Assembly: GCF_900240945.1 (NCBI RefSeq)
Contig: NZ_OESG01000014.1
Span: 616,923-680,922, forward strand
DNA: 64,000 bases
Source of the DNA: Mycobacterium sp. 3519A
GTDB lineage: Bacteria > Actinomycetota > Actinomycetes > Mycobacteriales > Mycobacteriaceae
Reading direction: 5' to 3'
Made by a program: the position numbers and the translations under genes. The notes under the pieces are model-generated. The model was not told the origin of the DNA, made no database searches, and worked only from the letters and a program-made list of their open reading frames with translations. This document shows, one piece after another, positions 1-64,000 of the stretch (within the stretch, counting starts at the first letter, position 1; each line of letters begins with the position of its first letter).

Positions 1-1056
1 GACCCGGTCGCCGATGAGGTGCAGATCCGGATGCACGCCGCGGGCATGTGCCACTCGGACTACCACCTGACCACCGGCGCCACCCCGATCGGCCTGCCCG
101 CGCTCGGCGGCCACGAGGGCGCGGGCGTCGTCACCAAGGTCGGCCGCAACGTCACCGGCATCGAGGAAGGCGACCACGTCATCCTCGCCTTCATCCCGGC
201 CTGCGGCGAATGCCCGCCATGCCTGAAGGGCTACCGCTCGCTGTGCGACCGCGGCGCCGTGCTGCTCGGCGGCAAGGCCATCGCCGACGGCACCAACCGC
301 GTGCACGCAGGCGGCACCGAAGTGTCGCCGATGAACCTGCTCGGCACCTTCGCCCCGTACATGACCGTGCACAAGGATTCCGTCGTCAAGATCGACAAGG
401 ACATCCCGTTCGAGACCGCCGCGATCATGGGCTGCGCGGTGCCGACGGGCTTCGGCTCGGCGACCAACGTCGCCCAGGTGCAGCCGGGTGAGACGGTCGC
501 GATCGTCGGTGTCGGCGGCATCGGCATGAGCGCGCTGCAGGGCGCTGTCCTCTCCGGCGCCCGCAACGTCATCGCCATCGACCCGAACGAGTGGAAGCGC
601 GACCAGGCCATCAAGTTCGGCGCGACGCATGTCTACCCGTCGATGGCGGAGGCCATCGCGCCGATGATCGACGTCACCCACGGGCTGATGGCCGACAAGA
701 CCATCATCGCGGTCGGCGAGATGAAGGGCGAGTACCTCGAAGAGGCGATGATCCTGACCGCCAAGACCGGCACCTGCGTGGTGACGGGCATGGGCTCGAT
801 GATGGACGTCGACGTCAAGCTCAACTTGTTCCTGTTCACCATGTTGCAGAAGACGTTGAAGGGCAACATCTTCGGCGGCGGCAGCTCGCACATCGAGACG
901 CCGAAGCTCGTCGGCCTCTACAAGTCCGGGCAGCTGAAGATCGACGAGATGATCACCCAGACCTACTCGCTGGAGAACATCAACGACGGCTACCAGGACA
1001 TGCTGGACGGCAAGAACATCCGCGGCGTCATCAAGTTCACGGAGTCTGATTGGTAG
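1..1056 (+). CDS. NDMA-dependent alcohol dehydrogenase, zinc MDR family (5' truncated)
   Basis: The reading frame is open from the first base, so the N-terminus (probably about 20-30 residues) lies outside the window. It is a medium-chain zinc alcohol dehydrogenase. The catalytic-zinc motif GHEGAG and a structural-zinc cysteine cluster (CGECPPC, then a further Cys after ~8 residues) are visible, followed by a Rossmann glycine motif VGVGGIG. The sequence resembles mycobacterial AdhB-type enzymes, which keep NAD(H) bound and are assayed with N,N-dimethyl-4-nitrosoaniline as electron acceptor; they oxidise alcohols to aldehydes in the cytosol. The NDMA-dependent subclass is inferred from remembered similarity to Rv0761c. 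The 3' end overlaps the convergent MarR gene by 20 bp. Confidence 0.88.
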   Translation, partial: DPVADEVQIRMHAAGMCHSDYHLTTGATPIGLPALGGHEGAGVVTKVGRNVTGIEEGDHVILAFIPACGECPPCLKGYRSLCDRGAVLLGGKAIADGTNRVHAGGTEVSPMNLLGTFAPYMTVHKDSVVKIDKDIPFETAAIMGCAVPTGFGSATNVAQVQPGETVAIVGVGGIGMSALQGAVLSGARNVIAIDPNEWKRDQAIKFGATHVYPSMAEAIAPMIDVTHGLMADKTIIAVGEMKGEYLEEAMILTAKTGTCVVTGMGSMMDVDVKLNLFLFTMLQKTLKGNIFGGGSSHIETPKLVGLYKSGQLKIDEMITQTYSLENINDGYQDMLDGKNIRGVIKFTESDW

Positions 1057-1504
1057 CTCGGCTAGCGAGCCGACTGGTAACCAGCTCGACCACCGACTCC
1101 AACGCCCGCAACTGCGTGGCGGTCAGGCCGTCGAACACCACCGACCGCACCAGTTCGGCGTGCCCGGGCGCCGCGGCCTCCAGCGCCGCAGTTCCGGCGA
1201 CGGTGAGCGAGACCGTTGCGCCGCGACGATCCTCGCCGCTGCCGTGGCGGTCCACCAGGTCGCGCCCGCGCATCCGCCGCAGCTGATGTGACAGCCTGCT
1301 CTGCTCCCAGCCCAGCACCTCGGCCAGTTCGTTGATCCGTTGCGGCCCGCGCTCCGACAACGCCACCAGGACGTCGTAGTCCGCCAGCGACAGCTCGCAG
1401 TCCTGCTGCAGTTGGCGGTGCATCGCGGTTTGCAGGCGACTGGTCATCTCCAGATACCCTCGCCAGATCCGCTGTTGCTCACCTGTCAGCCACACGGAAT
1501 ACAT
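1037..1504 (-). CDS. MarR-family transcriptional regulator
   Basis: 155 residues, normal for the family. A winged helix-turn-helix occupies about residues 40-110: the recognition region INELAEVLGWEQSRLSHQLRRM is followed by a wing with the typical D-R-R (SGEDRRGATVSLT). MarR proteins are dimeric and often repress a divergent neighbour until a phenolic or other ligand binds. Here the divergent neighbour, 68 bp away, is a pirin gene, which is the likely target together with the gene itself. The intergenic stretch has only a weak dyad near 1503-1522, so no operator is claimed. The start is the ATG at 1504. The ligand is unknown. Confidence 0.88.
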   Translation of the reverse strand: MYSVWLTGEQQRIWRGYLEMTSRLQTAMHRQLQQDCELSLADYDVLVALSERGPQRINELAEVLGWEQSRLSHQLRRMRGRDLVDRHGSGEDRRGATVSLTVAGTAALEAAAPGHAELVRSVVFDGLTATQLRALESVVELVTSRLASRATNQTP

Positions 1505-1572
1505 GACACATCATCTATGTTGTCGCAGTCAACGCCGGCCGCCTAGGCTGGCCGAGACCACAGGAGCAAGCC

Positions 1573-2325
1573 ATGACCATCGATATCCGGCGCGCCGACG
1601 ATCGCGCGAAGACCAAGATCGCCTGGCTGGACTCCAAGCACTCGTTCTCGTTCGGCAGCCACTACGAGCCCGACAACACCCATCACGGCCTGCTGCTGGT
1701 GAACAACGACGACATCGTCAAGCCCGGCACCGGGTTTGACACCCACCCCCACCGCGATATGGAGATCGTCACGTGGGTGCTGCGCGGATCGCTGGTGCAC
1801 CAGGACTCCACCGGCCACTCCGGAGTCATCTATCCCGGCCTGGCCCAACGGATGTCGGCAGGTAGCGGCATCCTGCATTCGGAGAAGAACGACTCGTGGA
1901 CGCTGACCGGATCCGAAACCCACGACGAGCCAGTGCATTTCGTGCAGATGTGGGTGGTGCCCGACGAATCCGGCATCACGCCCGGCTACCAACAGCTCGA
2001 GATCGACGACGAACTGCTGCGCGGCGGCCTCGTCACCATCGCCTCGGGCATGCCCGAGCATAGCGACGACACCGCCATCACCATCCGCAACCGCTATGCC
2101 GCGCTGCACGGCGCGCGCCTACAACCGGGGCAATCCGTCGAGCTGCCCGAGGCGCCGTATCTGCATCTGTTCGTGCCACGCGGTGAGGTGACCCTGGAAG
2201 GCGCGGGCCAGTTGCACGAGGGCGATGCGGTGCGGTTCACCGCGTCCGGTGGCCAACGCGTCACCGCCACCGCCCCCGCCGAGATTCTCGTCTGGGAGAT
2301 GCATGCGAGTTTGGCTGCGGCATAA
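1573..2325 (+). CDS. Pirin family protein (bicupin)
   Basis: 250 residues, the usual pirin length. The N-terminal cupin carries the metal-binding HPHRDMEIVTWVL motif (about residues 57-70) and later His/Glu positions (LHSEKND, HFVQMW). The second cupin at about residues 165-235 is degenerate, as is normal for pirins. Pirins are cytosolic iron- or copper-binding proteins, and some act as quercetin 2,3-dioxygenases. The substrate here is unknown. The gene is divergent from the MarR regulator, which may control it, and its 3' end overlaps the start of the following lipoprotein gene by 23 bp, so the two are probably co-transcribed. Confidence 0.9.
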   Translation: MTIDIRRADDRAKTKIAWLDSKHSFSFGSHYEPDNTHHGLLLVNNDDIVKPGTGFDTHPHRDMEIVTWVLRGSLVHQDSTGHSGVIYPGLAQRMSAGSGILHSEKNDSWTLTGSETHDEPVHFVQMWVVPDESGITPGYQQLEIDDELLRGGLVTIASGMPEHSDDTAITIRNRYAALHGARLQPGQSVELPEAPYLHLFVPRGEVTLEGAGQLHEGDAVRFTASGGQRVTATAPAEILVWEMHASLAAA

Positions 2326-3574
2326 GCGAATCGGCGCGGCGCTGCTCGGTGTCGCGCTGATCGCGGGGTGCTCGTCGGAGCAGCCGGCACCCAGCCCGCC
2401 CGCCGTGACCTCGACACCGACCGCCGCCGGATTGGTGCCCGTCGCCGTGCAGGTCGATCCCCGTCTGGCCCAGGCCCCGTTCGACCAACCGCGCCGGGCG
2501 CTTGTGCCGCCGGGCTGGACGCTGTCGGTGTTCGCCCGTATCCCCAAGGCCCGCCTGGCCGCGTGGACCCCCGACGGCAAACTGCTGATCTCGGTGCCGA
2601 GCCGCGGGCAGATCGTCAAGCTGGACGCAGGCCGCGACACCGTGCTACTCGACGGGCTCGACCAACCGCACGGGATGGCCTTCGCGGGCAACACGCTCTA
2701 CGTCGCGGAAAGCGATCAGGTCGACGCGTACGACTACACCGACGGCGCCGCCGGCAACCGCCGCACCGTGGCAGCAGGGCTACCCGACGCCAAAAGTCCC
2801 GACCTGCGCGGCGCGTACGCCCATGCGCTGAAGAGCGTCGCCGTCGGGCGCGACGGCGCGGTGTACTTCTCCATCGGCTCGACGGGCAACATCACCGCCG
2901 ACGACCGCACCGCCACTCCACCGCGCGCCACCATCATGCGGATCCCGCCCGGTGGCGGACCCGCCGCGCCGTTCGCGACGGGCGTGCGCAACGGCACCGG
3001 CCTGGCGGTCGCTCCCGACGGTTCGGTGTGGACGGCGGTGAACAACCGCGACAATGTGGCAGACCCCGCGACCGGGCAGGTGGACGCCGGATACGTCAGC
3101 GAGCACCCACCGGAAGCTGTCGCCCGGCTTAGGCCCGGACGCGAATTGGGTTGGCCCTACTGCAATCCCGACGGCGGCCCGGCTAACTTGCCCCTGATCC
3201 GCGACGTCCAGACCAACGCCGACGGGGCCAAACTGGACTGCGCATCGCTGCCGCCGATCGAGCAGAGCCTCGGCGCGCACGCCGCGCCACTCGGCATGAG
3301 CTTCACCGAGAACGTCCTGCCCGCTCCGTACTCTTCCGGCGCGCTGATGGGTGTGCACGGGTCATGGAACCGGCAACCGCCGTATGCACCGGAGGTGGCG
3401 TTTTTCCCTTGGCAGGGCGGCAGACTCGGCAACAAGCAGACGTTGGTCGGCGGATTCCAATCCGATGACGGGACGCGCTGGGGCCGCCCGGTCGCCGCAG
3501 TGGCGGGACCGGACGGCGCCGTCTACATCACCGACGACTACGCGGACGCCGTCTACCGGCTTGCGCCGCGCTAG
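2303..3574 (+). CDS. Lipoprotein glucose/sorbosone-type dehydrogenase (beta-propeller)
   Basis: 423 residues from the ATG at 2303. This start gives a lipoprotein signal peptide: basic N-terminus, hydrophobic core and lipobox LIAG-C with Cys23. An upstream start at 2225 would bury this signal. The mature part resembles PQQ-dependent soluble glucose dehydrogenase or L-sorbosone dehydrogenase beta-propellers, with blades such as QPHGMAFAGNTLYVAESD, VAVGRDGAVYFSIGS, GTGLAVAPDGSVWTAVNNRD and GPDGAVYITDDYADAVYRL. The family oxidises sugars outside the membrane using PQQ, but many members have no proven substrate. The start lies inside the pirin gene (23 bp overlap), suggesting coupling. Confidence 0.85.
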   Translation: MRVWLRHKRIGAALLGVALIAGCSSEQPAPSPPAVTSTPTAAGLVPVAVQVDPRLAQAPFDQPRRALVPPGWTLSVFARIPKARLAAWTPDGKLLISVPSRGQIVKLDAGRDTVLLDGLDQPHGMAFAGNTLYVAESDQVDAYDYTDGAAGNRRTVAAGLPDAKSPDLRGAYAHALKSVAVGRDGAVYFSIGSTGNITADDRTATPPRATIMRIPPGGGPAAPFATGVRNGTGLAVAPDGSVWTAVNNRDNVADPATGQVDAGYVSEHPPEAVARLRPGRELGWPYCNPDGGPANLPLIRDVQTNADGAKLDCASLPPIEQSLGAHAAPLGMSFTENVLPAPYSSGALMGVHGSWNRQPPYAPEVAFFPWQGGRLGNKQTLVGGFQSDDGTRWGRPVAAVAGPDGAVYITDDYADAVYRLAPR

Positions 3575-3864
3575 TGCGCTGCCCCGGTGCGGGGACCCGC
3601 GCCGCGCTTGCCGGTGATCGCGAGATACAGCGCGATCAACACGATCGCGACGACGACGCCGACAAGGAACGGGATAATCGCGAACCCGCCGTTGGAGTTC
3701 GAGTAGCCGATCTGATAGGTCACCCATGACCCGATCAGGGAGCCGAGCACGCCCAACACGATCGTCATGATCACGCCGATGTTCTGCTTGCCCGGCATGA
3801 TGAGCCGCGCGAGCGCGCCGACGATCAATCCGACCACGATGGCGCTGATTATTGTCCCGATCAT
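3571..3864 (-). CDS. GlsB/YeaQ/YmgE family stress-response membrane protein
   Basis: 97 residues with three hydrophobic segments (about 3-20, 30-48 and 60-83). The glycine-rich first helix (IISAIVVGLIVGALARLIMPGKQ) and GVLGSLIGSW are typical of the transglycosylase-associated/GlsB family. These are small inner-membrane proteins of unknown biochemical role, often induced by envelope or acid stress. The gene is convergent with the sugar dehydrogenase and the stops overlap by 4 bp. It starts at an ATG preceded by GAGGAG on the coding strand, a strong ribosome binding site. Confidence 0.88.
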   Translation of the reverse strand: MIGTIISAIVVGLIVGALARLIMPGKQNIGVIMTIVLGVLGSLIGSWVTYQIGYSNSNGGFAIIPFLVGVVVAIVLIALYLAITGKRGAGPRTGAAH

Positions 3865-4031
3865 TTCTGCTCCTCACATTGGAAGTCCGACCAACGCGGA
3901 TTACCCGATCTCGCGAAATTGACTCAGCTAAACCTGCGATCGAACCGATGCTGAGCTGTTACCAAAGTTGACTGTGTGTCAGCTGTGACTAATGTTGTCT
4001 GGGTTGTAGCGGTTTCAGCAAAGGGGCGACC

Positions 4032-5111
4032 GTGCCGACTGCACCCGGATACCTGCGGCTATTCGCCGCGTGTGCCGCCGCGCTGGCGGTAGCCATCGCG
4101 GTGGCGACGACGGTGGCCCCCGTCGCCCGCGCTGCCGATGGGCGCACGTTGTTGGCCAACGCGATCGCGTCCACCCGAGGCTCCTACCTGGTCTACAACT
4201 TCGGGGGCGGCGCGCCCGCGCCGATGCTCAACGCCGGCGGCGGCTGGTACGAGATGACCAACGGCGGGCACCTGATGATCATCAAGGCGGCCGCGCAACG
4301 CCTCGCGCCGCGGCTGCTCGTCGACTCCCACGCCGGCTACCAGAGCCGCTGTGAACGCGACCCGCGGGCCCGCACCGGCGAGGGGCTGTGGCAGGCGTCG
4401 GAGATCTACACCCCACTGCAGGCGTGGCAAGCCCTCGGGCAACCAACGATCGCCATCAACGCGAACTTCTTCGACGTGCGCGGCCAGAAGGGTGGTTCGT
4501 GGAAGTCGACCGGATGCAGTTCCCCGCTCGGCGCATATGTCGACAACACCCGCGGCCAGGGCCGGGCCAACACCGCGGTGACGGGCACCGTCGCCTACGC
4601 GGGCAAGCAGGGTCTGTCCGGGGGAGGCGAACACTGGAGTGCGCTGTCCACCATGATCCTTCCGGTGGCGGGCGCGCCATATGTGGTGCCGCCCAAGGGC
4701 CCTGGCGATTACGACGCCGCGACGCCGGTGATTCAGGGTCTGCTCGACAAGGGTGTCCGGTTCGTGGCGGTCAGCGGCATCGGGTTGCTCGCCCCCGGCG
4801 ACACCGGGCAACTCAACGACGGTGGTCCCAGCGCGGCGCGCACGGCGCTGGCGTATTCGAAAACCAAAGACGAGATGTACGTCTTTCAGGGCGGCAGCTA
4901 TACGCCTGACCAGATCCAGGATCTGTTCCGCGGGCTCGGCAGCGATACCGCGATCCTGCTGGACGGCGGCGGGTCATCGGCGATCGTGCTGCGCCGCGAC
5001 ACCGGCGGCATGTGGGCGGGCGCGGGTGTACCGGACGGCAACTGTGACACCCGTCAGGTGTTGTGCGACTCCCGCGAACGTGCGCTACCCAGCTGGTTGG
5101 CGTTCAACTAG
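4032..5111 (+). CDS. Secreted phosphodiester glycosidase family protein (NAGPA-like)
   Basis: 359 residues from a GTG start with AAAGGGG 6-7 nt upstream. A Sec signal peptide is clear (hydrophobic about 8-30, ending VARA-ADG). The body has the hallmarks of the NAGPA/phosphodiester-glycosidase domain: NANFFDVRGQKGG near residue 145, RTALAYSK near 270, and the conserved LLDGGGSSAIVL near 310. The family hydrolyses N-acetylglucosamine-1-phosphodiester-type bonds; in bacteria it acts on cell-wall or glycan substrates. The substrate here is unknown. Its stop shares a CTAG palindrome (5108-5111) with a stop codon on the opposite strand, in the probable original frame of the neighbouring gene. Confidence 0.85.
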   Translation: MPTAPGYLRLFAACAAALAVAIAVATTVAPVARAADGRTLLANAIASTRGSYLVYNFGGGAPAPMLNAGGGWYEMTNGGHLMIIKAAAQRLAPRLLVDSHAGYQSRCERDPRARTGEGLWQASEIYTPLQAWQALGQPTIAINANFFDVRGQKGGSWKSTGCSSPLGAYVDNTRGQGRANTAVTGTVAYAGKQGLSGGGEHWSALSTMILPVAGAPYVVPPKGPGDYDAATPVIQGLLDKGVRFVAVSGIGLLAPGDTGQLNDGGPSAARTALAYSKTKDEMYVFQGGSYTPDQIQDLFRGLGSDTAILLDGGGSSAIVLRRDTGGMWAGAGVPDGNCDTRQVLCDSRERALPSWLAFN

Positions 5112-5240
5112 CCTCCGGTCAGCTTCTTCGTCAGCCCACCGAGCGCGCCGGTCAACCCGCCGGTGACGCCGCCGACGGTGCCAGCCACGCCGCCGGTGAC
5201 ACCCCCGACCGTGCCAGCCACCCCGTTGGTCTCGTCACGC
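5108..5240 (-). other. Out-of-frame C-terminal repeat of the neighbouring secreted protein (apparent frameshift)
   Basis: On the minus strand, a second frame from about 5233 down to a TAG at 5108-5110 encodes a regular low-complexity tail of GVAGTVGGVTGG units ending LTKKLTGG. The annotated frame over the same bases reads an irregular tail and stops at 5152. The regular repeats look like the intended protein end. A single missing base near 5230-5237 would join the two frames (reading GGVT-x-ETNGVAG). The junction is inferred from the reading pattern. It could be a real mutation or an assembly error. Confidence 0.65.
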
Positions 5241-7422
5241 CACCGACGACACTGCCCACCGAATTGCTCGGCGGCTTCGGCGACGCCGACGGCCCTGCCG
5301 GCTTGACGGTGCCCGTCGCACTCGTCGAACCCGACGTGGTGGTGCTCCTGGTGGTGGTCGGCTTCGTCGTCGACGTGGTCTTGGTCTCGGGCTCCTCGGC
5401 CGGTGCCTGCTCGACGGCGGCGGCCTGCGGCTGCCAGACCGGGACGGCCGGCGGTGGCGCGGCGGCCGCCGTGGTCGACAGCGTCACCGACTTCGCGGCG
5501 GCCTCCGGCAACGCGTTGGCCGCCACCGGCGCCACCTGTTGCGTGATGAGGCCCGGCAGGCCGTTGAGCAGATCGCCGAGGCCGCCGAGCGGGCCGAGCA
5601 CACCGGTCAGCAGCTTGAGCAGGCCGGTGATCGCGTTCGGCGTCCCCGGCGTCGGGTGCCCGCTGAAGAACTCCTTCTGGAAACCCCGCACCAACGATCC
5701 GACGACGTCGGCAGGCACCTGGGCCCAGTTGATGTCGGGAAGGGACATGAATGGAGTCGGTACCCCCGCCTCGTCCAGGGTCCTAGTGTACGTGCCGTCC
5801 GGGTTGCGCACCACGTCGGTGTAGCCGAGATTCACCAGACTGGTCATCGCCGGGGCGAGCGCATTGGCCAGCATGCCGAGCGGATTCATGTTGACGAACG
5901 CGCCCATCGTCATCAAGTTCGTCAAATCCGTTGCCAGATAAAGGGGTTCCAGCAGCGGCAGGCTATTGGTCGGCAGCGTCAGGTACAGGTTCAGCGCCAG
6001 TGGGTCGTTCAGGTTGAGCGTGCCCGCCAGCAGCGCCTGCACCTGCGCCAGCAGTTGCGGACTGATGTTGGAGGTGTCGATGCCACGCAGCAGATACGTC
6101 GGCAGCATGGCGCCCACTACCGAGTTCGCCATCGAGAACGGGTTGGGCCACGCAGGGAAGTCGGACATGATGTCGTACTCGACGGTGGCGTCGACCTTCA
6201 CCGGAATCAGGTTCGCGCCGCCCAACGACAGCCCGGTGTTCAGGATCGGGATGCCGCCGCTGCTCTGCACGTGGGTGTCGGGCGTGACGGTGTCGATGCC
6301 GAACAGGCCTGCGATCGGGAAGAACCGGGCGAACAGCCCGCCGTTGCCGCGACCCGGGTTGCGCAGCAAGATCATTGGCAACACCGTGTAGCTGCCGAGC
6401 AGCGGGTCGGTCGCCTTGGTCGGTGACTTGGCGCCGCCCGGTTGGTACGGCAGTTGGTCGACGACTTGCTGGTAGGCGGAACCGGCCGCGAACGCGCCGA
6501 GTCCGAAGCCGACGACGATCGGTACTCGTACCTTCGCCGCGTCGACATCGACGGGCAGGTTGTTCACGATCTTCTTCAGCGAGGACAGCAGGTCGCCGAC
6601 CGGAACGTTCACCGGGAGGTTGATCGGCAACCCGATCGGCAACCCCAGCGGGTTGGCCAGGATGTTGCCCAGCGGCAGGTCGACGTTGCCTTCCAGGCGG
6701 TCGATCAACGTGTTGACCAGACCCTTGAGGCCGATATCCAGATACGTCGTGCTGTTGATGGCGTTGGCGACCGAATTCGGGAATCCCGGAACCCAGCCCA
6801 GATCCAGGCCGAGCATCTTCAGCAGCGTGAACGGCGGTCCGGAGGTGATCAGCTTGACGCCGGGGAGATCGAGATTCGACAGGTTGAGCGGATCACTGAG
6901 GTCGAGCCCGAGCAGCCCCAGCAAATTGACCAGCGTGGTGTTGCCACCGGCATCGGTGATACCGAGCGTCGAAAGTGCCGACAGCAGAACAGGAGTCAGT
7001 ATCGGCCCGACGCTGTCCAGCAGCACGCCTCCGAGATTGATCGGGATCGCGCCGAGCACACCTTCGAGAAGCGCCGGCGGGATCTTCACGAGCAGGCTCG
7101 GAAGATCAAGCCCCGCCGACTTGCCCAGCGCAGGCAGGTTGAGGTGGGTGACCAGCGCGCGCAGCAGCATGTCGCCGATCTGCTGCGCGAAGTCGTAGCC
7201 CGCGGTGCCGAGGCCGCCGGTCAGGTCGGGGATCTGATCGGGATCCGTGAACGGCCGGAACGCCGCGGTCAGGTCGACGTTCTGGTGCACCACCGGCACG
7301 GGCGCCGGCGTCGGCGGCGGCGGTGCGGCGGCGACGGTCAACGCGCTCACCGTCGCCGTAGCCACGCCGAGCGCCGCGATCCGTGTCAGACGATTCCCGG
7401 ACTTGCGGTGTTTGCGTGACAT
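5152..7422 (-). CDS. Secreted PE-PPE-domain-like protein, copy 2 of a tandem pair
   Basis: 756 residues, exported: basic N-terminus, hydrophobic stretch to about residue 33, then a Pro-rich linker. It has no PE or PPE N-terminal domain. Residues roughly 300-590 resemble the PE-PPE alpha/beta-hydrolase-like domain: VPIVVGFGLGAF (elbow position), LRNPGRGNGGLFARF, VEYDIMSDFPAWPNP, GYTDVVRNPDGTYTRT. The elbow reads G-F-G-L-G, so the usual nucleophile serine appears to be leucine. A Thr/Ser/Pro-rich tail follows. It is a close paralogue of the gene 28 bp upstream, probably one operon. The C-terminus is probably frameshifted; the undisturbed end would be at 5108. Function is unknown; a cell-wall or surface role is inferred from export and the tail. 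Confidence 0.75.
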   Translation of the reverse strand: MSRKHRKSGNRLTRIAALGVATATVSALTVAAAPPPPTPAPVPVVHQNVDLTAAFRPFTDPDQIPDLTGGLGTAGYDFAQQIGDMLLRALVTHLNLPALGKSAGLDLPSLLVKIPPALLEGVLGAIPINLGGVLLDSVGPILTPVLLSALSTLGITDAGGNTTLVNLLGLLGLDLSDPLNLSNLDLPGVKLITSGPPFTLLKMLGLDLGWVPGFPNSVANAINSTTYLDIGLKGLVNTLIDRLEGNVDLPLGNILANPLGLPIGLPINLPVNVPVGDLLSSLKKIVNNLPVDVDAAKVRVPIVVGFGLGAFAAGSAYQQVVDQLPYQPGGAKSPTKATDPLLGSYTVLPMILLRNPGRGNGGLFARFFPIAGLFGIDTVTPDTHVQSSGGIPILNTGLSLGGANLIPVKVDATVEYDIMSDFPAWPNPFSMANSVVGAMLPTYLLRGIDTSNISPQLLAQVQALLAGTLNLNDPLALNLYLTLPTNSLPLLEPLYLATDLTNLMTMGAFVNMNPLGMLANALAPAMTSLVNLGYTDVVRNPDGTYTRTLDEAGVPTPFMSLPDINWAQVPADVVGSLVRGFQKEFFSGHPTPGTPNAITGLLKLLTGVLGPLGGLGDLLNGLPGLITQQVAPVAANALPEAAAKSVTLSTTAAAAPPPAVPVWQPQAAAVEQAPAEEPETKTTSTTKPTTTRSTTTSGSTSATGTVKPAGPSASPKPPSNSVGSVVGGVTRPTGWLARSGVSPAAWLAPSAASPAG

Positions 7423-7450
7423 GGTGCACCGTCGCTATTCACTTGCCGCC

Positions 7451-9745
7451 TCAGGCAGCGTGTTTGGCGGCGGTCTTCGTCGCTCCGCCGGTGCCGCCGG
7501 CCGCGGAGTCCTTATCGTCGTCCTTCTTCTCGGTCGTGGTGGTCTTGTCGGTGGTCGGCTTCTTGGTGGTCTTCTTCGGCGCCAGGCTCTTCAAGACGCC
7601 CGCGACGCCGGTTGCGACCTCGTGCGTCGCCGACCCCACCGCGCCCGCGACCGTGTGGGCGGCCCCGCCGACGACGTCGCCCACCGGGTTACGCGGCGGC
7701 TTCGGCTTCGGCGTCTTGGTCACCGGCTTGCTTTCCTCAGCCGTGCCGTCCTGTGCGGAATCCACTGTCGGCGTTGCGGTTTCGTCTGCAGCATGCTTCG
7801 GCGTCGCACCCGTGTCGTCGGGCACCGGCGTATCTGCGGGTGCGGCGTGCCTGCCCTTCGACGTGTCACCGTCGGGGTCGGTGGACAACGTGAGCATCTT
7901 CTTGCTGTCCGCCGCAGGCACCGCGTTGGCGGCCAACGGCGAAATCGTGTCGGTGATCAGGCCGGGCAGTCCGTTGAGGACACCGCCGAGACCGCCAAGC
8001 GGATCCAGCGCGCCGGTGAGCAGCTTGAGCAGTCCGGTGATCGCGTTCGGCGTGCCCGGGGTCGGGTGGCCGCTGAGGAACTCCTTCTGGAAGCCCTTGA
8101 TCAGCGAGTTGATGATGTCGCCAGGCACCCGGTTCCAGTTGACGCCCGGGAAGGACATGAACGGCGTCGGCACCCCTGCCTCGTCGAGCGTCCTGGTGTA
8201 CGTGCCGTCCGGGTTTCGCACCACGTCGGTGTAGCCGAGATTGGTCAGGCTCGTCAGTGCGGGCGCGAGCGCATTCGCCAGTCGCTCAAAGGGATTGAAC
8301 ACCGAGCCGAACGTCGCGAGGTTCACCACATCGGCCGCCAGGTACAGCGGCTCCAGCATCGGCAAGCTGTTCGTCTGCAACGTCAGATAGAGGTTCAGCG
8401 ACAGCGGCACGTTGAGGTTGGTGGTTCGCGCGACGGCCGCCTCCACCTGATCCAACAGTTGCGGAGTCAGGTTCGAGGTGTCGATGCCGCGCAGCAGGTA
8501 CGTCGGAAGCACCGCACCCACCAACGAATTCGCCAGTGAGAACGGATTGGGCCATGCCGGGAAGTCGGACAGGATGTCGTACTCGATGGTGCCGTCGATC
8601 TTGACCGGTACCAGGTTGGCGCCGCCAAGGGCCAAACCGGTGTTCAGCAGCGGAATGCCGCCGCTGTGCGTCGCCTCTGTCTCGGGGGTGACGGTGTCGA
8701 TGCCGAACAGGCCGGCCAGCGGGAACAGCCGCGCGAACAGGCCGCCGTTACCGCGACCGGGGTTGCGCAGCAACACCATTGGCAGCACGGTGAAGCTACC
8801 CAGCAGCGGATCGGTGCCCTGGTAGTTCAGGCCACCCGGCTGGTTCGCCAGGTCCGCCCGCACCTTGTCGTAGGCGGCGCCTGCGGCGAATGCACCAAGA
8901 CCGAAGCCCGCCACGATCGGGACCCGAATCTGGGTGACGTCGACGTCGATCGGCAACGTGTCGACCAGCCCCTGCAAGCCCAACAGCACCGGATTGAGCG
9001 GACCCACCTCATCGGCCAATCTGTCGATGACGGTGGTCACCAGACCTTTGAGTCCGACGTCGAGATAGGTGGTGTTGTTGATTGCGCTCGCGACCGAATT
9101 CGGCAGTCCCGGAACCCATCCCAGGTCCAGGCCGAGCAGCTTGCCCAGCGTGAAGGGCGGACCGGCGGTGACGACGTTGAGACCGGGCAGGTCCAGGTTG
9201 GCCAGGTTCAGCGGGTCGCTGAGATCGAGACCGAGCAACCCGAGCAGATCGATGATCGTGGTGTTGCCGTTGTGAGTGACGCCGATCAGGTCGAGCGCTT
9301 GGCTCAGCAAGCCACCGACCAGGCCGCCGAGCGCGTCCTCGAGAATGCCGTTGAGATTGATCGGGATCGCACCGAGCACGCCGGTCAGCAGCGAAACCGG
9401 GATCTGCTGAAGCACATTGGGCAGATCCAGGCCCGCGGCCTCGCCGAGCGCGCTGAGGTTGATCCGCTCGACGACTGCCCGCAGGAGTTGGTCGATGACG
9501 GTCTGGGACAGGTTGTACGCGGCGGTGCCCAGACCGCCGGTGAGATCCGGGATCTGATCCGGATTGGTGAACGGCCGAAACGCCGCGGCGAGATCGACGT
9601 CCTTGTGGACGGCGACGGGTGCCGGGTCCGGTTTCGGTGGGGGCGGTGCTGCGGCGACGGTCAATGCGCTCGCCGTCGCGGTCGCTACGCCGACGACGGC
9701 GATCTTCTTGGTGCGGCTCTCGGACTTCAAATGCTTGCCCGGCAA
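7451..9745 (-). CDS. Secreted PE-PPE-domain-like protein, copy 1 of a tandem pair
   Basis: 764 residues with an export signal (KKIAVVGVATATASALTVAAA) and a Pro-rich linker. The Leu/Gly-rich N-terminal half carries repeated LLGLLGLDLSDPLNL-type patches. A PE-PPE-like domain spans about residues 270-560, with the elbow at 280-285 reading G-F-G-L-G instead of G-x-S-x-G, then NPGRGNGGLFARL (328-340), EYDILSDFPAWPNP (388-401) and GYTDVVRNPDGTYTRTLDEAG. The last 45 residues are Lys/Thr/Asp/Ala-rich, as in surface-associated mycobacterial proteins. It is the first gene of a two-gene operon with its paralogue. A short dyad at 9772-9787 lies 26 bp upstream of the ATG. Function is unknown; loss of the catalytic serine argues against esterase activity. 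Confidence 0.75.
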   Translation of the reverse strand: MPGKHLKSESRTKKIAVVGVATATASALTVAAAPPPPKPDPAPVAVHKDVDLAAAFRPFTNPDQIPDLTGGLGTAAYNLSQTVIDQLLRAVVERINLSALGEAAGLDLPNVLQQIPVSLLTGVLGAIPINLNGILEDALGGLVGGLLSQALDLIGVTHNGNTTIIDLLGLLGLDLSDPLNLANLDLPGLNVVTAGPPFTLGKLLGLDLGWVPGLPNSVASAINNTTYLDVGLKGLVTTVIDRLADEVGPLNPVLLGLQGLVDTLPIDVDVTQIRVPIVAGFGLGAFAAGAAYDKVRADLANQPGGLNYQGTDPLLGSFTVLPMVLLRNPGRGNGGLFARLFPLAGLFGIDTVTPETEATHSGGIPLLNTGLALGGANLVPVKIDGTIEYDILSDFPAWPNPFSLANSLVGAVLPTYLLRGIDTSNLTPQLLDQVEAAVARTTNLNVPLSLNLYLTLQTNSLPMLEPLYLAADVVNLATFGSVFNPFERLANALAPALTSLTNLGYTDVVRNPDGTYTRTLDEAGVPTPFMSFPGVNWNRVPGDIINSLIKGFQKEFLSGHPTPGTPNAITGLLKLLTGALDPLGGLGGVLNGLPGLITDTISPLAANAVPAADSKKMLTLSTDPDGDTSKGRHAAPADTPVPDDTGATPKHAADETATPTVDSAQDGTAEESKPVTKTPKPKPPRNPVGDVVGGAAHTVAGAVGSATHEVATGVAGVLKSLAPKKTTKKPTTDKTTTTEKKDDDKDSAAGGTGGATKTAAKHAA

Positions 9746-10134
9746 CGTCGACCTGCCCTTCCCGCCCCCGTCTTAGATTTTTCTAAGGTGACCGTAGCAT
9801 CCGATATGGCTCGTGAAGCTAAATTGCTGAAGAATCTTCGCAGCCGTCAGGTCAAACGCTGCCGCAAATTTTTACTGACGCCTGGGTAAATAATGTTGCC
9901 CGACAAAGTCCCAGGCCAGTCGCGGTGGGGCCGAACCGCCGCCGCCGGGCTCCGCAACTGCGATCGTGAACATCGGAAAAGGTTGCTGGAGCCGCAGATC
10001 GGTTGCTGAGTGAAGGTTGCTGGGCCATTGCAGAGCAATCGCAGGCTGCGAAATCCGCAGTTCGCTCTACCTGTGGAAATGGGTCAAAAGTCCCAGCTTC
10101 GGGACATACCTGTCATACCTGCGAGTCCGCCGGG
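9746..10134. other. 389-bp intergenic region upstream of the PE-PPE-like operon
   Basis: No convincing gene is seen. It is AT-richer than its surroundings in places (9774-9900). It holds a perfect 6-bp dyad CTTAGA-TTTT-TCTAAG at 9772-9787 just upstream of the minus-strand ATG, and three direct copies of GGTTGCTG at 9981, 10001 and 10015. It must contain the promoter of the minus-strand pair, but I could not assign -10/-35 boxes with confidence. The fructosamine kinase gene ends at its right edge. Confidence 0.5.
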
Positions 10135-10914
10135 CTACGCATGTCGGTGTTTGCCAGTACGCAATGCGCTGTGTGCCGCGGCGTGTGTCCGCCGAACGTA
10201 TCCGCCGCCGAACAGCACCACGTGTGCCAGCAGTGGGTAGAGCTGATGCAGTCCGACACGGTCCTGCCAGGCGTCCCGCAGCGGTCGCCGGGACTGGTAG
10301 CCGGCGAGCACCGCGTCGAGATGCGGGCAGCCGAACAGCGCCAGCATCGCGAGGTCTGTCTCCCCATGTCCGCCGTGCGCGGCCGGATCGATGAGCACCG
10401 CGCCGTCGGGTGTCCACATCACGTTGCCGCTCCACAGGTCGCCGTGGATCCGGGCGGGCGGGTCGTCATCGTCGAAGTCGCCTGCTTCGCAGCGGGCGAT
10501 CACCTCGTCGACGGCGGTACGTGTCGAGGTGTCCAGCAGGCTCGCGGCGCGTGCGGCCATCGGCGCCAGTCGTTCGGTGGCGTAGAAGCTGCCCCACCGG
10601 TCGGCGGCGCAGTACGACATCGGCAGCGGCTCCTGCAGCGGACCGAAGTATCCGGGACCGGTCCAACCGTCGGGCGGCGACCCGAACGCGTCGGCGCCCG
10701 CGTCGTGGGTGATGGCGAGCCGACGGCCGAATTCATAGGCGGCCGTTTCGGACGGCTGTGCGGCGGCCAGCCGCTGCAATGTCAGGCTGGTGCCGTCGAA
10801 CGCGATCACGGGCGCACAGGGCACACCGCCCTCTGCGGACGAAAGCCATTGCAGCCCAGCGGCTTCGCAGGCAAAGAAGTCTGGCGGTGCTGTGCTGCTG
10901 CGCTTGACGAACAC
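10135..10914 (-). CDS. Fructosamine/ketosamine-3-kinase family protein
   Basis: 259 residues. The APH-like kinase catalytic loop is clear: RIHGDLWSGNVMW (about 153-165), then LIDPAAHGGHGETDLAML with the metal-binding Asp, both diagnostic of fructosamine kinases. These cytosolic enzymes phosphorylate fructosamine or ribulosamine adducts on glycated proteins or amino acids, making them unstable and so reversing glycation. The N-terminus begins at a GTG (10914) and is a little shorter than some family members. The start overlaps the stop of the upstream SDR gene by one base (TAGTG), so the two genes form an operon. Confidence 0.85.
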   Translation of the reverse strand: MFVKRSSTAPPDFFACEAAGLQWLSSAEGGVPCAPVIAFDGTSLTLQRLAAAQPSETAAYEFGRRLAITHDAGADAFGSPPDGWTGPGYFGPLQEPLPMSYCAADRWGSFYATERLAPMAARAASLLDTSTRTAVDEVIARCEAGDFDDDDPPARIHGDLWSGNVMWTPDGAVLIDPAAHGGHGETDLAMLALFGCPHLDAVLAGYQSRRPLRDAWQDRVGLHQLYPLLAHVVLFGGGYVRRTHAAAHSALRTGKHRHA

Positions 10915-11744
10915 TACGGCTGTCTGGCGACTCGCCGTAGCACCGCGTCGCGCGCGCGGTCGGGCAGCTTGGTCATCAGCGCCACCTGCAGCTTGGGGCC
11001 GACGCCGACGACGTAACGAGGGCGCGGCCTGCGCGCGGTCAGCGCCTCCTCCACGACCGCGGAGACCTTCTCCGAGGGCACGGCCAGCTTCTGGGACAGC
11101 GGAATCGTCTTCTTGAAGCCTGAGATGTGGCGGGCGTACAACTGCCGGTGTTCGGCGGTCATCGTGGACTCCGCCTGCTCGACCATGTCATCAGCGGAGC
11201 GCCAGATGTCGGTGTCGGTCTGGGCCGGCTCCACGACTGAGACGGCAATGCGCCACGGCCGCAACTCCATTCGCAGCGCATCCGCAGCCGCTTCCAAGGC
11301 GAACTTGCTGGCACAGTATGCGCCGACCAGCGCGAACGACAACCGGCCGTTCACACTGGAGATGAACACCACCCTGCCGCGGGATTCACGCAGTCGCGGC
11401 AGCACCGCCCTGGTGACCGCCAGCTGGCCGATCACGTTGACGTCGAGCTGTTTTCGCCACTCGTCCGAGGTCACTGTCTCCATCGGACCGCTCACCACGA
11501 TTCCGGCGTTGTTGACCACCGCGTCCAGCCGCGGCGGCAGCGACGTGTCGAGCGCGGCGATGTGGTCCGCGTTGGTGACGTCGAGAATCAGCGAGGAGAT
11601 GCGCTGGCTGTTCATCGCGGTCACCGCCGCGGCGTCCGCCTCACTGCGCACGCCTGCGATGACGTCCCAGCCACGGTCGGCGAGATGACGCGTGATCGAC
11701 TTACCGATCCCCCGGCCTGCGCCGGTGACGAGTACTGATGGCAT
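10914..11744 (-). CDS. SDR family NAD(P)-dependent oxidoreductase
   Basis: 276 residues from the ATG at 11744; a TTG one codon upstream is less likely. Classical short-chain dehydrogenase features are present: the cofactor motif TGAGRGIG near residue 7, NNAG near 84, the catalytic Ser in FISSVNG near 135 and YCASK near 148. The arrangement matches classical SDRs that reduce carbonyls or oxidise alcohols in the cytosol. The substrate cannot be told. It is followed by the fructosamine kinase with a one-base overlap and preceded by the YoaK-like gene 9 bp away, so all three are probably co-transcribed. Confidence 0.88.
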   Translation of the reverse strand: MPSVLVTGAGRGIGKSITRHLADRGWDVIAGVRSEADAAAVTAMNSQRISSLILDVTNADHIAALDTSLPPRLDAVVNNAGIVVSGPMETVTSDEWRKQLDVNVIGQLAVTRAVLPRLRESRGRVVFISSVNGRLSFALVGAYCASKFALEAAADALRMELRPWRIAVSVVEPAQTDTDIWRSADDMVEQAESTMTAEHRQLYARHISGFKKTIPLSQKLAVPSEKVSAVVEEALTARRPRPRYVVGVGPKLQVALMTKLPDRARDAVLRRVARQP

Positions 11745-11753
11745 CAAACGAGA

Positions 11754-12446
11754 TTAGCCTGCCGCCGCCTCGGTCCTGGCAGGCCCGAACCGGAACACCA
11801 CCGCCGCGACGGCTACCACGACCGCGGCGACGGCGATCACCGGCGCGACGAACCACCGGGTCAGCGTCGCGCCGACCAACGCGCCGGCGCACATCGTCAG
11901 CACCACGGAGTAGCGCAGTCGCTCTCGGTGCCCTCGACCGCCCGCGAGCCGACTGTCGAAGCCGATGCCGACGATCGTCGTGGTCAGCACCGTCGTGGAC
12001 AACTCCTGGACGCCGAACTGGCGCGCGGTCGCGGCTTGGATGCCGAACGTCACCGCCAGCCCGGCGATCAGGTACAGCTTGGTGTTGTCGTGATAGTCGA
12101 GCACCCCCGTCCCGCCGAGAACCGACAGCGTCGCGAGCATGACCACCTCGAACCCGAGCGCGGCGGTGAGCCAACGTCGGACGTCGCTGTCGAGGTGCCG
12201 CGAGAACCGTCCGCCGACGATCGCGCCGGTGACGAAGCTGCCGAACGCGACGACCACCGCGGTCATGTCGACGACGGTGTGCGGCGCGAACCAGAAGCCC
12301 AGGAAGATGATGTTGCCGGTCATGTTGGCGACGAAGACGTGGCCGAGCTCCAGCACACTGACCGCGTCGACGAGACCGGTGGCGAATGTCAACAGCAGCA
12401 GGCACACGGTCGTCGTCCGGTCGGTGACGGGTGAGACGACGGGCAT
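11754..12446 (-). CDS. YoaK family membrane protein (DUF1275)
   Basis: 230 residues with about six hydrophobic segments. The N-terminal part contains the family signature: LLTFATGLVDAVSVLELGHVFVANMTGNIIFLGF. These are integral inner-membrane proteins of unknown function, sometimes suggested to be transporters. The start is the ATG at 12446. It is just downstream (15 bp) of the last mce1-associated gene on the same strand and could receive read-through from that operon, but it is not part of the conserved mce1 gene set. Confidence 0.82.
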   Translation of the reverse strand: MPVVSPVTDRTTTVCLLLLTFATGLVDAVSVLELGHVFVANMTGNIIFLGFWFAPHTVVDMTAVVVAFGSFVTGAIVGGRFSRHLDSDVRRWLTAALGFEVVMLATLSVLGGTGVLDYHDNTKLYLIAGLAVTFGIQAATARQFGVQELSTTVLTTTIVGIGFDSRLAGGRGHRERLRYSVVLTMCAGALVGATLTRWFVAPVIAVAAVVVAVAAVVFRFGPARTEAAAG

Positions 12447-12461
12447 GCCGGGGGCCGTCGG

Positions 12462-13310
12462 CTACAACTGCGGGGTCAGGTCGAAGGACGTCACCGTCGT
12501 CATGCGGGTGATCAGCCATTTCGCGTCATGGCGCTGCAGCGTCAGCCGATAGGACAGATACCGCAGCGACGGAATGTTCTTCGAAACCGGGCTGGTGGCA
12601 ACGGAATTCGTGTAGACCAGGGCGGTTGCCTCGGTTGGCGTCACCGACTCGACGGCCGTCCCCATCACCTGGGTGGTGTTGGTGACCTGCGCCTGCTTGT
12701 TGGAGGCAACGATCGCGTCGATGTACTTGCGGTACTCGTTGGCGAAGTCACCGCCGAGGAAGCCGGCCGAGCGGTCCGGCAGGTTGTCCATGTTGTCGGG
12801 GGTGTAGGTCCACAGCGTGGTGATCGCCTCGGCGGCGGTCCTCGCGATGTTCAGCTTGGTGTCCACCAGCGCACGGTCGGCTAGATACGGCTGCAGCGTG
12901 GCGCCCGCGAATGCGGCGGCGCCGACGAACACCACCCCCGCGGCCACCGCCGCGATGGTCAACCGCTTACCCGCGGGCCGATGCGGCACCAAAACGACGT
13001 CCTCCACCGCATCCGACGTCTCGGTGTCCGTCGAATCTGGTTCGGGCTCAGGAGTTTTCGCGCGACGGCGGAACAGGCCGCGCCTGCGGGGCGCGGCGAG
13101 GGCTTCAGCTTCCTGCGCGGCCTGAAGCTCCGTGTGCTCTTCGGCGGCGCTGTCCTGCTCACCGGCAGCGTCCTGGCTTGCGGCAAGCTCCTGGCGCAGC
13201 GGCATCCGATGGCGGCGACGCGCGGCCTTGCCGGTCGGCGTCTTCGCGGTCTCGGCGGGCTGATCGGCTGCGTCGGTCAGATCACCTGGATCAGGTTGCT
13301 GATCTTCCAC
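12462..13310 (-). CDS. mam1D: Mce-associated membrane protein Mam1D (Rv0178 orthologue)
   Basis: 282 residues from the GTG at 13310, chosen because GGAAGGG lies 5 nt upstream; the frame also stays open to an ATG at 13343. The N-terminal ~115 residues are charged and disordered (cytoplasmic), then comes one transmembrane helix (LTIAAVAAGVVFVGAAAFAGA). The extracytoplasmic part is the Mce-associated domain, seen in all mycobacterial Mam proteins and related in fold to NTF2-like domains. Such proteins are thought to stabilise the Mce lipid importer. It is the last gene of the mce1 operon, overlapping the gene before it by 34 bp. Confidence 0.85.
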   Translation of the reverse strand: MEDQQPDPGDLTDAADQPAETAKTPTGKAARRRHRMPLRQELAASQDAAGEQDSAAEEHTELQAAQEAEALAAPRRRGLFRRRAKTPEPEPDSTDTETSDAVEDVVLVPHRPAGKRLTIAAVAAGVVFVGAAAFAGATLQPYLADRALVDTKLNIARTAAEAITTLWTYTPDNMDNLPDRSAGFLGGDFANEYRKYIDAIVASNKQAQVTNTTQVMGTAVESVTPTEATALVYTNSVATSPVSKNIPSLRYLSYRLTLQRHDAKWLITRMTTVTSFDLTPQL

Positions 13311-13840
13311 TGCTGCCCTTCCTTGATCGCCGTTGCCACCCAACGGTTTCCACTCTCGATCGTCGTCTTTCCGTCCGGCGACTTCGACGAGATCTTCGTC
13401 GCCACCAGCACGTCGACGCTGCCGTTGTCATTCCAGCGCTGCAGGCCCGCGTCGACGACCGCGCCCGTGGTCGGTTCGGCCCGCGCGACCTGCACCAGGA
13501 TCTCGTTCTCCTTTTCCTTGAACATCTTCACGAAGTCACCGGTGCCCTGCGCCATGATCTTGTCGGCATATTCGTTGGCGTGGAACGGATCCAGTGTGGT
13601 GTAGGTGGTCATGAACTCCCGGACATAGCCCAGCGCCGCGGCTTCCTTCACGTTCTGCCTGCGGTCCTTCTCGTGCGAGATCAGCATCAGCGTGGCCCCG
13701 GTGAGCGCCGCCGCGATCAGCACCGCCGCCAGCGTCGCGACGACGGGCAGACCCCAGCGCCGCGGCCGGCCCGGGGCCCCGCCCCCAGAAGCCCAGAAGT
13801 AGTCGGGCTCGTCGACGTCGAGCTTGCGCCGTGGGCTCAT
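13277..13840 (-). CDS. mam1C: Mce-associated membrane protein Mam1C (Rv0177 orthologue)
   Basis: 187 residues from the ATG at 13840, which forms a 4-bp ATGA overlap with the preceding gene; much longer upstream extensions of the frame are antisense-type noise. A short cytoplasmic tail is followed by a transmembrane segment (about 31-53) and a periplasmic Mce-associated domain (FMTTYTTLDPFHANEYADKIM, GSVDVLVATKISSKSPDGKTT, WKISNLIQVI). The likely role is as an accessory subunit of the Mce1 transporter in the cell envelope. Gene order and length match Rv0177. Confidence 0.87.
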   Translation of the reverse strand: MSPRRKLDVDEPDYFWASGGGAPGRPRRWGLPVVATLAAVLIAAALTGATLMLISHEKDRRQNVKEAAALGYVREFMTTYTTLDPFHANEYADKIMAQGTGDFVKMFKEKENEILVQVARAEPTTGAVVDAGLQRWNDNGSVDVLVATKISSKSPDGKTTIESGNRWVATAIKEGQQWKISNLIQVI

Positions 13841-14811
13841 GGGGCACCAGGACCCAGTTGCGGCTTCTTCAGCACCGTCAGGTTCGAGACCCGCCACTGC
13901 CCGTCGCGCGACTTCTCGAAATCGACCCGCAGCGTCGCGGTGATGAACTTCAACGTCGCGGGGTCGGCGCCGCGCTGACCCTGCAGCGCCACCAGCATCG
14001 ACGCTTTGTCGGGCGTCGCGGACAGCACCGCGCTGCTGACCGCGTAGTAGGTGTTCTTGGTGGCGCCCGCCTTCTGCACCGCCTGCTGCTGGTCGATCAA
14101 CTGCGGTTTGTACGCATCGGTGGTCAGCGACTGCGCATTGGCGAAGTCCTGCTGCAGCGTGTTGACGTCGTAGCTGAGCAGTTTCTCGACGATCCGCGGG
14201 CCCTGGTCGGCGATCTGCGCGCGGGCCACCTCGACCGCCCTGGCGGGCCGGTACACCGCCAGGTAGCTCAGCCCCACCCCGGCGGCGCACAGCAGCGTCG
14301 CCGCGATCAGCGCCACCGCCACCGGCCGCCGCATATCGCGCTGCGGCGCGTCCACCTTCTGCACCTCGGTGCGCAACAGCAGATCGGCGAATGTCCGGTT
14401 GCGGCGATCCCACAAGGGCCACAGCCACCCTACGAACACGGCGGCGGTGTCCAGCAGGTGCGCGACATCGCGCGCAACCAGCCGGAACAAACCGACCGGC
14501 GCGCCGTCGGGCCGCCGCACGGCGATGCCGAACAACGCCCGACCGAGAGACCAGCCGATCATCGACGGCAGCAACAACCGGTTGACTGCGATCAGGACGA
14601 ACACCGCCACCGCGGCCCCGGTGAGCACCCACCACAGCCACCCGCGCTGCGGAGCGGACAGGGTCAGCAGCGCCATCGCCGCGATCACCGCGAGCCCCAG
14701 CAGCACGTCGAGAGCGAACGCACCGGCCCGCGACAGCCAGGACGCGGCGGGCCGCTCGGTCACCGACGCGTCGGTGGCCACTTCTGGCGTCCTGTCCAGC
14801 ACGGCCGTCAC
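13837..14811 (-). CDS. mam1B: RDD-domain Mce-associated membrane protein Mam1B (Rv0176 orthologue)
   Basis: 324 residues from the GTG at 14811, which overlaps the stop of the previous gene (GTGA). The N-terminal half is an RDD domain (RAGAFALDVLLG, then two hydrophobic segments, SLGRALFGIAVRRPDG, WDRRNRTFADLLLRTEV). A further transmembrane helix at about 164-185 leads into a C-terminal Mce-associated domain (KSRDGQWRVSNLTVLKK). This fusion of RDD and Mam modules is typical of the second mam gene in mce1 operons. It is thought to be a membrane accessory of the Mce1 lipid importer; the molecular role is unknown. Confidence 0.88.
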   Translation of the reverse strand: MTAVLDRTPEVATDASVTERPAASWLSRAGAFALDVLLGLAVIAAMALLTLSAPQRGWLWWVLTGAAVAVFVLIAVNRLLLPSMIGWSLGRALFGIAVRRPDGAPVGLFRLVARDVAHLLDTAAVFVGWLWPLWDRRNRTFADLLLRTEVQKVDAPQRDMRRPVAVALIAATLLCAAGVGLSYLAVYRPARAVEVARAQIADQGPRIVEKLLSYDVNTLQQDFANAQSLTTDAYKPQLIDQQQAVQKAGATKNTYYAVSSAVLSATPDKASMLVALQGQRGADPATLKFITATLRVDFEKSRDGQWRVSNLTVLKKPQLGPGAP

Positions 14812-15467
14812 GAACCGACCTGATCCAGCCGGGCGATCTTGTACTTGCCTGCGTCCTGCGCCATCTGCACCCGCAGCCGGTAACCCTGCTCCTGGTCGGC
14901 GGCCTCGGAGTTGGTCACCTTGACGCGGACCGCCACCAGCACCTCGATGGAGCCGTCGTCGTTGTGCCGTTCGACGGCCGCCCGCATGTCCGACACCTGC
15001 ACCTTGACCGAACCGGCCTGGTAGGCGTCGGCCAGAATGCTGCTGTACAGCGGCGCTTGCACACCCCAGTCGCCGGTGGCGCACTCCAGGATCTTGGACT
15101 GGGCGGCGATCATCGCCGCGGTGTCCGGCGCCTGCGTGGCGGCAACGCAGTCCTTGGCGGCCGCCACCGCGGCCGTCTCGGCGTTGTTGATGGCCTCGCT
15201 GTCGTGGTGTGAGCGCAGTGCGAGATAGCCACCCGCACCCGCGCCCGCGGCCAGGATCAGCAGCCCGGCGCAGATGCCCGACACCCACCCGACGCCGAGC
15301 CGCGACACGCGCCGACCGTCATCGACAGCTTCCTGCTCGGGCTCGGTGGTCGAGGTGTCGGCGGCTTCTTCGCTTGTGGTGTCTTCCGTAGATACTGCTA
15401 ACGACTCGTCCGGCGTTGGGTCAGCATCGGTGGAGTTCAGCTGGCTGGTGCCAGCATCTCCTTCCAT
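14808..15467 (-). CDS. mam1A: Mce-associated membrane protein Mam1A (Rv0175 orthologue)
   Basis: 219 residues from an ATG preceded by a good CAGGAG site; the start lies 31 bp inside the end of mce1F. The acidic, disordered N-terminus of about 55 residues is followed by one transmembrane helix (GWVSGICAGLLILAAGAGAGGYLAL). The extracytoplasmic Mce-associated domain includes two cysteines (KDCVAA, LECATGDW) that could pair in the oxidising periplasm. It is the first of four mam genes after mce1A-F, as in M. tuberculosis. Confidence 0.88.
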   Translation of the reverse strand: MEGDAGTSQLNSTDADPTPDESLAVSTEDTTSEEAADTSTTEPEQEAVDDGRRVSRLGVGWVSGICAGLLILAAGAGAGGYLALRSHHDSEAINNAETAAVAAAKDCVAATQAPDTAAMIAAQSKILECATGDWGVQAPLYSSILADAYQAGSVKVQVSDMRAAVERHNDDGSIEVLVAVRVKVTNSEAADQEQGYRLRVQMAQDAGKYKIARLDQVGS

Positions 15468-17008
15468 CCGTCGTCTCCTGGGTTCTTCGAGTTGCTGACG
15501 TTGTACTTCACGCCATCAGGTCCGACCACCTCACCACTTGTCGGGCTGTAGACAGCCGTCGCGCCGGGTGGTCCTGGTGCCGGAGTGTACGTACACGGGT
15601 TGGGTTGCTGTCCACTGCACTGGACCGAGCCCTGCCCGGGAGGGCTGAGCGGGTCGCTGGTCGGCGCCGACGCCCTGGCCGGCGGCGGCAGCTGGTCCGC
15701 GGGCAGCGGGTTGAGCCCGTTGTTCACCGACGGCGCCTGGATCACGCCGCGGCCGGGGTTGACACCCTGGTCGCATCGCGCCGCCGGGGCCGGGCAGGAC
15801 AGCACCTGGTTCGGGTCGCCGTACCACGGGTTGGTGCCCAGCGGGACGTACGGTTCCTTGCTGCGGCACTCCATCGGGGTGGCCGCCCGCTTGCCGGGGA
15901 CGTCGACGCAGGGGTAGTTGCGCGCACCGCGAACCACGTTGCCCTGGTAGTCCTTTGGAATCTTGCAGTAGGTTCCGGTCGGCAGCGGTTTGAGGCTGGT
16001 GTCCGCGGGCGACCGCCATTCCGATGCCGGCAGGAAGCCGGTCAGACACGGCGGCGGCTGGTTGATCGACAACGCCAGCGGCAACTGACCCACGTTGTCG
16101 AACAGCGTGCCCGCCTGGGCCACCGCAGCGCCCTGCGGCAGGATCACCAACGTCTGCTCCAGCCCCTTGTGGTAGCGCTTGAGCATGTCGATGACCACTG
16201 AGAGGTTCGCCAGCGTCTGCGGCAGCGAGTCGCGCACCCCGTTGAACAACTCCGCGGTCTGATCCAGCGTCGGCGCCGCCTGCTGAAGTCCGCTGCGCAG
16301 CGCAGCGTCCTGTTCGGCGGACTGTGACGCGATGATGTTCAGGTTGCGCGCCCACTGCTCGATGTTGTCGCCCGAGTCGACCTGGCTCTGCAGGATCGGC
16401 GTCGCGTGCTGGATGATGTCGGTGGTCTGCGGCAGGTTGTCCTTGAAGCCCTGCGCGATGTTCGTCGTCGAATCGACCAGTCGTTGCAGCGCCGGGCCCA
16501 ATCCGCCAACGGCTTGCGATGTTTCGGTGAGTAGCTGGTCGATCTTCTCCTTGGGCAGCACCGCAAGCCCTTGGTTGGCGGCGTCCAGCGCGGGCCCGAC
16601 CTCGCTGGGCACCACGCCCTCCTGGGTGATCGTCTGACCGTTCGAGTAGTACTGGCCCGGGTTGCCCGTGGACACCAGGTCGAGGTACTGCTCGCCGATC
16701 GCTGACACCGAATGCACATTGGGCACCGAGTCGATCGGGATCTTGTAGCGGTTGTCGATCCGCAGCGTCGCGGTCGCCCCGTTCTCGGTGGGGCTGACTT
16801 CGGTCACCTTGCCGATCTGCGTGCCCCGGTAGGTCACGTTGGCGGTCGCGTACAGACCGCCCGACCTGGGCAGGTTGGCGTGCAGATCGTAGGTGCCGAC
16901 GCCTGCGACGCTCGGCAACTTCAGGTAGTACCAACCCAATACGACCAGCGCGATGACCGTCAGGATGGTGAACAGCGCCAGCTGGATCTTGACGAAGCGT
17001 GTCAACAC
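15437..17008 (-). CDS. mce1F: Mce1F, MlaD-domain subunit of the Mce1 lipid importer
   Basis: 523 residues from a GTG start. One N-terminal membrane helix (IQLALFTILTVIALVVLGWYYL) is followed by an MlaD/Mce domain (about 30-110: TYDLHANLPRSGGLYATANVTYRGTQIGKVTEV), a long helical region (110-310) and a Pro/Gly-rich, Cys-containing C-terminal tail. The tail motifs (FLPASEWRSPADTS, CVDVPGKRAATP, YVPLGTNPWYGDPNQ, CSGQQPNPC) match my memory of M. tuberculosis Mce1F closely, which identifies the operon as mce1. Mce subunits build a hexameric tunnel across the periplasm that carries fatty or mycolic acids inward. Confidence 0.93.
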   Translation of the reverse strand: MLTRFVKIQLALFTILTVIALVVLGWYYLKLPSVAGVGTYDLHANLPRSGGLYATANVTYRGTQIGKVTEVSPTENGATATLRIDNRYKIPIDSVPNVHSVSAIGEQYLDLVSTGNPGQYYSNGQTITQEGVVPSEVGPALDAANQGLAVLPKEKIDQLLTETSQAVGGLGPALQRLVDSTTNIAQGFKDNLPQTTDIIQHATPILQSQVDSGDNIEQWARNLNIIASQSAEQDAALRSGLQQAAPTLDQTAELFNGVRDSLPQTLANLSVVIDMLKRYHKGLEQTLVILPQGAAVAQAGTLFDNVGQLPLALSINQPPPCLTGFLPASEWRSPADTSLKPLPTGTYCKIPKDYQGNVVRGARNYPCVDVPGKRAATPMECRSKEPYVPLGTNPWYGDPNQVLSCPAPAARCDQGVNPGRGVIQAPSVNNGLNPLPADQLPPPARASAPTSDPLSPPGQGSVQCSGQQPNPCTYTPAPGPPGATAVYSPTSGEVVGPDGVKYNVSNSKNPGDDGWKEMLAPAS

Positions 17009-17011
17009 TGC

Positions 17012-18169
17012 TCACTCACCCCTTTCGACCAACGGTCCACCAGGTGCGTCGTGCGGGTTCGGCGTGAACCGCACGTCCGGGATCATCGTCGACGGATCGC
17101 GGCCCCACGACTGCTCGAGCGCGCGCAGCATGCCCGACACACCGGTGCCCGACAGGATGCCGTTGTCCAGACCGGACAACGTCCCGTCGATCATCAGCGA
17201 GACGTTCATGTAGTCGCCGCGAACAACTTTCGGCACGTTCTCGATGGAGAACGGCGCGGTCAGCATCAGCTTGAGCGCACCGACCAGGTACGGCGACGCC
17301 CGGCCCAGCTGCTTCAGCGGCCGCTGCAGGTTCTGCAGGTTGGTGTGCAGGTTGTCGCTCGCAGGTGCCAACGCGTTGTCGGCTGCGAGGCTGATCCGGC
17401 CAAGCGCCTCCACCGCGTCGGCGAACAGATCGCGGGTGTCCGCGAAATGCTTGATCAGCGGCGGGAATTCGGTGAGCACCCGGTCCAGGGTGTCGTTGCG
17501 CTGGGCGACGATGTTCAGCAGCCGGTTCGTCGAGTCGATGGCCCGGGTGATGTCCTGGCGCTGTTGGTTCAACTCGTCGGTGAAGGTGTCCAACCGGTTG
17601 AGGAACTCCCTGATCTGATCGGCCCGGCCGGTCAGCAGGTTGTTGATCTCGGTCTGGATGCTCTCGAGGTTCTGCACGCCGCCGCCGGTGAGGATGCTGG
17701 CGATGCTCGCAAGCACCCGTTCGGTCGTCGGGAACGCCGAACTGTTCTTCAGCGGGATGGTGTCGCCGCTGCGCAACAGCTGCGGCGACGGATCCGGCGG
17801 CGGTTCGAGTTCCACGTGCTGGCTGCCCAGCAGGCTGGTCTGGCCGATCTTGGCGAGCGTGTTCACCGGCAGCTTGACGTCGCTCTGCAGATCGAGCGTT
17901 AGCGTCGCGACCCAGTTCCTCAGCTCGATCTTGCGCACCCGGCCGACGTAGACGTCGGCCACCCGGACGCGGCTGTTGACGTTGAGCGCCAACGTATCCG
18001 GCATCTGCACATAGATCGTCGTCTTGTCGGAGCCGGTGCCAGGCCCGCCGGGCAGCTCGACATTGGAGATGCCGCGCCACGGCCACACACCGCAGGAACT
18101 CAGTGTCAGCGCGACTGCGATCAGCGCGATGCTGCGCACCGCGATTCGACTCCACCTACGCATGCTCAT
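17012..18169 (-). CDS. lprK: Mce1E/LprK, lipoprotein subunit of the Mce1 importer
   Basis: 385 residues with a lipoprotein signal peptide and lipobox (LTLSS-C, Cys26). The MlaD domain follows (YVQMPDTLALNVNSRVRVADVYVGRVRKIEL, about 50-125), then a long helical section rich in heptad-like repeats and a short Pro-rich end. In every mycobacterial mce operon the fifth mce gene encodes the lipid-anchored subunit. Its stop is 3 bp before mce1F and its start overlaps mce1D by 4 bp (ATGA), so translation is coupled. Confidence 0.93.
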   Translation of the reverse strand: MSMRRWSRIAVRSIALIAVALTLSSCGVWPWRGISNVELPGGPGTGSDKTTIYVQMPDTLALNVNSRVRVADVYVGRVRKIELRNWVATLTLDLQSDVKLPVNTLAKIGQTSLLGSQHVELEPPPDPSPQLLRSGDTIPLKNSSAFPTTERVLASIASILTGGGVQNLESIQTEINNLLTGRADQIREFLNRLDTFTDELNQQRQDITRAIDSTNRLLNIVAQRNDTLDRVLTEFPPLIKHFADTRDLFADAVEALGRISLAADNALAPASDNLHTNLQNLQRPLKQLGRASPYLVGALKLMLTAPFSIENVPKVVRGDYMNVSLMIDGTLSGLDNGILSGTGVSGMLRALEQSWGRDPSTMIPDVRFTPNPHDAPGGPLVERGE

Positions 18170-19827
18170 TGACCTGCCTCAGCGGGTAGGGGCGGCCCTG
18201 CCGGCGCGGGTCCTGCCGGCGCGGCGGGCCCAGGTCCGGGACCGGGCCCGGACAGCGGCGACGGCGCACCGACTGTGCCACCTGGGTCGCCGGGAATGAC
18301 ACCCGGTGCGGGCGCAGGCGGCGGACCCGGCTGCGGATACCACGGTGGCGGCAGCGGGTTGTTCTCGTCGAACGAGTTCGGCGGTCCTGGCAGGTTGCCG
18401 CCGCGCGTGGTGCCGAATGCCGGTGGGGCGTCCGGGATCACGCAGTTCGGGCCGCCGAGCAGCTCGGCGAGGCACTCCGGGGTCATCATGTTCGCGGTGA
18501 ACGGCTGCACGTCGACGCCCTGCATGCCCGGCCCGGCGACCCAGCCCGGCTCGTGGTTCCCGTGCGAGAACAACGTGTCGCGCGACCAGATACCCGGCAC
18601 GGTGGTGTCCTTGTATCCGGGCGGCGGCTGCAACCGCGGCTCGGAGTAGGCGATCTGCTTGGGCAGCGTCATCGCGCTGGCGAACTGGTTGACGCCGAAC
18701 GGCGGGAAGTTGAACTTGATCGCATCGAGGATCGGCGCCAGGTACTGCGCGCACAGCTCCGCGGATTCCTGATAGCCCAGCCTGCTGCCCGCCTGAATGG
18801 CGCTGCAGATCAACTGCATCGGGTTGGCGAAGTTGTTGACGGTCAGCAGGCCCATCACACCGCCGGTGTTCGGCGACACGATGTTCATCAGGTTCGCGCC
18901 GAGCGTGGGGAACACGTGCAGCGCAGTCTCCAAGCCGTTCAACGGATCCGGTTGCAGGATCGCGTTGGTGACATCGGCCAGGTTGTTGACGTCGTGGGTC
19001 AGCACCTCGCCGTTGCGGCTGATGAACTGGCGGGTGGTGGTCAACAACTGGTTGAGGTCCTGCAGCGCGTTGGCCACCTCGCGGTTGGTGTTGGTGAACG
19101 CGTTGGTGAACGTGGCGAGGTCGCTGTTCAGTTGCACGAACTGCTGGTCGTTCTGGTACAGCGCGTTGACGAACAGCGCCAAACTCTTGATGACACCGAA
19201 GAAGTCGCCGCGGCCCTCGTTGAGCGTGTAGAGCGCCTCTGACAATCCGTTCAGTGTCTTGTTGAGCTGTTCGCCCTTGCCCGCGAAGCCGTTGGCCGCG
19301 GATTCGATGATGTCGCCGAACGGGCCCTTCGGCTGATCGCGCGTTGGTCCGAGGTCGGTCAGGATCCGGTTGATGGAGTCACGCAGCTCGTCGTACTCGA
19401 CTGGCACCTGGGTGCGGTCGATCGGAATGACGGCGTTGTTCTCCATCACCGGACCGCCGGTGTACGGCGGCGACAGCTGAATGTTGCGCGACGCCACCAG
19501 GCTCGGGTTCAGAATCGACGCCGTGGCGTTGGCGGGCACCTTGTACTTGTTGGCGTAGTGAAACGTCACCTTCATCTTGTCGCCGGCAGGCTCGATCTTG
19601 TCGATCGAGCCGACCTTGACGCCCATGATGTTGACCTTGTCGCCGGGATACAGCGCGAGGGTCTCAGGGAAGTAGGCGACGACGGTGTTGGTGGTCAACC
19701 GCTTGTACAGGTTGTAGCCGACGATGGCAGCCACCAACGCGAGGATCACCACGAGCGTGCCGATGATCACCGAGGCCCGAGTAAGCCTGGGCATCTTCAG
19801 GTTTCGGATGTTGTAAATCGTCGACAT
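18166..19827 (-). CDS. mce1D: Mce1D, MlaD-domain subunit of the Mce1 importer
   Basis: 553 residues. An N-terminal membrane helix (ASVIIGTLVVILALVAAIVGYNLY) is followed by an MlaD domain (VVAYFPETLALYPGDKVNIMGVKVGSIDKIE), a helical region to about 310, and a C-terminal tail of about 240 residues. The last 90 residues are very rich in Pro, Gly and Ala. Paired cysteines are present in the tail (LICSAIQ, ELCAQYL, PECLAEL, PNCVIPD). The ATG start lies 4 bp after the mce1C stop. Confidence 0.93.
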   Translation of the reverse strand: MSTIYNIRNLKMPRLTRASVIIGTLVVILALVAAIVGYNLYKRLTTNTVVAYFPETLALYPGDKVNIMGVKVGSIDKIEPAGDKMKVTFHYANKYKVPANATASILNPSLVASRNIQLSPPYTGGPVMENNAVIPIDRTQVPVEYDELRDSINRILTDLGPTRDQPKGPFGDIIESAANGFAGKGEQLNKTLNGLSEALYTLNEGRGDFFGVIKSLALFVNALYQNDQQFVQLNSDLATFTNAFTNTNREVANALQDLNQLLTTTRQFISRNGEVLTHDVNNLADVTNAILQPDPLNGLETALHVFPTLGANLMNIVSPNTGGVMGLLTVNNFANPMQLICSAIQAGSRLGYQESAELCAQYLAPILDAIKFNFPPFGVNQFASAMTLPKQIAYSEPRLQPPPGYKDTTVPGIWSRDTLFSHGNHEPGWVAGPGMQGVDVQPFTANMMTPECLAELLGGPNCVIPDAPPAFGTTRGGNLPGPPNSFDENNPLPPPWYPQPGPPPAPAPGVIPGDPGGTVGAPSPLSGPGPGPGPAAPAGPAPAGPPLPAEAGQ

Positions 19828-19831
19828 CTTT

Positions 19832-21403
19832 TCAGCCCTCCTGCGATCCGGGCGGGAGGTACGGCGGGTTGCCCGGCAGCGGCGGCGTACCTGCCGGACC
19901 GGCGTCGGGGCCTGGCCCCGGAGGCGGCGGCGGACCCGTCAGCGCGGGCGGCAGCGGCGCGATGCCCGGCGTGAAGTCCGGTCCCTCGGGGGGCAGCGGA
20001 CCCACCGGCACGGTGCGTGCGTTCGGCGGCGCAGGAGGCAGCGGAACCGGCGCACCAGGCATGTCGGGCGGCATCTGACCCGGGATGGCCGCTGCGGGCA
20101 CACCCGGTGTGAAGCCGGGACCGTTCGGGTTCGGGTTCGACGTCGCCACATCCGGCGGGCCGTATTCGGGGCCGCCGAACGGACCGACCGACAGGTGCGA
20201 GCACGGCAGCGGATCGCCGGGCCGCGGCAGCAGATCCGGCGGCGGCGTGTACGAGCACGGCGAACCCTTGAGCACACCGGGTCCAGGATGTTCCGGCGTG
20301 CCTTCCATCACCGTCGGGCCGGGCGCCGGCGCACCGTTGCTGAAGCGCTGACCGTTCGGATCCGGGAACCGCCAGGACGGCAAACCGGCGTCGCCCCAGA
20401 ACTTCTCGGGGTCGATGCCCCGCTTCTTGAACGCGGCGTCGACGAACGGCTGCAGGATCTGGTACGGCAGCAGGTTGACCAGCATGACCTTGAAGTACGG
20501 TCCGGACGCCACCGCTTCACCAAGGGAGGCAACGAATTTCGCGACCGTGGTGAGCGTCTGCATCAGATCGCCCCTGCGGTCGCGCAGCACGTCGCTGATG
20601 GTGCGCAGCTGCTCGAGCACGTGGTTGAGGTTCGGGTTGTCGTCGATGAAGCCCTTCACCTGCTCGGAGAAGGCACTGACGCGCTCCAACAACATGCTCA
20701 CCGCGTACTGGCGCTCGTTGATCGCCGACAGCAGTGACTGCGCGTTGACCAACAGCTTGTTCACCTGCTCGCTGCGGTTGCCGAGGATTCCTGCGATCTT
20801 GTTGGCGTTGGCGAGCAGTTGCTTGATCTGGTCGTCGCGCTTGCCGATGGTGTCGGAGAACCGGGCCACTCCGTCGAGGGCGGCACTCAAGTGCGGGTAG
20901 GTCTGGTCGATGGTCTCGGACAACACATTCAGCGACCGCTTCACGGTCTGGGTGTCCCAACCGGACGCCGCCTTTGTGACGTCGAAGAACGCGTCGTAGA
21001 TCTGGTAGGGCGTGGTGGTCTGGCCCAGCGGCAGCATTCCGTTGGCGCGCAACGGATCTTTACCGCGCGGCTCGATCTCGATGTTGCGCCGACCCAGGAT
21101 CGTGTCGGTGCGGATGGACGCCCGGCTCTGGGTGCCGATCTGGGTCCCGCCGAGCGAGTAACCGATGACGACCTTGTCCCCGTCGATCCGCATCGAGCGG
21201 ACCTTGCCGACGTCGACGCCTGCGATTCGCACCTTGTCGCCCGACTGGATGCCACCGGTGTCGGAGAACTGCGCGTAGTACGTCGGTGTCGCGAACAGCA
21301 TCGGCACGCTGGCGAAGCTCTGCCCGACTCCCAGAACGAGAAGCAGGACAAGGATGCCCATCAACCCGTTCCGGACGCGATTCGATCCTTCGAGAGTCCT
21401 CAT
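19832..21403 (-). CDS. mce1C: Mce1C, MlaD-domain subunit of the Mce1 importer
   Basis: 523 residues from the ATG at 21403, which makes the ATGA overlap with mce1B seen at other junctions; a start 4 codons earlier is possible but less likely. A membrane helix (NGLMGILVLLLVLGVGQSFA) is followed by an MlaD domain (YYAQFSDTGGIQSGDKVRIAGVDVGKVRSM), a helical segment to about 330 and a proline-rich tail of about 180 residues with repeated PGxPP-type runs. It is a subunit of the periplasmic Mce1 tunnel. Confidence 0.93.
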   Translation of the reverse strand: MRTLEGSNRVRNGLMGILVLLLVLGVGQSFASVPMLFATPTYYAQFSDTGGIQSGDKVRIAGVDVGKVRSMRIDGDKVVIGYSLGGTQIGTQSRASIRTDTILGRRNIEIEPRGKDPLRANGMLPLGQTTTPYQIYDAFFDVTKAASGWDTQTVKRSLNVLSETIDQTYPHLSAALDGVARFSDTIGKRDDQIKQLLANANKIAGILGNRSEQVNKLLVNAQSLLSAINERQYAVSMLLERVSAFSEQVKGFIDDNPNLNHVLEQLRTISDVLRDRRGDLMQTLTTVAKFVASLGEAVASGPYFKVMLVNLLPYQILQPFVDAAFKKRGIDPEKFWGDAGLPSWRFPDPNGQRFSNGAPAPGPTVMEGTPEHPGPGVLKGSPCSYTPPPDLLPRPGDPLPCSHLSVGPFGGPEYGPPDVATSNPNPNGPGFTPGVPAAAIPGQMPPDMPGAPVPLPPAPPNARTVPVGPLPPEGPDFTPGIAPLPPALTGPPPPPGPGPDAGPAGTPPLPGNPPYLPPGSQEG

Positions 21404-22431
21404 TGCGGTGTGCACCTACCCGAAGGCTGCGTGGTGAGCTTCACGGTTCGCACCGGTCCGCCAGGCTGTAAGCCGTTGAGCTTCAACGAGATATCGCAGG
21501 CGTAGAAGTTGAAGAAGTCGCCGTAGAGGCCGCCGGCCCTACCGATGATGTTGAACGCGGTCGGCAGGCGCACCAGGATGTCGTTGAGCTGGTCCTTCTG
21601 ATCGACCAGTGGCTGCTGAACCCCTTCGAGATGGCCGACGGTGCTCTGCAGCAGCGGGCGGTTGTCCGCGAGCAGATCGGCGATGGTGCCCGCCGCGTTG
21701 CTGATGTTGGCCACCGAACTGGCGATCGGATCCTTGCGGTCCTTCAGCCCGGTGATCAGCTTCTCGAAGTCGACCACGGTCTGGTCGAACTGCTGCTGAT
21801 GCTTGACCGTGGTGTCGAGCACCGTGTTCAGGTTCTTGATCACCTCTCCGATCGCCTGGTCGCGATCCGCCAGCGCCGACGTCAACGACGCGGTCTGGTC
21901 GAGGATGTCGTTGATCGTGCCGCCCTGCCCCTGGAAGACGGTGATGATCGACTGCGCGATGTTGTTCACCTTGTCGGGATCCAGCGCGCGGAACACCGGC
22001 CGGAAGCCGCCGATCAGCGCGTCGAGGTCGAGGGCGGGCTGTGTGCGCTCGATCGGAATGGTGCCGCCCGCGGGCAGTCGCTTGTCGCTGTCGCCGCGCT
22101 TGAGTTCCAGGTAGCGGTCGCCGATCAGGTTCAAGTACCGGATGGAGGCGGTGGTGCCGTCGAACAGGGGCAGCGAGCGGTCGACGCTGAAGTCGACGCG
22201 GACCTGCGAACCGCCGTCCATCAGTTGGATCTTGGAAACCTTGCCGACCTCGACGCCGGACGCCCGGACGAACTGGCCGGCGCGTAACCCACTGGTGTTG
22301 GAGAAAATTGCCGAATAGCCGGTGGTGCGGTCGAACCGCATCTGACCGAACACCACGATGAGCATCGCGGTGAACAGCAGCAGCACCAGTGAAAAGATGC
22401 CGAGCTTGATGGCAGTTCCGGTGATTTTCAT
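21400..22431 (-). CDS. mce1B: Mce1B, MlaD-domain subunit of the Mce1 importer
   Basis: 343 residues from the ATG at 22431 (ATGA overlap with mce1A); the frame is open further upstream but that part is antisense-like noise within mce1A. A membrane helix (TAIKLGIFSLVLLLFTAMLIVVFGQM) is followed by an MlaD domain (YSAIFSNTSGLRAGQFVRASGVEVGKVSKIQL) and a helical domain. It is the shortest Mce1 subunit and lacks a Pro-rich tail, as in M. tuberculosis. The C-terminus has two cysteines (YACDI, GRCTPQ). Confidence 0.93.
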   Translation of the reverse strand: MKITGTAIKLGIFSLVLLLFTAMLIVVFGQMRFDRTTGYSAIFSNTSGLRAGQFVRASGVEVGKVSKIQLMDGGSQVRVDFSVDRSLPLFDGTTASIRYLNLIGDRYLELKRGDSDKRLPAGGTIPIERTQPALDLDALIGGFRPVFRALDPDKVNNIAQSIITVFQGQGGTINDILDQTASLTSALADRDQAIGEVIKNLNTVLDTTVKHQQQFDQTVVDFEKLITGLKDRKDPIASSVANISNAAGTIADLLADNRPLLQSTVGHLEGVQQPLVDQKDQLNDILVRLPTAFNIIGRAGGLYGDFFNFYACDISLKLNGLQPGGPVRTVKLTTQPSGRCTPQ

Positions 22432-23642
22432 GGGTTGATCGTGTTCTCCCCGATCTGACGACCCCAGACGTACTCGATCAGAATCGGCTGGCCGAGTTCG
22501 AAGTGGTTGTACGGCGCGATGGAGGCACCGGTGTCCATGACCAGGTACGGTGCCGGCCACAGATCACGCGTGATGGGCTGCCAACAACCCGGCCTGCCCT
22601 CCGGTCCACCGTGGGCGTTCACCCGCGGCAGGTTGTCCGGATAGACATACGGGTTGCCTGCACCCATCGGCTCGGACAGGGTCCGCAGCGAATACCCGTT
22701 GCCGCCAAGGGATGCCGCGACCTTGGGCTCCACGTCGTGGAAGTTGCGGATGGTGCAGAACAGCGCGGGGCTGTACTCGTCGAGCAGCTGCGAGGTGGGC
22801 ACCAGATCGGCGGCGCCGCGCACCAGATACGGTCCGCCACGCTCGAAGATGTCGCCGCCGGTGTTGCCGAATCCGACCGCGGCCATCAACGCCTGATCGA
22901 TGTTGCCCTGCTGCTCGTTGAGCGTGCGCGCGGTGGTCACCGCGTTCTGCAGTCCGTCGAACAGGTCGGGCGCCGCGTTGGCGTACGTCTCACCGAGGTC
23001 GGCCAACAACCGGTTGTCCTGCCGGATCTGGGGCATCTGCGGGTTGATCTCTGCGAGGATCTGGTTGCCGTTGACGATCGACTGACCGAACCGGTCGCCC
23101 AGCCCGTTCAGTGCCTGCGCGGTGGCCGCCAGCGTCTGGTTCAGCTTGACCGGGTCCACCTGCTGAGCGACGTCGACGACGGTTTCGAACAACGTGTTGA
23201 ACTCGGTGGTCACCGAGGTCACATCGATGGTGTCGGAGGCCGTGATGCGTTGCGGCGACGGGTTTTTCGGCGACGTGAAGGACACGTACTTGTTGCCGAA
23301 CACCGTGGTGGCGGTGATGTTGGCGTCGACGTTGCGCGGAATCAGGTGCAGATACTTGCGATCCACGTTCAGCGTGATCTTTGCCCGCGGTTGGTCGCCG
23401 TCCACGGTGACCTCTTCGACCCTGCCGACCCTGCCGATCTCGACGCCGTTGTAGGTCACCTTCGCGCCGGGGTCCATCGAAAGACCCGCGCGCGCCGAGA
23501 TCATGGTCAGCTTGTCCCGCTCGAGGAACGTGCCGCGGAACTGGAGGTAGACGAACACCAGCACGGCGATCGTCAGTATGGACAGCACCAGCCCGGCCAG
23601 TTTGAACGGCGGGGTGCGAGGTGTGTTCAGCGGCGCGGTCAT
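22428..23642 (-). CDS. mce1A: Mce1A, MlaD-domain subunit of the Mce1 importer
   Basis: 404 residues. An N-terminal membrane helix (LAGLVLSILTIAVLVFVYLQF) is followed by an MlaD domain (ISARAGLSMDPGAKVTYNGVEIGRVGRVEEV, about 48-130). A long helical domain comes next, then a C-terminal part with YSPALFCTIRNFHDVEPKVAASLGGNGYSLRT and GRPGCWQPITRDLWPAPYLVMDTG. Mce1A is the first MCE subunit of the importer. The ATG lies 3 bp after the yrbE1B stop. Confidence 0.93.
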   Translation of the reverse strand: MTAPLNTPRTPPFKLAGLVLSILTIAVLVFVYLQFRGTFLERDKLTMISARAGLSMDPGAKVTYNGVEIGRVGRVEEVTVDGDQPRAKITLNVDRKYLHLIPRNVDANITATTVFGNKYVSFTSPKNPSPQRITASDTIDVTSVTTEFNTLFETVVDVAQQVDPVKLNQTLAATAQALNGLGDRFGQSIVNGNQILAEINPQMPQIRQDNRLLADLGETYANAAPDLFDGLQNAVTTARTLNEQQGNIDQALMAAVGFGNTGGDIFERGGPYLVRGAADLVPTSQLLDEYSPALFCTIRNFHDVEPKVAASLGGNGYSLRTLSEPMGAGNPYVYPDNLPRVNAHGGPEGRPGCWQPITRDLWPAPYLVMDTGASIAPYNHFELGQPILIEYVWGRQIGENTINP

Positions 23643-23645
23643 CGG

Positions 23646-24515
23646 CTACACCGTCAGGTTGAAGTTGGGGTCGACGCCGTAGAGCGCCAACGCGACCAGC
23701 AGAACCACCAGGGCGACCGCCACCAGTGAGGCCCGCATCGCACGCCCGACCGCCTCGCCGACGCCGACAGGGCCGCCGCTGGCGAAATAGCCGTAGTAGC
23801 AATGGTTGAGCATCACGATGATCGAGATGATGATGGCGTCCACGAACGACCAGAAGACATCTTCCGGACGTAGGAATGTGCTGAAGTAATGCTCGTAAGT
23901 GCCTGTCGACTGGCCGTAGAACAGGGTGGTCGTCACCTGACCGGACAGGAACGACAGGATCATCGCCATCGCATACAGCGGGATGATGACGACGAAGCCG
24001 GCCATGATCCGCGTCGAGACCAGATACGAGATGGACTTGATGCCCATCACTTCGAGCGCGTCGATCTCCTCGCTGATCCGCATGGCGCCCAACTCGGCGG
24101 TGGCGCCCGCACCGACGACGGCGGCCAGCGCCACACCCGACACCAGCGGCGCGGCGGACCGGACGTTGATCATCGCGGCGAAGAAGCCGGTGAACGCCTC
24201 GACACCAATGTTGCCGAGGGATGCGAAGCCCTGAATCGCCACCAGCGACGAACCGGACAGGCTGACGAAGCCGACGATCGCCGAGGTACCGCCGATCACC
24301 GCCATCGCGCCAGTGCCCATGCCGATTTCGGCGATCAGGCGCAGCGTCTCCTTGCGGTAGTAGCGCAGCGCGTGCCCGATCGAGCCCATCGCGGTGACCA
24401 CGAACCAGGCGACATGGCCGATGCTGTCGAGCGCCCGCGCGGGACTGCCGACCACCCTTTCGGCCGTTGCGGCGCTGCGCGGAAACCGTGCGCGCAGGAC
24501 TTGGGTGCTCGACAT
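23646..24515 (-). CDS. yrbE1B: YrbE1B, MlaE-type permease of the Mce1 importer
   Basis: 289 residues from the ATG at 24515, one base after the yrbE1A stop (TGACATG). It is an MlaE-family permease with about five membrane segments and the conserved coupling helix motif AELGAMRISEEIDALEVMGI (about 145-165), which contacts the ATPase. Together with YrbE1A it forms the heterodimeric membrane core of the ABC-type Mce1 importer. The ATPase, MceG/Mkl, is not encoded in this window; in mycobacteria it is known to be encoded elsewhere. Confidence 0.93.
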   Translation of the reverse strand: MSSTQVLRARFPRSAATAERVVGSPARALDSIGHVAWFVVTAMGSIGHALRYYRKETLRLIAEIGMGTGAMAVIGGTSAIVGFVSLSGSSLVAIQGFASLGNIGVEAFTGFFAAMINVRSAAPLVSGVALAAVVGAGATAELGAMRISEEIDALEVMGIKSISYLVSTRIMAGFVVIIPLYAMAMILSFLSGQVTTTLFYGQSTGTYEHYFSTFLRPEDVFWSFVDAIIISIIVMLNHCYYGYFASGGPVGVGEAVGRAMRASLVAVALVVLLVALALYGVDPNFNLTV

Positions 24516-24516
24516 G

Positions 24517-25314
24517 TCAGCGCCCCGTTCCGAACCGGACACCAATCGTGGTCAGCACCACGTTGACCGCGAACAGCGCGATGACGCACAGCACCAGCGT
24601 TTCGTTGACCGCGGTGCCGACGCCCTTCGCGCCGCCGGAAACGGTGAGGCCGCGGTAGCAGCCGACCAGTCCGGCGATCAAGCCGAAGGTGGTGGCCTTC
24701 ACCACCGAGATCAACACCTCGGGAAGGCCGGTGATCAGAGTCAGCGTCGATACATAGGCGCCCGCGGACACGTTCTGCAGGTACACGCCGAAGACGAAGC
24801 CGCCGACCAGGCCGATGGTGATCACCGCGCCGTTCAGCAGCAGCGCAACGAACGTGGAGGCGACCACGCGGGGGACGACGAGGCGGTGGATCGGGTCGAT
24901 GCCCAGCACCTCGAGGGCGTCGATCTCCTCGCGGATGGTGCGGGCCCCGAGGTCGGCGCAGATGGCCGTCGACCCGGCCCCCGCGACCACGAGCACGGTG
25001 ACCAGCGGGCCCAACTGGGTGACGGCGCCGATGGCCGCACCCGCGCCCGACACGTCGGCGGCGCCGAACTCCGCGAGAAGGATGTTCAGCAGGAAGATCA
25101 GCAGAACGGTCAGCGGCGCCGAGACGGCGAGTGTCGGCAGAAACGACACCCGGAACAGAAACCAGGACTGAAGGATGAACTCGCGCCACTGGAACGGCGG
25201 CTTGAACAAGGCCTTGCCGGTGAGCACGCACATCCGGACGAAGCCGCCGACGGCAGTCAGCGCGGGCCGGGTTTGGTCCCGGACGTAGTCGACGACGCCA
25301 GGCGAGGCCGTCAC
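24517..25314 (-). CDS. yrbE1A: YrbE1A, MlaE-type permease of the Mce1 importer
   Basis: 265 residues from a GTG start. It is an MlaE-family permease with a coupling motif (CADLGARTIREEIDALEVLGIDP, about 119-141) and about five to six membrane segments. It is the partner of YrbE1B and the first transporter gene of the operon, separated from fadD5 by 212 bp. Its GTG overlaps the stop of a possible 66-codon upstream frame (GTGA at 25311-25314), the same kind of overlap used between other genes of this operon. Confidence 0.92.
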   Translation of the reverse strand: MTASPGVVDYVRDQTRPALTAVGGFVRMCVLTGKALFKPPFQWREFILQSWFLFRVSFLPTLAVSAPLTVLLIFLLNILLAEFGAADVSGAGAAIGAVTQLGPLVTVLVVAGAGSTAICADLGARTIREEIDALEVLGIDPIHRLVVPRVVASTFVALLLNGAVITIGLVGGFVFGVYLQNVSAGAYVSTLTLITGLPEVLISVVKATTFGLIAGLVGCYRGLTVSGGAKGVGTAVNETLVLCVIALFAVNVVLTTIGVRFGTGR

Positions 25315-25526
25315 CGGTTGACTCCCACGACGAAAGCGCGACTGTCGCGGCGCAGCGGCAGAACCTGTCGCACGCCTCCTCCTTGCCCCATCCTGGTGTC
25401 TGTGACCGCCGTCTCCCTACTCGCGGGTAGTAAGACGGACCACAGGACTGTACCCGATGCTGTACCCACAGTGCACCGCATCGGCGTGATTGTGCCCGTA
25501 ACCGTTAGCAAACCCTCCCCCGTCCG
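25315..25526 (-). other. 212-bp fadD5-yrbE1A spacer with a possible short leader frame
   Basis: This is the only sizeable gap in the mce1 operon. A minus-strand frame runs from a TTG at 25511 (or an in-frame ATG at 25478) to a TGA at 25311-25313 that overlaps the yrbE1A GTG. A purine-rich GGGGGAGGG abuts the TTG but is too close to be an ideal ribosome binding site. The predicted 66-residue product has no recognisable features. The spacer may carry a second promoter or a translated leader; neither is proved from sequence. Confidence 0.35.
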
Positions 25527-27164
25527 TTAAATCTCTTGCGCCGCAGCAGAAACCGTTGGCGGAGTGGAACTTTCGCCAGCGTCAATCGTCGGCTGTGCCC
25601 CGAAACGCGCTCGCAGTTCTGTTTTCAGGACTTTGCCAGCCGGGTTGCGCGGCAGGGCGTCGACGATCTCGAGCGCCTTCGGGTGTTTGTAGCGGGCCAG
25701 TCGTTCGGTGAGGAATTGATCGAGATCAGCGAGGTCGAGATCGGTGTTGACGGCCGCCACGGCCACGGGCACCTCACCCCACTTCGGATCCGGGCGTCCG
25801 ATCACCGCCACCTCGACGATGCCGGGGTGGGCGGCGAGGGCGTTTTCGACTTCGGCGCAGTAGATGTTCTCGCCGCCGGAGATGATCATGTCCTTCTTGC
25901 GGTCGACGACCCAGATGTAGCCCTCCTCGTCCTGGCGGACCAGGTCGCCGGAGTGGAACCACCCGCCCGCGAATGCCTCTGCGGTGGCCTTCGGGTTGTT
26001 CCAGTACCCGGCCATCAACGTCGGGGCGCGGTAGACGATCTCACCGACCTGACCCACTTCAACGTCGTTCATGTTCTCGTCGACGACGCGCGCCGCGACC
26101 GTCGGAATGACCTTCCCGACCGAGCCGAGTTTACGAATTGCATCCTGCGCCAACAACATACAAGTCACCGGCGACATCTCGGTCTGCCCGAACGCAGCGT
26201 AGATCTGGGTGCCTGGGAAAGTTTCGGCCATCTCGCGCAGCAGTGTGTCAGACGCCGGGGCGGCGCCCCACGACAGCACCCGCAGCGCCAGCTTGCGTGG
26301 GTTGGCGCGCTGTTCGGCGACCACGGCCTGCCACTGCGCAGGCACCAGGAACATGGTGGTGACCCGTTCGGCCTCCAGCACGTCGAGCAGGTGCGCCGGG
26401 TCGAACGCGCCCAGCGGGTAGATCACTGTCGGCAGGCCCAACTGCAGCGGGGTGATGGTGTTTCCGATGCCCGCGATGTGGAACAGCGGCACCCCGATGA
26501 AGCCGACGTCGTTGTTGACGTCGGCGGCGATGGTGAACAGGTTGGTCATGGCCTGACCCGAGATGTTCGTGTGGGTCAGCACCGCGCCCTTGGGCCGTCC
26601 GGTGGTGCCGGAGGTGTACATGATCAGCGCGGGCGAGTCGTTGGGGATGTCGGGAAAATCGGGGGCCGCCCGCGCATCGCCTGGTTCGGCGAGTAGGTCG
26701 TCGTAGGAGAGGACCTGCTCGTCGGTGCCCGCGCCCGCGACGATGACCGTCTGCAGCGTCGGGTCCAGACCGCGCACCGCGGTGGCGACGTTGGCCAGCA
26801 CGGCCTCGGTGATCACGATCTTGGCCTGGCAGTCGCCGACCAGAAACGCGATCTCGGGAGGCGTCATCCGGAAGTTGACCGGGACGGCGATGGCGCCCAA
26901 CTTGTTGACCGCCAGGAACGACTCGATGAACTCGGTGCGGTTGAGCATCAGGATCAGCACGCGGTCACCGAAAACAACGCCGCGTCTGCTCAGCGCGCCT
27001 GCCAGCGCGGTGACCCGCCGGTCCAGCTCACCCCACGTCGTCGTGTGTCCGAGGAACCGCAGCGCCGTGGCGTCTGGCTGCATGAGCGCATGCCGTGCGA
27101 GCTGATTGGTCCAATTCTGCCTACGCGCCAGATACGGCTGATCGGTGAGCGACGGTTCGGTCAA
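25527..27164 (-). CDS. fadD5: FadD5, fatty acyl-CoA synthetase of the mce1 operon
   Basis: 545 residues from a TTG start; there is no in-frame ATG nearby. It is a class I adenylate-forming enzyme. The P-loop-like YTSGTTGRPKGAVLTH, YAAFGQTEMSPVT, the hinge region FHSGDLVRQDEEGYIWVVDRKKDMIISGGENIYCAEVEN and the catalytic Lys in PRNPAGKVLK are all present. It activates fatty acids with ATP and CoA, and in mycobacteria it is linked to re-use of lipids brought in by Mce1. It is the first gene of the mce1 operon and divergent from mce1R. The sequence matches my memory of Rv0166 over most of its length. Confidence 0.93.
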   Translation of the reverse strand: MTEPSLTDQPYLARRQNWTNQLARHALMQPDATALRFLGHTTTWGELDRRVTALAGALSRRGVVFGDRVLILMLNRTEFIESFLAVNKLGAIAVPVNFRMTPPEIAFLVGDCQAKIVITEAVLANVATAVRGLDPTLQTVIVAGAGTDEQVLSYDDLLAEPGDARAAPDFPDIPNDSPALIMYTSGTTGRPKGAVLTHTNISGQAMTNLFTIAADVNNDVGFIGVPLFHIAGIGNTITPLQLGLPTVIYPLGAFDPAHLLDVLEAERVTTMFLVPAQWQAVVAEQRANPRKLALRVLSWGAAPASDTLLREMAETFPGTQIYAAFGQTEMSPVTCMLLAQDAIRKLGSVGKVIPTVAARVVDENMNDVEVGQVGEIVYRAPTLMAGYWNNPKATAEAFAGGWFHSGDLVRQDEEGYIWVVDRKKDMIISGGENIYCAEVENALAAHPGIVEVAVIGRPDPKWGEVPVAVAAVNTDLDLADLDQFLTERLARYKHPKALEIVDALPRNPAGKVLKTELRARFGAQPTIDAGESSTPPTVSAAAQEI

Positions 27165-27289
27165 CGGGACGGTGCTCCATCCGGTGGGTTGCGCGACGTT
27201 GATATTTGATCAAACATGGTGTTGCCCCGGTCACACTATGACCTCGGCGGCTCGGGGACAACCCCCTGCCCGACAGACCGGAGACGGAC
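27165..27289. promoter_or_regulatory. fadD5/mce1R divergent control region with a palindrome (27205-27214)
   Basis: This 125-bp region separates the divergent mce1R and fadD5 genes. It holds the perfect 10-bp palindrome TTTGATCAAA at 27205-27214, in an AT-rich patch 40 bp upstream of the fadD5 start and 75 bp before mce1R. Mce1R is a FadR-type GntR repressor, so this is the best candidate operator. No clear -10/-35 pair could be assigned. Confidence 0.5.
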
Positions 27290-27982
27290 ATGAACGCACC
27301 GGCCAGGCCGCGCTCACAGCGGCGCCGGGCGGTCCGGCGCGAGCAACTCTCCGACGAGGTCGCGGCCCGGTTGCGCACCGACATCATGACCGGCACGCTG
27401 CGGCCCGGCACCTACATCCGGCTCGACGAGACGGCCGCCGCGCTCGGGGTGAGCATCACGCCGGTGCGCGAGGCGCTGCGCACGCTGCGGGGCGAGGGCA
27501 TGGTCCAGTTGGAGCCACATCGCGGGCACGTGGTGGTGCCGCTGACGCGCGGCGACATCGACGACATCTTCTGGCTGCAGGCCACCATCGCCAAGGAGTT
27601 GGCGGCCACGGCAGCCGAGCGGATCACCGACGCGGAGATCGACGAACTCGAACACCTCAACGACAGCCTTGCCGCGGCCGTCGAGCGCGGCGACCCCGAA
27701 GAGGTGGCCGCCGCGGAGTTCACCTTCCACCGGGCGTTCAACCGGACGACGGGCCGCATCAAGCTGGCGTGGTTCCTGCTGCATGTCGCGCGGTATCTGC
27801 CGGGGCAGATCTACGCGAGCGACGCCGAATGGGGCGCGGCGGCGGTATCAGGTCACCGCGAACTGATCGCCGCGTTGCGGCGTCGCGATGTCGATACCGT
27901 CGTGCGGCTGACCAGCGGCGAGTTCAGCGACGCCGCACAGCGGTTGGTGGCCCGACTCGACGAGATCGGGTTGTGGAGCTGA
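27290..27982 (+). CDS. mce1R: Mce1R, FadR-subfamily GntR repressor of mce1
   Basis: 230 residues. The N-terminal GntR winged helix is at about 20-90 (LSDEVAARLRTDIMTGTLRPGTYI, LGVSITPVREALRTLRGEGMVQLEPHRGHVVV). An all-helical FCD ligand domain follows (about 95-225), with acidic and His positions that bind metal or ligand in this family (DIFWLQATI, EFTFHRAFN, GHRELIAAL). It is the orthologue of Rv0165c, which represses the mce1 operon in M. tuberculosis, where fatty acids are thought to relieve repression. It is divergent from fadD5 and convergent with the Rv0164-like gene. Confidence 0.92.
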   Translation: MNAPARPRSQRRRAVRREQLSDEVAARLRTDIMTGTLRPGTYIRLDETAAALGVSITPVREALRTLRGEGMVQLEPHRGHVVVPLTRGDIDDIFWLQATIAKELAATAAERITDAEIDELEHLNDSLAAAVERGDPEEVAAAEFTFHRAFNRTTGRIKLAWFLLHVARYLPGQIYASDAEWGAAAVSGHRELIAALRRRDVDTVVRLTSGEFSDAAQRLVARLDEIGLWS

Positions 27983-27985
27983 CGG

Positions 27986-28429
27986 CTACGAGCTCGCGGA
28001 CAGCTGCTCTGCGCGGTTCTTGAGGTTGTCCGCCAGGTACTCCAGGGTGTCGCCGATCGCCTTCTTGACCATCGGCTTGGGGATCGGCAGCGTCGTCTCG
28101 ACGTCGAGGTCGACGGTCAACAGGGAGGTCGGGCCCATCGGCACCACCGAGAACCGCTGCTCCTGCTTGGTGAAGAACTCACCCTGCTGCAGCACGGTGT
28201 AGATCTGGTTCTCGGCGGGGTAGTACACCGCAGTGATGAAGGTGCCCGACTGGCCCTGCACCACAACGTCCAGCCGCAGCTGGCTGGGCCGGCCGTCGTC
28301 GTAGCGGGCCAGCACCCAGCAGCCCTTGATCTCGGAGTTCCACTCCGGATACGTCTCGAAATCCGCGACGATCGCCATGATGGCTTCGGCGGGGGCGCTG
28401 ACCTCAACTGTCTTGCTTACGAGCGGCAT
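27986..28429 (-). CDS. TB18.5: SRPBCC family protein, TB18.5-like (Rv0164 orthologue)
   Basis: 147 residues from the ATG at 28429; an upstream extension of the frame to 28513 is Arg-rich noise. It is a START/Bet v1-like (SRPBCC, polyketide cyclase-type) fold: VSKTVEVSAPAEAIMAIVADFETYPEWNSEIKG at the N-terminus, a beta-rich middle, and a long C-terminal helix (LEYLADNLKNRAEQLSAS). Such proteins bind hydrophobic ligands; no enzyme activity is known for this one. It matches remembered Rv0164. It sits next to mce1R as in M. tuberculosis and overlaps the thioesterase gene by 26 bp. Confidence 0.88.
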   Translation of the reverse strand: MPLVSKTVEVSAPAEAIMAIVADFETYPEWNSEIKGCWVLARYDDGRPSQLRLDVVVQGQSGTFITAVYYPAENQIYTVLQQGEFFTKQEQRFSVVPMGPTSLLTVDLDVETTLPIPKPMVKKAIGDTLEYLADNLKNRAEQLSASS

Positions 28430-28871
28430 CCGGCGAGCATATCGACTCCAGCAGAGACCGAATCGACCCCGGGATCGGCACCGGCCGCCTGGCCTCCCGG
28501 TCGACGTACACATGCACCCAATGACCGACGGCCGCGACGGGGCCAGCGTCCTGGAAGATCGCCAGCCGGTACGTGACGCTGCTGTTGCCCAGCCGGGTCA
28601 CCGACAGTCCGACGACCAGCGGATCGGGAAACTTCAGCTCCGAGAAGTACTTACAACCCGACTCGGCGACCACCCCGAGCCATGGCACGGTCAGCGGGTC
28701 GATCCCGCAGTTGGTGTTGATGTACGCATTGATCGCGGTGTCGAACAGTTCGTAATACACCGCATTGTTGAGGTGACCGAACATGTCGTTGTCAGTCCAC
28801 CGCGTCAGCACCGGCCAGTGCACCGGGAAGTCGCGGCTGGTGAGCGATTGCTCGGTGGGCACGGCTACCAC
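28404..28871 (-). CDS. Acyl-CoA thioesterase, hot-dog fold (Rv0163 orthologue)
   Basis: 155 residues from a GTG at 28871 (another GTG three codons on is possible). It is a 4-hydroxybenzoyl-CoA thioesterase-like hot-dog protein: the FPVHWPVLTRWTDNDMFGHLNNAVYYELFDTA signature has the catalytic Asp/Asn region, followed by LRxG-type beta strands and VHVYVDREARRPVPIPGSIR. It probably hydrolyses acyl-CoA thioesters; the chain length is unknown. It overlaps the alcohol dehydrogenase gene by 7 bp and the TB18.5-like gene by 26 bp, forming a three-gene operon. Confidence 0.87.
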   Translation of the reverse strand: MVAVPTEQSLTSRDFPVHWPVLTRWTDNDMFGHLNNAVYYELFDTAINAYINTNCGIDPLTVPWLGVVAESGCKYFSELKFPDPLVVGLSVTRLGNSSVTYRLAIFQDAGPVAAVGHWVHVYVDREARRPVPIPGSIRSLLESICSPDAARKQDS

Positions 28872-30154
28872 AATTCCATCGAGCGGGTGAACACCTCGGC
28901 GATGTCGTCCGCGGTCACCGGTTTGGGACTGGTGGCGAGCAGTCGCTGCTGTTTCATCGTGCCGTCGACGAGATCCGGAATGTCACTGTCGGTGTAACCG
29001 ACGGCGCCCACACCGTTGGGGATGTCGATGTCACGCATCAGGTCGATCAGCGCCGCGGGCAACTGCTCGGCTGCGTCGGCGGTGGCCTCGGCGTCGGGTG
29101 CGAGCAGCTGGGCGGCGCGAAGGTGCCGGTGAGGCGCCGCGTCGAACGTGAATCGGAAGGCTGCGGACGCGGTGAGCGCAACCGACATGCCGTGGGGCAC
29201 CATCGGCTCATCACTGGGGTAGTCCCTGGGGTGAAAATCCTTGACACGGCCAGCGATCGGATAGCCGTTGGCGTGCGGGATGTGCACGCCCGCATTGCCG
29301 AATCCGAGTCCGGCGAAGGTAGCGGCCAACGCCATGTTCGTGCGCGCCGTCATATCGTCACCGTTGCGCACCGCGGTCCGGAACGACGTCGCCAACAGGG
29401 ACAGGGCCTTTTCCGACCACATGTCAGCGATCGGATTGGACCCGCAGTAGGGCACCCGTTGTTCGGGGCGCTTGTGCTCATAGGTCGTGTACCAACGCGC
29501 GGTGTAGCTCTCCAGCGCGTGGCACAGGATGTCCATCCCCGCCGCGGCGGTCACGCCTGCCGGCTGTGACACCGTCAGTGTCGGGTCGATGACGGCCAGC
29601 GTCGGCCGCAGCAACGGATGACTAATACCGGTCTTCACCTGCAACGACAACACATCGAGGACACACACCGTGGTGCTCTCCGCACCGGTTCCGGTGGTGG
29701 TCGGCACCGCGACAAGCGGCAGCAGTTCGTTGACCGGACTCGCTCCCTTACCTACCGGCACGTTGACGTAGTCCATCAACTCGCCCGGATTGGTCAGCAT
29801 CAGGTTGATCGCCTTGCTGGTGTCGATGCTCGACCCGCCACCGACGGCGACGAACGCATCCCAGGGTCCGCCGTCGCGGGCATAGTCGATTGCCGCCTGC
29901 ATGCTGGCGTCGGTGGGTTCGACGTGCACGCCGTCGAAAACGTGCGCCTCCACCCCGAACTGGGCCGTCTGATCGGCGATGCGCTGTGGGATGCCGGTTG
30001 CTGCGACACCCCGGTCGGTCACCAGCAGCACCCGACGTGCCCGCAACTGATTCAGATCGAAACCGATCTCGTCGGCGGCACCGGGACCGAACTTCAGTTG
30101 CGGTGCCCCATAGGTGAATATCGCTTCGGGGTTGGCGGGAAGATTCGTGGCCAT
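28865..30154 (-). CDS. Iron-containing alcohol dehydrogenase (ADHFE1/hydroxyacid-oxoacid transhydrogenase type)
   Basis: 429 residues. It is a group III, iron-dependent dehydrogenase. The nucleotide-binding VAVGGGSSIDTSKAI (about 102-116), the PTTTGTGAESTTV motif, and metal ligands in MDILCHALESYTA and VHIPHANGYPIAG are present. The length and the motifs in the 230-330 region fit hydroxyacid-oxoacid transhydrogenases such as human ADHFE1, which interconvert 4-hydroxybutyrate and 2-oxoglutarate with succinic semialdehyde and 2-hydroxyglutarate. The exact substrate is inferred. It is the first gene of an operon with the thioesterase and TB18.5-like genes. In M. tuberculosis the corresponding slot holds a zinc enzyme (adhE1). 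Confidence 0.82.
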   Translation of the reverse strand: MATNLPANPEAIFTYGAPQLKFGPGAADEIGFDLNQLRARRVLLVTDRGVAATGIPQRIADQTAQFGVEAHVFDGVHVEPTDASMQAAIDYARDGGPWDAFVAVGGGSSIDTSKAINLMLTNPGELMDYVNVPVGKGASPVNELLPLVAVPTTTGTGAESTTVCVLDVLSLQVKTGISHPLLRPTLAVIDPTLTVSQPAGVTAAAGMDILCHALESYTARWYTTYEHKRPEQRVPYCGSNPIADMWSEKALSLLATSFRTAVRNGDDMTARTNMALAATFAGLGFGNAGVHIPHANGYPIAGRVKDFHPRDYPSDEPMVPHGMSVALTASAAFRFTFDAAPHRHLRAAQLLAPDAEATADAAEQLPAALIDLMRDIDIPNGVGAVGYTDSDIPDLVDGTMKQQRLLATSPKPVTADDIAEVFTRSMELW

Positions 30155-30229
30155 CTGGAGCTCCTCAGGGCGGAATTACCCGGACCTCCGTTGATATCAC
30201 GGATGGACCAACTCGCCGACGGGCACGCG

Positions 30230-31084
30230 TCAGTTTTGACTAGTCACCGCACCCGACGTCGCGATGCCGTTGCGGCGGAACGACGACACGATCAGCGCCC
30301 GTAGTTGGCGTCCGACCTCGAACTGCTTACCCGGCAGAGTGCGTGCGACCATGCGCAGATTCACGGTGTCCACCTCGATGCTCTCGACGCCCATCAGAGA
30401 CGGTTCGTCGAGCAGCAGATCGGGCAGGCCGCGGTTCTGCATGGCGGCCTTCGCCACGTCACCGAGTACCTCGTTCACCTTGTTCAGGTCGGTCGACGTC
30501 GACACCGGAACGTCGACCACCGCGCGGGCCCAGTCCTTCGACATGTTGAGCGACTTGACGATCTGACCGTTGGGCACCGTGTACATCTCGCCGTCGCTGG
30601 TGCGCAGCTTGGTCACGCGCAGTGTGACGTCCTCCACCGTGCCGACAGCGGTGCCGCCCGCGGTGACGCTCAGTTCGACGAGGTCCCCGAAACCATACTG
30701 CTTCTCGGTGATCAGGAAGAACCCGCTGAGCAGGTCCTGCACGATGCGCTGCGCGCCGAAACCGAGCGCGGCACCGAGGACGGCCGCGGGCGCCACCAGC
30801 GAACCCAGCGGCAGCCCAAGCTGATTGGCGATATCGACGGCCACCACCACGTAGAGCAGGGCGATCGCCACCGACGAGATCACCGATGCGACGGCCTGAC
30901 CATGTTTGACAGTTTCCGAGCGCACCGTGAGGTCGCGTTCGTCACCCTTGGTCAGCCGCTTGCTGATCCGTGCGGCGATCCACCGGATCACCCGCGTGAC
31001 GACGATCGCGAACAGCACGACCAGAACGATGTGCAGGCCCTTGGTCAAGAGCCAATGGCTGATGTCTTGAAGTGTCGTAGGCAT
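30230..31084 (-). CDS. MscS-family mechanosensitive ion channel
   Basis: 284 residues. The N-terminal membrane part has about three helices (17-40, 68-90, 96-125), with the pore-lining helix rich in Gly/Ala (LGSLVAPAAVLGAALGFGAQRIVQDLLSGFFLI). A beta domain (FGDLVELSVTAGGTAVGTVEDVTLRVTKLRTSDGEMYTVPNGQIV) and a cytoplasmic alpha/beta domain follow. This is the standard MscS layout. The channel opens under membrane tension to release solutes during osmotic downshock. The gene is divergent from the sugar-acid dehydratase and shares the intergenic region that carries a GntR-type palindrome. Confidence 0.9.
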   Translation of the reverse strand: MPTTLQDISHWLLTKGLHIVLVVLFAIVVTRVIRWIAARISKRLTKGDERDLTVRSETVKHGQAVASVISSVAIALLYVVVAVDIANQLGLPLGSLVAPAAVLGAALGFGAQRIVQDLLSGFFLITEKQYGFGDLVELSVTAGGTAVGTVEDVTLRVTKLRTSDGEMYTVPNGQIVKSLNMSKDWARAVVDVPVSTSTDLNKVNEVLGDVAKAAMQNRGLPDLLLDEPSLMGVESIEVDTVNLRMVARTLPGKQFEVGRQLRALIVSSFRRNGIATSGAVTSQN

Positions 31085-31140
31085 ACGGGCGGACGGCTTC
31101 CCGCTTCCCCGGGGGCCTCAAACACTCGACATCCCACTTG

Positions 31141-31165
31141 TATGATGAGTTGTCAACTCGTCATA
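31141..31165. promoter_or_regulatory. Probable GntR operator upstream of the sugar-acid dehydratase
   Basis: A 25-bp imperfect palindrome: arms TATGATGAGTTG (31141-31152) and CAACTCGTCATA (31154-31165) around a single T, matching at 11 of 12 pairs. It ends 15 bp before the ATG at 31181 and just before the CAGGAG ribosome site. A TATGAT at 31141 could be the -10 box, so binding would block transcription. The likely ligand is the FadR-type GntR protein encoded two genes on. Confidence 0.75.
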
Positions 31166-31180
31166 CCACTCAGGAGTCTG

Positions 31181-32302
31181 ATGTCCGACCGCATCCGCCA
31201 CCTCACGCTTTCGCACGTCGTGCTGCCGCTGGAGAACCCAGTCAGCGATGCGAAGGTGCTGACCGGCCGCCAGAAGCCGCTGACCGAGACCGTGCTGTTG
31301 TTCGTCGAGGTCGTCACCGAAGAGGGCCACGAAGGTGTGGGCTTCTCCTATTCGAAGCGCGCAGGCGGCCGCGCCCAGTACGCCCACCTCGAGGAGATCG
31401 CGGACGTCGCGCTCGGCCACGACCCGTCCGACATCGACCGGATCTATCAGTCCCTGCTGTGGGCAGGCGCATCGGTCGGGCGGTCCGGCGTCGCCACCCA
31501 GGCGATCGCCGCGCTCGACGTCGCACTGTGGGACCTCAAGGCGCGCCGCGCCGGCCTCCCGTTGGCCAAATTGATTGGCGCGCACCGTGACTCGTGCCCC
31601 GTCTACAACACCTCCGGCGGCTTCCTGCAGGCCTCGGTTGCCGAGGTCAAGGAGAAGGCCACCGCGTCGCTGGCTTCCGGCATCGGTGGCATCAAAATCA
31701 AGGTCGGACAGCCGGATTGGAAGATCGACCTGCACCGGGTGTCGGTGCTGCGTGAGCATCTCGGCGAGACCCCGTTCATGGTCGACGCCAACCAACAGTG
31801 GGATCGGGCGAGGGCGCGGCGGATGTGCCGCGAACTCGAGGCGTTCAACCTGGTGTGGATCGAGGAGCCGCTGGACGCGTGGGATGCCGCAGGCCACGCC
31901 GACCTGTCCCGCACGTTCGACACCCCGATCGCGACGGGCGAGATGCTCACCTCGGTGGCTGAGCACATGGCGCTGCTCGACGCGGGTTATCGGGGCATCG
32001 TGCAGCCGGACGCGCCGCGGATCGGCGGTATCACACCGTTTTTGAAGTTCGCGACGCTGGCCGCGCACGCGGGTCTGGCGTTGGCGCCGCACTACGCGAT
32101 GGAGATCCACCTGCACCTGGCCGCGACGTATCCCACCGAGCCGTGGGTGGAGCACTTCGAATGGCTCAACCCACTCTTCAACGAGCGCATGGAGATTCGC
32201 GACGGCCGGATCTGGGTGCCGGACCGGCCGGGCCTCGGAATCACACTGAGTGACCAGATGCGGGCGCTCACGAAGGAACGCGCGGAGTTCGGCACGAGAT
32301 GA
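31181..32302 (+). CDS. Enolase-superfamily sugar-acid dehydratase (L-talarate/galactarate type)
   Basis: 373 residues from the ATG at 31181 with CAGGAG 5 nt upstream. It is a mandelate-racemase-group enolase. The catalytic K-x-K (Lys172, Lys174 in IKIKVG), metal ligands Asp202 (VDANQQW), Glu228 (WIEEPLD) and Glu254 (GEML), and the catalytic His304 (PHYAMEIH) are present. Their spacing is the same as in characterised L-talarate/galactarate dehydratases, giving a specific substrate hint. The reaction removes water from the hexarate to a 2-keto-3-deoxy acid. It is in an operon with its GntR regulator (ATGA overlap) and convergent with a TctABC transporter that may import the substrate. Confidence 0.87.
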   Translation: MSDRIRHLTLSHVVLPLENPVSDAKVLTGRQKPLTETVLLFVEVVTEEGHEGVGFSYSKRAGGRAQYAHLEEIADVALGHDPSDIDRIYQSLLWAGASVGRSGVATQAIAALDVALWDLKARRAGLPLAKLIGAHRDSCPVYNTSGGFLQASVAEVKEKATASLASGIGGIKIKVGQPDWKIDLHRVSVLREHLGETPFMVDANQQWDRARARRMCRELEAFNLVWIEEPLDAWDAAGHADLSRTFDTPIATGEMLTSVAEHMALLDAGYRGIVQPDAPRIGGITPFLKFATLAAHAGLALAPHYAMEIHLHLAATYPTEPWVEHFEWLNPLFNERMEIRDGRIWVPDRPGLGITLSDQMRALTKERAEFGTR

Positions 32303-32979
32303 CGACGTCACTGGCGCAGCGCGTGGTGGCCGGGCTGAAGGACAAGATCCTCGCCGGCGATCTGCCACCCGGCCACAAGCTGCCGTCGGAGGCCGAACTC
32401 ATCGGCGAGTACGGGGTGTCTCGCACGGTGGTCCGGGAAGCGGTGACGCGGCTGCGGGCCGAAGGGCTGGTCGAGACGTTCCACGGCCGTGGCTCGTTCG
32501 TGCTCGCGATGCCCGAGACGACGTCGTTCACCGTCGAGTCCGCGACCATCCGGACCCACCACGACGTCCTCGACATGATCGACTTCCGGCTCGGAATCGA
32601 ATGCGAGGCAGCCGCATTGGCGGCGTCGCGGGTGAACGCAGCGACCGCCAAGGAGGTCAAGGCGGCGCTCGATGCGTTCGTCGCCGCCGCACCGGAGGAT
32701 CAAGTGGAGGCCGACTTCGGCTTCCACCGGGCCGTGGCGGCCGCCAGCGGCAACCGCTTCTACCTCGGCCTGCTCGACTCACTCGGTCCGATGATGATCA
32801 TGCTTCCCCGCACCCGGCTCGGCGACGCCTACTCGCTGACCGACGCCGGCCACGTCGACCGGGTCCGGCGGGAGCACGACAGCGTCGCGTCCGCCATCGT
32901 CGCCGGCGATCCCGACGTCGCCAGGGCCGCGATGCGGGTCCACCTCGGCAACACCCGGCGTCGCCTCGACGCCCGCTGA
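32299..32979 (+). CDS. GntR-family (FadR subfamily) regulator of the dehydratase operon
   Basis: 226 residues. The N-terminal winged helix (LAQRVVAGLKDKILAGDLPPGHKLPSEAELIGEYGVSRTVVREAVTRLRAEGLVETFHGRGSFV) is followed by an FCD domain (about 85-220) with the ligand/metal residues of the family (DFRLGIECEAAAL, DFGFHRAVAAAS, EHDSVASAI). It starts within the stop of the dehydratase gene (ATGA), so it probably represses its own operon through the palindrome at 31141 and responds to a sugar acid. Its 3' end overlaps the convergent tctA frame by 201 bp. Confidence 0.88.
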   Translation: MTTSLAQRVVAGLKDKILAGDLPPGHKLPSEAELIGEYGVSRTVVREAVTRLRAEGLVETFHGRGSFVLAMPETTSFTVESATIRTHHDVLDMIDFRLGIECEAAALAASRVNAATAKEVKAALDAFVAAAPEDQVEADFGFHRAVAAASGNRFYLGLLDSLGPMMIMLPRTRLGDAYSLTDAGHVDRVRREHDSVASAIVAGDPDVARAAMRVHLGNTRRRLDAR

Positions 32980-34458
32980 TTTGTGTCGGCGCCAGAAGTG
33001 CCGAATCACGGGCAGCAGCACCAGGATCACGAAGAGGGCCAGAATCGACCCGGAGATCGGTCGGGTGAAGAATCCTGTCGGATCGCCGCCGAACATCAGC
33101 ATGGATCGGCGTGTGCTCGCCTCGATGATCGAGCCGAGGACGAACGCCAACACCATCGGGCCAGGGTCGAATCCGGCCTTTTTCATCAGGTAGCCGATGA
33201 TGCCGAAGGCGACCATCAGGTAGATGTCGAACACGGAGTTGTTGATGGTGTAGACGCCGAGGATCGTGATCAGTGCCGTGATCGGCGCCAGGATCGCCGG
33301 CCGCACTCGCAGTATGCGAACGAACAAGCCCACCAACGGAATCGAGAGCATCAGCAGCAGCAGGTTGCCGATGTACATCGAGTTGATGACGCCCCAGAAC
33401 ACATCGGGGCGCTCGTCGACGAGCTGCGGGCCTGGCGAGACGCCGAGGATCAGCAGTGCTCCGAACAACATCGCCATCGACGCGTTGGCGGGCAGGCCGA
33501 TGGTGAGCAGCGGGATGAACGACGAGGTGGCCGCCGCGTTGTTGGCGGTCTCGGGCGCCGCGACGCCTTCCACGGCGCCACGGCCGAACCGCTCCGGCGT
33601 CTTGGACCGCCGCTTCTCGGCGGCGTAGGCCACGATCGACGACAGCACCGCACCGCCGCCGGGAAGCACGCCGAGCACGAAGCCGATGACCGAGCCGCGG
33701 CCGATGGCACCCGAAGACTGCCTGATGTCCTTGCGGGACGGCCATACGTTGCCCACCTTGGCGGGCGGTTGCACCTGTCGGTGCCGCTGCTCGAGGTTGT
33801 AGAGGATCTCCCCGACGCCGAACAGTCCCATCGCCACCACGACGAAGTCGATGCCGTCGGCGAGTTGCAGGCTGTCGAACGTGAATCGCGAAGCGCCGCT
33901 GAAGTTGTCGCGCCCGACGGTGGCGAGCAGAAGTCCGACGGCCCCGGCGATCAGCGCCTTGAGTTTGTTTCCGCTGCCGATGGTCGCGACCAGCAGCACA
34001 CCGAGCAGCGCGAGGGCGGCGTATTCCGGTGGGCCGAAGTCCAGCGCGATGCTCGCCACCACTGGCGCCAGCAATGTCAGGCCGATGATCGAAATCGTCG
34101 CGCCGACAAAGGAACCGATCGCTGCAATGCCAAGAGCGGTACCGGCCTTGCCCTGTTTGGCCAGGGCGAAACCGTCGAACACGGTAACGACCGACGACGC
34201 CTCACCGGGCAGGCGGAGCAGCACGGAGGTGATGGTGCCGCCGTACTGCGCGCCGTAATAGATGCCGGCCAGCATGATGATCGCCGACACCGGATCGATG
34301 GTGTAGGTAATCGGCAGCAGGATGGCGATGGTGGCTGCCGGGCCAATGCCTGGCAGCACGCCGATCACCATGCCGATCAGCACACCGATCAGGCAGTAGA
34401 GCAGGTTATGGGGTTCGAGGACGACCGCGAACCCGTTCAGAAATGCGTTGATGTCCAT
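32779..34458 (-). CDS. tctA: TctA, large membrane subunit of a tripartite tricarboxylate transporter
   Basis: 559 residues, longer than the roughly 500 usual for the family. About 12 membrane segments are present with the conserved GVLPGIGPAATIAILLPITY and GVLPGGGAVLSSIVAYAAEKR motifs. TctA is the main permease of secondary TTT carriers that move carboxylates with a cation. The last 66 residues lie entirely antisense to the GntR gene and have a composition unlike TctA (Asp/Gly/Pro/Val-rich, no membrane segment). The natural end is probably near RHFWRRHKSA, the stop having been lost. It is the third gene of tctC-tctB-tctA. Confidence 0.87.
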   Translation of the reverse strand: MDINAFLNGFAVVLEPHNLLYCLIGVLIGMVIGVLPGIGPAATIAILLPITYTIDPVSAIIMLAGIYYGAQYGGTITSVLLRLPGEASSVVTVFDGFALAKQGKAGTALGIAAIGSFVGATISIIGLTLLAPVVASIALDFGPPEYAALALLGVLLVATIGSGNKLKALIAGAVGLLLATVGRDNFSGASRFTFDSLQLADGIDFVVVAMGLFGVGEILYNLEQRHRQVQPPAKVGNVWPSRKDIRQSSGAIGRGSVIGFVLGVLPGGGAVLSSIVAYAAEKRRSKTPERFGRGAVEGVAAPETANNAAATSSFIPLLTIGLPANASMAMLFGALLILGVSPGPQLVDERPDVFWGVINSMYIGNLLLLMLSIPLVGLFVRILRVRPAILAPITALITILGVYTINNSVFDIYLMVAFGIIGYLMKKAGFDPGPMVLAFVLGSIIEASTRRSMLMFGGDPTGFFTRPISGSILALFVILVLLPVIRHFWRRHKSAGVEATPGVAEVDPHRGPGDVGIAGDDGGRDAVVLPPDPVDVAGVGQRVGVAEPGAGKHDHHRTE

Positions 34459-34485
34459 GGCTTTCGGAAGGCTGTAGAAGGCGAC

Positions 34486-35019
34486 CTAGAAGGCGATGAG
34501 GTGAGGCAGCGGGATGTGCAGCCCGTAAAGGAACAACACGTAGAAGACGGCGGTCGTCGCCACGCTGATGATGACGGTGTTGCGCCAGCTCTCGCGACCG
34601 AGGAAGCGCAACCAGATCACGCAGAGCGCAAGCGCGGGAATCTCGAAGCCTGTCAACGGCATCAGCAGACCGAACGCGATAAAGGTGACGACGCCGACCA
34701 CGGGCAGCACGCTGCTCCGTGTGAACGCCTCGCTGTCGGTTAGCCCGCGGCCGACGACCAATAGGACGATCGACAACGCGGCGATCACGACGCTCACGAC
34801 GAACGGCCACAGGCCCGGGCCGGGCTCGTGCAGCGAGCCGAGTCCGTAGCCGTAGGCCAGCACCGCGCCGCCGACACCGATCGCGACCCCGACCAGGGCG
34901 CCCACCGTCTGATAAGCGGGGCCGCCCGGTTGTGGGCGCTCCTCCTCCAGTTCGTGACTGACCTCGGCCTCGATCTCGGCCAGTATGTCGCGCGTGTGCG
35001 CGGGCGTAGCTTCGCTCAT
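34486..35019 (-). CDS. tctB: TctB, small membrane subunit of a tripartite tricarboxylate transporter
   Basis: 177 residues. The charged N-terminal ~30 residues are followed by four hydrophobic segments (about 36-60, 70-90, 105-125, 150-172). Length and layout fit TctB, the poorly conserved small subunit of TTT systems, here with a longer cytoplasmic N-terminus. The gene is 5 bp after the stop of the binding-protein gene and 27 bp before tctA, all on one strand. Assignment rests partly on context. Confidence 0.82.
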   Translation of the reverse strand: MSEATPAHTRDILAEIEAEVSHELEEERPQPGGPAYQTVGALVGVAIGVGGAVLAYGYGLGSLHEPGPGLWPFVVSVVIAALSIVLLVVGRGLTDSEAFTRSSVLPVVGVVTFIAFGLLMPLTGFEIPALALCVIWLRFLGRESWRNTVIISVATTAVFYVLFLYGLHIPLPHLIAF

Positions 35020-35024
35020 GCGGG

Positions 35025-36038
35025 TCAGCCCTTGTCGCGCAGGCTGATGCCGTACTGCTTGACCATGTCGGCATAGCGCTTCTGATCCGCCTGCAGCTGC
35101 GTCAGCACCTTGTCGCCAGGCTCCTCCATCGGTGTGAGGCTGTTCTGCTTGTTGAACGCCTGGTAGCCGTCGGTCTTGAAGGTGGCTTGCATGCCTTCGA
35201 TGAGCTTGTCCTTGACGTCCTGCGGCGTGCCCTTCGGCACCGTCATGAACCGGTACTGCGCAACCTCGACGTCCAGACCCTGCTCTTTCGCGGTCGGCAC
35301 ATTGGGCAGGTATTCGATGCGCTGGGGGCCGAATACCGACAGCGGAACGAGCTTGCCCGACTGGATGTTCTCGATCGCCTCGCCAACCTGCAGCGAGGCC
35401 ACGTCGAGCTGATTGCCCAGCACCGCGGCCAGTGCGGGCGCGCCGCCGTCGAACGGCACCGCCTGCGACTCGACGTTGGAGGTCTTGAACAGCAGCGCCG
35501 CAGCGAGTTGGGCTCCGGTGCCGACGCCGGTGGTGCCGTATCGGATGACACGTTTGGCGTTCTCGAGGTCCTTCAGGTTCTTGAAGCCGCTGGCCGGGTT
35601 CGTGACGAGTACGTAGTCGTCGCGGGAGACGCCGTAGACGACGTCGAAGTCGTCGATCTTGGTGACCTCGTCGGGGCTGACCGCCAGCGGGGTGATGGTG
35701 AACAGCGACGCGTTCTGGATCGCGATGGTGGAGCCGTCCGGCTTGGCCTTGGCGACTTCAGCCGCGGCCAGTGCGCCATTCGCGCCCTCACGGTTGATCA
35801 CCGGGAAGGACGCTTTCAGGTTGTCGGACAGCCCCTTGGACACCGCACGGCTGATCAGGTCGCTGGAGCCGCCGGGCGAGGCACCGACATACATCTCGAC
35901 GGTGCCGGACGGATAGTGGCCGCCGCCGCTGACAGGGCCGGTGCTGGTCTGCACCCCGTTGCAGGCGGTCAGGACCAGGCCCGCGGCAGCGGTCGCCGCG
36001 AGTGCGGCACCGAGGCGGGAGCGGGAATTGATGCCCAT
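35025..36038 (-). CDS. tctC: TctC, lipoprotein substrate-binding subunit of a TTT transporter
   Basis: 337 residues with a lipoprotein signal (lipobox VLTA-C, Cys26). The body is a Bug/TctC-type periplasmic binding protein: VEMYVGASPGGSSDLISRAVSKGL near the N-terminus, RYGTTGVGTGAQLAAALLF and FDGGAPALAAVLGNQLDVAS in the middle, and MEEPGDKVLTQLQADQKRYADMVKQYGI at the end. It captures a carboxylic or sugar acid outside the membrane for TctBA. Its location opposite the sugar-acid dehydratase suggests the same substrate class, by inference only. It is the first gene of the transporter operon. Confidence 0.88.
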   Translation of the reverse strand: MGINSRSRLGAALAATAAAGLVLTACNGVQTSTGPVSGGGHYPSGTVEMYVGASPGGSSDLISRAVSKGLSDNLKASFPVINREGANGALAAAEVAKAKPDGSTIAIQNASLFTITPLAVSPDEVTKIDDFDVVYGVSRDDYVLVTNPASGFKNLKDLENAKRVIRYGTTGVGTGAQLAAALLFKTSNVESQAVPFDGGAPALAAVLGNQLDVASLQVGEAIENIQSGKLVPLSVFGPQRIEYLPNVPTAKEQGLDVEVAQYRFMTVPKGTPQDVKDKLIEGMQATFKTDGYQAFNKQNSLTPMEEPGDKVLTQLQADQKRYADMVKQYGISLRDKG

Positions 36039-36243
36039 GCGCGTTCACTCCTGTGTATCGGATGACCAAAGCGCGCCGATGTGGCGGCCGTCACTCAATA
36101 AACTAGGGAGCGGCCGCGATACCTGTCCAACTCCGATCGAGCATCAATTGATGCTGAGTATGCATAGCCGCCGAAACTGTATTCCAGCACGCCCGTACTC
36201 GAACTTCTCGTGCATGGATGCAGCCTCGACGGACGACGGCGCA

Positions 36244-38010
36244 TCAGAACCAGGCGTCGCGCATCTCCAACGTGGTCCGGTCCAGGCTTTCCAGTAGATC
36301 CAACTGCGCCGCGGTCTTCGGCAACTCGTAGCGGAAGTAGTAGCGCGCGGCCTGCCGCTTGCCGTCGTAGAAGTCGCCGGACCGGCCGTTGGCGGCCAGC
36401 AGCTGTTCCAGCCAGATCCACGCGACGACGATGTGTCCGAACGCCTCGAGGTACACCACGCTGTTGGCCAGCGCGGCATCGAGCTCACCGGAGCCGAACA
36501 TGTGAGCGGTCACCGCGACGAGCCGCTGCCACGACGCGTCGAGTTGCGCACCGAGCTCCGCGGCCTCACCGCCTGAGGCCGTTGCTGTCGCAACCGTCGC
36601 ACCCACGGTCTCGCCGAGTGCGGCCAGGCTGGCGCCACCACGCTGAGTCACCTTGCGGCCCAACAGATCCAGACTCTGGATGCCGTGGGTGCCCTCGTGG
36701 ATCGGGTTGAGCCGGTTGTCGCGGTAATGCTGTTCGACGTCGTACTCGCGGGTGTAGCCGTATCCGCCGTGCACCTGGATGGCCAGGCTGTTGGCCTCTA
36801 GACACCACTGCGACGGCCAACTCTTGCCGACCGGCGTGAGGATGTCGAGCAGCAGCGTGAGCTTGTCGCGCTCGTCGTCGGACTCGGCGCTGTGCGCCAG
36901 GTCGACGAGCTTGGCGCAGTACAGCAGCAGCGCCATCCCGCCTTCGACATATGCCTTCTGCGCCAACAACATTCGCTTGACGTCGGCGTGCTCAATGATC
37001 GGCACCTGCGGCGTCGACGGATCCTTGGCCAACACCGGACGACCCTGCGGCCGTTCGCGCGCGTACTGCAGCGACTTGAGATAGCCGGTGTAGCCCAGGG
37101 ACACCGCGCCCATGCCGACGCCGAGGCGCGCCTCGTTCATCATCGTGAACATGTAGGCCAGGCCGCGGTGCGGCTCACCCACCAGGTAGCCGACCGCGCC
37201 CTCGAAACTCAGCACCGTGTTGGTGATGCCGCGTTGGCCCATCTTGTGGTTGAGCCCGGCGAGCACCACGTTGTTGCGCGCACCGATCGAGCCGTCGTCG
37301 TTGACGAGGAACTTCGGCACGATGAACAACGAGATGCCCTTGGTGCCCGGCGGACCGCCGGGGATCTTCGCGAGCACCAGGTTGACGATGTTCTCGGTCA
37401 GCTCGTGTTCGGCCCCCGAGATCCACATCTTCGAGCCAAACAGCCGGTAGGTGCCGTCGTCCTGCGGTTCGGCGCGGGTCAGGATATCGGCGAGCGACGA
37501 TCCCGCCTGGGTCTCCGACAGCGCCATCGTCCCGGAGAAGCGCCCAGCCAGCATCGGCTTGAGGAACGTCTCGATCTGCTCGTCGGTGCCGAACTTGGCC
37601 AGCAGGTTGGCGTTGGCCATCGTCAGCATCAGGTAGCCCGTGGTGCTGACGTTGGCCGCGGAGAACCAGGCGAAGCCGGCCTCAGCGACGGTGGCGGGCA
37701 ACTGCGCGCCGCCGAGGTCGGTGTCCATCGACATGGCCAACAGGTCGGCCGCCGCGAACGCGTCCCACGCCTGTTTGACGTCGTCGATGACGGTGACGGT
37801 GGTGCCGTCGAAGTGCGGTTCGTTCGCGTCGCTCTTCTTGTTGTGCGGCGCGAAGTACTTGGTCGCCAACTGCTCGCAGAGATCGAGGACGCCGTCGAAC
37901 GTCTCACGGGAGTGCTCGGCGAACCGCTCCCGTTTGGTCAGCTCGTCGATGCGCAGCCATTCGTAGAGCAGAAAGTCGAGATCGCGGCGGGACAGCAGAG
38001 TGGACTTCAC
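36244..38010 (-). CDS. Acyl-CoA dehydrogenase, long (DmdC/FadE5-like) type
   Basis: 588 residues from a GTG at 38010. The size and an N-terminal extension before the standard fold place it with the long acyl-CoA dehydrogenases. FAD/substrate motifs include [28 protein letters not shown] and the C-terminal [41 protein letters not shown], with a probable catalytic Glu in IHEGTHG. It oxidises acyl-CoA to enoyl-CoA; the chain length is unknown. It is isolated from other lipid genes by an IS110 insertion on its 5' side; 206 bp of non-coding DNA lies downstream. Confidence 0.9.
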
Positions 38011-38410
38011 CGCTCCATCTTGCGCTCCGCTCGTCCCGAGACTGCGGTGAGATCACAGAAACGGTCGATGCGGCGATCTGGCCGCAGTTTCGAGCGGGCA
38101 GTTCTGATATGGCGTGGTGTTTGTCAATATGGGCAGGGTGAAGCGGCGGCCGCGACCGTCGCCGCGGCCGCCGCTTCGTTGACCAGATGAGTGTGTCGGT
38201 GGTGTCGAGCGTGTCGTGTCGACGCGTTGTCAGTCTGATATGCGCGGGTTGGTTACCGCAGGATCGGGACTTCGAGTCGGAGTTGGCCGCCATCTAGGGT
38301 CGAGCGTGATCATGTTGCTGGGCAACGCAATTGCTCATAGAACAGACGCGGATCACTCCGAGACGCTTGCCGTCACCGGCCGAGTTCGTCATCTGGACGC
38401 CGTGGGCTGG
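38011..38410. other. 400-bp gap between the acyl-CoA dehydrogenase and the IS110 transposase
   Basis: No gene is seen. It contains the upstream region of the minus-strand acyl-CoA dehydrogenase, a very strong hairpin at 38140-38177, and, to the right, the 3' non-coding end of the IS110-type element. The right-hand ~230 bp (about 38180-38410) is the only place near this transposase with room for a bridge RNA of the kind known in IS110/IS1111 elements. That is inference from space, not a visible signal. Confidence 0.4.
38140..38177. terminator. Perfect 15-bp GC-rich hairpin (terminator-like or IS target)
   Basis: Arms GAAGCGGCGGCCGCG (38140-38154) and its exact complement (38163-38177) enclose an 8-base loop. 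There is no T-run on either side, so it is not a textbook intrinsic terminator, though such hairpins can end transcription in high-GC bacteria. It lies downstream of the transposase on its strand. Some IS110-group elements insert next to repeated palindromes, so it may instead mark the insertion site. Confidence 0.5.
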
Positions 38411-39493
38411 CTACTGGTCGAGTACCGCCAGCGACCAGCACCAGCCGGCCAGTTCTCTGGCCACCGCGATGTTGGCGACCACGGAACGTTTCCGGCGTTG
38501 ATCGAAATTGGTCCACCGCTGATGCAGGCGTCGGTTGGCGGCTTGTCCGCGAGCCCGTGCCGCCGGGGACGCCAGATCCCAACGACGACGCAACATCGGC
38601 CCCGGCCGGTACGGGCTGCGGTGGTGCCACGCCGCTTCGACCAGCAGCCGTCGTACGTGCTTGTTGCCGGTCTTGGTCACCTCGCCCTGTACTCGACTGC
38701 TACCGGAAGAGCATTCGGACGGGACCAGGCCCAGGTAGGCACCAATGGTGCGGCCAGACAACCGGTGCCAGTCCCCGATCTCGGTCGCCAACCCGAACGC
38801 CGTCAGCGTGGCGATCCCGCGGATACATCCCAGCCGTCGCACCACGGGGGTGAACTCGCTATCGGCGGCCAGTGCCTCGATCGCTGCCTCCAACCGTTCC
38901 CGTCGATCCACACACGCCGTCATGGCGTCAAACGCAGCGTCATAGGTCAACTGCAATGCAGGCCTGTCGAAACGCTGCTGGCGCAACCACACCTCATGAC
39001 GTCCGGTCCAGGTCTTCCCGTCGTAATACACGATTCCCTGCCGCAGAAGCAGTTTCGACAGCCGGTGCCGCGCGGCCATCAGATCGCCGCGGCAGTCTTC
39101 CCGTGCCCGCACCAGATCGCGGGCCGCTTCCTGCTCAGCGGTGGGCACCGTGACCGCGGTGATCTGACCGAGATGCAACAGCCGAGCCAGATGCGCGGCA
39201 TCGCGAGCATCGGTCTTGACTCGATCCCCGGCCGGGCGGATCAGTTTCGAGGGCGCCGCGACCTGACACTCGATCCCCGCCGCCTCCAGGGCCCGTGCCA
39301 GACAGAATCCGGTCGGACCGGCCTCATAGGTCACCGCCACCGGTCCCGGTAAACCCTCGATCCACGAGAGGATGCCGCGATGGTCCGGTGTCAGCCGCCG
39401 CTCAACGACTTCACCGGTTTCCCGATCCAAACCGCACGCAACGACTGAACGTGCGTGCACATCCAAACCAACACTCGTACGCTCACGTATCAC
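38411..39493 (-). CDS. IS110-family transposase/recombinase
   Basis: 360 residues and apparently intact. The N-terminal DEDD (RuvC-like) domain has Asp11 in GLDVHA, Glu57 in TYEAGPTG, and Asp95/Asp98 in VKTDARDAAHLARLL. The C-terminal transposase_20 domain has LGCIRGIATLTAFGLATEIGDW, YLGLVPSECSSGSS and a TKTGNKHVRRLLVEAAW stretch, with the Ser-rich segment containing the expected catalytic serine. IS110 enzymes insert circular intermediates at sites chosen by a bridge RNA and usually make no long target duplication. It sits between an acyl-CoA dehydrogenase gene and a TetR gene that were probably neighbours before insertion. Confidence 0.93.
   Translation of the reverse strand: MIRERTSVGLDVHARSVVACGLDRETGEVVERRLTPDHRGILSWIEGLPGPVAVTYEAGPTGFCLARALEAAGIECQVAAPSKLIRPAGDRVKTDARDAAHLARLLHLGQITAVTVPTAEQEAARDLVRAREDCRGDLMAARHRLSKLLLRQGIVYYDGKTWTGRHEVWLRQQRFDRPALQLTYDAAFDAMTACVDRRERLEAAIEALAADSEFTPVVRRLGCIRGIATLTAFGLATEIGDWHRLSGRTIGAYLGLVPSECSSGSSRVQGEVTKTGNKHVRRLLVEAAWHHRSPYRPGPMLRRRWDLASPAARARGQAANRRLHQRWTNFDQRRKRSVVANIAVARELAGWCWSLAVLDQ
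38411..39493 (-). mobile_element. IS110-family insertion sequence (core; ends not determined)
   Basis: Only the transposase gene can be delimited. IS110 members lack standard terminal inverted repeats and target duplications, so the ends cannot be read from one copy. The left limit must be after 38010 and the right limit before the TetR stop at 39590, so the element has at most 96 bp upstream of the transposase and up to about 400 bp downstream. Confidence 0.75.
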
Positions 39494-39575
39494 TGGGGCC
39501 TCCTACATCTGTGGCTCTACCGGCCAGGACCCGATTCCTGTCGGCAACCCACGTTCACATGCAGTGAGGCCCCAG
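39493..39575. repeat. Inverted repeat upstream of the IS110 transposase
   Basis: A perfect 10-bp inverted repeat, CTGGGGCCTC at 39493-39502 and GAGGCCCCAG at 39566-39575, flanks 63 bp between the transposase start and the TetR stop. It may be part of the element's right end, fold in its transcript, or be the transposase's regulatory site. Confidence 0.5.
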
Positions 39576-39589
39576 CCTCCCCATACGAT

Positions 39590-40249
39590 CTAGGTCGATC
39601 GCGCTACGTCGACACCCAGCGGCGACTCGACCCGGGTCGTCTCGTCGCGGATCAGGCCGCGCAGCAATGCCGTGCTGAATTCCTCGGCGATCTCCTGTGC
39701 GGTACGCCTGCCCTGCGGCCGCAGCCACCGGTAGGAACCCAGCGTCATGCCGATGTAGCCCAGCGCCAGCACGTGCGAGTCGCAGTCGTAGAACTCACCG
39801 CTGGCGATCCCGCGATCGATCACGTCGCGCACGTGCTCGTAGACCTGGGTCTCCTTCTCACGGATGTAGGCCACCTGTTCCTCGGTGAACCACTCGGAGA
39901 TGTAGGGGCCCTCCTGGAAGTAGACCGCCGCGCGCTCGATGTTGCCCGCGATCCCGACGAGCAGCCGCCGGGTGAAGTGGTAGATGGTCTCCCGCGCCGA
40001 GGCCGTCGGATCGTCATGCAGTGCGTCGACGGTGAAGTCAGCCGCACCCTTGTAGATGTCGTACAGGATCAGCGACTTGCTGGCGTAGTAGTGGTAGACC
40101 GTCGCCTTGTTCAGCCCGACCGCATCGGCCACGTCGTCCATCCGGGTGCCGTGATACCCCCGCGCCGCGAACAGCTTGGTCGCGACGGCCAACAACTCCT
40201 CGCGACGGGTCATCCCGTTGGAGGTGGCTGGAACATCGGAGGGAGACAT
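39590..40249 (-). CDS. TetR-family transcriptional regulator (possible Rv0158 orthologue)
   Basis: 219 residues. The N-terminal TetR HTH is clear (TRREELLAVATKLFAARGYHGTRMDDVADAVGLNKATVYHYYASKSLILYDIY, about 13-65). The C-terminal helical ligand domain has AVYFQEGPYISEWFTEEQVAYIREKE and LGYIGMTLGSYRWLRPQG, like mycobacterial KstR2-type regulators of lipid catabolism. I think it resembles Rv0158, which sits near pntB in M. tuberculosis, but this is from memory. A perfect dyad 46 bp upstream (40295-40310) is the likely autoregulatory operator. Its target could be the acyl-CoA dehydrogenase now separated from it by the IS element. Confidence 0.87.
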   Translation of the reverse strand: MSPSDVPATSNGMTRREELLAVATKLFAARGYHGTRMDDVADAVGLNKATVYHYYASKSLILYDIYKGAADFTVDALHDDPTASARETIYHFTRRLLVGIAGNIERAAVYFQEGPYISEWFTEEQVAYIREKETQVYEHVRDVIDRGIASGEFYDCDSHVLALGYIGMTLGSYRWLRPQGRRTAQEIAEEFSTALLRGLIRDETTRVESPLGVDVARST

Positions 40250-40294
40250 GGCGACTCACTATAGGCAGGGCTGGGCGTCGACTGGGGGTCAATC

Positions 40295-40310
40295 AACTGG
40301 TTGGCCAGTT
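40295..40310. promoter_or_regulatory. Probable TetR operator
   Basis: A perfect inverted repeat AACTGG-TTGG-CCAGTT, 46 bp upstream of the TetR ATG at 40249 and 78 bp upstream of the small plus-strand gene at 40388. The spacing, symmetry and position are typical of a TetR self-operator that could also control the divergent small gene. Confidence 0.65.
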
Positions 40311-40387
40311 TAGGTCTCGCACTGTCGCGGCGGTGCCTGCGGGGCTAGACTTCACCGGGAACCGGCCGCTACGCGAGAGGTGATGAC

Positions 40388-40498
40388 GTGGATCCGAACC
40401 CGGACTATGACGCGAGCGACGAGATCGAATACGGCGCGAACTGGTTCGCATGGATTTTGCGCGGCGTGTACCCGCCGCCCGCCTATCCGCCGGTCTAA
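40388..40498 (+). CDS. Small acidic protein of 36 residues (unknown function)
   Basis: A GTG start with AGAGG about 9 nt upstream opens a 36-codon frame ending TAA at 40496-40498. The product begins MDPNPDYDASDEIEYGANW and ends in a Pro/Tyr-rich PPPAYPPV. Third positions are almost all G or C and the composition is acidic and aromatic, unlike random frames here, which are Arg-rich. An overlapping ATG at 40383 opens an Arg-rich frame that looks non-coding. It is divergent from the TetR gene and ends 3 bp before the convergent ABC ATPase stop. No family is recognised. Confidence 0.55.
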   Translation: MDPNPDYDASDEIEYGANWFAWILRGVYPPPAYPPV

Positions 40499-40501
40499 CC
40501 C

Positions 40502-41281
40502 CTAAGCAGCAGCCGCTTTCACCGCGCGCCCCACTTCAGCGCGCAACTCCGTGTATTCCGGTGATCGACGCAATTCGTCGGGGTCGACGCCTGTCCGCGG
40601 CAAGTCCACTGGAAGGTCCAACGCCACCTGTCCCGGCCGCCGCGTCAGCACCACGATCCGCGAGCCGAGGAACGCCGCCTCATCGGCACTGTGCGTGACG
40701 AACACCGTCGTGCGACCCGATTCCGCGCTGACCTGACGGACGTCTTCCTGCAACCGCTCGCGGGTGAGCGCGTCCAGCGCCGCGAACGGTTCGTCGAGCA
40801 GGAACAGCGGCGTCTCGGCGGCCAGCGCCCGCGCGATCGCGACACGCTGCTGCTGCCCGCCGCTGATCTCCCAGATCCGCCGGTCCGCGGTGCCCTCCAG
40901 CCCGACCCTGGCAAGCAGTTGATTGCGACGTTCGGCGCGCCGTTCCCGCGGCACGTTCGCGTATTTCAGTGCCAGGTCGACGTTTCCGCCGACGGTGCGC
41001 CACGGGAACAGCCGGGGCTGCTGAAACACCACGCCCGCCGTCACACCGGGTGTCGGCGCCGCGCCTGCCACCGCAACCGTTCCCTCGCTTGGTGATTCGA
41101 AGCCCGCGAGCAGGCGCAGCAGCGTGCTCTTGCCGCAGCCCGACGCGCCGACCAGAACCAGAAACGATCCCGGCTCGACGGTCAGGTCCACGGGTCCCAG
41201 CGCGGTCAGGGCGCCGCGGCCCCTGCCGTAGCGGTGCGAAACGTTACTGATGTGGATTGTGCCGTCATTGCGTGATGGCAC
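40502..41281 (-). CDS. ABC transporter ATP-binding protein, SsuB/TauB type
   Basis: 259 residues from a GTG at 41281, overlapping the binding-protein gene by 17 bp. It has Walker A GASGCGKST, Q-loop VVFQQPRLFPWR, signature SGGQQQRVAIARAL, Walker B LFLLDEPF and H-loop VFVTHSADEAAFL. Phe-Pro-Trp after the Q-loop and the overall length fit the nitrate/sulfonate/taurine importer family. It powers import through the permease two genes upstream on the same strand. The substrate is not determined; aliphatic sulfonates are likely. Confidence 0.9.
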   Translation of the reverse strand: MPSRNDGTIHISNVSHRYGRGRGALTALGPVDLTVEPGSFLVLVGASGCGKSTLLRLLAGFESPSEGTVAVAGAAPTPGVTAGVVFQQPRLFPWRTVGGNVDLALKYANVPRERRAERRNQLLARVGLEGTADRRIWEISGGQQQRVAIARALAAETPLFLLDEPFAALDALTRERLQEDVRQVSAESGRTTVFVTHSADEAAFLGSRIVVLTRRPGQVALDLPVDLPRTGVDPDELRRSPEYTELRAEVGRAVKAAAA

Positions 41282-42293
41282 TTGGCAATCCTTTCGTATA
41301 GATCGCGTCCTGGAAGGTCTGCAACGGCGCCGCCGACGGAATCTGCTTCTGGTCGGCCAAGAACTGCGATGCGCTTTGCAGGTTGACCGCGATGTTGCCC
41401 GGTTTACCTTCGGAGCCAAGCCATTCCGGCGATGCGACCTGCTCCGGCGTCAGGTACACGCCTTGCTTGAGCTGACCGGCGACGTCCTCGGGGGTGAGCC
41501 CGATCTCGGCGGCGATGGCCTTGGCCGCCGCGGCCGGATCGTCCTGAATCACCTTGAGCGCGCGGGCTTCCTGCTGCCGCCAGGTGTCGACCACGTCAGG
41601 ATGCGCGGTGGCGAATTCATCGCGGACCGCACCGAGGTCAAGCGTCGGCTTACCGTCCTTGGCCAGCTGCCGACTGGTGATCAGATCCTTGCCGGTCTTG
41701 CGCAGCTGGTCGAGGGTGGGCAGCCAGGAGTACGCGGCGTCGATGTCGCCGCGGTCCCACGCGGCCAGGATCGCCTGCGGCTGCAGGTCGACCAGCTGAA
41801 CATCGTTGGCGGACAAGCCGTTCTGGTTGAGCGCGGCCAGCAGGCTGTAGTGCGCGGTCGACGCGAACGGGGTGCCGATCCGCTTGCCCTTGAGTTCGGC
41901 GATGGTGTTGATGCCGCTGCCGTTGCGCGCCACCAGCGCCTCGTTGTCGCCCGCGACGTCGAGCACGAAGGCGACCTTGTACGGGATGTTCAAGGGCGCC
42001 GAGAGGCCCCGCGCGACGGGGCTGGAGCCAAGGGCGCCGAAGTCCAGTTCCTTGGCGATGAACGCGGTGTTGACGTCGGCGCCGGAGTCGAACTTCGTCC
42101 ACTTGATGTTGTAGTCCGGCAGCGCCTCTTCGAGCCACTTGTTGTTCTTCACGATCAGGTCACCGGACGGAAAGCTCTGGTAACCAATGCGAATGGTCGG
42201 CTTGTCGGCCTGCTGCCCCGAGTGGTCGACCGAGCAGCCCGCCAACGCCAACGTGGCGGCCGCCGCAACCGCAATAAGCGCCTTGAATTTCAT
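41265..42293 (-). CDS. ABC transporter substrate-binding lipoprotein, SsuA-like
   Basis: 342 residues from the ATG at 42293, giving a lipoprotein signal (KALIAVAAAATLALAG-C, Cys20). The mature protein is a periplasmic binding protein type 2 of the nitrate/sulfonate/taurine family: IRIGYQSFPSGDLIVKNNKWLEEAL, KWTKFDSGADVNTAFIAKELDFGALGSSPVARGL, GKRIGTPFASTAHYSLLAAL, LQPQAILAAWDRGDIDAAYSWLP. It captures the substrate outside the membrane. The middle position in a permease-binding protein-ATPase operon is consistent with an importer. Confidence 0.88.
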   Translation of the reverse strand: MKFKALIAVAAAATLALAGCSVDHSGQQADKPTIRIGYQSFPSGDLIVKNNKWLEEALPDYNIKWTKFDSGADVNTAFIAKELDFGALGSSPVARGLSAPLNIPYKVAFVLDVAGDNEALVARNGSGINTIAELKGKRIGTPFASTAHYSLLAALNQNGLSANDVQLVDLQPQAILAAWDRGDIDAAYSWLPTLDQLRKTGKDLITSRQLAKDGKPTLDLGAVRDEFATAHPDVVDTWRQQEARALKVIQDDPAAAAKAIAAEIGLTPEDVAGQLKQGVYLTPEQVASPEWLGSEGKPGNIAVNLQSASQFLADQKQIPSAAPLQTFQDAIYTKGLPSAITQ

Positions 42294-42301
42294 CAGATCT
42301 T

Positions 42302-43165
42302 TCACACCTTTCCAATCCACGGGACGCTGCGCCGTTCCACGGCGCGAAGCAGACCGTCGATGACAAGGCCGGAGATTCCGATGGCGAAGATGCCGACCAG
42401 CACGACGGGGGTGTTGTTGTAGTTACTTGCGTCTTTGACGAGGCCGCCGATGCCGGGCAGCCCGTTGAACAGTTCGGCGGCGACCACCGACGAGTACGCC
42501 ATGCCGACGGCAAGCCGGATGCCGGTGAAGGTCTCCGGCAGCGCGGACGGCACGACGACGTCGCGGATCACGTCGCGGCGGGACGCGCCCAACGCCCTGG
42601 CGGCCTCCTGCAGCCCGACCGGGGCCGCGACCACCGCGGCGGTGGTGGCGACCGCGGCGGGCGGAAGCGCGGCCAGCGCCAGCAGGGTGATCTTCGGGGC
42701 CTCGTCGATGCCGAGCCAGATCACCAGGAGAAAGAAGTAGGCCAGCGGCGGCAGCGCCCGCAGGAACGTCAGCCACGGTTCGAGCACGCTGCGCACCCAA
42801 CTGACCGAGCCCATCACCAGGCCGAGCAGAACACCGAGCACGACACCGATGACCACGCCTGCGAAGACGCGGCGCAACGTCATGTAGAGGTGCTCGCACA
42901 ACAGGTAGCCGGCGTAGCCGCGGACCCCGTCATGGGTGGTGGAGACGTCGAGGAAGGCGCGCCACACCGCACTGGGATAGGGCACGAACGTCTGGTTCCA
43001 GATGCCGCTGACGGCGACGGCCTGCCAGACGACGAAAAACACGATCACCGACAGCAGCGGCAAAGCGGCGCGGGTCAGCCGACCACGCCACTTGCCGGAC
43101 GGCACGACCGCCGCCGGCGAGTCTACGAGCGACTCGTCGGGAGCGATATCCACGAATACCGACAC
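42302..43165 (-). CDS. ABC transporter permease, SsuC/TauC type
   Basis: About 287 residues if the GTG at 43165 is used; a GTG at 43153 is equally possible, and the frame stays open to an ATG at 43303 but that part reads as Arg-rich non-coding. Six membrane segments are present with the permease EAA-type motif GLQEAARALGASRRDVIRDVVVPSALPETFTGIRLAVGMAYSSVVAAEL near residues 190-240. It forms the channel for the SsuA-like binding protein and the ATPase downstream. It is the first gene of the operon, divergent from pntA. Confidence 0.88.
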   Translation of the reverse strand: MSVFVDIAPDESLVDSPAAVVPSGKWRGRLTRAALPLLSVIVFFVVWQAVAVSGIWNQTFVPYPSAVWRAFLDVSTTHDGVRGYAGYLLCEHLYMTLRRVFAGVVIGVVLGVLLGLVMGSVSWVRSVLEPWLTFLRALPPLAYFFLLVIWLGIDEAPKITLLALAALPPAAVATTAAVVAAPVGLQEAARALGASRRDVIRDVVVPSALPETFTGIRLAVGMAYSSVVAAELFNGLPGIGGLVKDASNYNNTPVVLVGIFAIGISGLVIDGLLRAVERRSVPWIGKV

Positions 43166-43232
43166 CCGGACACAATTGCCGCTGGCTGCGTTGCTGGGAA
43201 TGGCTGCGCTCAGCACGAGTTTTATTGCCCGC

Positions 43233-43245
43233 GGCGTCAGACGCC
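43233..43245. promoter_or_regulatory. Short palindrome between the ABC importer and pntA
   Basis: GGCGTC-A-GACGCC is a perfect 13-bp dyad in the 209-bp region between the divergent ABC-importer and pntA genes. It could be an operator for either side. No regulator gene is adjacent, so this is weak. Confidence 0.3.
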
Positions 43246-43374
43246 ACAGGACACGTGGCGTAGTTCTGTCAACTCTTAGACTGACGTATTCCACTCGTCC
43301 CATGACGAGCTGTGTCGAGGGGGCATCGTCGCACCTCGACCGGACCGTGACAGCACTAGATCGGATCGAAATCG

Positions 43375-44898
43375 ATGATCATCGGGATCCCGCGAGAGTC
43401 GCTGCCTGGGGAAACCCGGGTGGCCGCGACGCCCCAGACGGTGGGCCAACTCATCAAGCTCGGCTATGAGGTAGTCGTCGAGTCCGGCGCTGGCGCCGCC
43501 TCGAGCTTCTCCGATGCGGCGTTCAACGAGGCGGGCGCGGAGATCGGCGACGCCTGGACCGCCGACGTGGTGCTCAAGGTCAACGCGCCGGACAAAGCCG
43601 AGATCGCGGCTTTGCGCGAAGGCGCCACGTTGATCAGCCTGATCTCGCCTGCGCTGAAGCCTGAGCTCGTCGAGCAGCTGGCCACCCGCCCGATCACGGT
43701 GCTGGCCATGGACGCCGTTCCGCGGATCTCCCGGGCCCAGTCGATGGACGTGCTGTCGTCGATGGCGAACATCGCCGGCTATCGCGCCGTCATCGAGGCC
43801 GCAGGAAAGTTCGGCCGGTTCTTCACGGGGCAGGTGACCGCGGCGGGCAAGGTGCCGCCTGCCAAGGTGCTCGTCGTCGGCGCAGGCGTCGCCGGCCTCG
43901 CGGCCATCGGCGCCGCGGGCAGCCTCGGCGCCATCGTGCGCGCCACCGACCCCAGGCCCGAGGTCGCCGATCAGGTCGCCTCGCTGGGCGGTGAGTACCT
44001 GGCGGTGGATCCGGCCGCGGCTGAAGTGTCGGCCACCGGCTACGCCAAGGAGATGGGCGACGACTACAAGGCCCGCGAGGCGCAGCTGTACGCCGAGCAG
44101 TCCAAGGACGTCGACATCATCATCACCACCGCGCTGATCCCCGGTAAGCCCGCGCCGCGCATCATCACCGCAGACATGGTGGCTTCGATGAAGCCCGGCA
44201 GCGTCATCGTCGACATGGCCGCGGCCAACGGCGGCAACGTCGAGGGCACCGTGAAGGACCAGGCGATCGTCACCGACAACGGCGTGACGATCATCGGCTA
44301 CACCGATCTGGCGGGCCGGCTGCCCGCGCAGGCGTCCCAGCTGTACGGCACCAACCTGGTCAACCTGCTCAAGCTGCTCACACCGGAGAAGGACGGCAAG
44401 CTGATCCTCGACTTCGAGGACGTCGTGCAGCGCTCGGTGACGGTGGTCCGCGACGGCGAGATCACCTGGCCGCCGCCGCCGGTGCAGGTGTCCGCGGCGC
44501 CTGCCGCCGCCGCGGCGGCCCCGGTCGAGACCAAGCCGGCCAAGCAGCCGATGACGATCGCGCGCCGGTTGGGGTTGACCTTCGCCGCCGCAGCCGTGCT
44601 CTTCGCGCTGATCGCGCTGTCACCGGCAGCGTTGCAGGTGCACCTGACGGTGTTCGCGTTGGCCATCGTGATCGGCTACTACGTGATCGGCAATGTGCAC
44701 CACGCGCTGCACACCCCGCTGATGTCGGTGACCAACGCGATCTCCGGGATCATCGTCGTCGGCGCCCTGTTGCAGATCGGCCACGGTGCTGCCGTCGTCA
44801 CCGTGCTGGCCACCCTGGCGACCCTGCTCGCCAGCATCAACGTCTTCGGCGGTTTCGCGGTCACCCGCCGCATGCTGGCCATGTTCTCGAGGAGCTGA
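43375..44898 (+). CDS. pntA: NAD(P) transhydrogenase subunit alpha, fused form
   Basis: 507 residues. The NAD(H)-binding domain I spans about 1-370 ([66 protein letters not shown]). An Ala/Pro-rich linker follows, then three to four membrane helices (about 400-507). In M. tuberculosis these parts are two genes, pntAa and pntAb; here they are one chain, as in E. coli. With PntB it couples proton movement to hydride transfer between NADH and NADP+, supplying NADPH. It ends just before pntB. Confidence 0.93.
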
Positions 44899-44899
44899 G

Positions 44900-46339
44900 A
44901 TGTTTACCCTGGAAACCACCGCGACCGCGGCGTACGTCGTCGCGGCGTTGCTGTTCATCCTCGCGCTGGCCGGCCTGTCCAAGCATGAAACATCAAGGGC
45001 GGGTAACACTTTCGGCATTGTCGGGATGGCTGTCGCGTTGATCGCGACGATCGCGCTCGCGTTCGCCCGTCACATCGAACCGCTGGGCGTGGCGCTGTTG
45101 TTCGGCGCCATGGCCATCGGCGCGGCGATCGGCCTGTGGCGCGCGAAGGTCGTCGAGATGACCGGTATGCCCGAGTTGATCGCGCTGCTGCACTCGTTCG
45201 TCGGCCTCGCCGCCGTGCTGGTCGGCTGGAACGGCTACCTGGACGTGGAACATGACCTGGTCAGCGCCGAGGCCGTGACGCTGCAGCACGAGGGCTTGCT
45301 TGGCATCCACTCGGCCGAGGTGGTGATCGGCATCTTCATCGGCGCCGTGACGTTCACCGGTTCGATCGTGGCCAACCTCAAGCTGTCGGCGCGCATCAAG
45401 TCGGCGCCGATGATGCTGCCGGGCAAGAACTTCCTCAACGTCGGCGCGCTCGTCGTCTTCGCCGCGCTGACCGTGTGGTTCGTGATCGACCCGCAGCTGT
45501 GGCTGCTGGTGGTGGTCACCGTGCTGGCGCTGCTGCTGGGCTGGCACCTGGTCGCCTCGATCGGTGGCGGCGACATGCCGGTGGTGGTGTCGATGCTGAA
45601 CAGCTATTCCGGCTGGGCCGCAGCGGCTTCGGGCTTCCTGCTGTCCAACGATCTGCTGATCGTCACCGGCGCGCTGGTCGGGTCCTCGGGTGCCTACCTG
45701 TCCTACATCATGTGCAAGGCGATGAACCGGTCGTTCATCTCCGTGATCGCAGGCGGTTTCGGCATCGAGGCGGGCCCCGCCGACGACAAGGACTACGGCG
45801 AGCACCGCGAGATCACCGCCGAGGGCGCCGCCGAACTGCTCGAGTCGGCCAGTTCGGTGATCATCACGCCGGGCTACGGCATGGCCGTCGCCCAGGCCCA
45901 GTACGGCGTCGCCGACCTGACCCGCAGGCTGCGCGACCGCGGCGTCAACGTCCGGTTCGGCATCCACCCCGTCGCGGGCCGGCTGCCCGGCCACATGAAC
46001 GTGCTGCTGGCCGAGGCCAAGGTGCCCTACGACATCGTCCTGGAGATGGACGAGATCAACGACGACTTCGACGACACCGACGTCGTGCTCGTCATCGGCG
46101 CCAACGACACCGTCAACCCGGCCGCCTCCGAGGACCCGGGCAGCCCGATCGCAGGCATGCCGGTGCTGACGGTGTGGAACGCCAACAACGTGATCGTGTT
46201 CAAGCGGTCCATGGCGTCGGGGTACGCGGGCGTACAGAACCCGCTGTTCTTCCGGCAGAACACCCAGATGCTGTTCGGTGACGCCAAGGACCGGGTCGAC
46301 GCGATCAACGCGGCGCTCTCGGTCACCGAGAAGGTCTAG
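44900..46339 (+). CDS. pntB: NAD(P) transhydrogenase subunit beta
   Basis: 479 residues from the ATG at 44900, which overlaps nothing and follows GAGGAGCTGAG, so longer frames starting earlier are rejected. The N-terminal membrane domain has about eight to nine helices (to ~265). The NADP(H)-binding domain III has [38 protein letters not shown] and [14 protein letters not shown]. It partners PntA in the proton-pumping transhydrogenase. The spacing to pntA is one base, so they are translationally coupled. Confidence 0.93.
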
Positions 46340-46346
46340 CCCTCCG

Positions 46347-47486
46347 ATGCCCGTCGACCGGTTGTTGCCTTCACAGGACGCCGAGGACCTGATCGCGCTG
46401 ACGCGGGAGATCTGCGACAAGGTGCTCGACCCGATCGTCGACGCACACGAGAAGGCCGAGACCTACCCGGACGGCGTGTTCGCCCAACTGGGCGCCGCGG
46501 GGCTGCTGAGCCTCCCGCAACCGGAGGAGTGGGGCGGCGGCGGTCAGCCGTACGAGGTCTATCTGCAGGTGCTCGAGGAGATCGCGGCGCGGTGGGCGGC
46601 CGTCGCGGTCGCCGTCAGCGTGCACAGCTTGTCGTCGCATCCGTTGCTGGCCTTCGGCACCGAGGAGCAGAAGCGCCGCTGGCTGCCGGACATGCTCAGC
46701 GGTGCGCAGATCGGCGCGTACAGCCTGTCCGAACCGCAGGCCGGTTCGGATGCCGCGGCGCTGCAGTGCAAGGCGGTGTTTTCGGACGGCCGCTACGTGC
46801 TCAACGGCGCCAAGTCGTGGATCACCCACGGCGGGCGGGCGGACTTCTACACGTTGTTCGCGCGCACCGGTGAAGGCTCCCGCGGGGTGTTGTGCTTCCT
46901 CGTGCCGGGTGATCTCGCGGGCCTGAGTTTCGGCAAGCCCGAAGAGAAGATGGGCCTGCACGCGGTGCCGACGACGTCGGCGTTCTACGACAACGCGGTT
47001 GTCGAGGCGGACCGGTTGATCGGCGCCGAGGGTCAGGGCCTGCAGATCGCTTTCTCGGCGTTGGACTCCGGACGGTTGGGCATCGCCGCGGTCGCCGTCG
47101 GGCTGGCGCAGGCCGCGCTGGACGAGGCCGTCAAGTACGCCAACGAGCGAATGACGTTCGGGCGCAAGATCATCGACCATCAAGGGCTTGGCTTCCTGCT
47201 GGCCGATATGGCCGCCGCGGTCGCCAGCGCACGGGCCGCCTATCTGGATGCGGCGCGCCGACGCGATCTGGGTCGGCCGTATTCACAACAGGCCAGCGTC
47301 GCGAAGTTGGTGGCCACCGATGCCGCGATGAAGGTCACCACCGACGCGGTGCAGGTGCTGGGCGGGGTCGGTTACACGCGCGACTTCCGCGTCGAGCGGT
47401 ACATGCGCGAGGCCAAGATCACCCAGATCTTCGAGGGCACCAACCAGATTCAGCGGCTGGTGATCGCGCGCGGGCTGACTTCCTAA
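46347..47486 (+). CDS. Acyl-CoA dehydrogenase
   Basis: 379 residues from the ATG at 46347, 7 bp after the pntB stop. It is a standard short acyl-CoA dehydrogenase: GAYSLSEPQAGSDAAAL (FAD), LNGAKSWITHGGRADFYTLFARTG, YANERMTFGRKIIDHQGLGF, and the C-terminal VQVLGGVGYTRDFRVERYMREAKITQIFEGTNQIQRLVIARGL with the catalytic Glu in FEGTNQIQ. It forms an enoyl-CoA from an acyl-CoA; the chain length is unknown. It probably shares the pnt transcript. Confidence 0.92.
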   Translation: MPVDRLLPSQDAEDLIALTREICDKVLDPIVDAHEKAETYPDGVFAQLGAAGLLSLPQPEEWGGGGQPYEVYLQVLEEIAARWAAVAVAVSVHSLSSHPLLAFGTEEQKRRWLPDMLSGAQIGAYSLSEPQAGSDAAALQCKAVFSDGRYVLNGAKSWITHGGRADFYTLFARTGEGSRGVLCFLVPGDLAGLSFGKPEEKMGLHAVPTTSAFYDNAVVEADRLIGAEGQGLQIAFSALDSGRLGIAAVAVGLAQAALDEAVKYANERMTFGRKIIDHQGLGFLLADMAAAVASARAAYLDAARRRDLGRPYSQQASVAKLVATDAAMKVTTDAVQVLGGVGYTRDFRVERYMREAKITQIFEGTNQIQRLVIARGLTS

Positions 47487-47500
47487 CTCCCGCGAGCCCC

Positions 47501-47560
47501 GCGAGCAGACGCAGAAACGTGTTGACACGCCGCGGTGGACACGTTTCTATGTCTGCTCGC
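47501..47560. terminator. Bidirectional terminator between converging genes
   Basis: A 21-bp stem (47501-47521 with 47540-47560, 19 of 21 pairs matched) around an 18-base loop. It lies between the acyl-CoA dehydrogenase and the convergent histidine kinase and includes the kinase's stop codon (47547-47549). The GCGAGCAGACGCAGAAACGTG-like arm resembles a hairpin I recall at convergent gene ends in mycobacteria, but I cannot check that here. Confidence 0.75.
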
Positions 47561-48749
47561 CGGGAGAGGGTTCCCGTGGGGAGGTGATCGTCACCGCGGT
47601 GCCGTGGCCGACCCGCGAGTCGATGTCCATCGCACCGCCCATGGCGTCGAACCGGGCCAGCAGCGAGCCAAGGCCGATGTGGCCGTCGGCGACGTACTGC
47701 GCGACGATCGCGGGATCGAAGCCGGCGCCGTCGTCGTCGATCGTCATCACGATGCGATCGCCCTTGCGGGCCAGACTGACACGCACCGTGGTCGCCTTCG
47801 CATGCTTGCTGATGTTGGTCAGCAGTTCGCGGGCGGCCCGATACAGCAGGGCCTGCGATTCGGGTTTGCCCACATCCTCCAGGTCGGCCTCGACGACGAG
47901 GTCGGTGCGGGACTCCAACTGCCGCAACAGCTCCCGCACCGCGGCGGTGAGGCCCAGCTGTGCCAGCACCTGCGGGTGCAGCTGGGTGACGGTCGACCGC
48001 AGCCCGGTCGCGGTCTCCTGCAGCGCGGCGTAGACCATGTCGAGCGCAGGATCGGGGTTTCGTTCGCGCGCCTCATCCAGTTCGAGGCGCGCCGCCAGCA
48101 GCGTCTGCAGCGGGCCGTCGTGCAGGTGCTCGGCGACCTCGCGGTTGTGCCGCTCGTCGGATTGCATTGCCTCCGAGACGAGTTGGCGCCGCATCTCCTG
48201 CAGCGCCTTCACCCGCGCCGACCGGCGGGCGAGCACGTAACACAGCGCGGTCACCGCCACGGCCAACCACAACAGAAAGCCGAAGTGCGTGTACACCATG
48301 TTCGGCAGTCCGACCTTGTCGTCGCGTTTGGAGTAGAAGATCCACACCGCGAGATAACCTGCCGCGGTGACGGTTCCGATGATCGCCGTCATCTGTGGCC
48401 GGTCCTGAAGCGCCACCGAGATCGGCAGCAGGAAGAAGACGGGCAGCAGCGCCGCGGTCGCACCGCCGGACACCAGGCACAGCGTCAGGATCACCACCAA
48501 GTCGACGGCGGTGGACGCCCAATCCCCCCATCGGGGCACCGGACCTTTCATCACCGCCACCAACCACAGCGCCGCGGCCACCCCGTACACACCGAGAATC
48601 ACCGCGTACAGCGCCGGCAGCCAGTGGTCGACCTCCCAGATCCACACCAGGACGGCGATCAGCCCGATCAGCGGCAGCCGCAGCACCGCCGAGACGCGTA
48701 CCGGTTCGGCGGCGAGGTACTCGATGAACGGTTGGACGGAGCGCGCCAC
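47547..48749 (-). CDS. Membrane histidine kinase, NarL-partner type
   Basis: 400 residues from a GTG one base after the response-regulator stop (TAG-C-GTG order on the coding strand). About four to six membrane helices are in the first 175 residues with little extracytoplasmic sequence, so the signal may be sensed within the membrane. The HisKA_3 box EVAEHLHDGPLQ has the phospho-acceptor His210. The ATPase domain has ELLTNISKHAKATTVRV (N box), MTIDDDGAGFD (G1) and GLGSLLARFDAMGGAMDIDS. It partners the adjacent NarL-type regulator. Its signal is unknown; the small secreted proteins nearby are candidates for outputs. Confidence 0.9.
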   Translation of the reverse strand: MARSVQPFIEYLAAEPVRVSAVLRLPLIGLIAVLVWIWEVDHWLPALYAVILGVYGVAAALWLVAVMKGPVPRWGDWASTAVDLVVILTLCLVSGGATAALLPVFFLLPISVALQDRPQMTAIIGTVTAAGYLAVWIFYSKRDDKVGLPNMVYTHFGFLLWLAVAVTALCYVLARRSARVKALQEMRRQLVSEAMQSDERHNREVAEHLHDGPLQTLLAARLELDEARERNPDPALDMVYAALQETATGLRSTVTQLHPQVLAQLGLTAAVRELLRQLESRTDLVVEADLEDVGKPESQALLYRAARELLTNISKHAKATTVRVSLARKGDRIVMTIDDDGAGFDPAIVAQYVADGHIGLGSLLARFDAMGGAMDIDSRVGHGTAVTITSPREPSPGEQT

Positions 48750-48750
48750 G

Positions 48751-49392
48751 CTACTCCAGCAGCTTGCGGCGCATCGCCTCCGCGACGGCGGCGGCCCGGT
48801 CGCTGACACCGAGCTTCTCGTACAGCCGCTGCACGTGGGTCTTCACCGTCGACGGGGCCAGGAACAGCTCCTTGGCCATCGCGGGAATGCTGCTGCCCGC
48901 GGCGATCAGTTTGAGCACCTCACGCTCACGCGGGCTCAGCACCGGGCCCTCCGGTTCGGCGCGCTTGCGGATCTCGCCTGCCAACCCTGCGGCGAGGCTG
49001 GGCGCCACCACATCTCGGCCCTTCGCGCAGTCCAGCACCGCATTGATCAGCTCGCTGCGGGTCGACTCCTTCGGCAGGAAGCCGGCCGCGCCCTCTTGTA
49101 GCGCCCGGAACACGATCGCCGACTCGTCGTGCGCGGACACCAGCAGCACCCGGGTCGGCAGTTCGTCGCGTTGCACGGCGGCCGCCACCTCCGCCCCGTC
49201 CATGCCCGGCATGCGGTAGTCCAGCAGCGCCACCTGCGGCGAATGCGCCCTAATCGCCTCCAGCGCTGACAGGCCGTCGTCGGCTTCGGCGACCACCTCG
49301 ATCGACCCACTCGACGTCAGCGCGCGGACCACCCCGTCGCGGAACAGCGGATGGTCGTCACCGACCACCACGCGGACCTTTTCGCTGGTCAT
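48751..49392 (-). CDS. NarL/LuxR-family response regulator
   Basis: 213 residues from the ATG at 49392. The receiver domain has the acidic pair Asp12-Asp13, phospho-acceptor Asp58 (ALLDYRMPGMDG) and Lys in PKES. The C-terminal LuxR HTH (LSPREREVLKLIAAGSSIPAMAKELFLAPSTVKTHVQRLYEKLGVSDRAAAVAEAMRRKLLE) binds DNA as a dimer. It is followed by its kinase on the same strand and is divergent from the small secreted protein gene. A perfect dyad at 49425-49440, 33 bp from its start, recurs before the second copy of the small gene and is the best candidate binding site. Confidence 0.92.
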   Translation of the reverse strand: MTSEKVRVVVGDDHPLFRDGVVRALTSSGSIEVVAEADDGLSALEAIRAHSPQVALLDYRMPGMDGAEVAAAVQRDELPTRVLLVSAHDESAIVFRALQEGAAGFLPKESTRSELINAVLDCAKGRDVVAPSLAAGLAGEIRKRAEPEGPVLSPREREVLKLIAAGSSIPAMAKELFLAPSTVKTHVQRLYEKLGVSDRAAAVAEAMRRKLLE

Positions 49393-49424
49393 GCAGCCAG
49401 CGTCGCACAGCAGCACGCAGTTGT

Positions 49425-49440
49425 TCCCCCGATTGGGGGA
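49425..49440. promoter_or_regulatory. Inverted repeat, candidate response-regulator box A
   Basis: TCCCCC-GATT-GGGGGA, a perfect 6-bp dyad 129 bp before the first small-protein ATG and 33 bp upstream of the response-regulator ATG. An identical 16-mer occurs at the same distance before the second copy. The DNA just after it differs between the two copies at roughly a third of positions, so the 16-mer is preferentially conserved. Confidence 0.7.
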
Positions 49441-49463
49441 CCCGTGATTCATCCGTGTCGCCG

Positions 49464-49799
49464 TCCGATCACCGGACATACAACGGCGCCGCCGACCGGC
49501 AGTCTTGAGTCATCACCGGAACACACCGGCAGACAAGACCAAAAGTCAACGGAGACAGGAGAACTCAAATGAAGAACACCCGGATTTTCGCCCTCCCGAT
49601 CATCGCCGCAGGCGTCATCGGCGGCGCCGCCCTCGGCCTGGCAGGCACCGCCTCCGCCGCCACCACCGAGGTCCAGCAGCCCAACATCGTCGCGGTGCCC
49701 TCGGTCAAAGCCCACCCCGCCCCGCACGCCCAGCCCGGCTGGTACTGGCACCACGGCGTCCACCACCTCGCCGACCTGCAGCCCAGCTACACCCGCTGA
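49464..49799 (+). repeat. Direct repeat, copy A (leader plus small secreted-protein gene)
   Basis: This 336-bp segment is nearly identical to 50770-51104: I count about six substitutions and one single-base gap. It covers the 5' leader and the entire 76-codon gene; identity stops right after the stop codon. The two copies are direct repeats flanking the LLM oxidoreductase gene. Confidence 0.9.
49569..49799 (+). CDS. Small secreted His/Trp-rich protein, copy A
   Basis: 76 residues. A clear Sec signal peptide (FALPIIAAGVIGGAALGLAGTASA) leaves a mature peptide of about 46 residues beginning ATTEVQQPNIV. Its C-terminal half is rich in Pro, His and aromatic residues (HPAPHAQPGWYWHHGVHHL), with six histidines in 19 residues, suggesting metal or envelope binding. 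No cysteines are present. The start has AGGAGA 7-11 nt upstream. It is divergent from the response-regulator gene and has an almost identical copy at 50874. No family is recognised; the function is unknown. Confidence 0.8.
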   Translation: MKNTRIFALPIIAAGVIGGAALGLAGTASAATTEVQQPNIVAVPSVKAHPAPHAQPGWYWHHGVHHLADLQPSYTR

Positions 49800-49808
49800 C
49801 CATCGCCT

Positions 49809-49847
49809 GTCGAGGCCCTCGCCCAGGAATTGGGGGAGGGCCTCGAC
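49809..49847 (+). terminator. Strong hairpin between small-protein copy A and the LLM gene
   Basis: Perfect 12-bp stem GTCGAGGCCCTC / GAGGGCCTCGAC (49809-49820 with 49836-49847) and a 15-base loop, ending 14 bp before the LLM start codon. No T-run follows. It may end the copy A transcript, or reduce read-through and translation of the LLM gene. Confidence 0.65.
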
Positions 49848-49861
49848 GTGTTGGGCCAGGT

Positions 49862-50725
49862 ATGCGAATCGGCGTGGTGTTCCCCCAGACCGAACTCGGC
49901 GGCGACGCCTCGGCAGTGCGCGCCTACGGCCAACGGGTCGAGGAACTCGGTTACGCCCACCTGCTGGTCTACGACCACGTGGTCGGCGCGGACCCGTCGG
50001 TGCACGTCGGCTGGTCAGGTCCTTACGACGTCGACACGACGTTTCACGAGCCCCTGGTGATGTTCGGCTACCTCGCCGCGGTCACCACCACGCTGGAGCT
50101 GGTGACCGGCGTCATCATCCTGCCGCAACGGCAGGCCGTGCTGGTCGCCAAGCAGGCGGCGGAGGTCGACCTGCTCAGCGAGGGACGGCTGCGGTTGGGC
50201 GTCGGACTGGGCTGGAACGCCGTCGAGTACGAGGCGCTGGGTGAGGACTTCACCAACCGCGGCAGGCGGCTGACCGAGCAGGTCGAGGTGATGCGTCGGT
50301 TGTGGACCGAGCGCGCGGTGACCTTCGCGGGCAAGCACCACCGGTTGACCGGTGCCGGCCTCGCGCCGCTGCCCGTCCAGCGGCCCATCCCGGTGTGGAT
50401 CGGCGCCTCGTCGCGGCCTGCACTGGAGCGCGCGGGCCGGGTGGCCGACGGCTGGTTCCCGATGATGGGGCCGGGCCCACAACTCGACGAGGCGCGCGAC
50501 ATCGTGGCGCGGTCGGCCGCCGCGGCGGGCAGGGACCCGTCGGCGCTTGGGATGGAGGGCCGCGTCAACTGGCGCGGTGACCGTCGGCAGGTTGCCGACG
50601 ACCTCGCGCGATGGGCCGCCGTCGGCGCCACCCACGTGTCGGTGAACACGATGGGCGCCGGTCTGCGCAGCGTCGACGAACATCTGGCCGCGCTGACCGC
50701 GGTCGCCGAGAACCTCCCCGCCTGA
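49862..50725 (+). CDS. LLM class F420-dependent oxidoreductase
   Basis: 287 residues from the ATG at 49862; the frame is open further upstream through copy A but only as antisense-type noise. It is a luciferase-like TIM-barrel protein: MRIGVVFPQTELGG, LVTGVIILPQRQAVLVAKQAAEVDLLSEGRLRLGVGLGW (about 79-117), NRGRRLTEQVEVMRRLWTE, and PIPVWIGASSRPALERAGRVADGWFP. These are typical of mycobacterial TIGR03619-like F420 enzymes, which reduce or oxidise carbonyl-type substrates with F420. The substrate is unknown. It is enclosed between two copies of the small secreted-protein cassette, downstream of a strong hairpin. Confidence 0.87.
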   Translation: MRIGVVFPQTELGGDASAVRAYGQRVEELGYAHLLVYDHVVGADPSVHVGWSGPYDVDTTFHEPLVMFGYLAAVTTTLELVTGVIILPQRQAVLVAKQAAEVDLLSEGRLRLGVGLGWNAVEYEALGEDFTNRGRRLTEQVEVMRRLWTERAVTFAGKHHRLTGAGLAPLPVQRPIPVWIGASSRPALERAGRVADGWFPMMGPGPQLDEARDIVARSAAAAGRDPSALGMEGRVNWRGDRRQVADDLARWAAVGATHVSVNTMGAGLRSVDEHLAALTAVAENLPA

Positions 50726-50730
50726 CACCT

Positions 50731-50746
50731 TCCCCCGATTGGGGGA
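50731..50746. promoter_or_regulatory. Inverted repeat, candidate response-regulator box B
   Basis: Identical 16-bp dyad to the one at 49425-49440, starting 5 bp after the LLM stop codon and 128 bp before the second small-protein ATG. The same position relative to the gene in both copies supports a regulatory role. Confidence 0.7.
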
Positions 50747-50769
50747 CAAGCGGTTCATCCTGTTTCACC

Positions 50770-51104
50770 TCCGATCGCCGGACATACAACGGCGCCGCCG
50801 ACCGGCAGTCTTGAGTCATCGCCGGAACACACCGGCAGACAAGACCAAAAGTCAACGGAGACAGGAGAACTCAATGAAGAACACCCGGATTTTCGCCCTT
50901 CCGATCATCGCCGCAGGCGTCATCGGCGGCGCCGCCCTCGGCCTGGCAGGCACCGCATCCGCCGCCACCACCGAGGTCCAGCAGCCCAACATCGTCGCGG
51001 TGCCCTCGGTCAAAGCCCACCCCGCCCCGCACGCCCAGCCCGGCTGGTACTGGCACCACGGCGTCCACCACCTCGCCGACCTGCAGCCCAGCTACTCCCG
51101 CTGA
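50770..51104 (+). repeat. Direct repeat, copy B (leader plus small secreted-protein gene)
   Basis: Second copy of the ~335-bp direct repeat (partner 49464-49799). It lacks one A just before the start codon. Sequence identity ends exactly at the stop codon; after it copy B has its own terminator. Confidence 0.9.
50874..51104 (+). CDS. Small secreted His/Trp-rich protein, copy B
   Basis: 76 residues, differing from copy A by a single residue (Thr75 to Ser). It has the same Sec signal and the same short, cysteine-free, His/Trp/Pro-rich mature part. The start at 50874 is fixed by alignment with copy A and by AGGAGA upstream; the in-frame extension to 50739 is leader DNA. It is followed by a good intrinsic terminator at 51119. 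Near identity of the pair implies recent duplication or gene conversion and perhaps a dosage effect. The function is unknown. Confidence 0.8.
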   Translation: MKNTRIFALPIIAAGVIGGAALGLAGTASAATTEVQQPNIVAVPSVKAHPAPHAQPGWYWHHGVHHLADLQPSYSR

Positions 51105-51118
51105 CGCTCCCAGACCGG

Positions 51119-51152
51119 AACCCTCCCCGAAGTAGCCCCGGGGAGGGTTTCT
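51119..51152 (+). terminator. Rho-independent terminator after small-protein copy B
   Basis: Perfect 11-bp stem AACCCTCCCCG / CGGGGAGGGTT (51119-51129 with 51139-51149), a 9-base loop, then TCTCTGTT. It lies 15 bp after the copy B stop and before the convergent DUF1348 gene, so it may serve both strands. Confidence 0.85.
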
Positions 51153-51167
51153 CTGTTCAGCGGCCGG

Positions 51168-51629
51168 TCACCACAGCGGGATGTCGAGCCCGTACTCCGA
51201 TTCCGGTCGGGGACCGAAGTAGCGCCGCTCCGACTCCTCGATCTTGACGTCGTTGATGCTGGCCTCGCGGCGGGCCATCAGGCCTTCCGGCGTGAACTCC
51301 CATAGCTCGTTGCCATAGCTGCGGTACCACTGCCCGTCGGCGTCGTGGCATTCATATTGGAAGCGCACCGCGATCCGGTTCTCCCGAAAGCCCCACAGGC
51401 TCTTGCGGAGGACGTAGTCCAGTTCGCGTTCCCACTTGCGGGTGAGGAACTCGACGATCTGTTCGCGCCCGAGGATGTGCTGGTCGCGGTTGCGCCAGTG
51501 CGAGTCCACCGTGTACGCGAGGCTGACCCTGTGGGGGTCACAACTGTTCCAGGCATCCTCGGCGGCCTGGACCTTCTGGCGCGCGCTGTCGACATTGAAC
51601 GGGGGAAACGGTGGACGGCTCTCGGTCAT
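51168..51629 (-). CDS. NTF2-like/SnoaL-type protein (DUF1348)
   Basis: 153 residues, the whole protein being one domain: [98 protein letters not shown] and [22 protein letters not shown] are strongly conserved in this family. The fold is cone-shaped NTF2-like; no activity is established. The start is the ATG at 51629, divergent from fadE2 67 bp away, so the two may share control. Confidence 0.87.
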
Positions 51630-51695
51630 GTCATGTTTGTACGCCCGATGAGCCGCCGTGATTCCCTCAATGGACAGGTGTCATATCGTGCAGGC

Positions 51696-52928
51696 ATGGA
51701 CTTCGCGATGTCGGCCAAGGGCCAGGACTACTACGACCGGCTGGCAGATTTCATGGTCGAGCACGTCTTCCCCGCCGAGGCCGCCTATGACGCGTATCGC
51801 GAGGAGAAGGGCCCCAAGGATCACACGGTCCCGCCAGTCGTCGAGGAACTCAAGAAGCTGGCCAAGGATCGCGGGCTGTGGAACCTCTTTCTGCCTGCGG
51901 AATCGGGGTTGACCAACCTGGAGTACGCGCCGCTGGCCGAGCTCACCGGTTGGAGCATGGAGTTGGCGCCCGAGGCCACCAACTGCGCAGCGCCCGACAC
52001 CGGCAACATGGAGACGCTGCACCTGTTCGCCACCGAGGAGCAGCGCAAGCAGTGGCTCGAGCCGTTGCTCAACGGTGAGATCCGCAGCGCGTTCGCGATG
52101 ACCGAGCCCGCGGTGGCCAGCAGCGATGCGCGCAACATTCAGACGACGATGCTGCGCGACGGCGACGACTATGTGATCAACGGGCGCAAGTGGTGGATCT
52201 CGGGCGCGGCCGACCCGCGCTGCAAGATCCTGATCGTGATGGGCCGCACCAACCCGGACGCGGCGAGCCACCAGCAGCAGTCGATGATCCTGGTGCCGGT
52301 CGATACCCCAGGGGTGTCGATCGAGCGGTCGCTTCCGGTGTTCGGCTGGCAGGACCAGCACGGGCACTGCGAGATCAGCTTCGACAACGTGCGGGTGCCG
52401 ACGGCCAATCTGCTCGGCGAGGAGGGCAGCGGGTTCGCGATCGCCCAGGCCCGGCTCGGACCCGGCCGCATTCACCACTGCATGCGCGCCATCGGGGTGG
52501 CCGAGCGGGCCATGGCGCTGATGATCGACCGCGTCAACCGCCGCATCGCCTTCGGTAAGCCGTTGGCCGAGCAGGGCGTGGTGCAGCAGCAGGTTGCGTT
52601 GTCGCGCAACGAGATCGACCAGGCCCGGCTGCTGTGTCACAAGGCGGCATGGACCATCGACCAGCACGGCAACAAGAGCAAGGACGCTCAGCAGTTGGTC
52701 GCGATGATCAAAGCGGTGGCGCCGCAGATGGCGTGCAACGTGATCGACCGGGCGATCCAGGTGCACGGCGCCGCGGGTGTCAGCGACGACACTGTGCTGG
52801 CCCGGCTGTACGGCTGGCACCGGGCGATGCGGTTGTTCGACGGGCCCGACGAGGTGCACATGCGAACCATCGCGCGCAACGAACTGGGGCGCGAGAAGTC
52901 GCCTCTGGCAGCGGCGGTGACGCCCTAG
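51696..52928 (+). CDS. fadE2: FadE2-like acyl-CoA dehydrogenase
   Basis: 410 residues from the ATG at 51696. It is an ACAD10/11-type acyl-CoA dehydrogenase: FAMTEPAVASSDARNIQTTM, INGRKWWISGAADPRCKILIVMGRT, FDNVRVPTANLLGEEGSGFAIAQARLGPGRIHHCMR, and VHGAAGVSDDTVLARLYGWHRAMRLFDGPDEVHMRTIARNEL. The C-terminal Asp-Gly-Pro-Asp-Glu-Val replaces the Glu-Gly-Thr of the main family, as is usual for this branch. It is paired with ptbB downstream as in M. tuberculosis (Rv0154c-Rv0153c), with a one-base TAGTG overlap. Confidence 0.9.
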   Translation: MDFAMSAKGQDYYDRLADFMVEHVFPAEAAYDAYREEKGPKDHTVPPVVEELKKLAKDRGLWNLFLPAESGLTNLEYAPLAELTGWSMELAPEATNCAAPDTGNMETLHLFATEEQRKQWLEPLLNGEIRSAFAMTEPAVASSDARNIQTTMLRDGDDYVINGRKWWISGAADPRCKILIVMGRTNPDAASHQQQSMILVPVDTPGVSIERSLPVFGWQDQHGHCEISFDNVRVPTANLLGEEGSGFAIAQARLGPGRIHHCMRAIGVAERAMALMIDRVNRRIAFGKPLAEQGVVQQQVALSRNEIDQARLLCHKAAWTIDQHGNKSKDAQQLVAMIKAVAPQMACNVIDRAIQVHGAAGVSDDTVLARLYGWHRAMRLFDGPDEVHMRTIARNELGREKSPLAAAVTP

Positions 52929-53725
52929 TGTCTGTCGAGGTCGGCGAGCTGTCCGGCGCGTGGAACTTCCGCGACGTCGCCGAGGCGACCGGCATCCGGC
53001 CCGGCCGGTTCTTCCGCTCCAGTGAGCTGAGCCGCCTCGACGACGGTGGCCGGGACGCCTTCCGCCGACTGGGCATCACCGACGTCGCCGACCTCCGATC
53101 GGCCCGCGAGGTCGAGCGCCACGGCCCTGGCCTCGTGCCGCAGGGCGTCCAGGTGCACCTGCTGCATTTCCACGAGGTCTCGGCCGTCGACGGCGAGGCG
53201 CCGCACGAGACGGCGTTTCAGAAGATGATGAGCGAAAAGCCCGACGACGAAGACATCACCATCGCCGCCCGCAGGTTCATGACCGAGGAGTACACCCGTT
53301 TCCCGACGCTGGGCGGTGCGCAACGTGCTGTGCGGCAAGTCATTTCGCTGCTCGCCGACGAGCGCCCGGTGATCACGCACTGCTTCGCGGGCAAGGACCG
53401 CACCGGCTTCACGGTGGCGACGGTGCTTGACGCCATCGGAATCGACCGCGACGTCGTCGTCGAGGATTTCCTGCGCAGCAATGCCGCCGTGCCGCGGCTG
53501 CGCGAACAGATCATGGCTTCGATCAGGGAGCGCACCGACACCGACGAAGAAGTCACGTTCGCCGAGGCGCGGCTCACCGACGCGGTGCTGGGAGTGCACG
53601 AGGACTATCTGGACGCCTCCCGCCGGTCGATCGAAGAGAATTACGGTTCGCTCCGGGAGTACCTGACCGCCGCGGGCGTCACCGACGATGCGCTCGCCGG
53701 GGTTCGCGCAGCGCTGCTGGGATAG
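52928..53725 (+). CDS. ptbB: PtpB-like tyrosine/lipid phosphatase
   Basis: 265 residues from a GTG overlapping the fadE2 stop. The signature loop HCFAGKDRTGF contains the nucleophile Cys152 and Arg158 (C-x5-R), identical in form to M. tuberculosis PtpB. The N-terminal part GAWNFRDVAEATGIRPGRFFRSSELSRLDDGGRDAFRRLGITDVADLRSAREV is the family lid-and-core signature. M. tuberculosis PtpB acts on phosphotyrosine and phosphoinositides and is exported; in an environmental species its natural substrate is unknown. No classical signal peptide is seen. Confidence 0.9.
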   Translation: MSVEVGELSGAWNFRDVAEATGIRPGRFFRSSELSRLDDGGRDAFRRLGITDVADLRSAREVERHGPGLVPQGVQVHLLHFHEVSAVDGEAPHETAFQKMMSEKPDDEDITIAARRFMTEEYTRFPTLGGAQRAVRQVISLLADERPVITHCFAGKDRTGFTVATVLDAIGIDRDVVVEDFLRSNAAVPRLREQIMASIRERTDTDEEVTFAEARLTDAVLGVHEDYLDASRRSIEENYGSLREYLTAAGVTDDALAGVRAALLG

Positions 53726-53772
53726 TTTCACGAAAGAACGCGCCTCGCGGGCGGTACCGTCCTTATCCGACG

Positions 53773-54429
53773 ATGATTCCCGAAGCGCATTCACTGATAC
53801 TGACCACCGACTACCGGGTGCCCGACCCGACGCGCGTGTGGCCGTTGTTGCAGCGACGCCGCGAGGGCCTCGCCGCGCTCGGTGCGCATCACGTGTTCGT
53901 CTTCACCTCCACCGCCGACCCGGAGCGGGTGCTGGTCACCATCGCGCTGCACACCCGCGAACCGGTCGCCGAACTTCTGCGCTCACGAGCGTTTTTCGAA
54001 TGGTTCGACGCCGTCGGCGTCCAGGATCTGCCCGCGGTGTTCGCGGGTGAACTCATCGAACAGTTCGACTTCGTCGGCGATCCCACCGCCGCACCGACCG
54101 GCATTGTCGTCGTGGGTATCACGGTGGTCGACGACGTGGAGGAGTTCCGCGCCCACGTCCGTGCGGCCCGAGACATGTTCTTGAAGGCCGGAATTGCGCG
54201 ACTGCGGATCTTCGAGGCGTTCGACGACCCCCACGAGGTGATGTTCCTGCACGAGTTGGTCGACGCCGACAGCGCAGAACGCTGGCTGCGCAGACCCGAC
54301 ATCGCCGCGGAATGGTTTGCCGACGCCGGCGTCGGCGCCTATCCGCCGTTGTTCATCGGCAGGTTCGCACACATGATGCGCATCGACGCTATTGAGTCAG
54401 GTAAACGCCAACCGCCCACGCCGCCGTAG
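53773..54429 (+). CDS. Internally duplicated protein of unknown function
   Basis: 218 residues, not assigned to a family. It consists of two similar halves, each of about 90-100 residues. Residues ~38-97 (VFVFTSTADPERVLVTIALHTREPVAELLRSRAFFEWFDAVGVQDLPAVFAGELIEQF) align without gaps in spirit with ~140-200 (RIFEAFDDPHEVMFLHELVDADSAERWLRRPDIAAEWFADAGVGAYPPLFIGRFAHMM). The predicted strand-helix pattern resembles dimeric alpha/beta-barrel (ABM/EthD-like) domains, so it may be a fused dimer. It has no signal peptide or membrane segment. It overlaps the convergent DUF456 gene by 41 bp. Confidence 0.7.
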   Translation: MIPEAHSLILTTDYRVPDPTRVWPLLQRRREGLAALGAHHVFVFTSTADPERVLVTIALHTREPVAELLRSRAFFEWFDAVGVQDLPAVFAGELIEQFDFVGDPTAAPTGIVVVGITVVDDVEEFRAHVRAARDMFLKAGIARLRIFEAFDDPHEVMFLHELVDADSAERWLRRPDIAAEWFADAGVGAYPPLFIGRFAHMMRIDAIESGKRQPPTPP

Positions 54430-54874
54430 CCAGCAACGCGCCGCACAGTTCCACCCCGACCGACAGCGCGACGCCTTTGAGCGCGTGCTTCGTCGACGTC
54501 CACGCCGCCCGCTGATCACGCCGCTTCGCCAGTTCGGCCACATAGATTCCCAGCACGAAACCGAGGAGCAGGCCGAGCACCGGGATCACGAAGAAGCCGA
54601 TGATGCCCAGCACCGCACCGGCCAACAGGCTCCGGGTGCTGACGTCGGCGGCCCGCATCCGCCGCGCCGGCCACAGGTACTTGATCAGGGTGAACACCGC
54701 CAGCACCGCGGCCACCACGCCGAGCGTCACCCACGCCGTGACGTTGTGTTCGATGACGGCCCACACCGCAATCGCGCCGAACACCAGCAGCGTCCCGGGA
54801 AGCAGCGGCACCACGATGCCGACAAGCCCGACGGCGATCGCCAGCGCGACCAGGACGACGCCGGCGGTGCTCAT
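54389..54874 (-). CDS. DUF456 family membrane protein
   Basis: 161 residues with four to five hydrophobic segments. The N-terminal LALAIAVGLVGIVVPLLPGTLLVFGAIAVWAV and the GAVLGIIGFFVIPVLGLLLGFVLGIYVAEL stretch are typical of DUF456. It is an integral membrane protein of unknown role. The start ATG overlaps the stop of the HAD gene by 4 bp (ATGA), so it is co-translated with it. Confidence 0.83.
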   Translation of the reverse strand: MSTAGVVLVALAIAVGLVGIVVPLLPGTLLVFGAIAVWAVIEHNVTAWVTLGVVAAVLAVFTLIKYLWPARRMRAADVSTRSLLAGAVLGIIGFFVIPVLGLLLGFVLGIYVAELAKRRDQRAAWTSTKHALKGVALSVGVELCGALLATAAWAVGVYLTQ

Positions 54875-55566
54875 GCACCCAACTGGTCGGCCAGATCCAC
54901 GAAATCGGTTGCAGTGAAATCGAACTCGTCGGGACCGACAATCTGCGGCGCAGCGTCAGGTCCGTGTTCCAGCGGCCGGTCCACGTACGCGGTCTTCAGG
55001 CCTGCCGCGCTGGCGGCTCTCAGATCGCTGGGATGCGCGGCGACCAGCATCAGCTCGTCGGGGCGCACCCCGAGCAGATCGGCGCAGCCGAGGTAGGCCT
55101 CCCGATCGGGCTTGTAGTGGTGGAACAGCTCCGCGGAGATCACGCAATCCCACGGCAACCCGGCACGCTTGGCCATGTTGGTCAGCAGCGACAAGTTCCC
55201 GTTGGAAAGCGTTGTGATGGTGAACTTCTCCTTCAATCGCGTCAGCCCTGCGACGCTGTCCGGCCACGGGTCGAGCCGGTGCCACGCCCGATTCAGCTCG
55301 TCGATCTCCTCGGCCGTCACCGACATATCGCCGAGCAGTTCACCGAGGATCATCCGGTGCAGGTCGTCGATCCTGGTCCACGGCAGCTCACCGCGCCGCA
55401 CCCGATCCATCGCCGGGGCGTAACCAGCCCGCCAGTCGTCGGCGAAGCTGGCCCAATCCCGTTGCAGCCCATGGCGTTGCCCGAACTGCTCCAGCTCGGC
55501 GATGATGCTGGACCGCCAATCCACCACCGTGCCGAACACGTCGAACGCCAACGCCTGCACGCTCAC
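54871..55566 (-). CDS. HAD-superfamily hydrolase (haloacid dehalogenase type II-like)
   Basis: 231 residues from a GTG start. HAD motif I is FDVFGTVVDW with nucleophile Asp9, motif II is TLSNGN, the Lys is in HHYKPDREAYLGCADLLGV, and motif IV is LMLVAAHPSDLRAASAAGLKTAYV. The second Asp of motif I is Phe-Gly-Thr rather than D-x-D, which favours the 2-haloacid dehalogenase branch over phosphatases. The substrate is unknown. It overlaps the quinone oxidoreductase stop (GTGA) and the DUF456 start. Confidence 0.88.
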   Translation of the reverse strand: MSVQALAFDVFGTVVDWRSSIIAELEQFGQRHGLQRDWASFADDWRAGYAPAMDRVRRGELPWTRIDDLHRMILGELLGDMSVTAEEIDELNRAWHRLDPWPDSVAGLTRLKEKFTITTLSNGNLSLLTNMAKRAGLPWDCVISAELFHHYKPDREAYLGCADLLGVRPDELMLVAAHPSDLRAASAAGLKTAYVDRPLEHGPDAAPQIVGPDEFDFTATDFVDLADQLGA

Positions 55567-56525
55567 GGTTCCAGCACGACCTTCCCGAACACCCCGCCAT
55601 CAGCCAGGCTCTGCAACGCGGCCCTGCCCTCGGACAGCGGGTATCGGATCGGCGGCGGTGGCCGCAGGCCCGCCTTGACCAACTCGTTGACACCGAACTC
55701 GAACAGCGCCTGCGCACCCGGCTTGCGGTTGACGTATTCGCCGTAACCGACGCCGATGACGCTGACGTTGCGCAGTAACAGCCGGTTGACCTTCACTGTC
55801 GGAATGCCGCCTGCCGCAAAGCCGATCACCAGCAGCCGGCCCTCGGTGTCCAGTGCGCGGATCGCGTCGTCGAACGCCTCGCCACCGATCGGATCGACCA
55901 CCAGATCGACGCCGCGGCCGTCCGTCACGTCCTTCACCGCCTGCAGCCAACCGTCGGTCAGCGGCAACACCACGTCGGCGCCGAGCGTCTTGACGAATTC
56001 GGCGGCTTCCGGGCGATGCACCATCGCGACGACGCGCGCACCCAGCGCCTTGGCGATCTGCACCGACGCAGTGCCGATACCGCCGCCGGACCCGAGCACC
56101 AACACGGTCTCGCCGGCCCGCAGCGCGCCCCGCTTGGCGAGCGCGAAATACATCGTCTGGTAATTGCCAAGCAGCGCAACGGCTTCGGCATCGTCGATGT
56201 CGTCAGGCGTCGGTTTCAGGTTGGCGGCAGGCACCGCCACCTGCTCGGCCCATCCACCCAGCATCGCCAACGCGGTGACCCGTTGACCGACCGTGAACTC
56301 CGACTCGTACGGCGCCGACCGCACCACGCCCGCCACCTCCATCCCCGGGATGAACGGGGGCTCGAGGCGCAACTGGTACTCACCGCGGAGCAGCAGCAGG
56401 TCGGGAAAGCTCACCCCGGCCGCACCCACGTCGACGACGACCGCATCCTGGCTGCTCAGGTCGTCGACGTCGGTGTACACCAAACCTGACGGGCCGGAAA
56501 GTTCCTGCGCGACAAGCGCTTTCAT
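55563..56525 (-). CDS. NADPH:quinone oxidoreductase, MDR family (Rv0149 orthologue)
   Basis: 320 residues from the ATG at 56525; the frame is open 50 codons further upstream but that part is Arg/Ser-rich noise antisense to the SDR gene. It is a zinc-free MDR protein: GAAGVSFPDLLLLRGEYQLRLEPPFIPGMEVAGVV, VLVLGSGGGIGTASVQIAKALGARVVAMVHRPE, and GGEAFDDAIRALDTEGRLLVIGFAAGGIPTVKVNRLLLRNVSVIGV. It is a cytosolic NADPH-dependent quinone or enone reductase. Gene order with the SDR and aldehyde dehydrogenase matches Rv0147-Rv0149. Confidence 0.9.
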   Translation of the reverse strand: MKALVAQELSGPSGLVYTDVDDLSSQDAVVVDVGAAGVSFPDLLLLRGEYQLRLEPPFIPGMEVAGVVRSAPYESEFTVGQRVTALAMLGGWAEQVAVPAANLKPTPDDIDDAEAVALLGNYQTMYFALAKRGALRAGETVLVLGSGGGIGTASVQIAKALGARVVAMVHRPEAAEFVKTLGADVVLPLTDGWLQAVKDVTDGRGVDLVVDPIGGEAFDDAIRALDTEGRLLVIGFAAGGIPTVKVNRLLLRNVSVIGVGYGEYVNRKPGAQALFEFGVNELVKAGLRPPPPIRYPLSEGRAALQSLADGGVFGKVVLEP

Positions 56526-56529
56526 CCGG

Positions 56530-57393
56530 TCAGCCGAGGCTGAAGGTGGCGTGCTTGGCGGCCGACAGGTCGGTGATCTCGCCCCACTTCGCGGCGACCT
56601 CGTCGACGCTGGGCACGTGGTCGAACGTGACGCCGTCGTTCTGGAACAGCGCCGCGCGCTGAATCTTGCCGCCACCGACGATGAAGATCGAAGCGGTCTC
56701 GGGCACCTCTTCGGTGCACAACTGCGCGACGACAGGTGCCACGTATTCCGGCGTCAGCTTCTCGAGGACCTCCTTGGGCAGGATGTCCTCGGTCATCCGG
56801 GTGGCGGCGATCGGCGCGACGGCGTTGGCCTTGATGTTGTACTTGGCGCCTTCCTGGGCCAGCGTGTTGATCAGGCCGACGAGGCCCAACTTGGCGGCGC
56901 TGTAGTTGGCCTGGCCGAAGTTGCCGAACAGTCCACTGGTCGACGTCGCGACCACTACCCGGCCGTAGCTGTTCTCGCGGAAGTGCGGCCACGCGGCGCG
57001 AATCACGTTGTAGCCGCCGTACAGGTGCACCTTGAGCACGGAGTCCCAGTTGGCGAACTCCATCTTGTGGAACGTGCCGTCGCGGAGGATGCCCGCGTTG
57101 CTCACCACGCCGTCGACCTTGCCGAACTCCTCGACCGCGGTCTTGATGATGTTCGCGGCGCCCTCCGGTTCGGCGACGGAGTCGTAGTTGGCGACGGCGC
57201 GACCGCCCGCGTCCTTGATCTCCTTGACCACCTGGTCCGCCATCGAGTGGCCGGCCCCGGTGCCGTCGCGGGCACCGCCGAGGTCGTTGACGACGACGCT
57301 GGCGCCTTCCCTGGCGAGCGTCAACGCATATTCGCGGCCCAGTCCGCCCCCGGCCCCGGTGACGACGATGACGCGATCCTGCACTCCTGGCAT
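56530..57393 (-). CDS. SDR family oxidoreductase, 17beta-HSD4-like (Rv0148 orthologue)
   Basis: 287 residues. Classical SDR features: VVTGAGGGLGREYALTLAREGASVVVNDLGGA (about 8-40), VSNAGILRD, SGLFGNFGQANYSAAKLGLVGL with the Tyr-x3-Lys, and an extended C-terminus (TASIFIVGGGKIQRAALFQNDGVTFDHVPSVDEVAAKW). This extended form matches the N-terminal part of peroxisomal multifunctional enzyme type 2, suggesting 3-hydroxyacyl-CoA dehydrogenase activity in fatty-acid oxidation. It is 4 bp upstream of the quinone oxidoreductase and 12 bp after the aldehyde dehydrogenase, one operon. Confidence 0.9.
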   Translation of the reverse strand: MPGVQDRVIVVTGAGGGLGREYALTLAREGASVVVNDLGGARDGTGAGHSMADQVVKEIKDAGGRAVANYDSVAEPEGAANIIKTAVEEFGKVDGVVSNAGILRDGTFHKMEFANWDSVLKVHLYGGYNVIRAAWPHFRENSYGRVVVATSTSGLFGNFGQANYSAAKLGLVGLINTLAQEGAKYNIKANAVAPIAATRMTEDILPKEVLEKLTPEYVAPVVAQLCTEEVPETASIFIVGGGKIQRAALFQNDGVTFDHVPSVDEVAAKWGEITDLSAAKHATFSLG

Positions 57394-57405
57394 GAGGTTC
57401 CTTTC

Positions 57406-58815
57406 TCAGAACAGCCGTCTGGCGAGCTTGAAAGCCTTCTCTGTATACGGGGGATAGATGAACGCGCCGACGTCGGGTCGGGTCGGCTTGGTCATCACGG
57501 TCTTCTTGTGGCTGAACTGCTCGAAGCCGAACTTGCCGTGATACGCGCCCATGCCCGACGGACCGACGCCGCCGAACGGCAGCTTGTTGGTCGCGAAGTG
57601 GAACAACAGATGGTTGATCACCATGCCGCCTGCGGCCACTTCCTTGATCACCCGCTCGCGGATGCTCTTGGTCTTGGTGAACAGGTAGGCGGCCAGCGGC
57701 TTGGGCCGTGCATTCACGAATCCGATTGCGTCGTCCAGCGATTGAACGGTCACGATCGGCAGGATGGGCCCGAAGATCTCGTCGGTCATCAGCGGCTCGG
57801 CCGGGTCGGGGTCGACGACGACTGTCGGCTGGATGCTGATGGTGGACGCATCCGAACCGCCGCCGATGACGACCTCACCCTTGGTCGCGGCCAACGACGT
57901 GGTGAGCCGGTCGAAGTGGCGCTCGTTGACGATGCGCTTGCCGCCGGGGTTGTTCGCCTCGAACGTCGTCACCGCGTCCTTGATCTTGTCGACGAGTTCG
58001 TCGCGAATCTTGGCGTCGGCCAACACGTAGTCCGGGGCGATGCAGATCTGCCCGGAGTTGATCAGCTTGGTCCATGCGATCCGCTTGGCCGCGACGTCGA
58101 TGTCGGCGTCGGCGGACACGATCACCGGGCTCTTGCCGCCCAACTCCAACGTGACGGGAGTCAGGTGCGGGGCGGCCGCTTCGTAGACCTTGCGGCCGAT
58201 CTCGGTGCCGCCGGTGAAGCAGATGTGGTCGAAGCCCTGTGCGATCAATTCCTGGCTGCAATCGGCGCCGCCCTCGATCACCGCGATGGCGTCGTTGTCG
58301 AGGTAGCGCGACACCAGTTCGGCCATCAACGCCGACGAGGCGGGACACACCTCCGACGGCTTGAGCACGACGGTGTTGCCCGCGGAGATCGCCGCGACGG
58401 CCGGTCCCAGCGTCAGCACGAACGGGAAGTTCCACGCGCCGATGACCAGCACCGTGCCGAACGGCTCGTATTCGATCCACCCGCGGCCGGGCAGCTGCGA
58501 CATCTCCAGCAGCCGGAACCTGCGGCGCATCCACTTCTTGACGTTCTTGGCGGCGTCCTTCGCTTCGCCTGCGGTGCTGGCGATATCGGCCAGCCACGCC
58601 TCGAACGGGCTGCGGCCCAGATCTTTTTCGAGGGCCTCGGTGATGGCGCCCTCGTTGTCGTTCATCATCTTCTCCAGCGCCTGAAGCTGCTGGATACGCC
58701 ACTGCACACTTCTGGTTCGGCCGGAGTTGAACGTTTCCCGCAGCCGGTTGACGGTGCCTGGGATGTCGACGGCCGGTGTCTGGGCGGTTGCGCGCGCGAC
58801 GGATTCGGTGGTCAT
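57406..58815 (-). CDS. Aldehyde dehydrogenase (Rv0147 orthologue)
   Basis: 469 residues. Catalytic Cys258 is in NSGQICIAPDYV and Glu224 in LELGGKSP; NAD-binding elements include GAWNFPFVLTLGPAVAAISAGN and FTGGTEIGRKV. Length and the C-terminal LPFGGVGPSGMGAYHGKFGFEQFSH fit the ALDH3-type class that oxidises medium- and long-chain aldehydes to acids. It is the first gene of the ALDH-SDR-quinone oxidoreductase operon; a perfect palindrome lies 43 bp upstream. Confidence 0.92.
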   Translation of the reverse strand: MTTESVARATAQTPAVDIPGTVNRLRETFNSGRTRSVQWRIQQLQALEKMMNDNEGAITEALEKDLGRSPFEAWLADIASTAGEAKDAAKNVKKWMRRRFRLLEMSQLPGRGWIEYEPFGTVLVIGAWNFPFVLTLGPAVAAISAGNTVVLKPSEVCPASSALMAELVSRYLDNDAIAVIEGGADCSQELIAQGFDHICFTGGTEIGRKVYEAAAPHLTPVTLELGGKSPVIVSADADIDVAAKRIAWTKLINSGQICIAPDYVLADAKIRDELVDKIKDAVTTFEANNPGGKRIVNERHFDRLTTSLAATKGEVVIGGGSDASTISIQPTVVVDPDPAEPLMTDEIFGPILPIVTVQSLDDAIGFVNARPKPLAAYLFTKTKSIRERVIKEVAAGGMVINHLLFHFATNKLPFGGVGPSGMGAYHGKFGFEQFSHKKTVMTKPTRPDVGAFIYPPYTEKAFKLARRLF

Positions 58816-58858
58816 GGTGGGGTGCCTTCCTGACCCGAGGACGGATACCCGATCCTAA

Positions 58859-58870
58859 CCAACCGGTTGG
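58859..58870. promoter_or_regulatory. Palindrome upstream of the aldehyde dehydrogenase operon
   Basis: CCAACCGGTTGG is a perfect 12-bp palindrome, 43 bp before the ALDH ATG on the minus strand; a related CCAACAGGTT follows at 58876-58885. TetR-type regulators commonly bind such sites. The nearest TetR gene is at 60905-61549. Confidence 0.5.
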
Positions 58871-58943
58871 CTCAGCCAACAGGTTCGGTTTCTTGTCAAA
58901 GGGGTCATCCCCTACTGACGTGTGGGCCCACGCCGGGAACGGC

Positions 58944-60832
<1,889 letters not shown>

Positions 60833-60843
60833 TTCGTAAGCAA

Positions 60844-60863
60844 TGCTAGCTATAAAGTTAGCA
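60844..60863. promoter_or_regulatory. Candidate TetR operator before the methyltransferase pair
   Basis: TGCTAGCTATAAAGTTAGCA is an imperfect 20-bp dyad (16 of 20 symmetric) just upstream of the methyltransferase start. It lies inside a wider pair of exact ATTTCGT/ACGAAAT arms at 60831-60837 and 60871-60877. It sits between the TetR gene and the methyltransferases and is much more AT-rich than its surroundings. Confidence 0.6.
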
Positions 60864-60904
60864 AGGCTACACGAAATGTGGGCTACATCACCGCAGGTAG
60901 ACCG

Positions 60905-61549
60905 TTATTCGTGGAGATTCCACAGCTTGTTCGCCATCAGCAGTTCGAACTTGTGCACCACCGACGTCAGATCTTCGTGACTGCCCACGAAGCCGGCGTA
61001 GAAGCCCATTCCCCACATCACCGCGACCAACATCTCGACGAGGTGGTTGACGTCGGTGTCGGTGGTGAGCTCGCCGCGATTGATCGCATCGTTGACGGCC
61101 CACGACATGAACTCCCGCGACGCGCGCAGTGAATCGTGTTCGTCGTTGCTCAGTTCGGGGTGTCGCTGCGATTCCAGCACCGAGGTGACGAGAAATGCTG
61201 CGGCAGAGCGGTCCTCGGAGTCGGCCTGCATGGCAACCGTGAAAAAGGCGGAAAGCCGACCGAGCAGACTGGTCTCGCCCTGCGCTTTCGACATGCCCGC
61301 GCTAACTACGAGCGCATTGGTTTGCTCTACGACCTCGCTCCACAACACGCGCTTACTCGCGAAGTAGTGGTTAATGGCTGGGCGCGTGAGATCAGCCCGA
61401 ATCGCGATCGCCTGGAAGGTCGCGGCGTCGTAACCGAGTTCGCTGAATACCTCGCGAGCCGCTTGTATGATGCGTTCACGGGTTTCAGCTGCCTTCGCTG
61501 CGGGCGGACGACCTGGCCCTCGACTAGCGGTATGTTGCGGCACGGTCAA
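60905..61549 (-). CDS. TetR-family regulator (Rv0144 orthologue)
   Basis: 214 residues from a TTG at 61549 (or a GTG two codons later). The HTH covers about 22-68 (TRERIIQAAREVFSELGYDAATFQAIAIRADLTRPAINHYFASKRVLWSEVV). The C-terminal helical domain is unlike that of the other TetR genes here. It is upstream of and on the same strand as the methyltransferase pair, with a dyad in between, so it probably controls them. The ligand is unknown. Confidence 0.87.
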   Translation of the reverse strand: MTVPQHTASRGPGRPPAAKAAETRERIIQAAREVFSELGYDAATFQAIAIRADLTRPAINHYFASKRVLWSEVVEQTNALVVSAGMSKAQGETSLLGRLSAFFTVAMQADSEDRSAAAFLVTSVLESQRHPELSNDEHDSLRASREFMSWAVNDAINRGELTTDTDVNHLVEMLVAVMWGMGFYAGFVGSHEDLTSVVHKFELLMANKLWNLHE

Positions 61550-61705
61550 ATTGTGCCACAGCTCACTTGATTGTTTGCCCGGGTGTCAAAATCCAGACAT
61601 TTTGTCTAGCTCGCCCAGCAAATTCTCGGGAGTCAGCTATCCCGAAAACGAAGCAGGCCACCCCCGTTGGCCACAAAAAGAAGATGCCCCGGCTAGGGTT
61701 CAGCC

Positions 61706-62272
61706 ATGGCGGGCGTCGTATCGCGCGATTCGTACTTCGATGCGGGTCTCGAAGTGCTGTCGGATCTCGGCTACGGCGGGCTGAAGTTGGCTGAGGTGTG
61801 TAACCGCCTCGGCGTCACCACCGGGTCCTTCTACCACTACTTCTCCGGCTGGCCCGGATACACCAAGGAACTGGTCGCCCACTGGATGCAGCGTCAGACG
61901 ATGCAGATCGTCGAGGCGGTGCGCGCCGAGCCGGATCCTCGCCGCCGCATCGACACGCTCATCCAGGAGGGGTTGAGTCTGCCGCACGGCGCCGAGGCCG
62001 CGATTCGGGTGTGGAGCGCGGTCGATCCCGAGGTGTATTCCGTCCAAGCTGCGGTGGATCGGCAAAGGTTCGACATCATGTACGAGTCGGCATTCGAGGT
62101 TTTGAACAACAAGCGGCAGGCCGAGGTGTTCGCGGCGTGGGGTGTCTATGTGTTGGTCGGTTACGAGCAGGCGGTACTGCCGCGTGACGCCGGCGCGCTG
62201 CACTGGATCGCCGGGCAGCTGGCCGAAGCGCTGGACTCGGGTCGGTTCGCGTCCGTGCCGGACGGTGACTAG
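61706..62272 (+). CDS. TetR-family transcriptional regulator
   Basis: 188 residues. The HTH is at about 8-55 (DSYFDAGLEVLSDLGYGGLKLAEVCNRLGVTTGSFYHYFSGWPGYTKELVAHW). A helical ligand domain follows, a little shorter than usual. It is 157 bp from, and divergent to, the Rv0144-like TetR gene, and 36 bp before the FUSC-type membrane protein, which is its likely target. The ligand is unknown. Confidence 0.86.
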   Translation: MAGVVSRDSYFDAGLEVLSDLGYGGLKLAEVCNRLGVTTGSFYHYFSGWPGYTKELVAHWMQRQTMQIVEAVRAEPDPRRRIDTLIQEGLSLPHGAEAAIRVWSAVDPEVYSVQAAVDRQRFDIMYESAFEVLNNKRQAEVFAAWGVYVLVGYEQAVLPRDAGALHWIAGQLAEALDSGRFASVPDGD

Positions 62273-62307
62273 CGGGCAGGACGCCGCACGGCCGAAGGGC
62301 GCACTTC

Positions 62308-64000
62308 TTGCCTTCTGAAACGGCTGCGGTGTTGCGCCACGTGTTGGATCGCCTTCGGGCGCGCGACCCGGAGTTCGACGCGCTGCGTCGTGCCTCCCGC
62401 GCCGCCATCGTGCTGCCGATCGCCGCCGCCATCGGCTTCTCGGTCGGCGGTTCGCAGACGCCGTTGTTCACCATCTTCGGCTCGGTGGCGCTGCTGATCC
62501 TCGTCGACTTCCCCGGCAACCGGCCCGCGCGGGCGCTGGCCTACTGCGGCCTGGGAATCAACGGCGCCATTTTGATCACGCTCGGCACACTGGTCGCGCC
62601 GCACCCGTGGCTGAGTGTCGTATCGATGTTCGTGCTCGGCGTCGCGGTCATCTTCGCCGGTGTGCTCAGCGAGATCGTCGCCGCGGGCCAACGCGCGACG
62701 CTGTTGATGTTCGTGCTGCCCGCCTGCACGCCCGTCGGCCCGCTGCCCGAACGGCTGCTCGGCTGGCTGATCGCGTTGGCGCTGTGCGTGCCGGCCGCGC
62801 TGTTCCTCTTCCCGCCTCGCCATCACGACGAATTGCGCGCCCACGCGGCGCGCGTCTGCAACCGGTTGGCCGACCGACTCGAGGGCGCCGTGCCGGAACG
62901 CGAACTGACCAAGGCGATGAATGCGCTCGACGCCGCGTTCCTTGGCGCCGACTACCGGCCGGTGGCGTTGACCGCGGGCAGCCGCGCGCTGGTCCGGGTC
63001 GTCGACGACCTCGGCTGGCTGTCCGATCGCATCTCCGACGACACCGGCGCCATGCTCGGGGCGATGAAGCAGCCCGCGGTGCGGGTGCTCCGCGACTCGG
63101 CGGCGGTGCTGCGCATCCGCGACGTCTCCGAGAGGTTGGCGCGCAGCGCCCATCTGCTCGACGCGTTGACCGAACTGCGGGCGGTGTCGCAGGGCCACTA
63201 CCGCGACGACATCACCGCGGTGCTCGACGAAGCCAGCGACGAGACGGCGGTGGAGGTCGGCCGAAAGCTGTTGAACCGCAGGACGATCGCGGCCACCATC
63301 GCGGTGACGGGACGGATCATCCGCAATGCGGCGGCAGCCGACGCCCGGCCGGTGTGGGCGCGCGTCCTCGGCCGCCGCCTTCCCGATACGGGCGCCGCGG
63401 ACTGGGTGATGCCCGAAACCGTCGCGGTCGCGGCCATCACCAGAGGGTTTCTCGCCCCCGACGCGGTGGTGCTCCGCAACAGCCTGCGCACCGGCCTCGG
63501 TCTGGCCGTCGCGGTTGCCGTCACCCACCTGTTTCCGGTCCAGCACGGCTTCTGGGTGGTGCTCGGCGCGATGTCGGTGTTGCGCAGCAGCGCGCTGACG
63601 ACGGGCACGCGGGTGATCCGGGCGGTGGCAGGCACTGCGGTCGGCTTCGTCCTTGGCGCCGTCGTGATCGAGTTCCTCGGCGTCGACCCCGTCGTGCTGT
63701 GGATCCTGCTGCCGGTCGTCGCGTTCGGATCGGCGTATGTGCCGGAGGTGTACTCGTTCGTCGCCGGGCAGGCCGCGTTCACGATGATGGTGCTGATCAA
63801 CTTCAACCTGATCGTGCCGACAGGGTGGAAGGTCGGCCTGATCCGTGTCGAGGACGTCGTCGTCGGCGCACTGGTCGGCATCGTGGTGTCGCTGTTGTTG
63901 TGGCCGCGAGGCGCGTCGGCGGCGGTGTCCAAGGCGATCGCCGATGCGCGCACGGTCGGCGCGGAGTTCTTGTCCGAGGCCGTCCACCGCGTCACCCGGG
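62308..64000 (+). CDS. FUSC-family inner-membrane transporter-like protein (3' truncated)
   Basis: The frame opens at a TTG with GAAGGG 9 nt upstream and runs off the end of the window (564 codons visible). The N-terminal half has about five to six membrane helices (ASRAAIVLPIAAAIGFSVGG, ALLILVDFPGNRPARALAYCG, GAILITLGTLVA, VVSMFVLGVAVIFAGVL). A soluble helical segment (about 175-360) and a second set of helices follow (LRTGLGLAVAVAVTHLF, HGFWVVLGAMSVLRSS, AVAGTAVGFVLGAVV). This duplicated layout is that of FUSC/aromatic-acid exporter-like proteins, which efflux small acids. It follows a TetR gene in the same direction. A GTG at 62329 is an alternative start. Confidence 0.82.
   Translation, partial: MPSETAAVLRHVLDRLRARDPEFDALRRASRAAIVLPIAAAIGFSVGGSQTPLFTIFGSVALLILVDFPGNRPARALAYCGLGINGAILITLGTLVAPHPWLSVVSMFVLGVAVIFAGVLSEIVAAGQRATLLMFVLPACTPVGPLPERLLGWLIALALCVPAALFLFPPRHHDELRAHAARVCNRLADRLEGAVPERELTKAMNALDAAFLGADYRPVALTAGSRALVRVVDDLGWLSDRISDDTGAMLGAMKQPAVRVLRDSAAVLRIRDVSERLARSAHLLDALTELRAVSQGHYRDDITAVLDEASDETAVEVGRKLLNRRTIAATIAVTGRIIRNAAAADARPVWARVLGRRLPDTGAADWVMPETVAVAAITRGFLAPDAVVLRNSLRTGLGLAVAVAVTHLFPVQHGFWVVLGAMSVLRSSALTTGTRVIRAVAGTAVGFVLGAVVIEFLGVDPVVLWILLPVVAFGSAYVPEVYSFVAGQAAFTMMVLINFNLIVPTGWKVGLIRVEDVVVGALVGIVVSLLLWPRGASAAVSKAIADARTVGAEFLSEAVHRVTR

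What the first reader, a model, noticed from the sequence alone, without database searches (positions are those of the whole stretch)
49393..51152. Duplicated operator-leader-peptide cassette for a small His/Trp-rich secreted protein, next to a two-component system
Two genes for a 76-residue exported, cysteine-free peptide with a WYWHHGVHHL-type His/aromatic motif are nearly identical (one residue apart) over 335 bp including the leader, and flank an LLM oxidoreductase as direct repeats. Each is preceded at 128-129 bp by the same perfect dyad TCCCCC-GATT-GGGGGA, while the DNA just after the dyad has drifted. A NarL-type response regulator is divergent from copy A. Seen: the repeats and dyads. 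Inferred: the regulator binds the dyads and drives the peptides; the His cluster binds metal or an envelope ligand. I recognise no described family for the peptide.
Basis: partly seen in the sequence, partly recalled or inferred. Interest (0 to 1): 0.82.

Follow-up and report, generated by a model that had tools for sequence, protein, structure and literature searches.

The report
Mycobacterial NarL operator for exported peptides
A 16-base DNA palindrome found in front of small exported, histidine-rich peptides in mycobacteria occurs almost only in species that carry the NarL regulator encoded next door, which points to NarL as the switch for a set of such peptides rather than only for nitrate genes.

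Summary
In detail: two 76-aa exported-peptide genes, one residue apart, each 127-128 bp behind the same 16-bp dyad, flank an LLM oxidoreductase beside a divergent two-component system. The dyad is not random: 720 sites in 297 same-genus genomes, against 3 for the reversed pattern. It lies upstream of 93 of 107 fetched family ORFs, in 64 of them 126-132 bp before the start. The window's response regulator is the orthologue of M. tuberculosis NarL (79% identity to PDB 3EUL). Of 215 genomes with this regulator 212 have the dyad; of 82 without it 69 lack the dyad. A second dyad-linked regulator shows no such match. Similar 128-bp modules precede unrelated small exported proteins, several with HHHHQ near the end. 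No nitrate gene was recognised among 24 dyad-site proteins annotated. Best reading: phosphorylated NarL binds the dyad and controls a genus-wide, species-varying set of small exported, often His-rich peptides. Binding, direction of control and peptide function are untested. I found no published motif, but the main mycobacterial NarL paper was not held.

The parts
47547..48749 (-). sensor histidine kinase (NarS-like position; likely GTG start at 48749, just after the regulator's stop; the open frame extends to 48809)
   Evidence: HATPase_c above cut-off, HisKA_3 below cut-off; start read from sequence
48751..49392 (-). response regulator, orthologue of mycobacterial NarL (receiver + LuxR/GerE HTH)
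   Evidence: 79% identity to PDB 3EUL over 139 aa
49425..49440 (.). dyad A, TCCCCCGATTGGGGGA: proposed NarL operator, 32 bp from the regulator's start and 128 bp from peptide A's start
49461..49476 (+). possible second, much weaker NarL site of copy A, 36 bp from the dyad
   Evidence: +36 is the best secondary place in 77 of 92 leaders, but its mean profile score is low
49441..49568 (+). conserved promoter/leader of copy A
49569..49799 (+). peptide A, 76 aa, signal peptide ending AxA, His/Trp-rich, Cys-free
49862..50725 (+). LLM oxidoreductase of the TIGR03619 family (F420-dependent by family name), between the copies
   Evidence: LLM matches also in L042, L044, L046
50731..50746 (.). dyad B, identical to dyad A
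50767..50782 (+). possible second NarL site of copy B
   Evidence: +36 rule applied to the sequence
50747..50873 (+). conserved promoter/leader of copy B
50874..51104 (+). peptide B, 76 aa

Best explanation
The dyad is the operator of the neighbouring response regulator, the window species' orthologue of mycobacterial NarL. When its sensor kinase phosphorylates it, a NarL dimer binds the strong palindrome TCCnCC(G/A)AT(C/T)GGnGGA, perhaps helped by a second dimer at a weak site 36 bp nearer the gene, and controls (most likely activates) transcription of a gene for a small exported peptide starting about 128 bp away, while tuning its own divergent promoter. The two window copies are an old duplication kept alike, and the same promoter module drives other, unrelated small exported proteins across the genus. 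Shown by computation: the module, its spacing, its co-inheritance with NarL, dyads close upstream of NarL in part of the genomes. Inferred: binding, activation, phosphorylation, and that the peptides act in the cell envelope, possibly as metal or proton ligands.
For: Genus sample of 297 genomes: NarL orthologue and dyad together in 212, NarL only 3, dyad only 13, neither 69 (OR 375); control regulator RRB 137/52/88/20 (OR 0.6). Of the 13 dyad-only genomes, three (G145, G107, G134) carry split or truncated pieces of the NarL gene. Peptide-positive genomes have NarL in 87 of 90. In 182 genomes of other genera: 35/4/25/118 (OR 41); in G403 and G407, with a 57%-identical NarL, a dyad lies about 45-50 bp upstream of it (coordinates). 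Reversed pattern: 3 matches in 297 genomes against 720 dyads. Dyad (at most 1 mismatch) 19-44 bp upstream of NarL in 5 of 19 peptide-less genomes not picked for dyad position. Dyad with at most 2 mismatches upstream of 93 of 107 peptide-family ORFs, at most 1 in 84; single-letter shuffles give 0.4% for at most 1 and 5.6% for at most 2. Best secondary match at exactly +36 bp in 77 of 92 leaders. The stretch TVKTHVQRLYEKL of the DNA-binding domain is invariant in 51 orthologues.
Against: No binding or expression data. Genomes are related, so the odds ratios overstate independent events. Ten dyad-containing genomes have nothing better at E<=1e-30 than 36-41% paralogues, G209 with 4 dyads and G194 with 2 among them; three NarL genomes in the genus (G003, G097, G112) and four outside (G452, G469, G483, G519) have no dyad. 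The dyad is absent from the 330 bp upstream of NarL in 14 of the 19 genomes. The +36 site scores low (mean -4.8 bits against 27.4 for the dyads), and related leaders would keep it in place without any binding. G000 has a second NarL paralogue (62%) that could read the same site. Fourteen of 107 family ORFs lack the dyad.
Confidence: 0.78

Rival explanations
1. NarL binds the dyad but represses the peptides (and itself); the peptides are made when NarL is inactive.
For: In 32 of the 33 NarL loci that have it, the dyad lies 19-74 bp upstream of the NarL start, where binding may block transcription; the transcription start of the peptide genes is unknown.
Against: At the peptide genes the dyad lies mostly about 128 bp upstream of the start codon with a long conserved stretch after it, more like an upstream activator arrangement.
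Confidence: 0.15
2. Another regulator reads the dyad, for instance RRB (the GAF-kinase two-component regulator whose own promoter has the dyad) or a metal-sensing repressor, and NarL is only co-inherited.
For: The dyad lies 51-138 bp upstream of RRB in the three RRB loci held (all fetched because of their dyad); CsoR-type operators are also G-tract inverted repeats (recalled).
Against: RRB presence does not track the dyad (OR 0.6; 59 genomes with RRB but no NarL average 0.27 dyads, 85 with NarL but no RRB 2.8). No metal-sensor gene was identified beside the sites, but only 24 neighbours were run against family libraries.
Confidence: 0.07
3. The peptides are part of a nitrate or nitric-oxide response, NarL being a true nitrate regulator in mycobacteria.
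For: The orthologue is named NarL, and a review states that mycobacterial NarL activates narGHJI and acts with DevR at narK2 in M. tuberculosis (PMC8139620, passages seen).
Against: Of 24 distinct dyad-site proteins run against Pfam or NCBIfam none matched a nitrate reductase or nitrate-transporter model; most of the 720 sites were not looked at, and five of the seven MFS proteins matched no NCBIfam model.
Confidence: 0.15
4. The peptide genes with their leaders are a hitch-hiking repeat with no regulatory meaning.
For: The copies are near-identical direct repeats.
Against: The dyad and its spacing persist in homologues of 40-60% identity and before unrelated genes; the stretch after the dyad varies while the dyad does not.
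Confidence: 0.03

Closest known systems
Mycobacterium tuberculosis NarL (Rv0844c, gene number recalled; receiver structure PDB 3EUL)
   Same: 79% identity over 139 receiver residues; 23 of 395 genus genomes have orthologues 94-99% identical to that receiver, and those of them counted carry the dyad; conserved stretch of the DNA-binding domain
   Different: Reported work (review passage) ties it to nitrate genes together with DevR; here the sites found lie at exported peptides, transporters and regulators
DosR/DevR regulon of mycobacteria
   Same: NarL/LuxR-family regulator with a G/C-rich palindrome and several sites per promoter (DosR features recalled)
   Different: Different motif (recalled), different regulator (DevR entry 3c3w 91.8 bits against 227.8 for 3eul), different targets
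E. coli NarL
   Same: Same protein superfamily and domain order
   Different: Scores 139 bits against a cut-off of 250 for the NarL equivalog
MTB12 family secreted protein (NF053528)
   Same: Signal-peptide region aligns weakly
   Different: 16.9 bits against a cut-off of 125; only residues 6-50 align
Spy/CpxP family refolding chaperones
   Same: Two of the 120 listed homologues (P0024, P0033) bear this name from one source
   Different: No Pfam family matched the window peptide at E<=1; I take the name as an automatic label

Membership tests
mycobacterial NarL | receiver plus LuxR/GerE HTH | tested here: met
   PF00072 89.7 bits, PF00196 59.8 bits, both above cut-off
mycobacterial NarL | closest to M. 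tuberculosis NarL rather than to other solved regulators | tested here: met
   3eul E 8.9e-67, next solved relative 2.1e-31; RRB only 33%
mycobacterial NarL | paired sensor kinase gene | tested here: met
   HATPase_c kinase directly downstream; identity to NarS itself not tested
mycobacterial NarL | response to nitrate or nitrite | not testable with these tools
   needs experiment
mycobacterial NarL | nitrate genes under the operator | tested here: inconclusive
   none recognised among 24 dyad-site proteins, a small sample
E. coli-type NarL equivalog (NF007935) | score above curated cut-off | tested here: not met
   139.2 of 250 bits
MTB12 secreted family (NF053528) | score above curated cut-off | tested here: not met
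   16.9 of 125 bits
named Pfam family for the peptide | any Pfam match at E<=1 | tested here: not met
   0 families
TIGR03619 LLM oxidoreductase | score above curated cut-off | tested here: met
   286.4 against 166.9 bits

The most novel reading that the evidence does not exclude
Mycobacterial NarL is not chiefly a nitrate regulator: it is the genus-wide switch for a set of unrelated small exported peptides, many His-rich, plus some transporters and second-messenger or regulatory proteins, forming an envelope (metal, proton or membrane-stress) response whose members change from species to species while the 128-bp promoter module stays.
Probability: 0.4. Interest if true: 0.8.

Novelty: new variant of a known kind. 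Interest (0 to 1): 0.64.

Why it matters
NarL-NarS is a two-component system shared by many mycobacteria, and in the searches listed below I found no operator for it in print. A precise 16-bp motif with fixed spacing and a list of candidate targets makes its function directly testable in harmless species, and shifts attention from nitrate to small exported peptides that annotation calls 'hypothetical'. It also ties several small secreted protein families together by one promoter.

Tried and rejected
Metal-sensor repressor (CsoR-type) reading of the G-tract dyad: set aside because the NarL profile is so close; not tested by its own search. RRB as the regulator: rejected by its profile. MTB12 membership: only the signal-peptide region aligns. 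RNA leader: no Rfam family at gathering strength (one sub-threshold hit elsewhere in the stretch); the leader piece with the CCGG-N6-CCGG stretch folds little better than shuffles (z -0.68), and a consensus fold of 81 of 107 leaders gave no structure (ungapped and anchored on a pattern, so weak, and its column invariance is not used). Structure of the peptide: AlphaFold mean pLDDT 56.5, pTM 0.14, so no fold search was made. Promoter -10 element: not located. M. tuberculosis genome itself: no 100% NarL match among the 395 genomes (best 99%), so its own sites were not examined. Literature: the five motif strings searched occur in 4 papers, none mycobacterial by title; the listings showed no NarL-operator or peptide paper, and beyond the passages of four papers I read none of the listed papers; the key NarL/DevR paper (JBC 2015) is not held. 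Rows set aside: 4 of 111 peptide HMM hits had no start codon; one of the 107 kept (L087, E 1.8e-3) is probably not a family member; the L145 row used wrong coordinates and is not used; L155 and L158(+) may not be genes.

Full report
What is there. The window lies in a 7.3-Mb genome (G000, contig C14), mycobacterial to judge by the names of homologues. Two genes for a 76-aa exported peptide, A at 49569-49799 and B at 50874-51104, flank an LLM oxidoreductase of the TIGR03619 family. Each is preceded by the exact dyad TCCCCCGATTGGGGGA, 128 and 127 bp before the start codon. From dyad to stop the copies agree at 358 of 375 positions but only at 19 of 30 just after the dyad. Divergent from A lies a response regulator (48751-49392) followed by its sensor kinase.

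More than chance. Among places within 2 mismatches of the 16-mer in the whole genome, only four have both arms perfect; one of the two outside the window precedes a third paralogue, 59% identical. The other (C13:680561) lies 55-56 bp upstream of another NarL-family regulator, called RRB here. Peptide homologues exist in 90 of 297 same-genus genomes at E<=1e-3. The protein database gave 154 at E<=1; of the 120 listed none has a Pfam domain, most are unnamed or 'hypothetical', and two bear the name Spy/CpxP refolding chaperone. I fetched 100 stretches, nearly all around the better homologues; with the window they gave 111 family hits, of which 4 without a start were dropped. Of 107, 31 have a dyad with no mismatch to TCCCCCN4GGGGGA, 53 with one, 9 with two, and 14 with three or more; in single-letter shuffles of the same upstream sequence 0.4% reach one mismatch or fewer and 5.6% two or fewer. 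Of the 93, 64 have the dyad 126-132 bp before the start codon. The misses include a WHRHH subgroup (for example L073, L087, L090, L096) and the third copies in L042 and L044. A profile of 92 dyads finds its next-best match exactly 36 bp further on in 77 of 92 leaders. That place scores low (mean -4.8 bits against 27.4) and the leaders are related, so a second NarL site there is only a suggestion; in the window it is 49461-49476 and 50767-50782.

Which regulator. The window's regulator is 79% identical to the receiver of M. tuberculosis NarL (PDB 3EUL); orthologues in 23 of 395 genus genomes are 94-99% identical to it. In 297 genomes the orthologue (E<=1e-75) and the dyad pattern TCCNCCRATYGGNGGA occur together in 212, NarL alone in 3 (G003, G097, G112), the dyad alone in 13, neither in 69 (OR 375); the reversed pattern matched in 3 genomes. 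RRB, used as a control, gives 137/52/88/20 (OR 0.6). Of the 90 peptide-positive genomes 87 have NarL; of the other three, G107 and G145 have broken or split NarL genes and G054 has a weak peptide hit and no dyad. Of the 13 dyad-only genomes, G145 has NarL split over two contigs, G107 in two overlapping pieces and G134 a truncated match; the other ten have at best 36-41% paralogues, with G209 (4 dyads) and G194 (2) the most awkward. Outside the genus, among 182 genomes, the counts are 35 both, 4 NarL only (G452, G469, G483, G519), 25 dyad only, 118 neither (OR 41; threshold 1e-50, identities down to 54%, and the G454 match holds one stop). These genomes share ancestry, so the figures are not independent events. 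In 19 peptide-less NarL loci (L206-L224) taken from the list, not by dyad position, 5 have the dyad 19-44 bp upstream of NarL, one of them with one mismatch; over all 56 NarL loci held it is 33, but most of those were fetched for peptides or dyads. The stretch TVKTHVQRLYEKL is invariant in the 51 orthologues compared.

What else it may control. At 69 dyad sites examined, 20 have a signal-peptide ORF of 50-170 aa starting 110-140 bp away, against 17 of 688 shifted control positions; without the three sites fetched for the peptide itself (window and L040) it is 17 of 66. The other sites were taken from the truncated list, mostly leaving out those already known to face a peptide gene. The ORFs fall into unrelated families: the window's family, a second one with HHHHQ near its end (L145, L154, L156, L158, L177, L186, L187), repeat peptides divergent from NarL (L190, L196), and others. 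Fifteen of the 21 peptides listed, the window's two included, have three or more His after residue 30. Many of these leaders share more than the dyad: TTCAtCC, CCGGTCGCCCGACAGAC, GGCATTCTTGAGTCATC, ACCGGAACACACCGG and CAAAAGCC (seen by eye; alignment of 75 family leaders); L152, L154 and L158 follow it poorly. Other dyad-site neighbours are RRB (three loci), MFS transporters, a DUF732 protein, a CDP-diacylglycerol pyrophosphatase, a MASE7 cyclase and a GGDEF protein. None of 24 distinct proteins run against Pfam or NCBIfam matched a nitrate model; most of the 720 genus sites were not looked at.

The peptide. In 104 members the signal peptide ends in AxA, the rest is a Pro-rich 42-62 aa stretch (His median 4, range 1-10; at most one Cys), with an HHG-type motif in most. 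AlphaFold gives no confident fold. No Pfam match; NCBIfam's MTB12 scores far below cut-off. The regulator-A-LLM-B order is also found in L042 and L044 (in L044 the LLM match comes in two pieces; in L046 no start was found for A), yet A and B in the window are 94% identical while each is 73-84% identical to its counterpart in L042 and L044, which suggests an old duplication later made alike.

Mechanism and limits. I think phosphorylated NarL binds the dyad and activates the peptide gene while adjusting its own expression. Shown: module, spacing, co-inheritance. Inferred: binding, direction, signal. The His-rich theme in more than one family makes a metal or proton role plausible, nothing more. 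In the literature library I found no mycobacterial paper with the motif strings and, in listings, no NarL operator. A review passage says mycobacterial NarL activates narGHJI and binds with DevR at narK2 (PMC8139620, passages); another paper says the role of narS is undetermined in M. abscessus (PMC10034137, passages); in-vitro cross talk from DevS to NarL is mentioned in PMC9765234 (passages). The primary paper of 2015 is not held. PMC5430705 was checked for an M. smegmatis locus tag that I guessed from memory, without result (passages).

Noticed in passing
L039:8841-9506 (G000 C13:679843-680505): A second NarL-family regulator with a GAF-type sensor kinase next to it has the same dyad in its promoter, also in L174 and L193: a possible NarL-to-RRB cascade (GAF reading by eye).
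   Followed up: partly
G000 C14:2435776-2436408 (outside the window): A 62%-identical NarL paralogue in the same genome could read the same operator.
   Followed up: no
window 49425-51104: Copies A and B look homogenised: 94% alike, although the regulator-A-LLM-B order is shared with G270 and G066, whose copies are 73-84% identical to their counterparts here.
   Followed up: partly
L150, L165, L168, L183, L202, L203, L237: DUF732 or look-alike small proteins behind the dyad at roughly 70-200 bp in several genomes (Pfam tested for L150 only; others by sequence likeness).
   Followed up: partly
G023, G064, G113, G216: Genomes whose NarL receiver is 99% identical to that of M. tuberculosis carry 13, 12, 11 and 10 dyads, the highest counts in the genus sample together with G284 (10).
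   Followed up: partly
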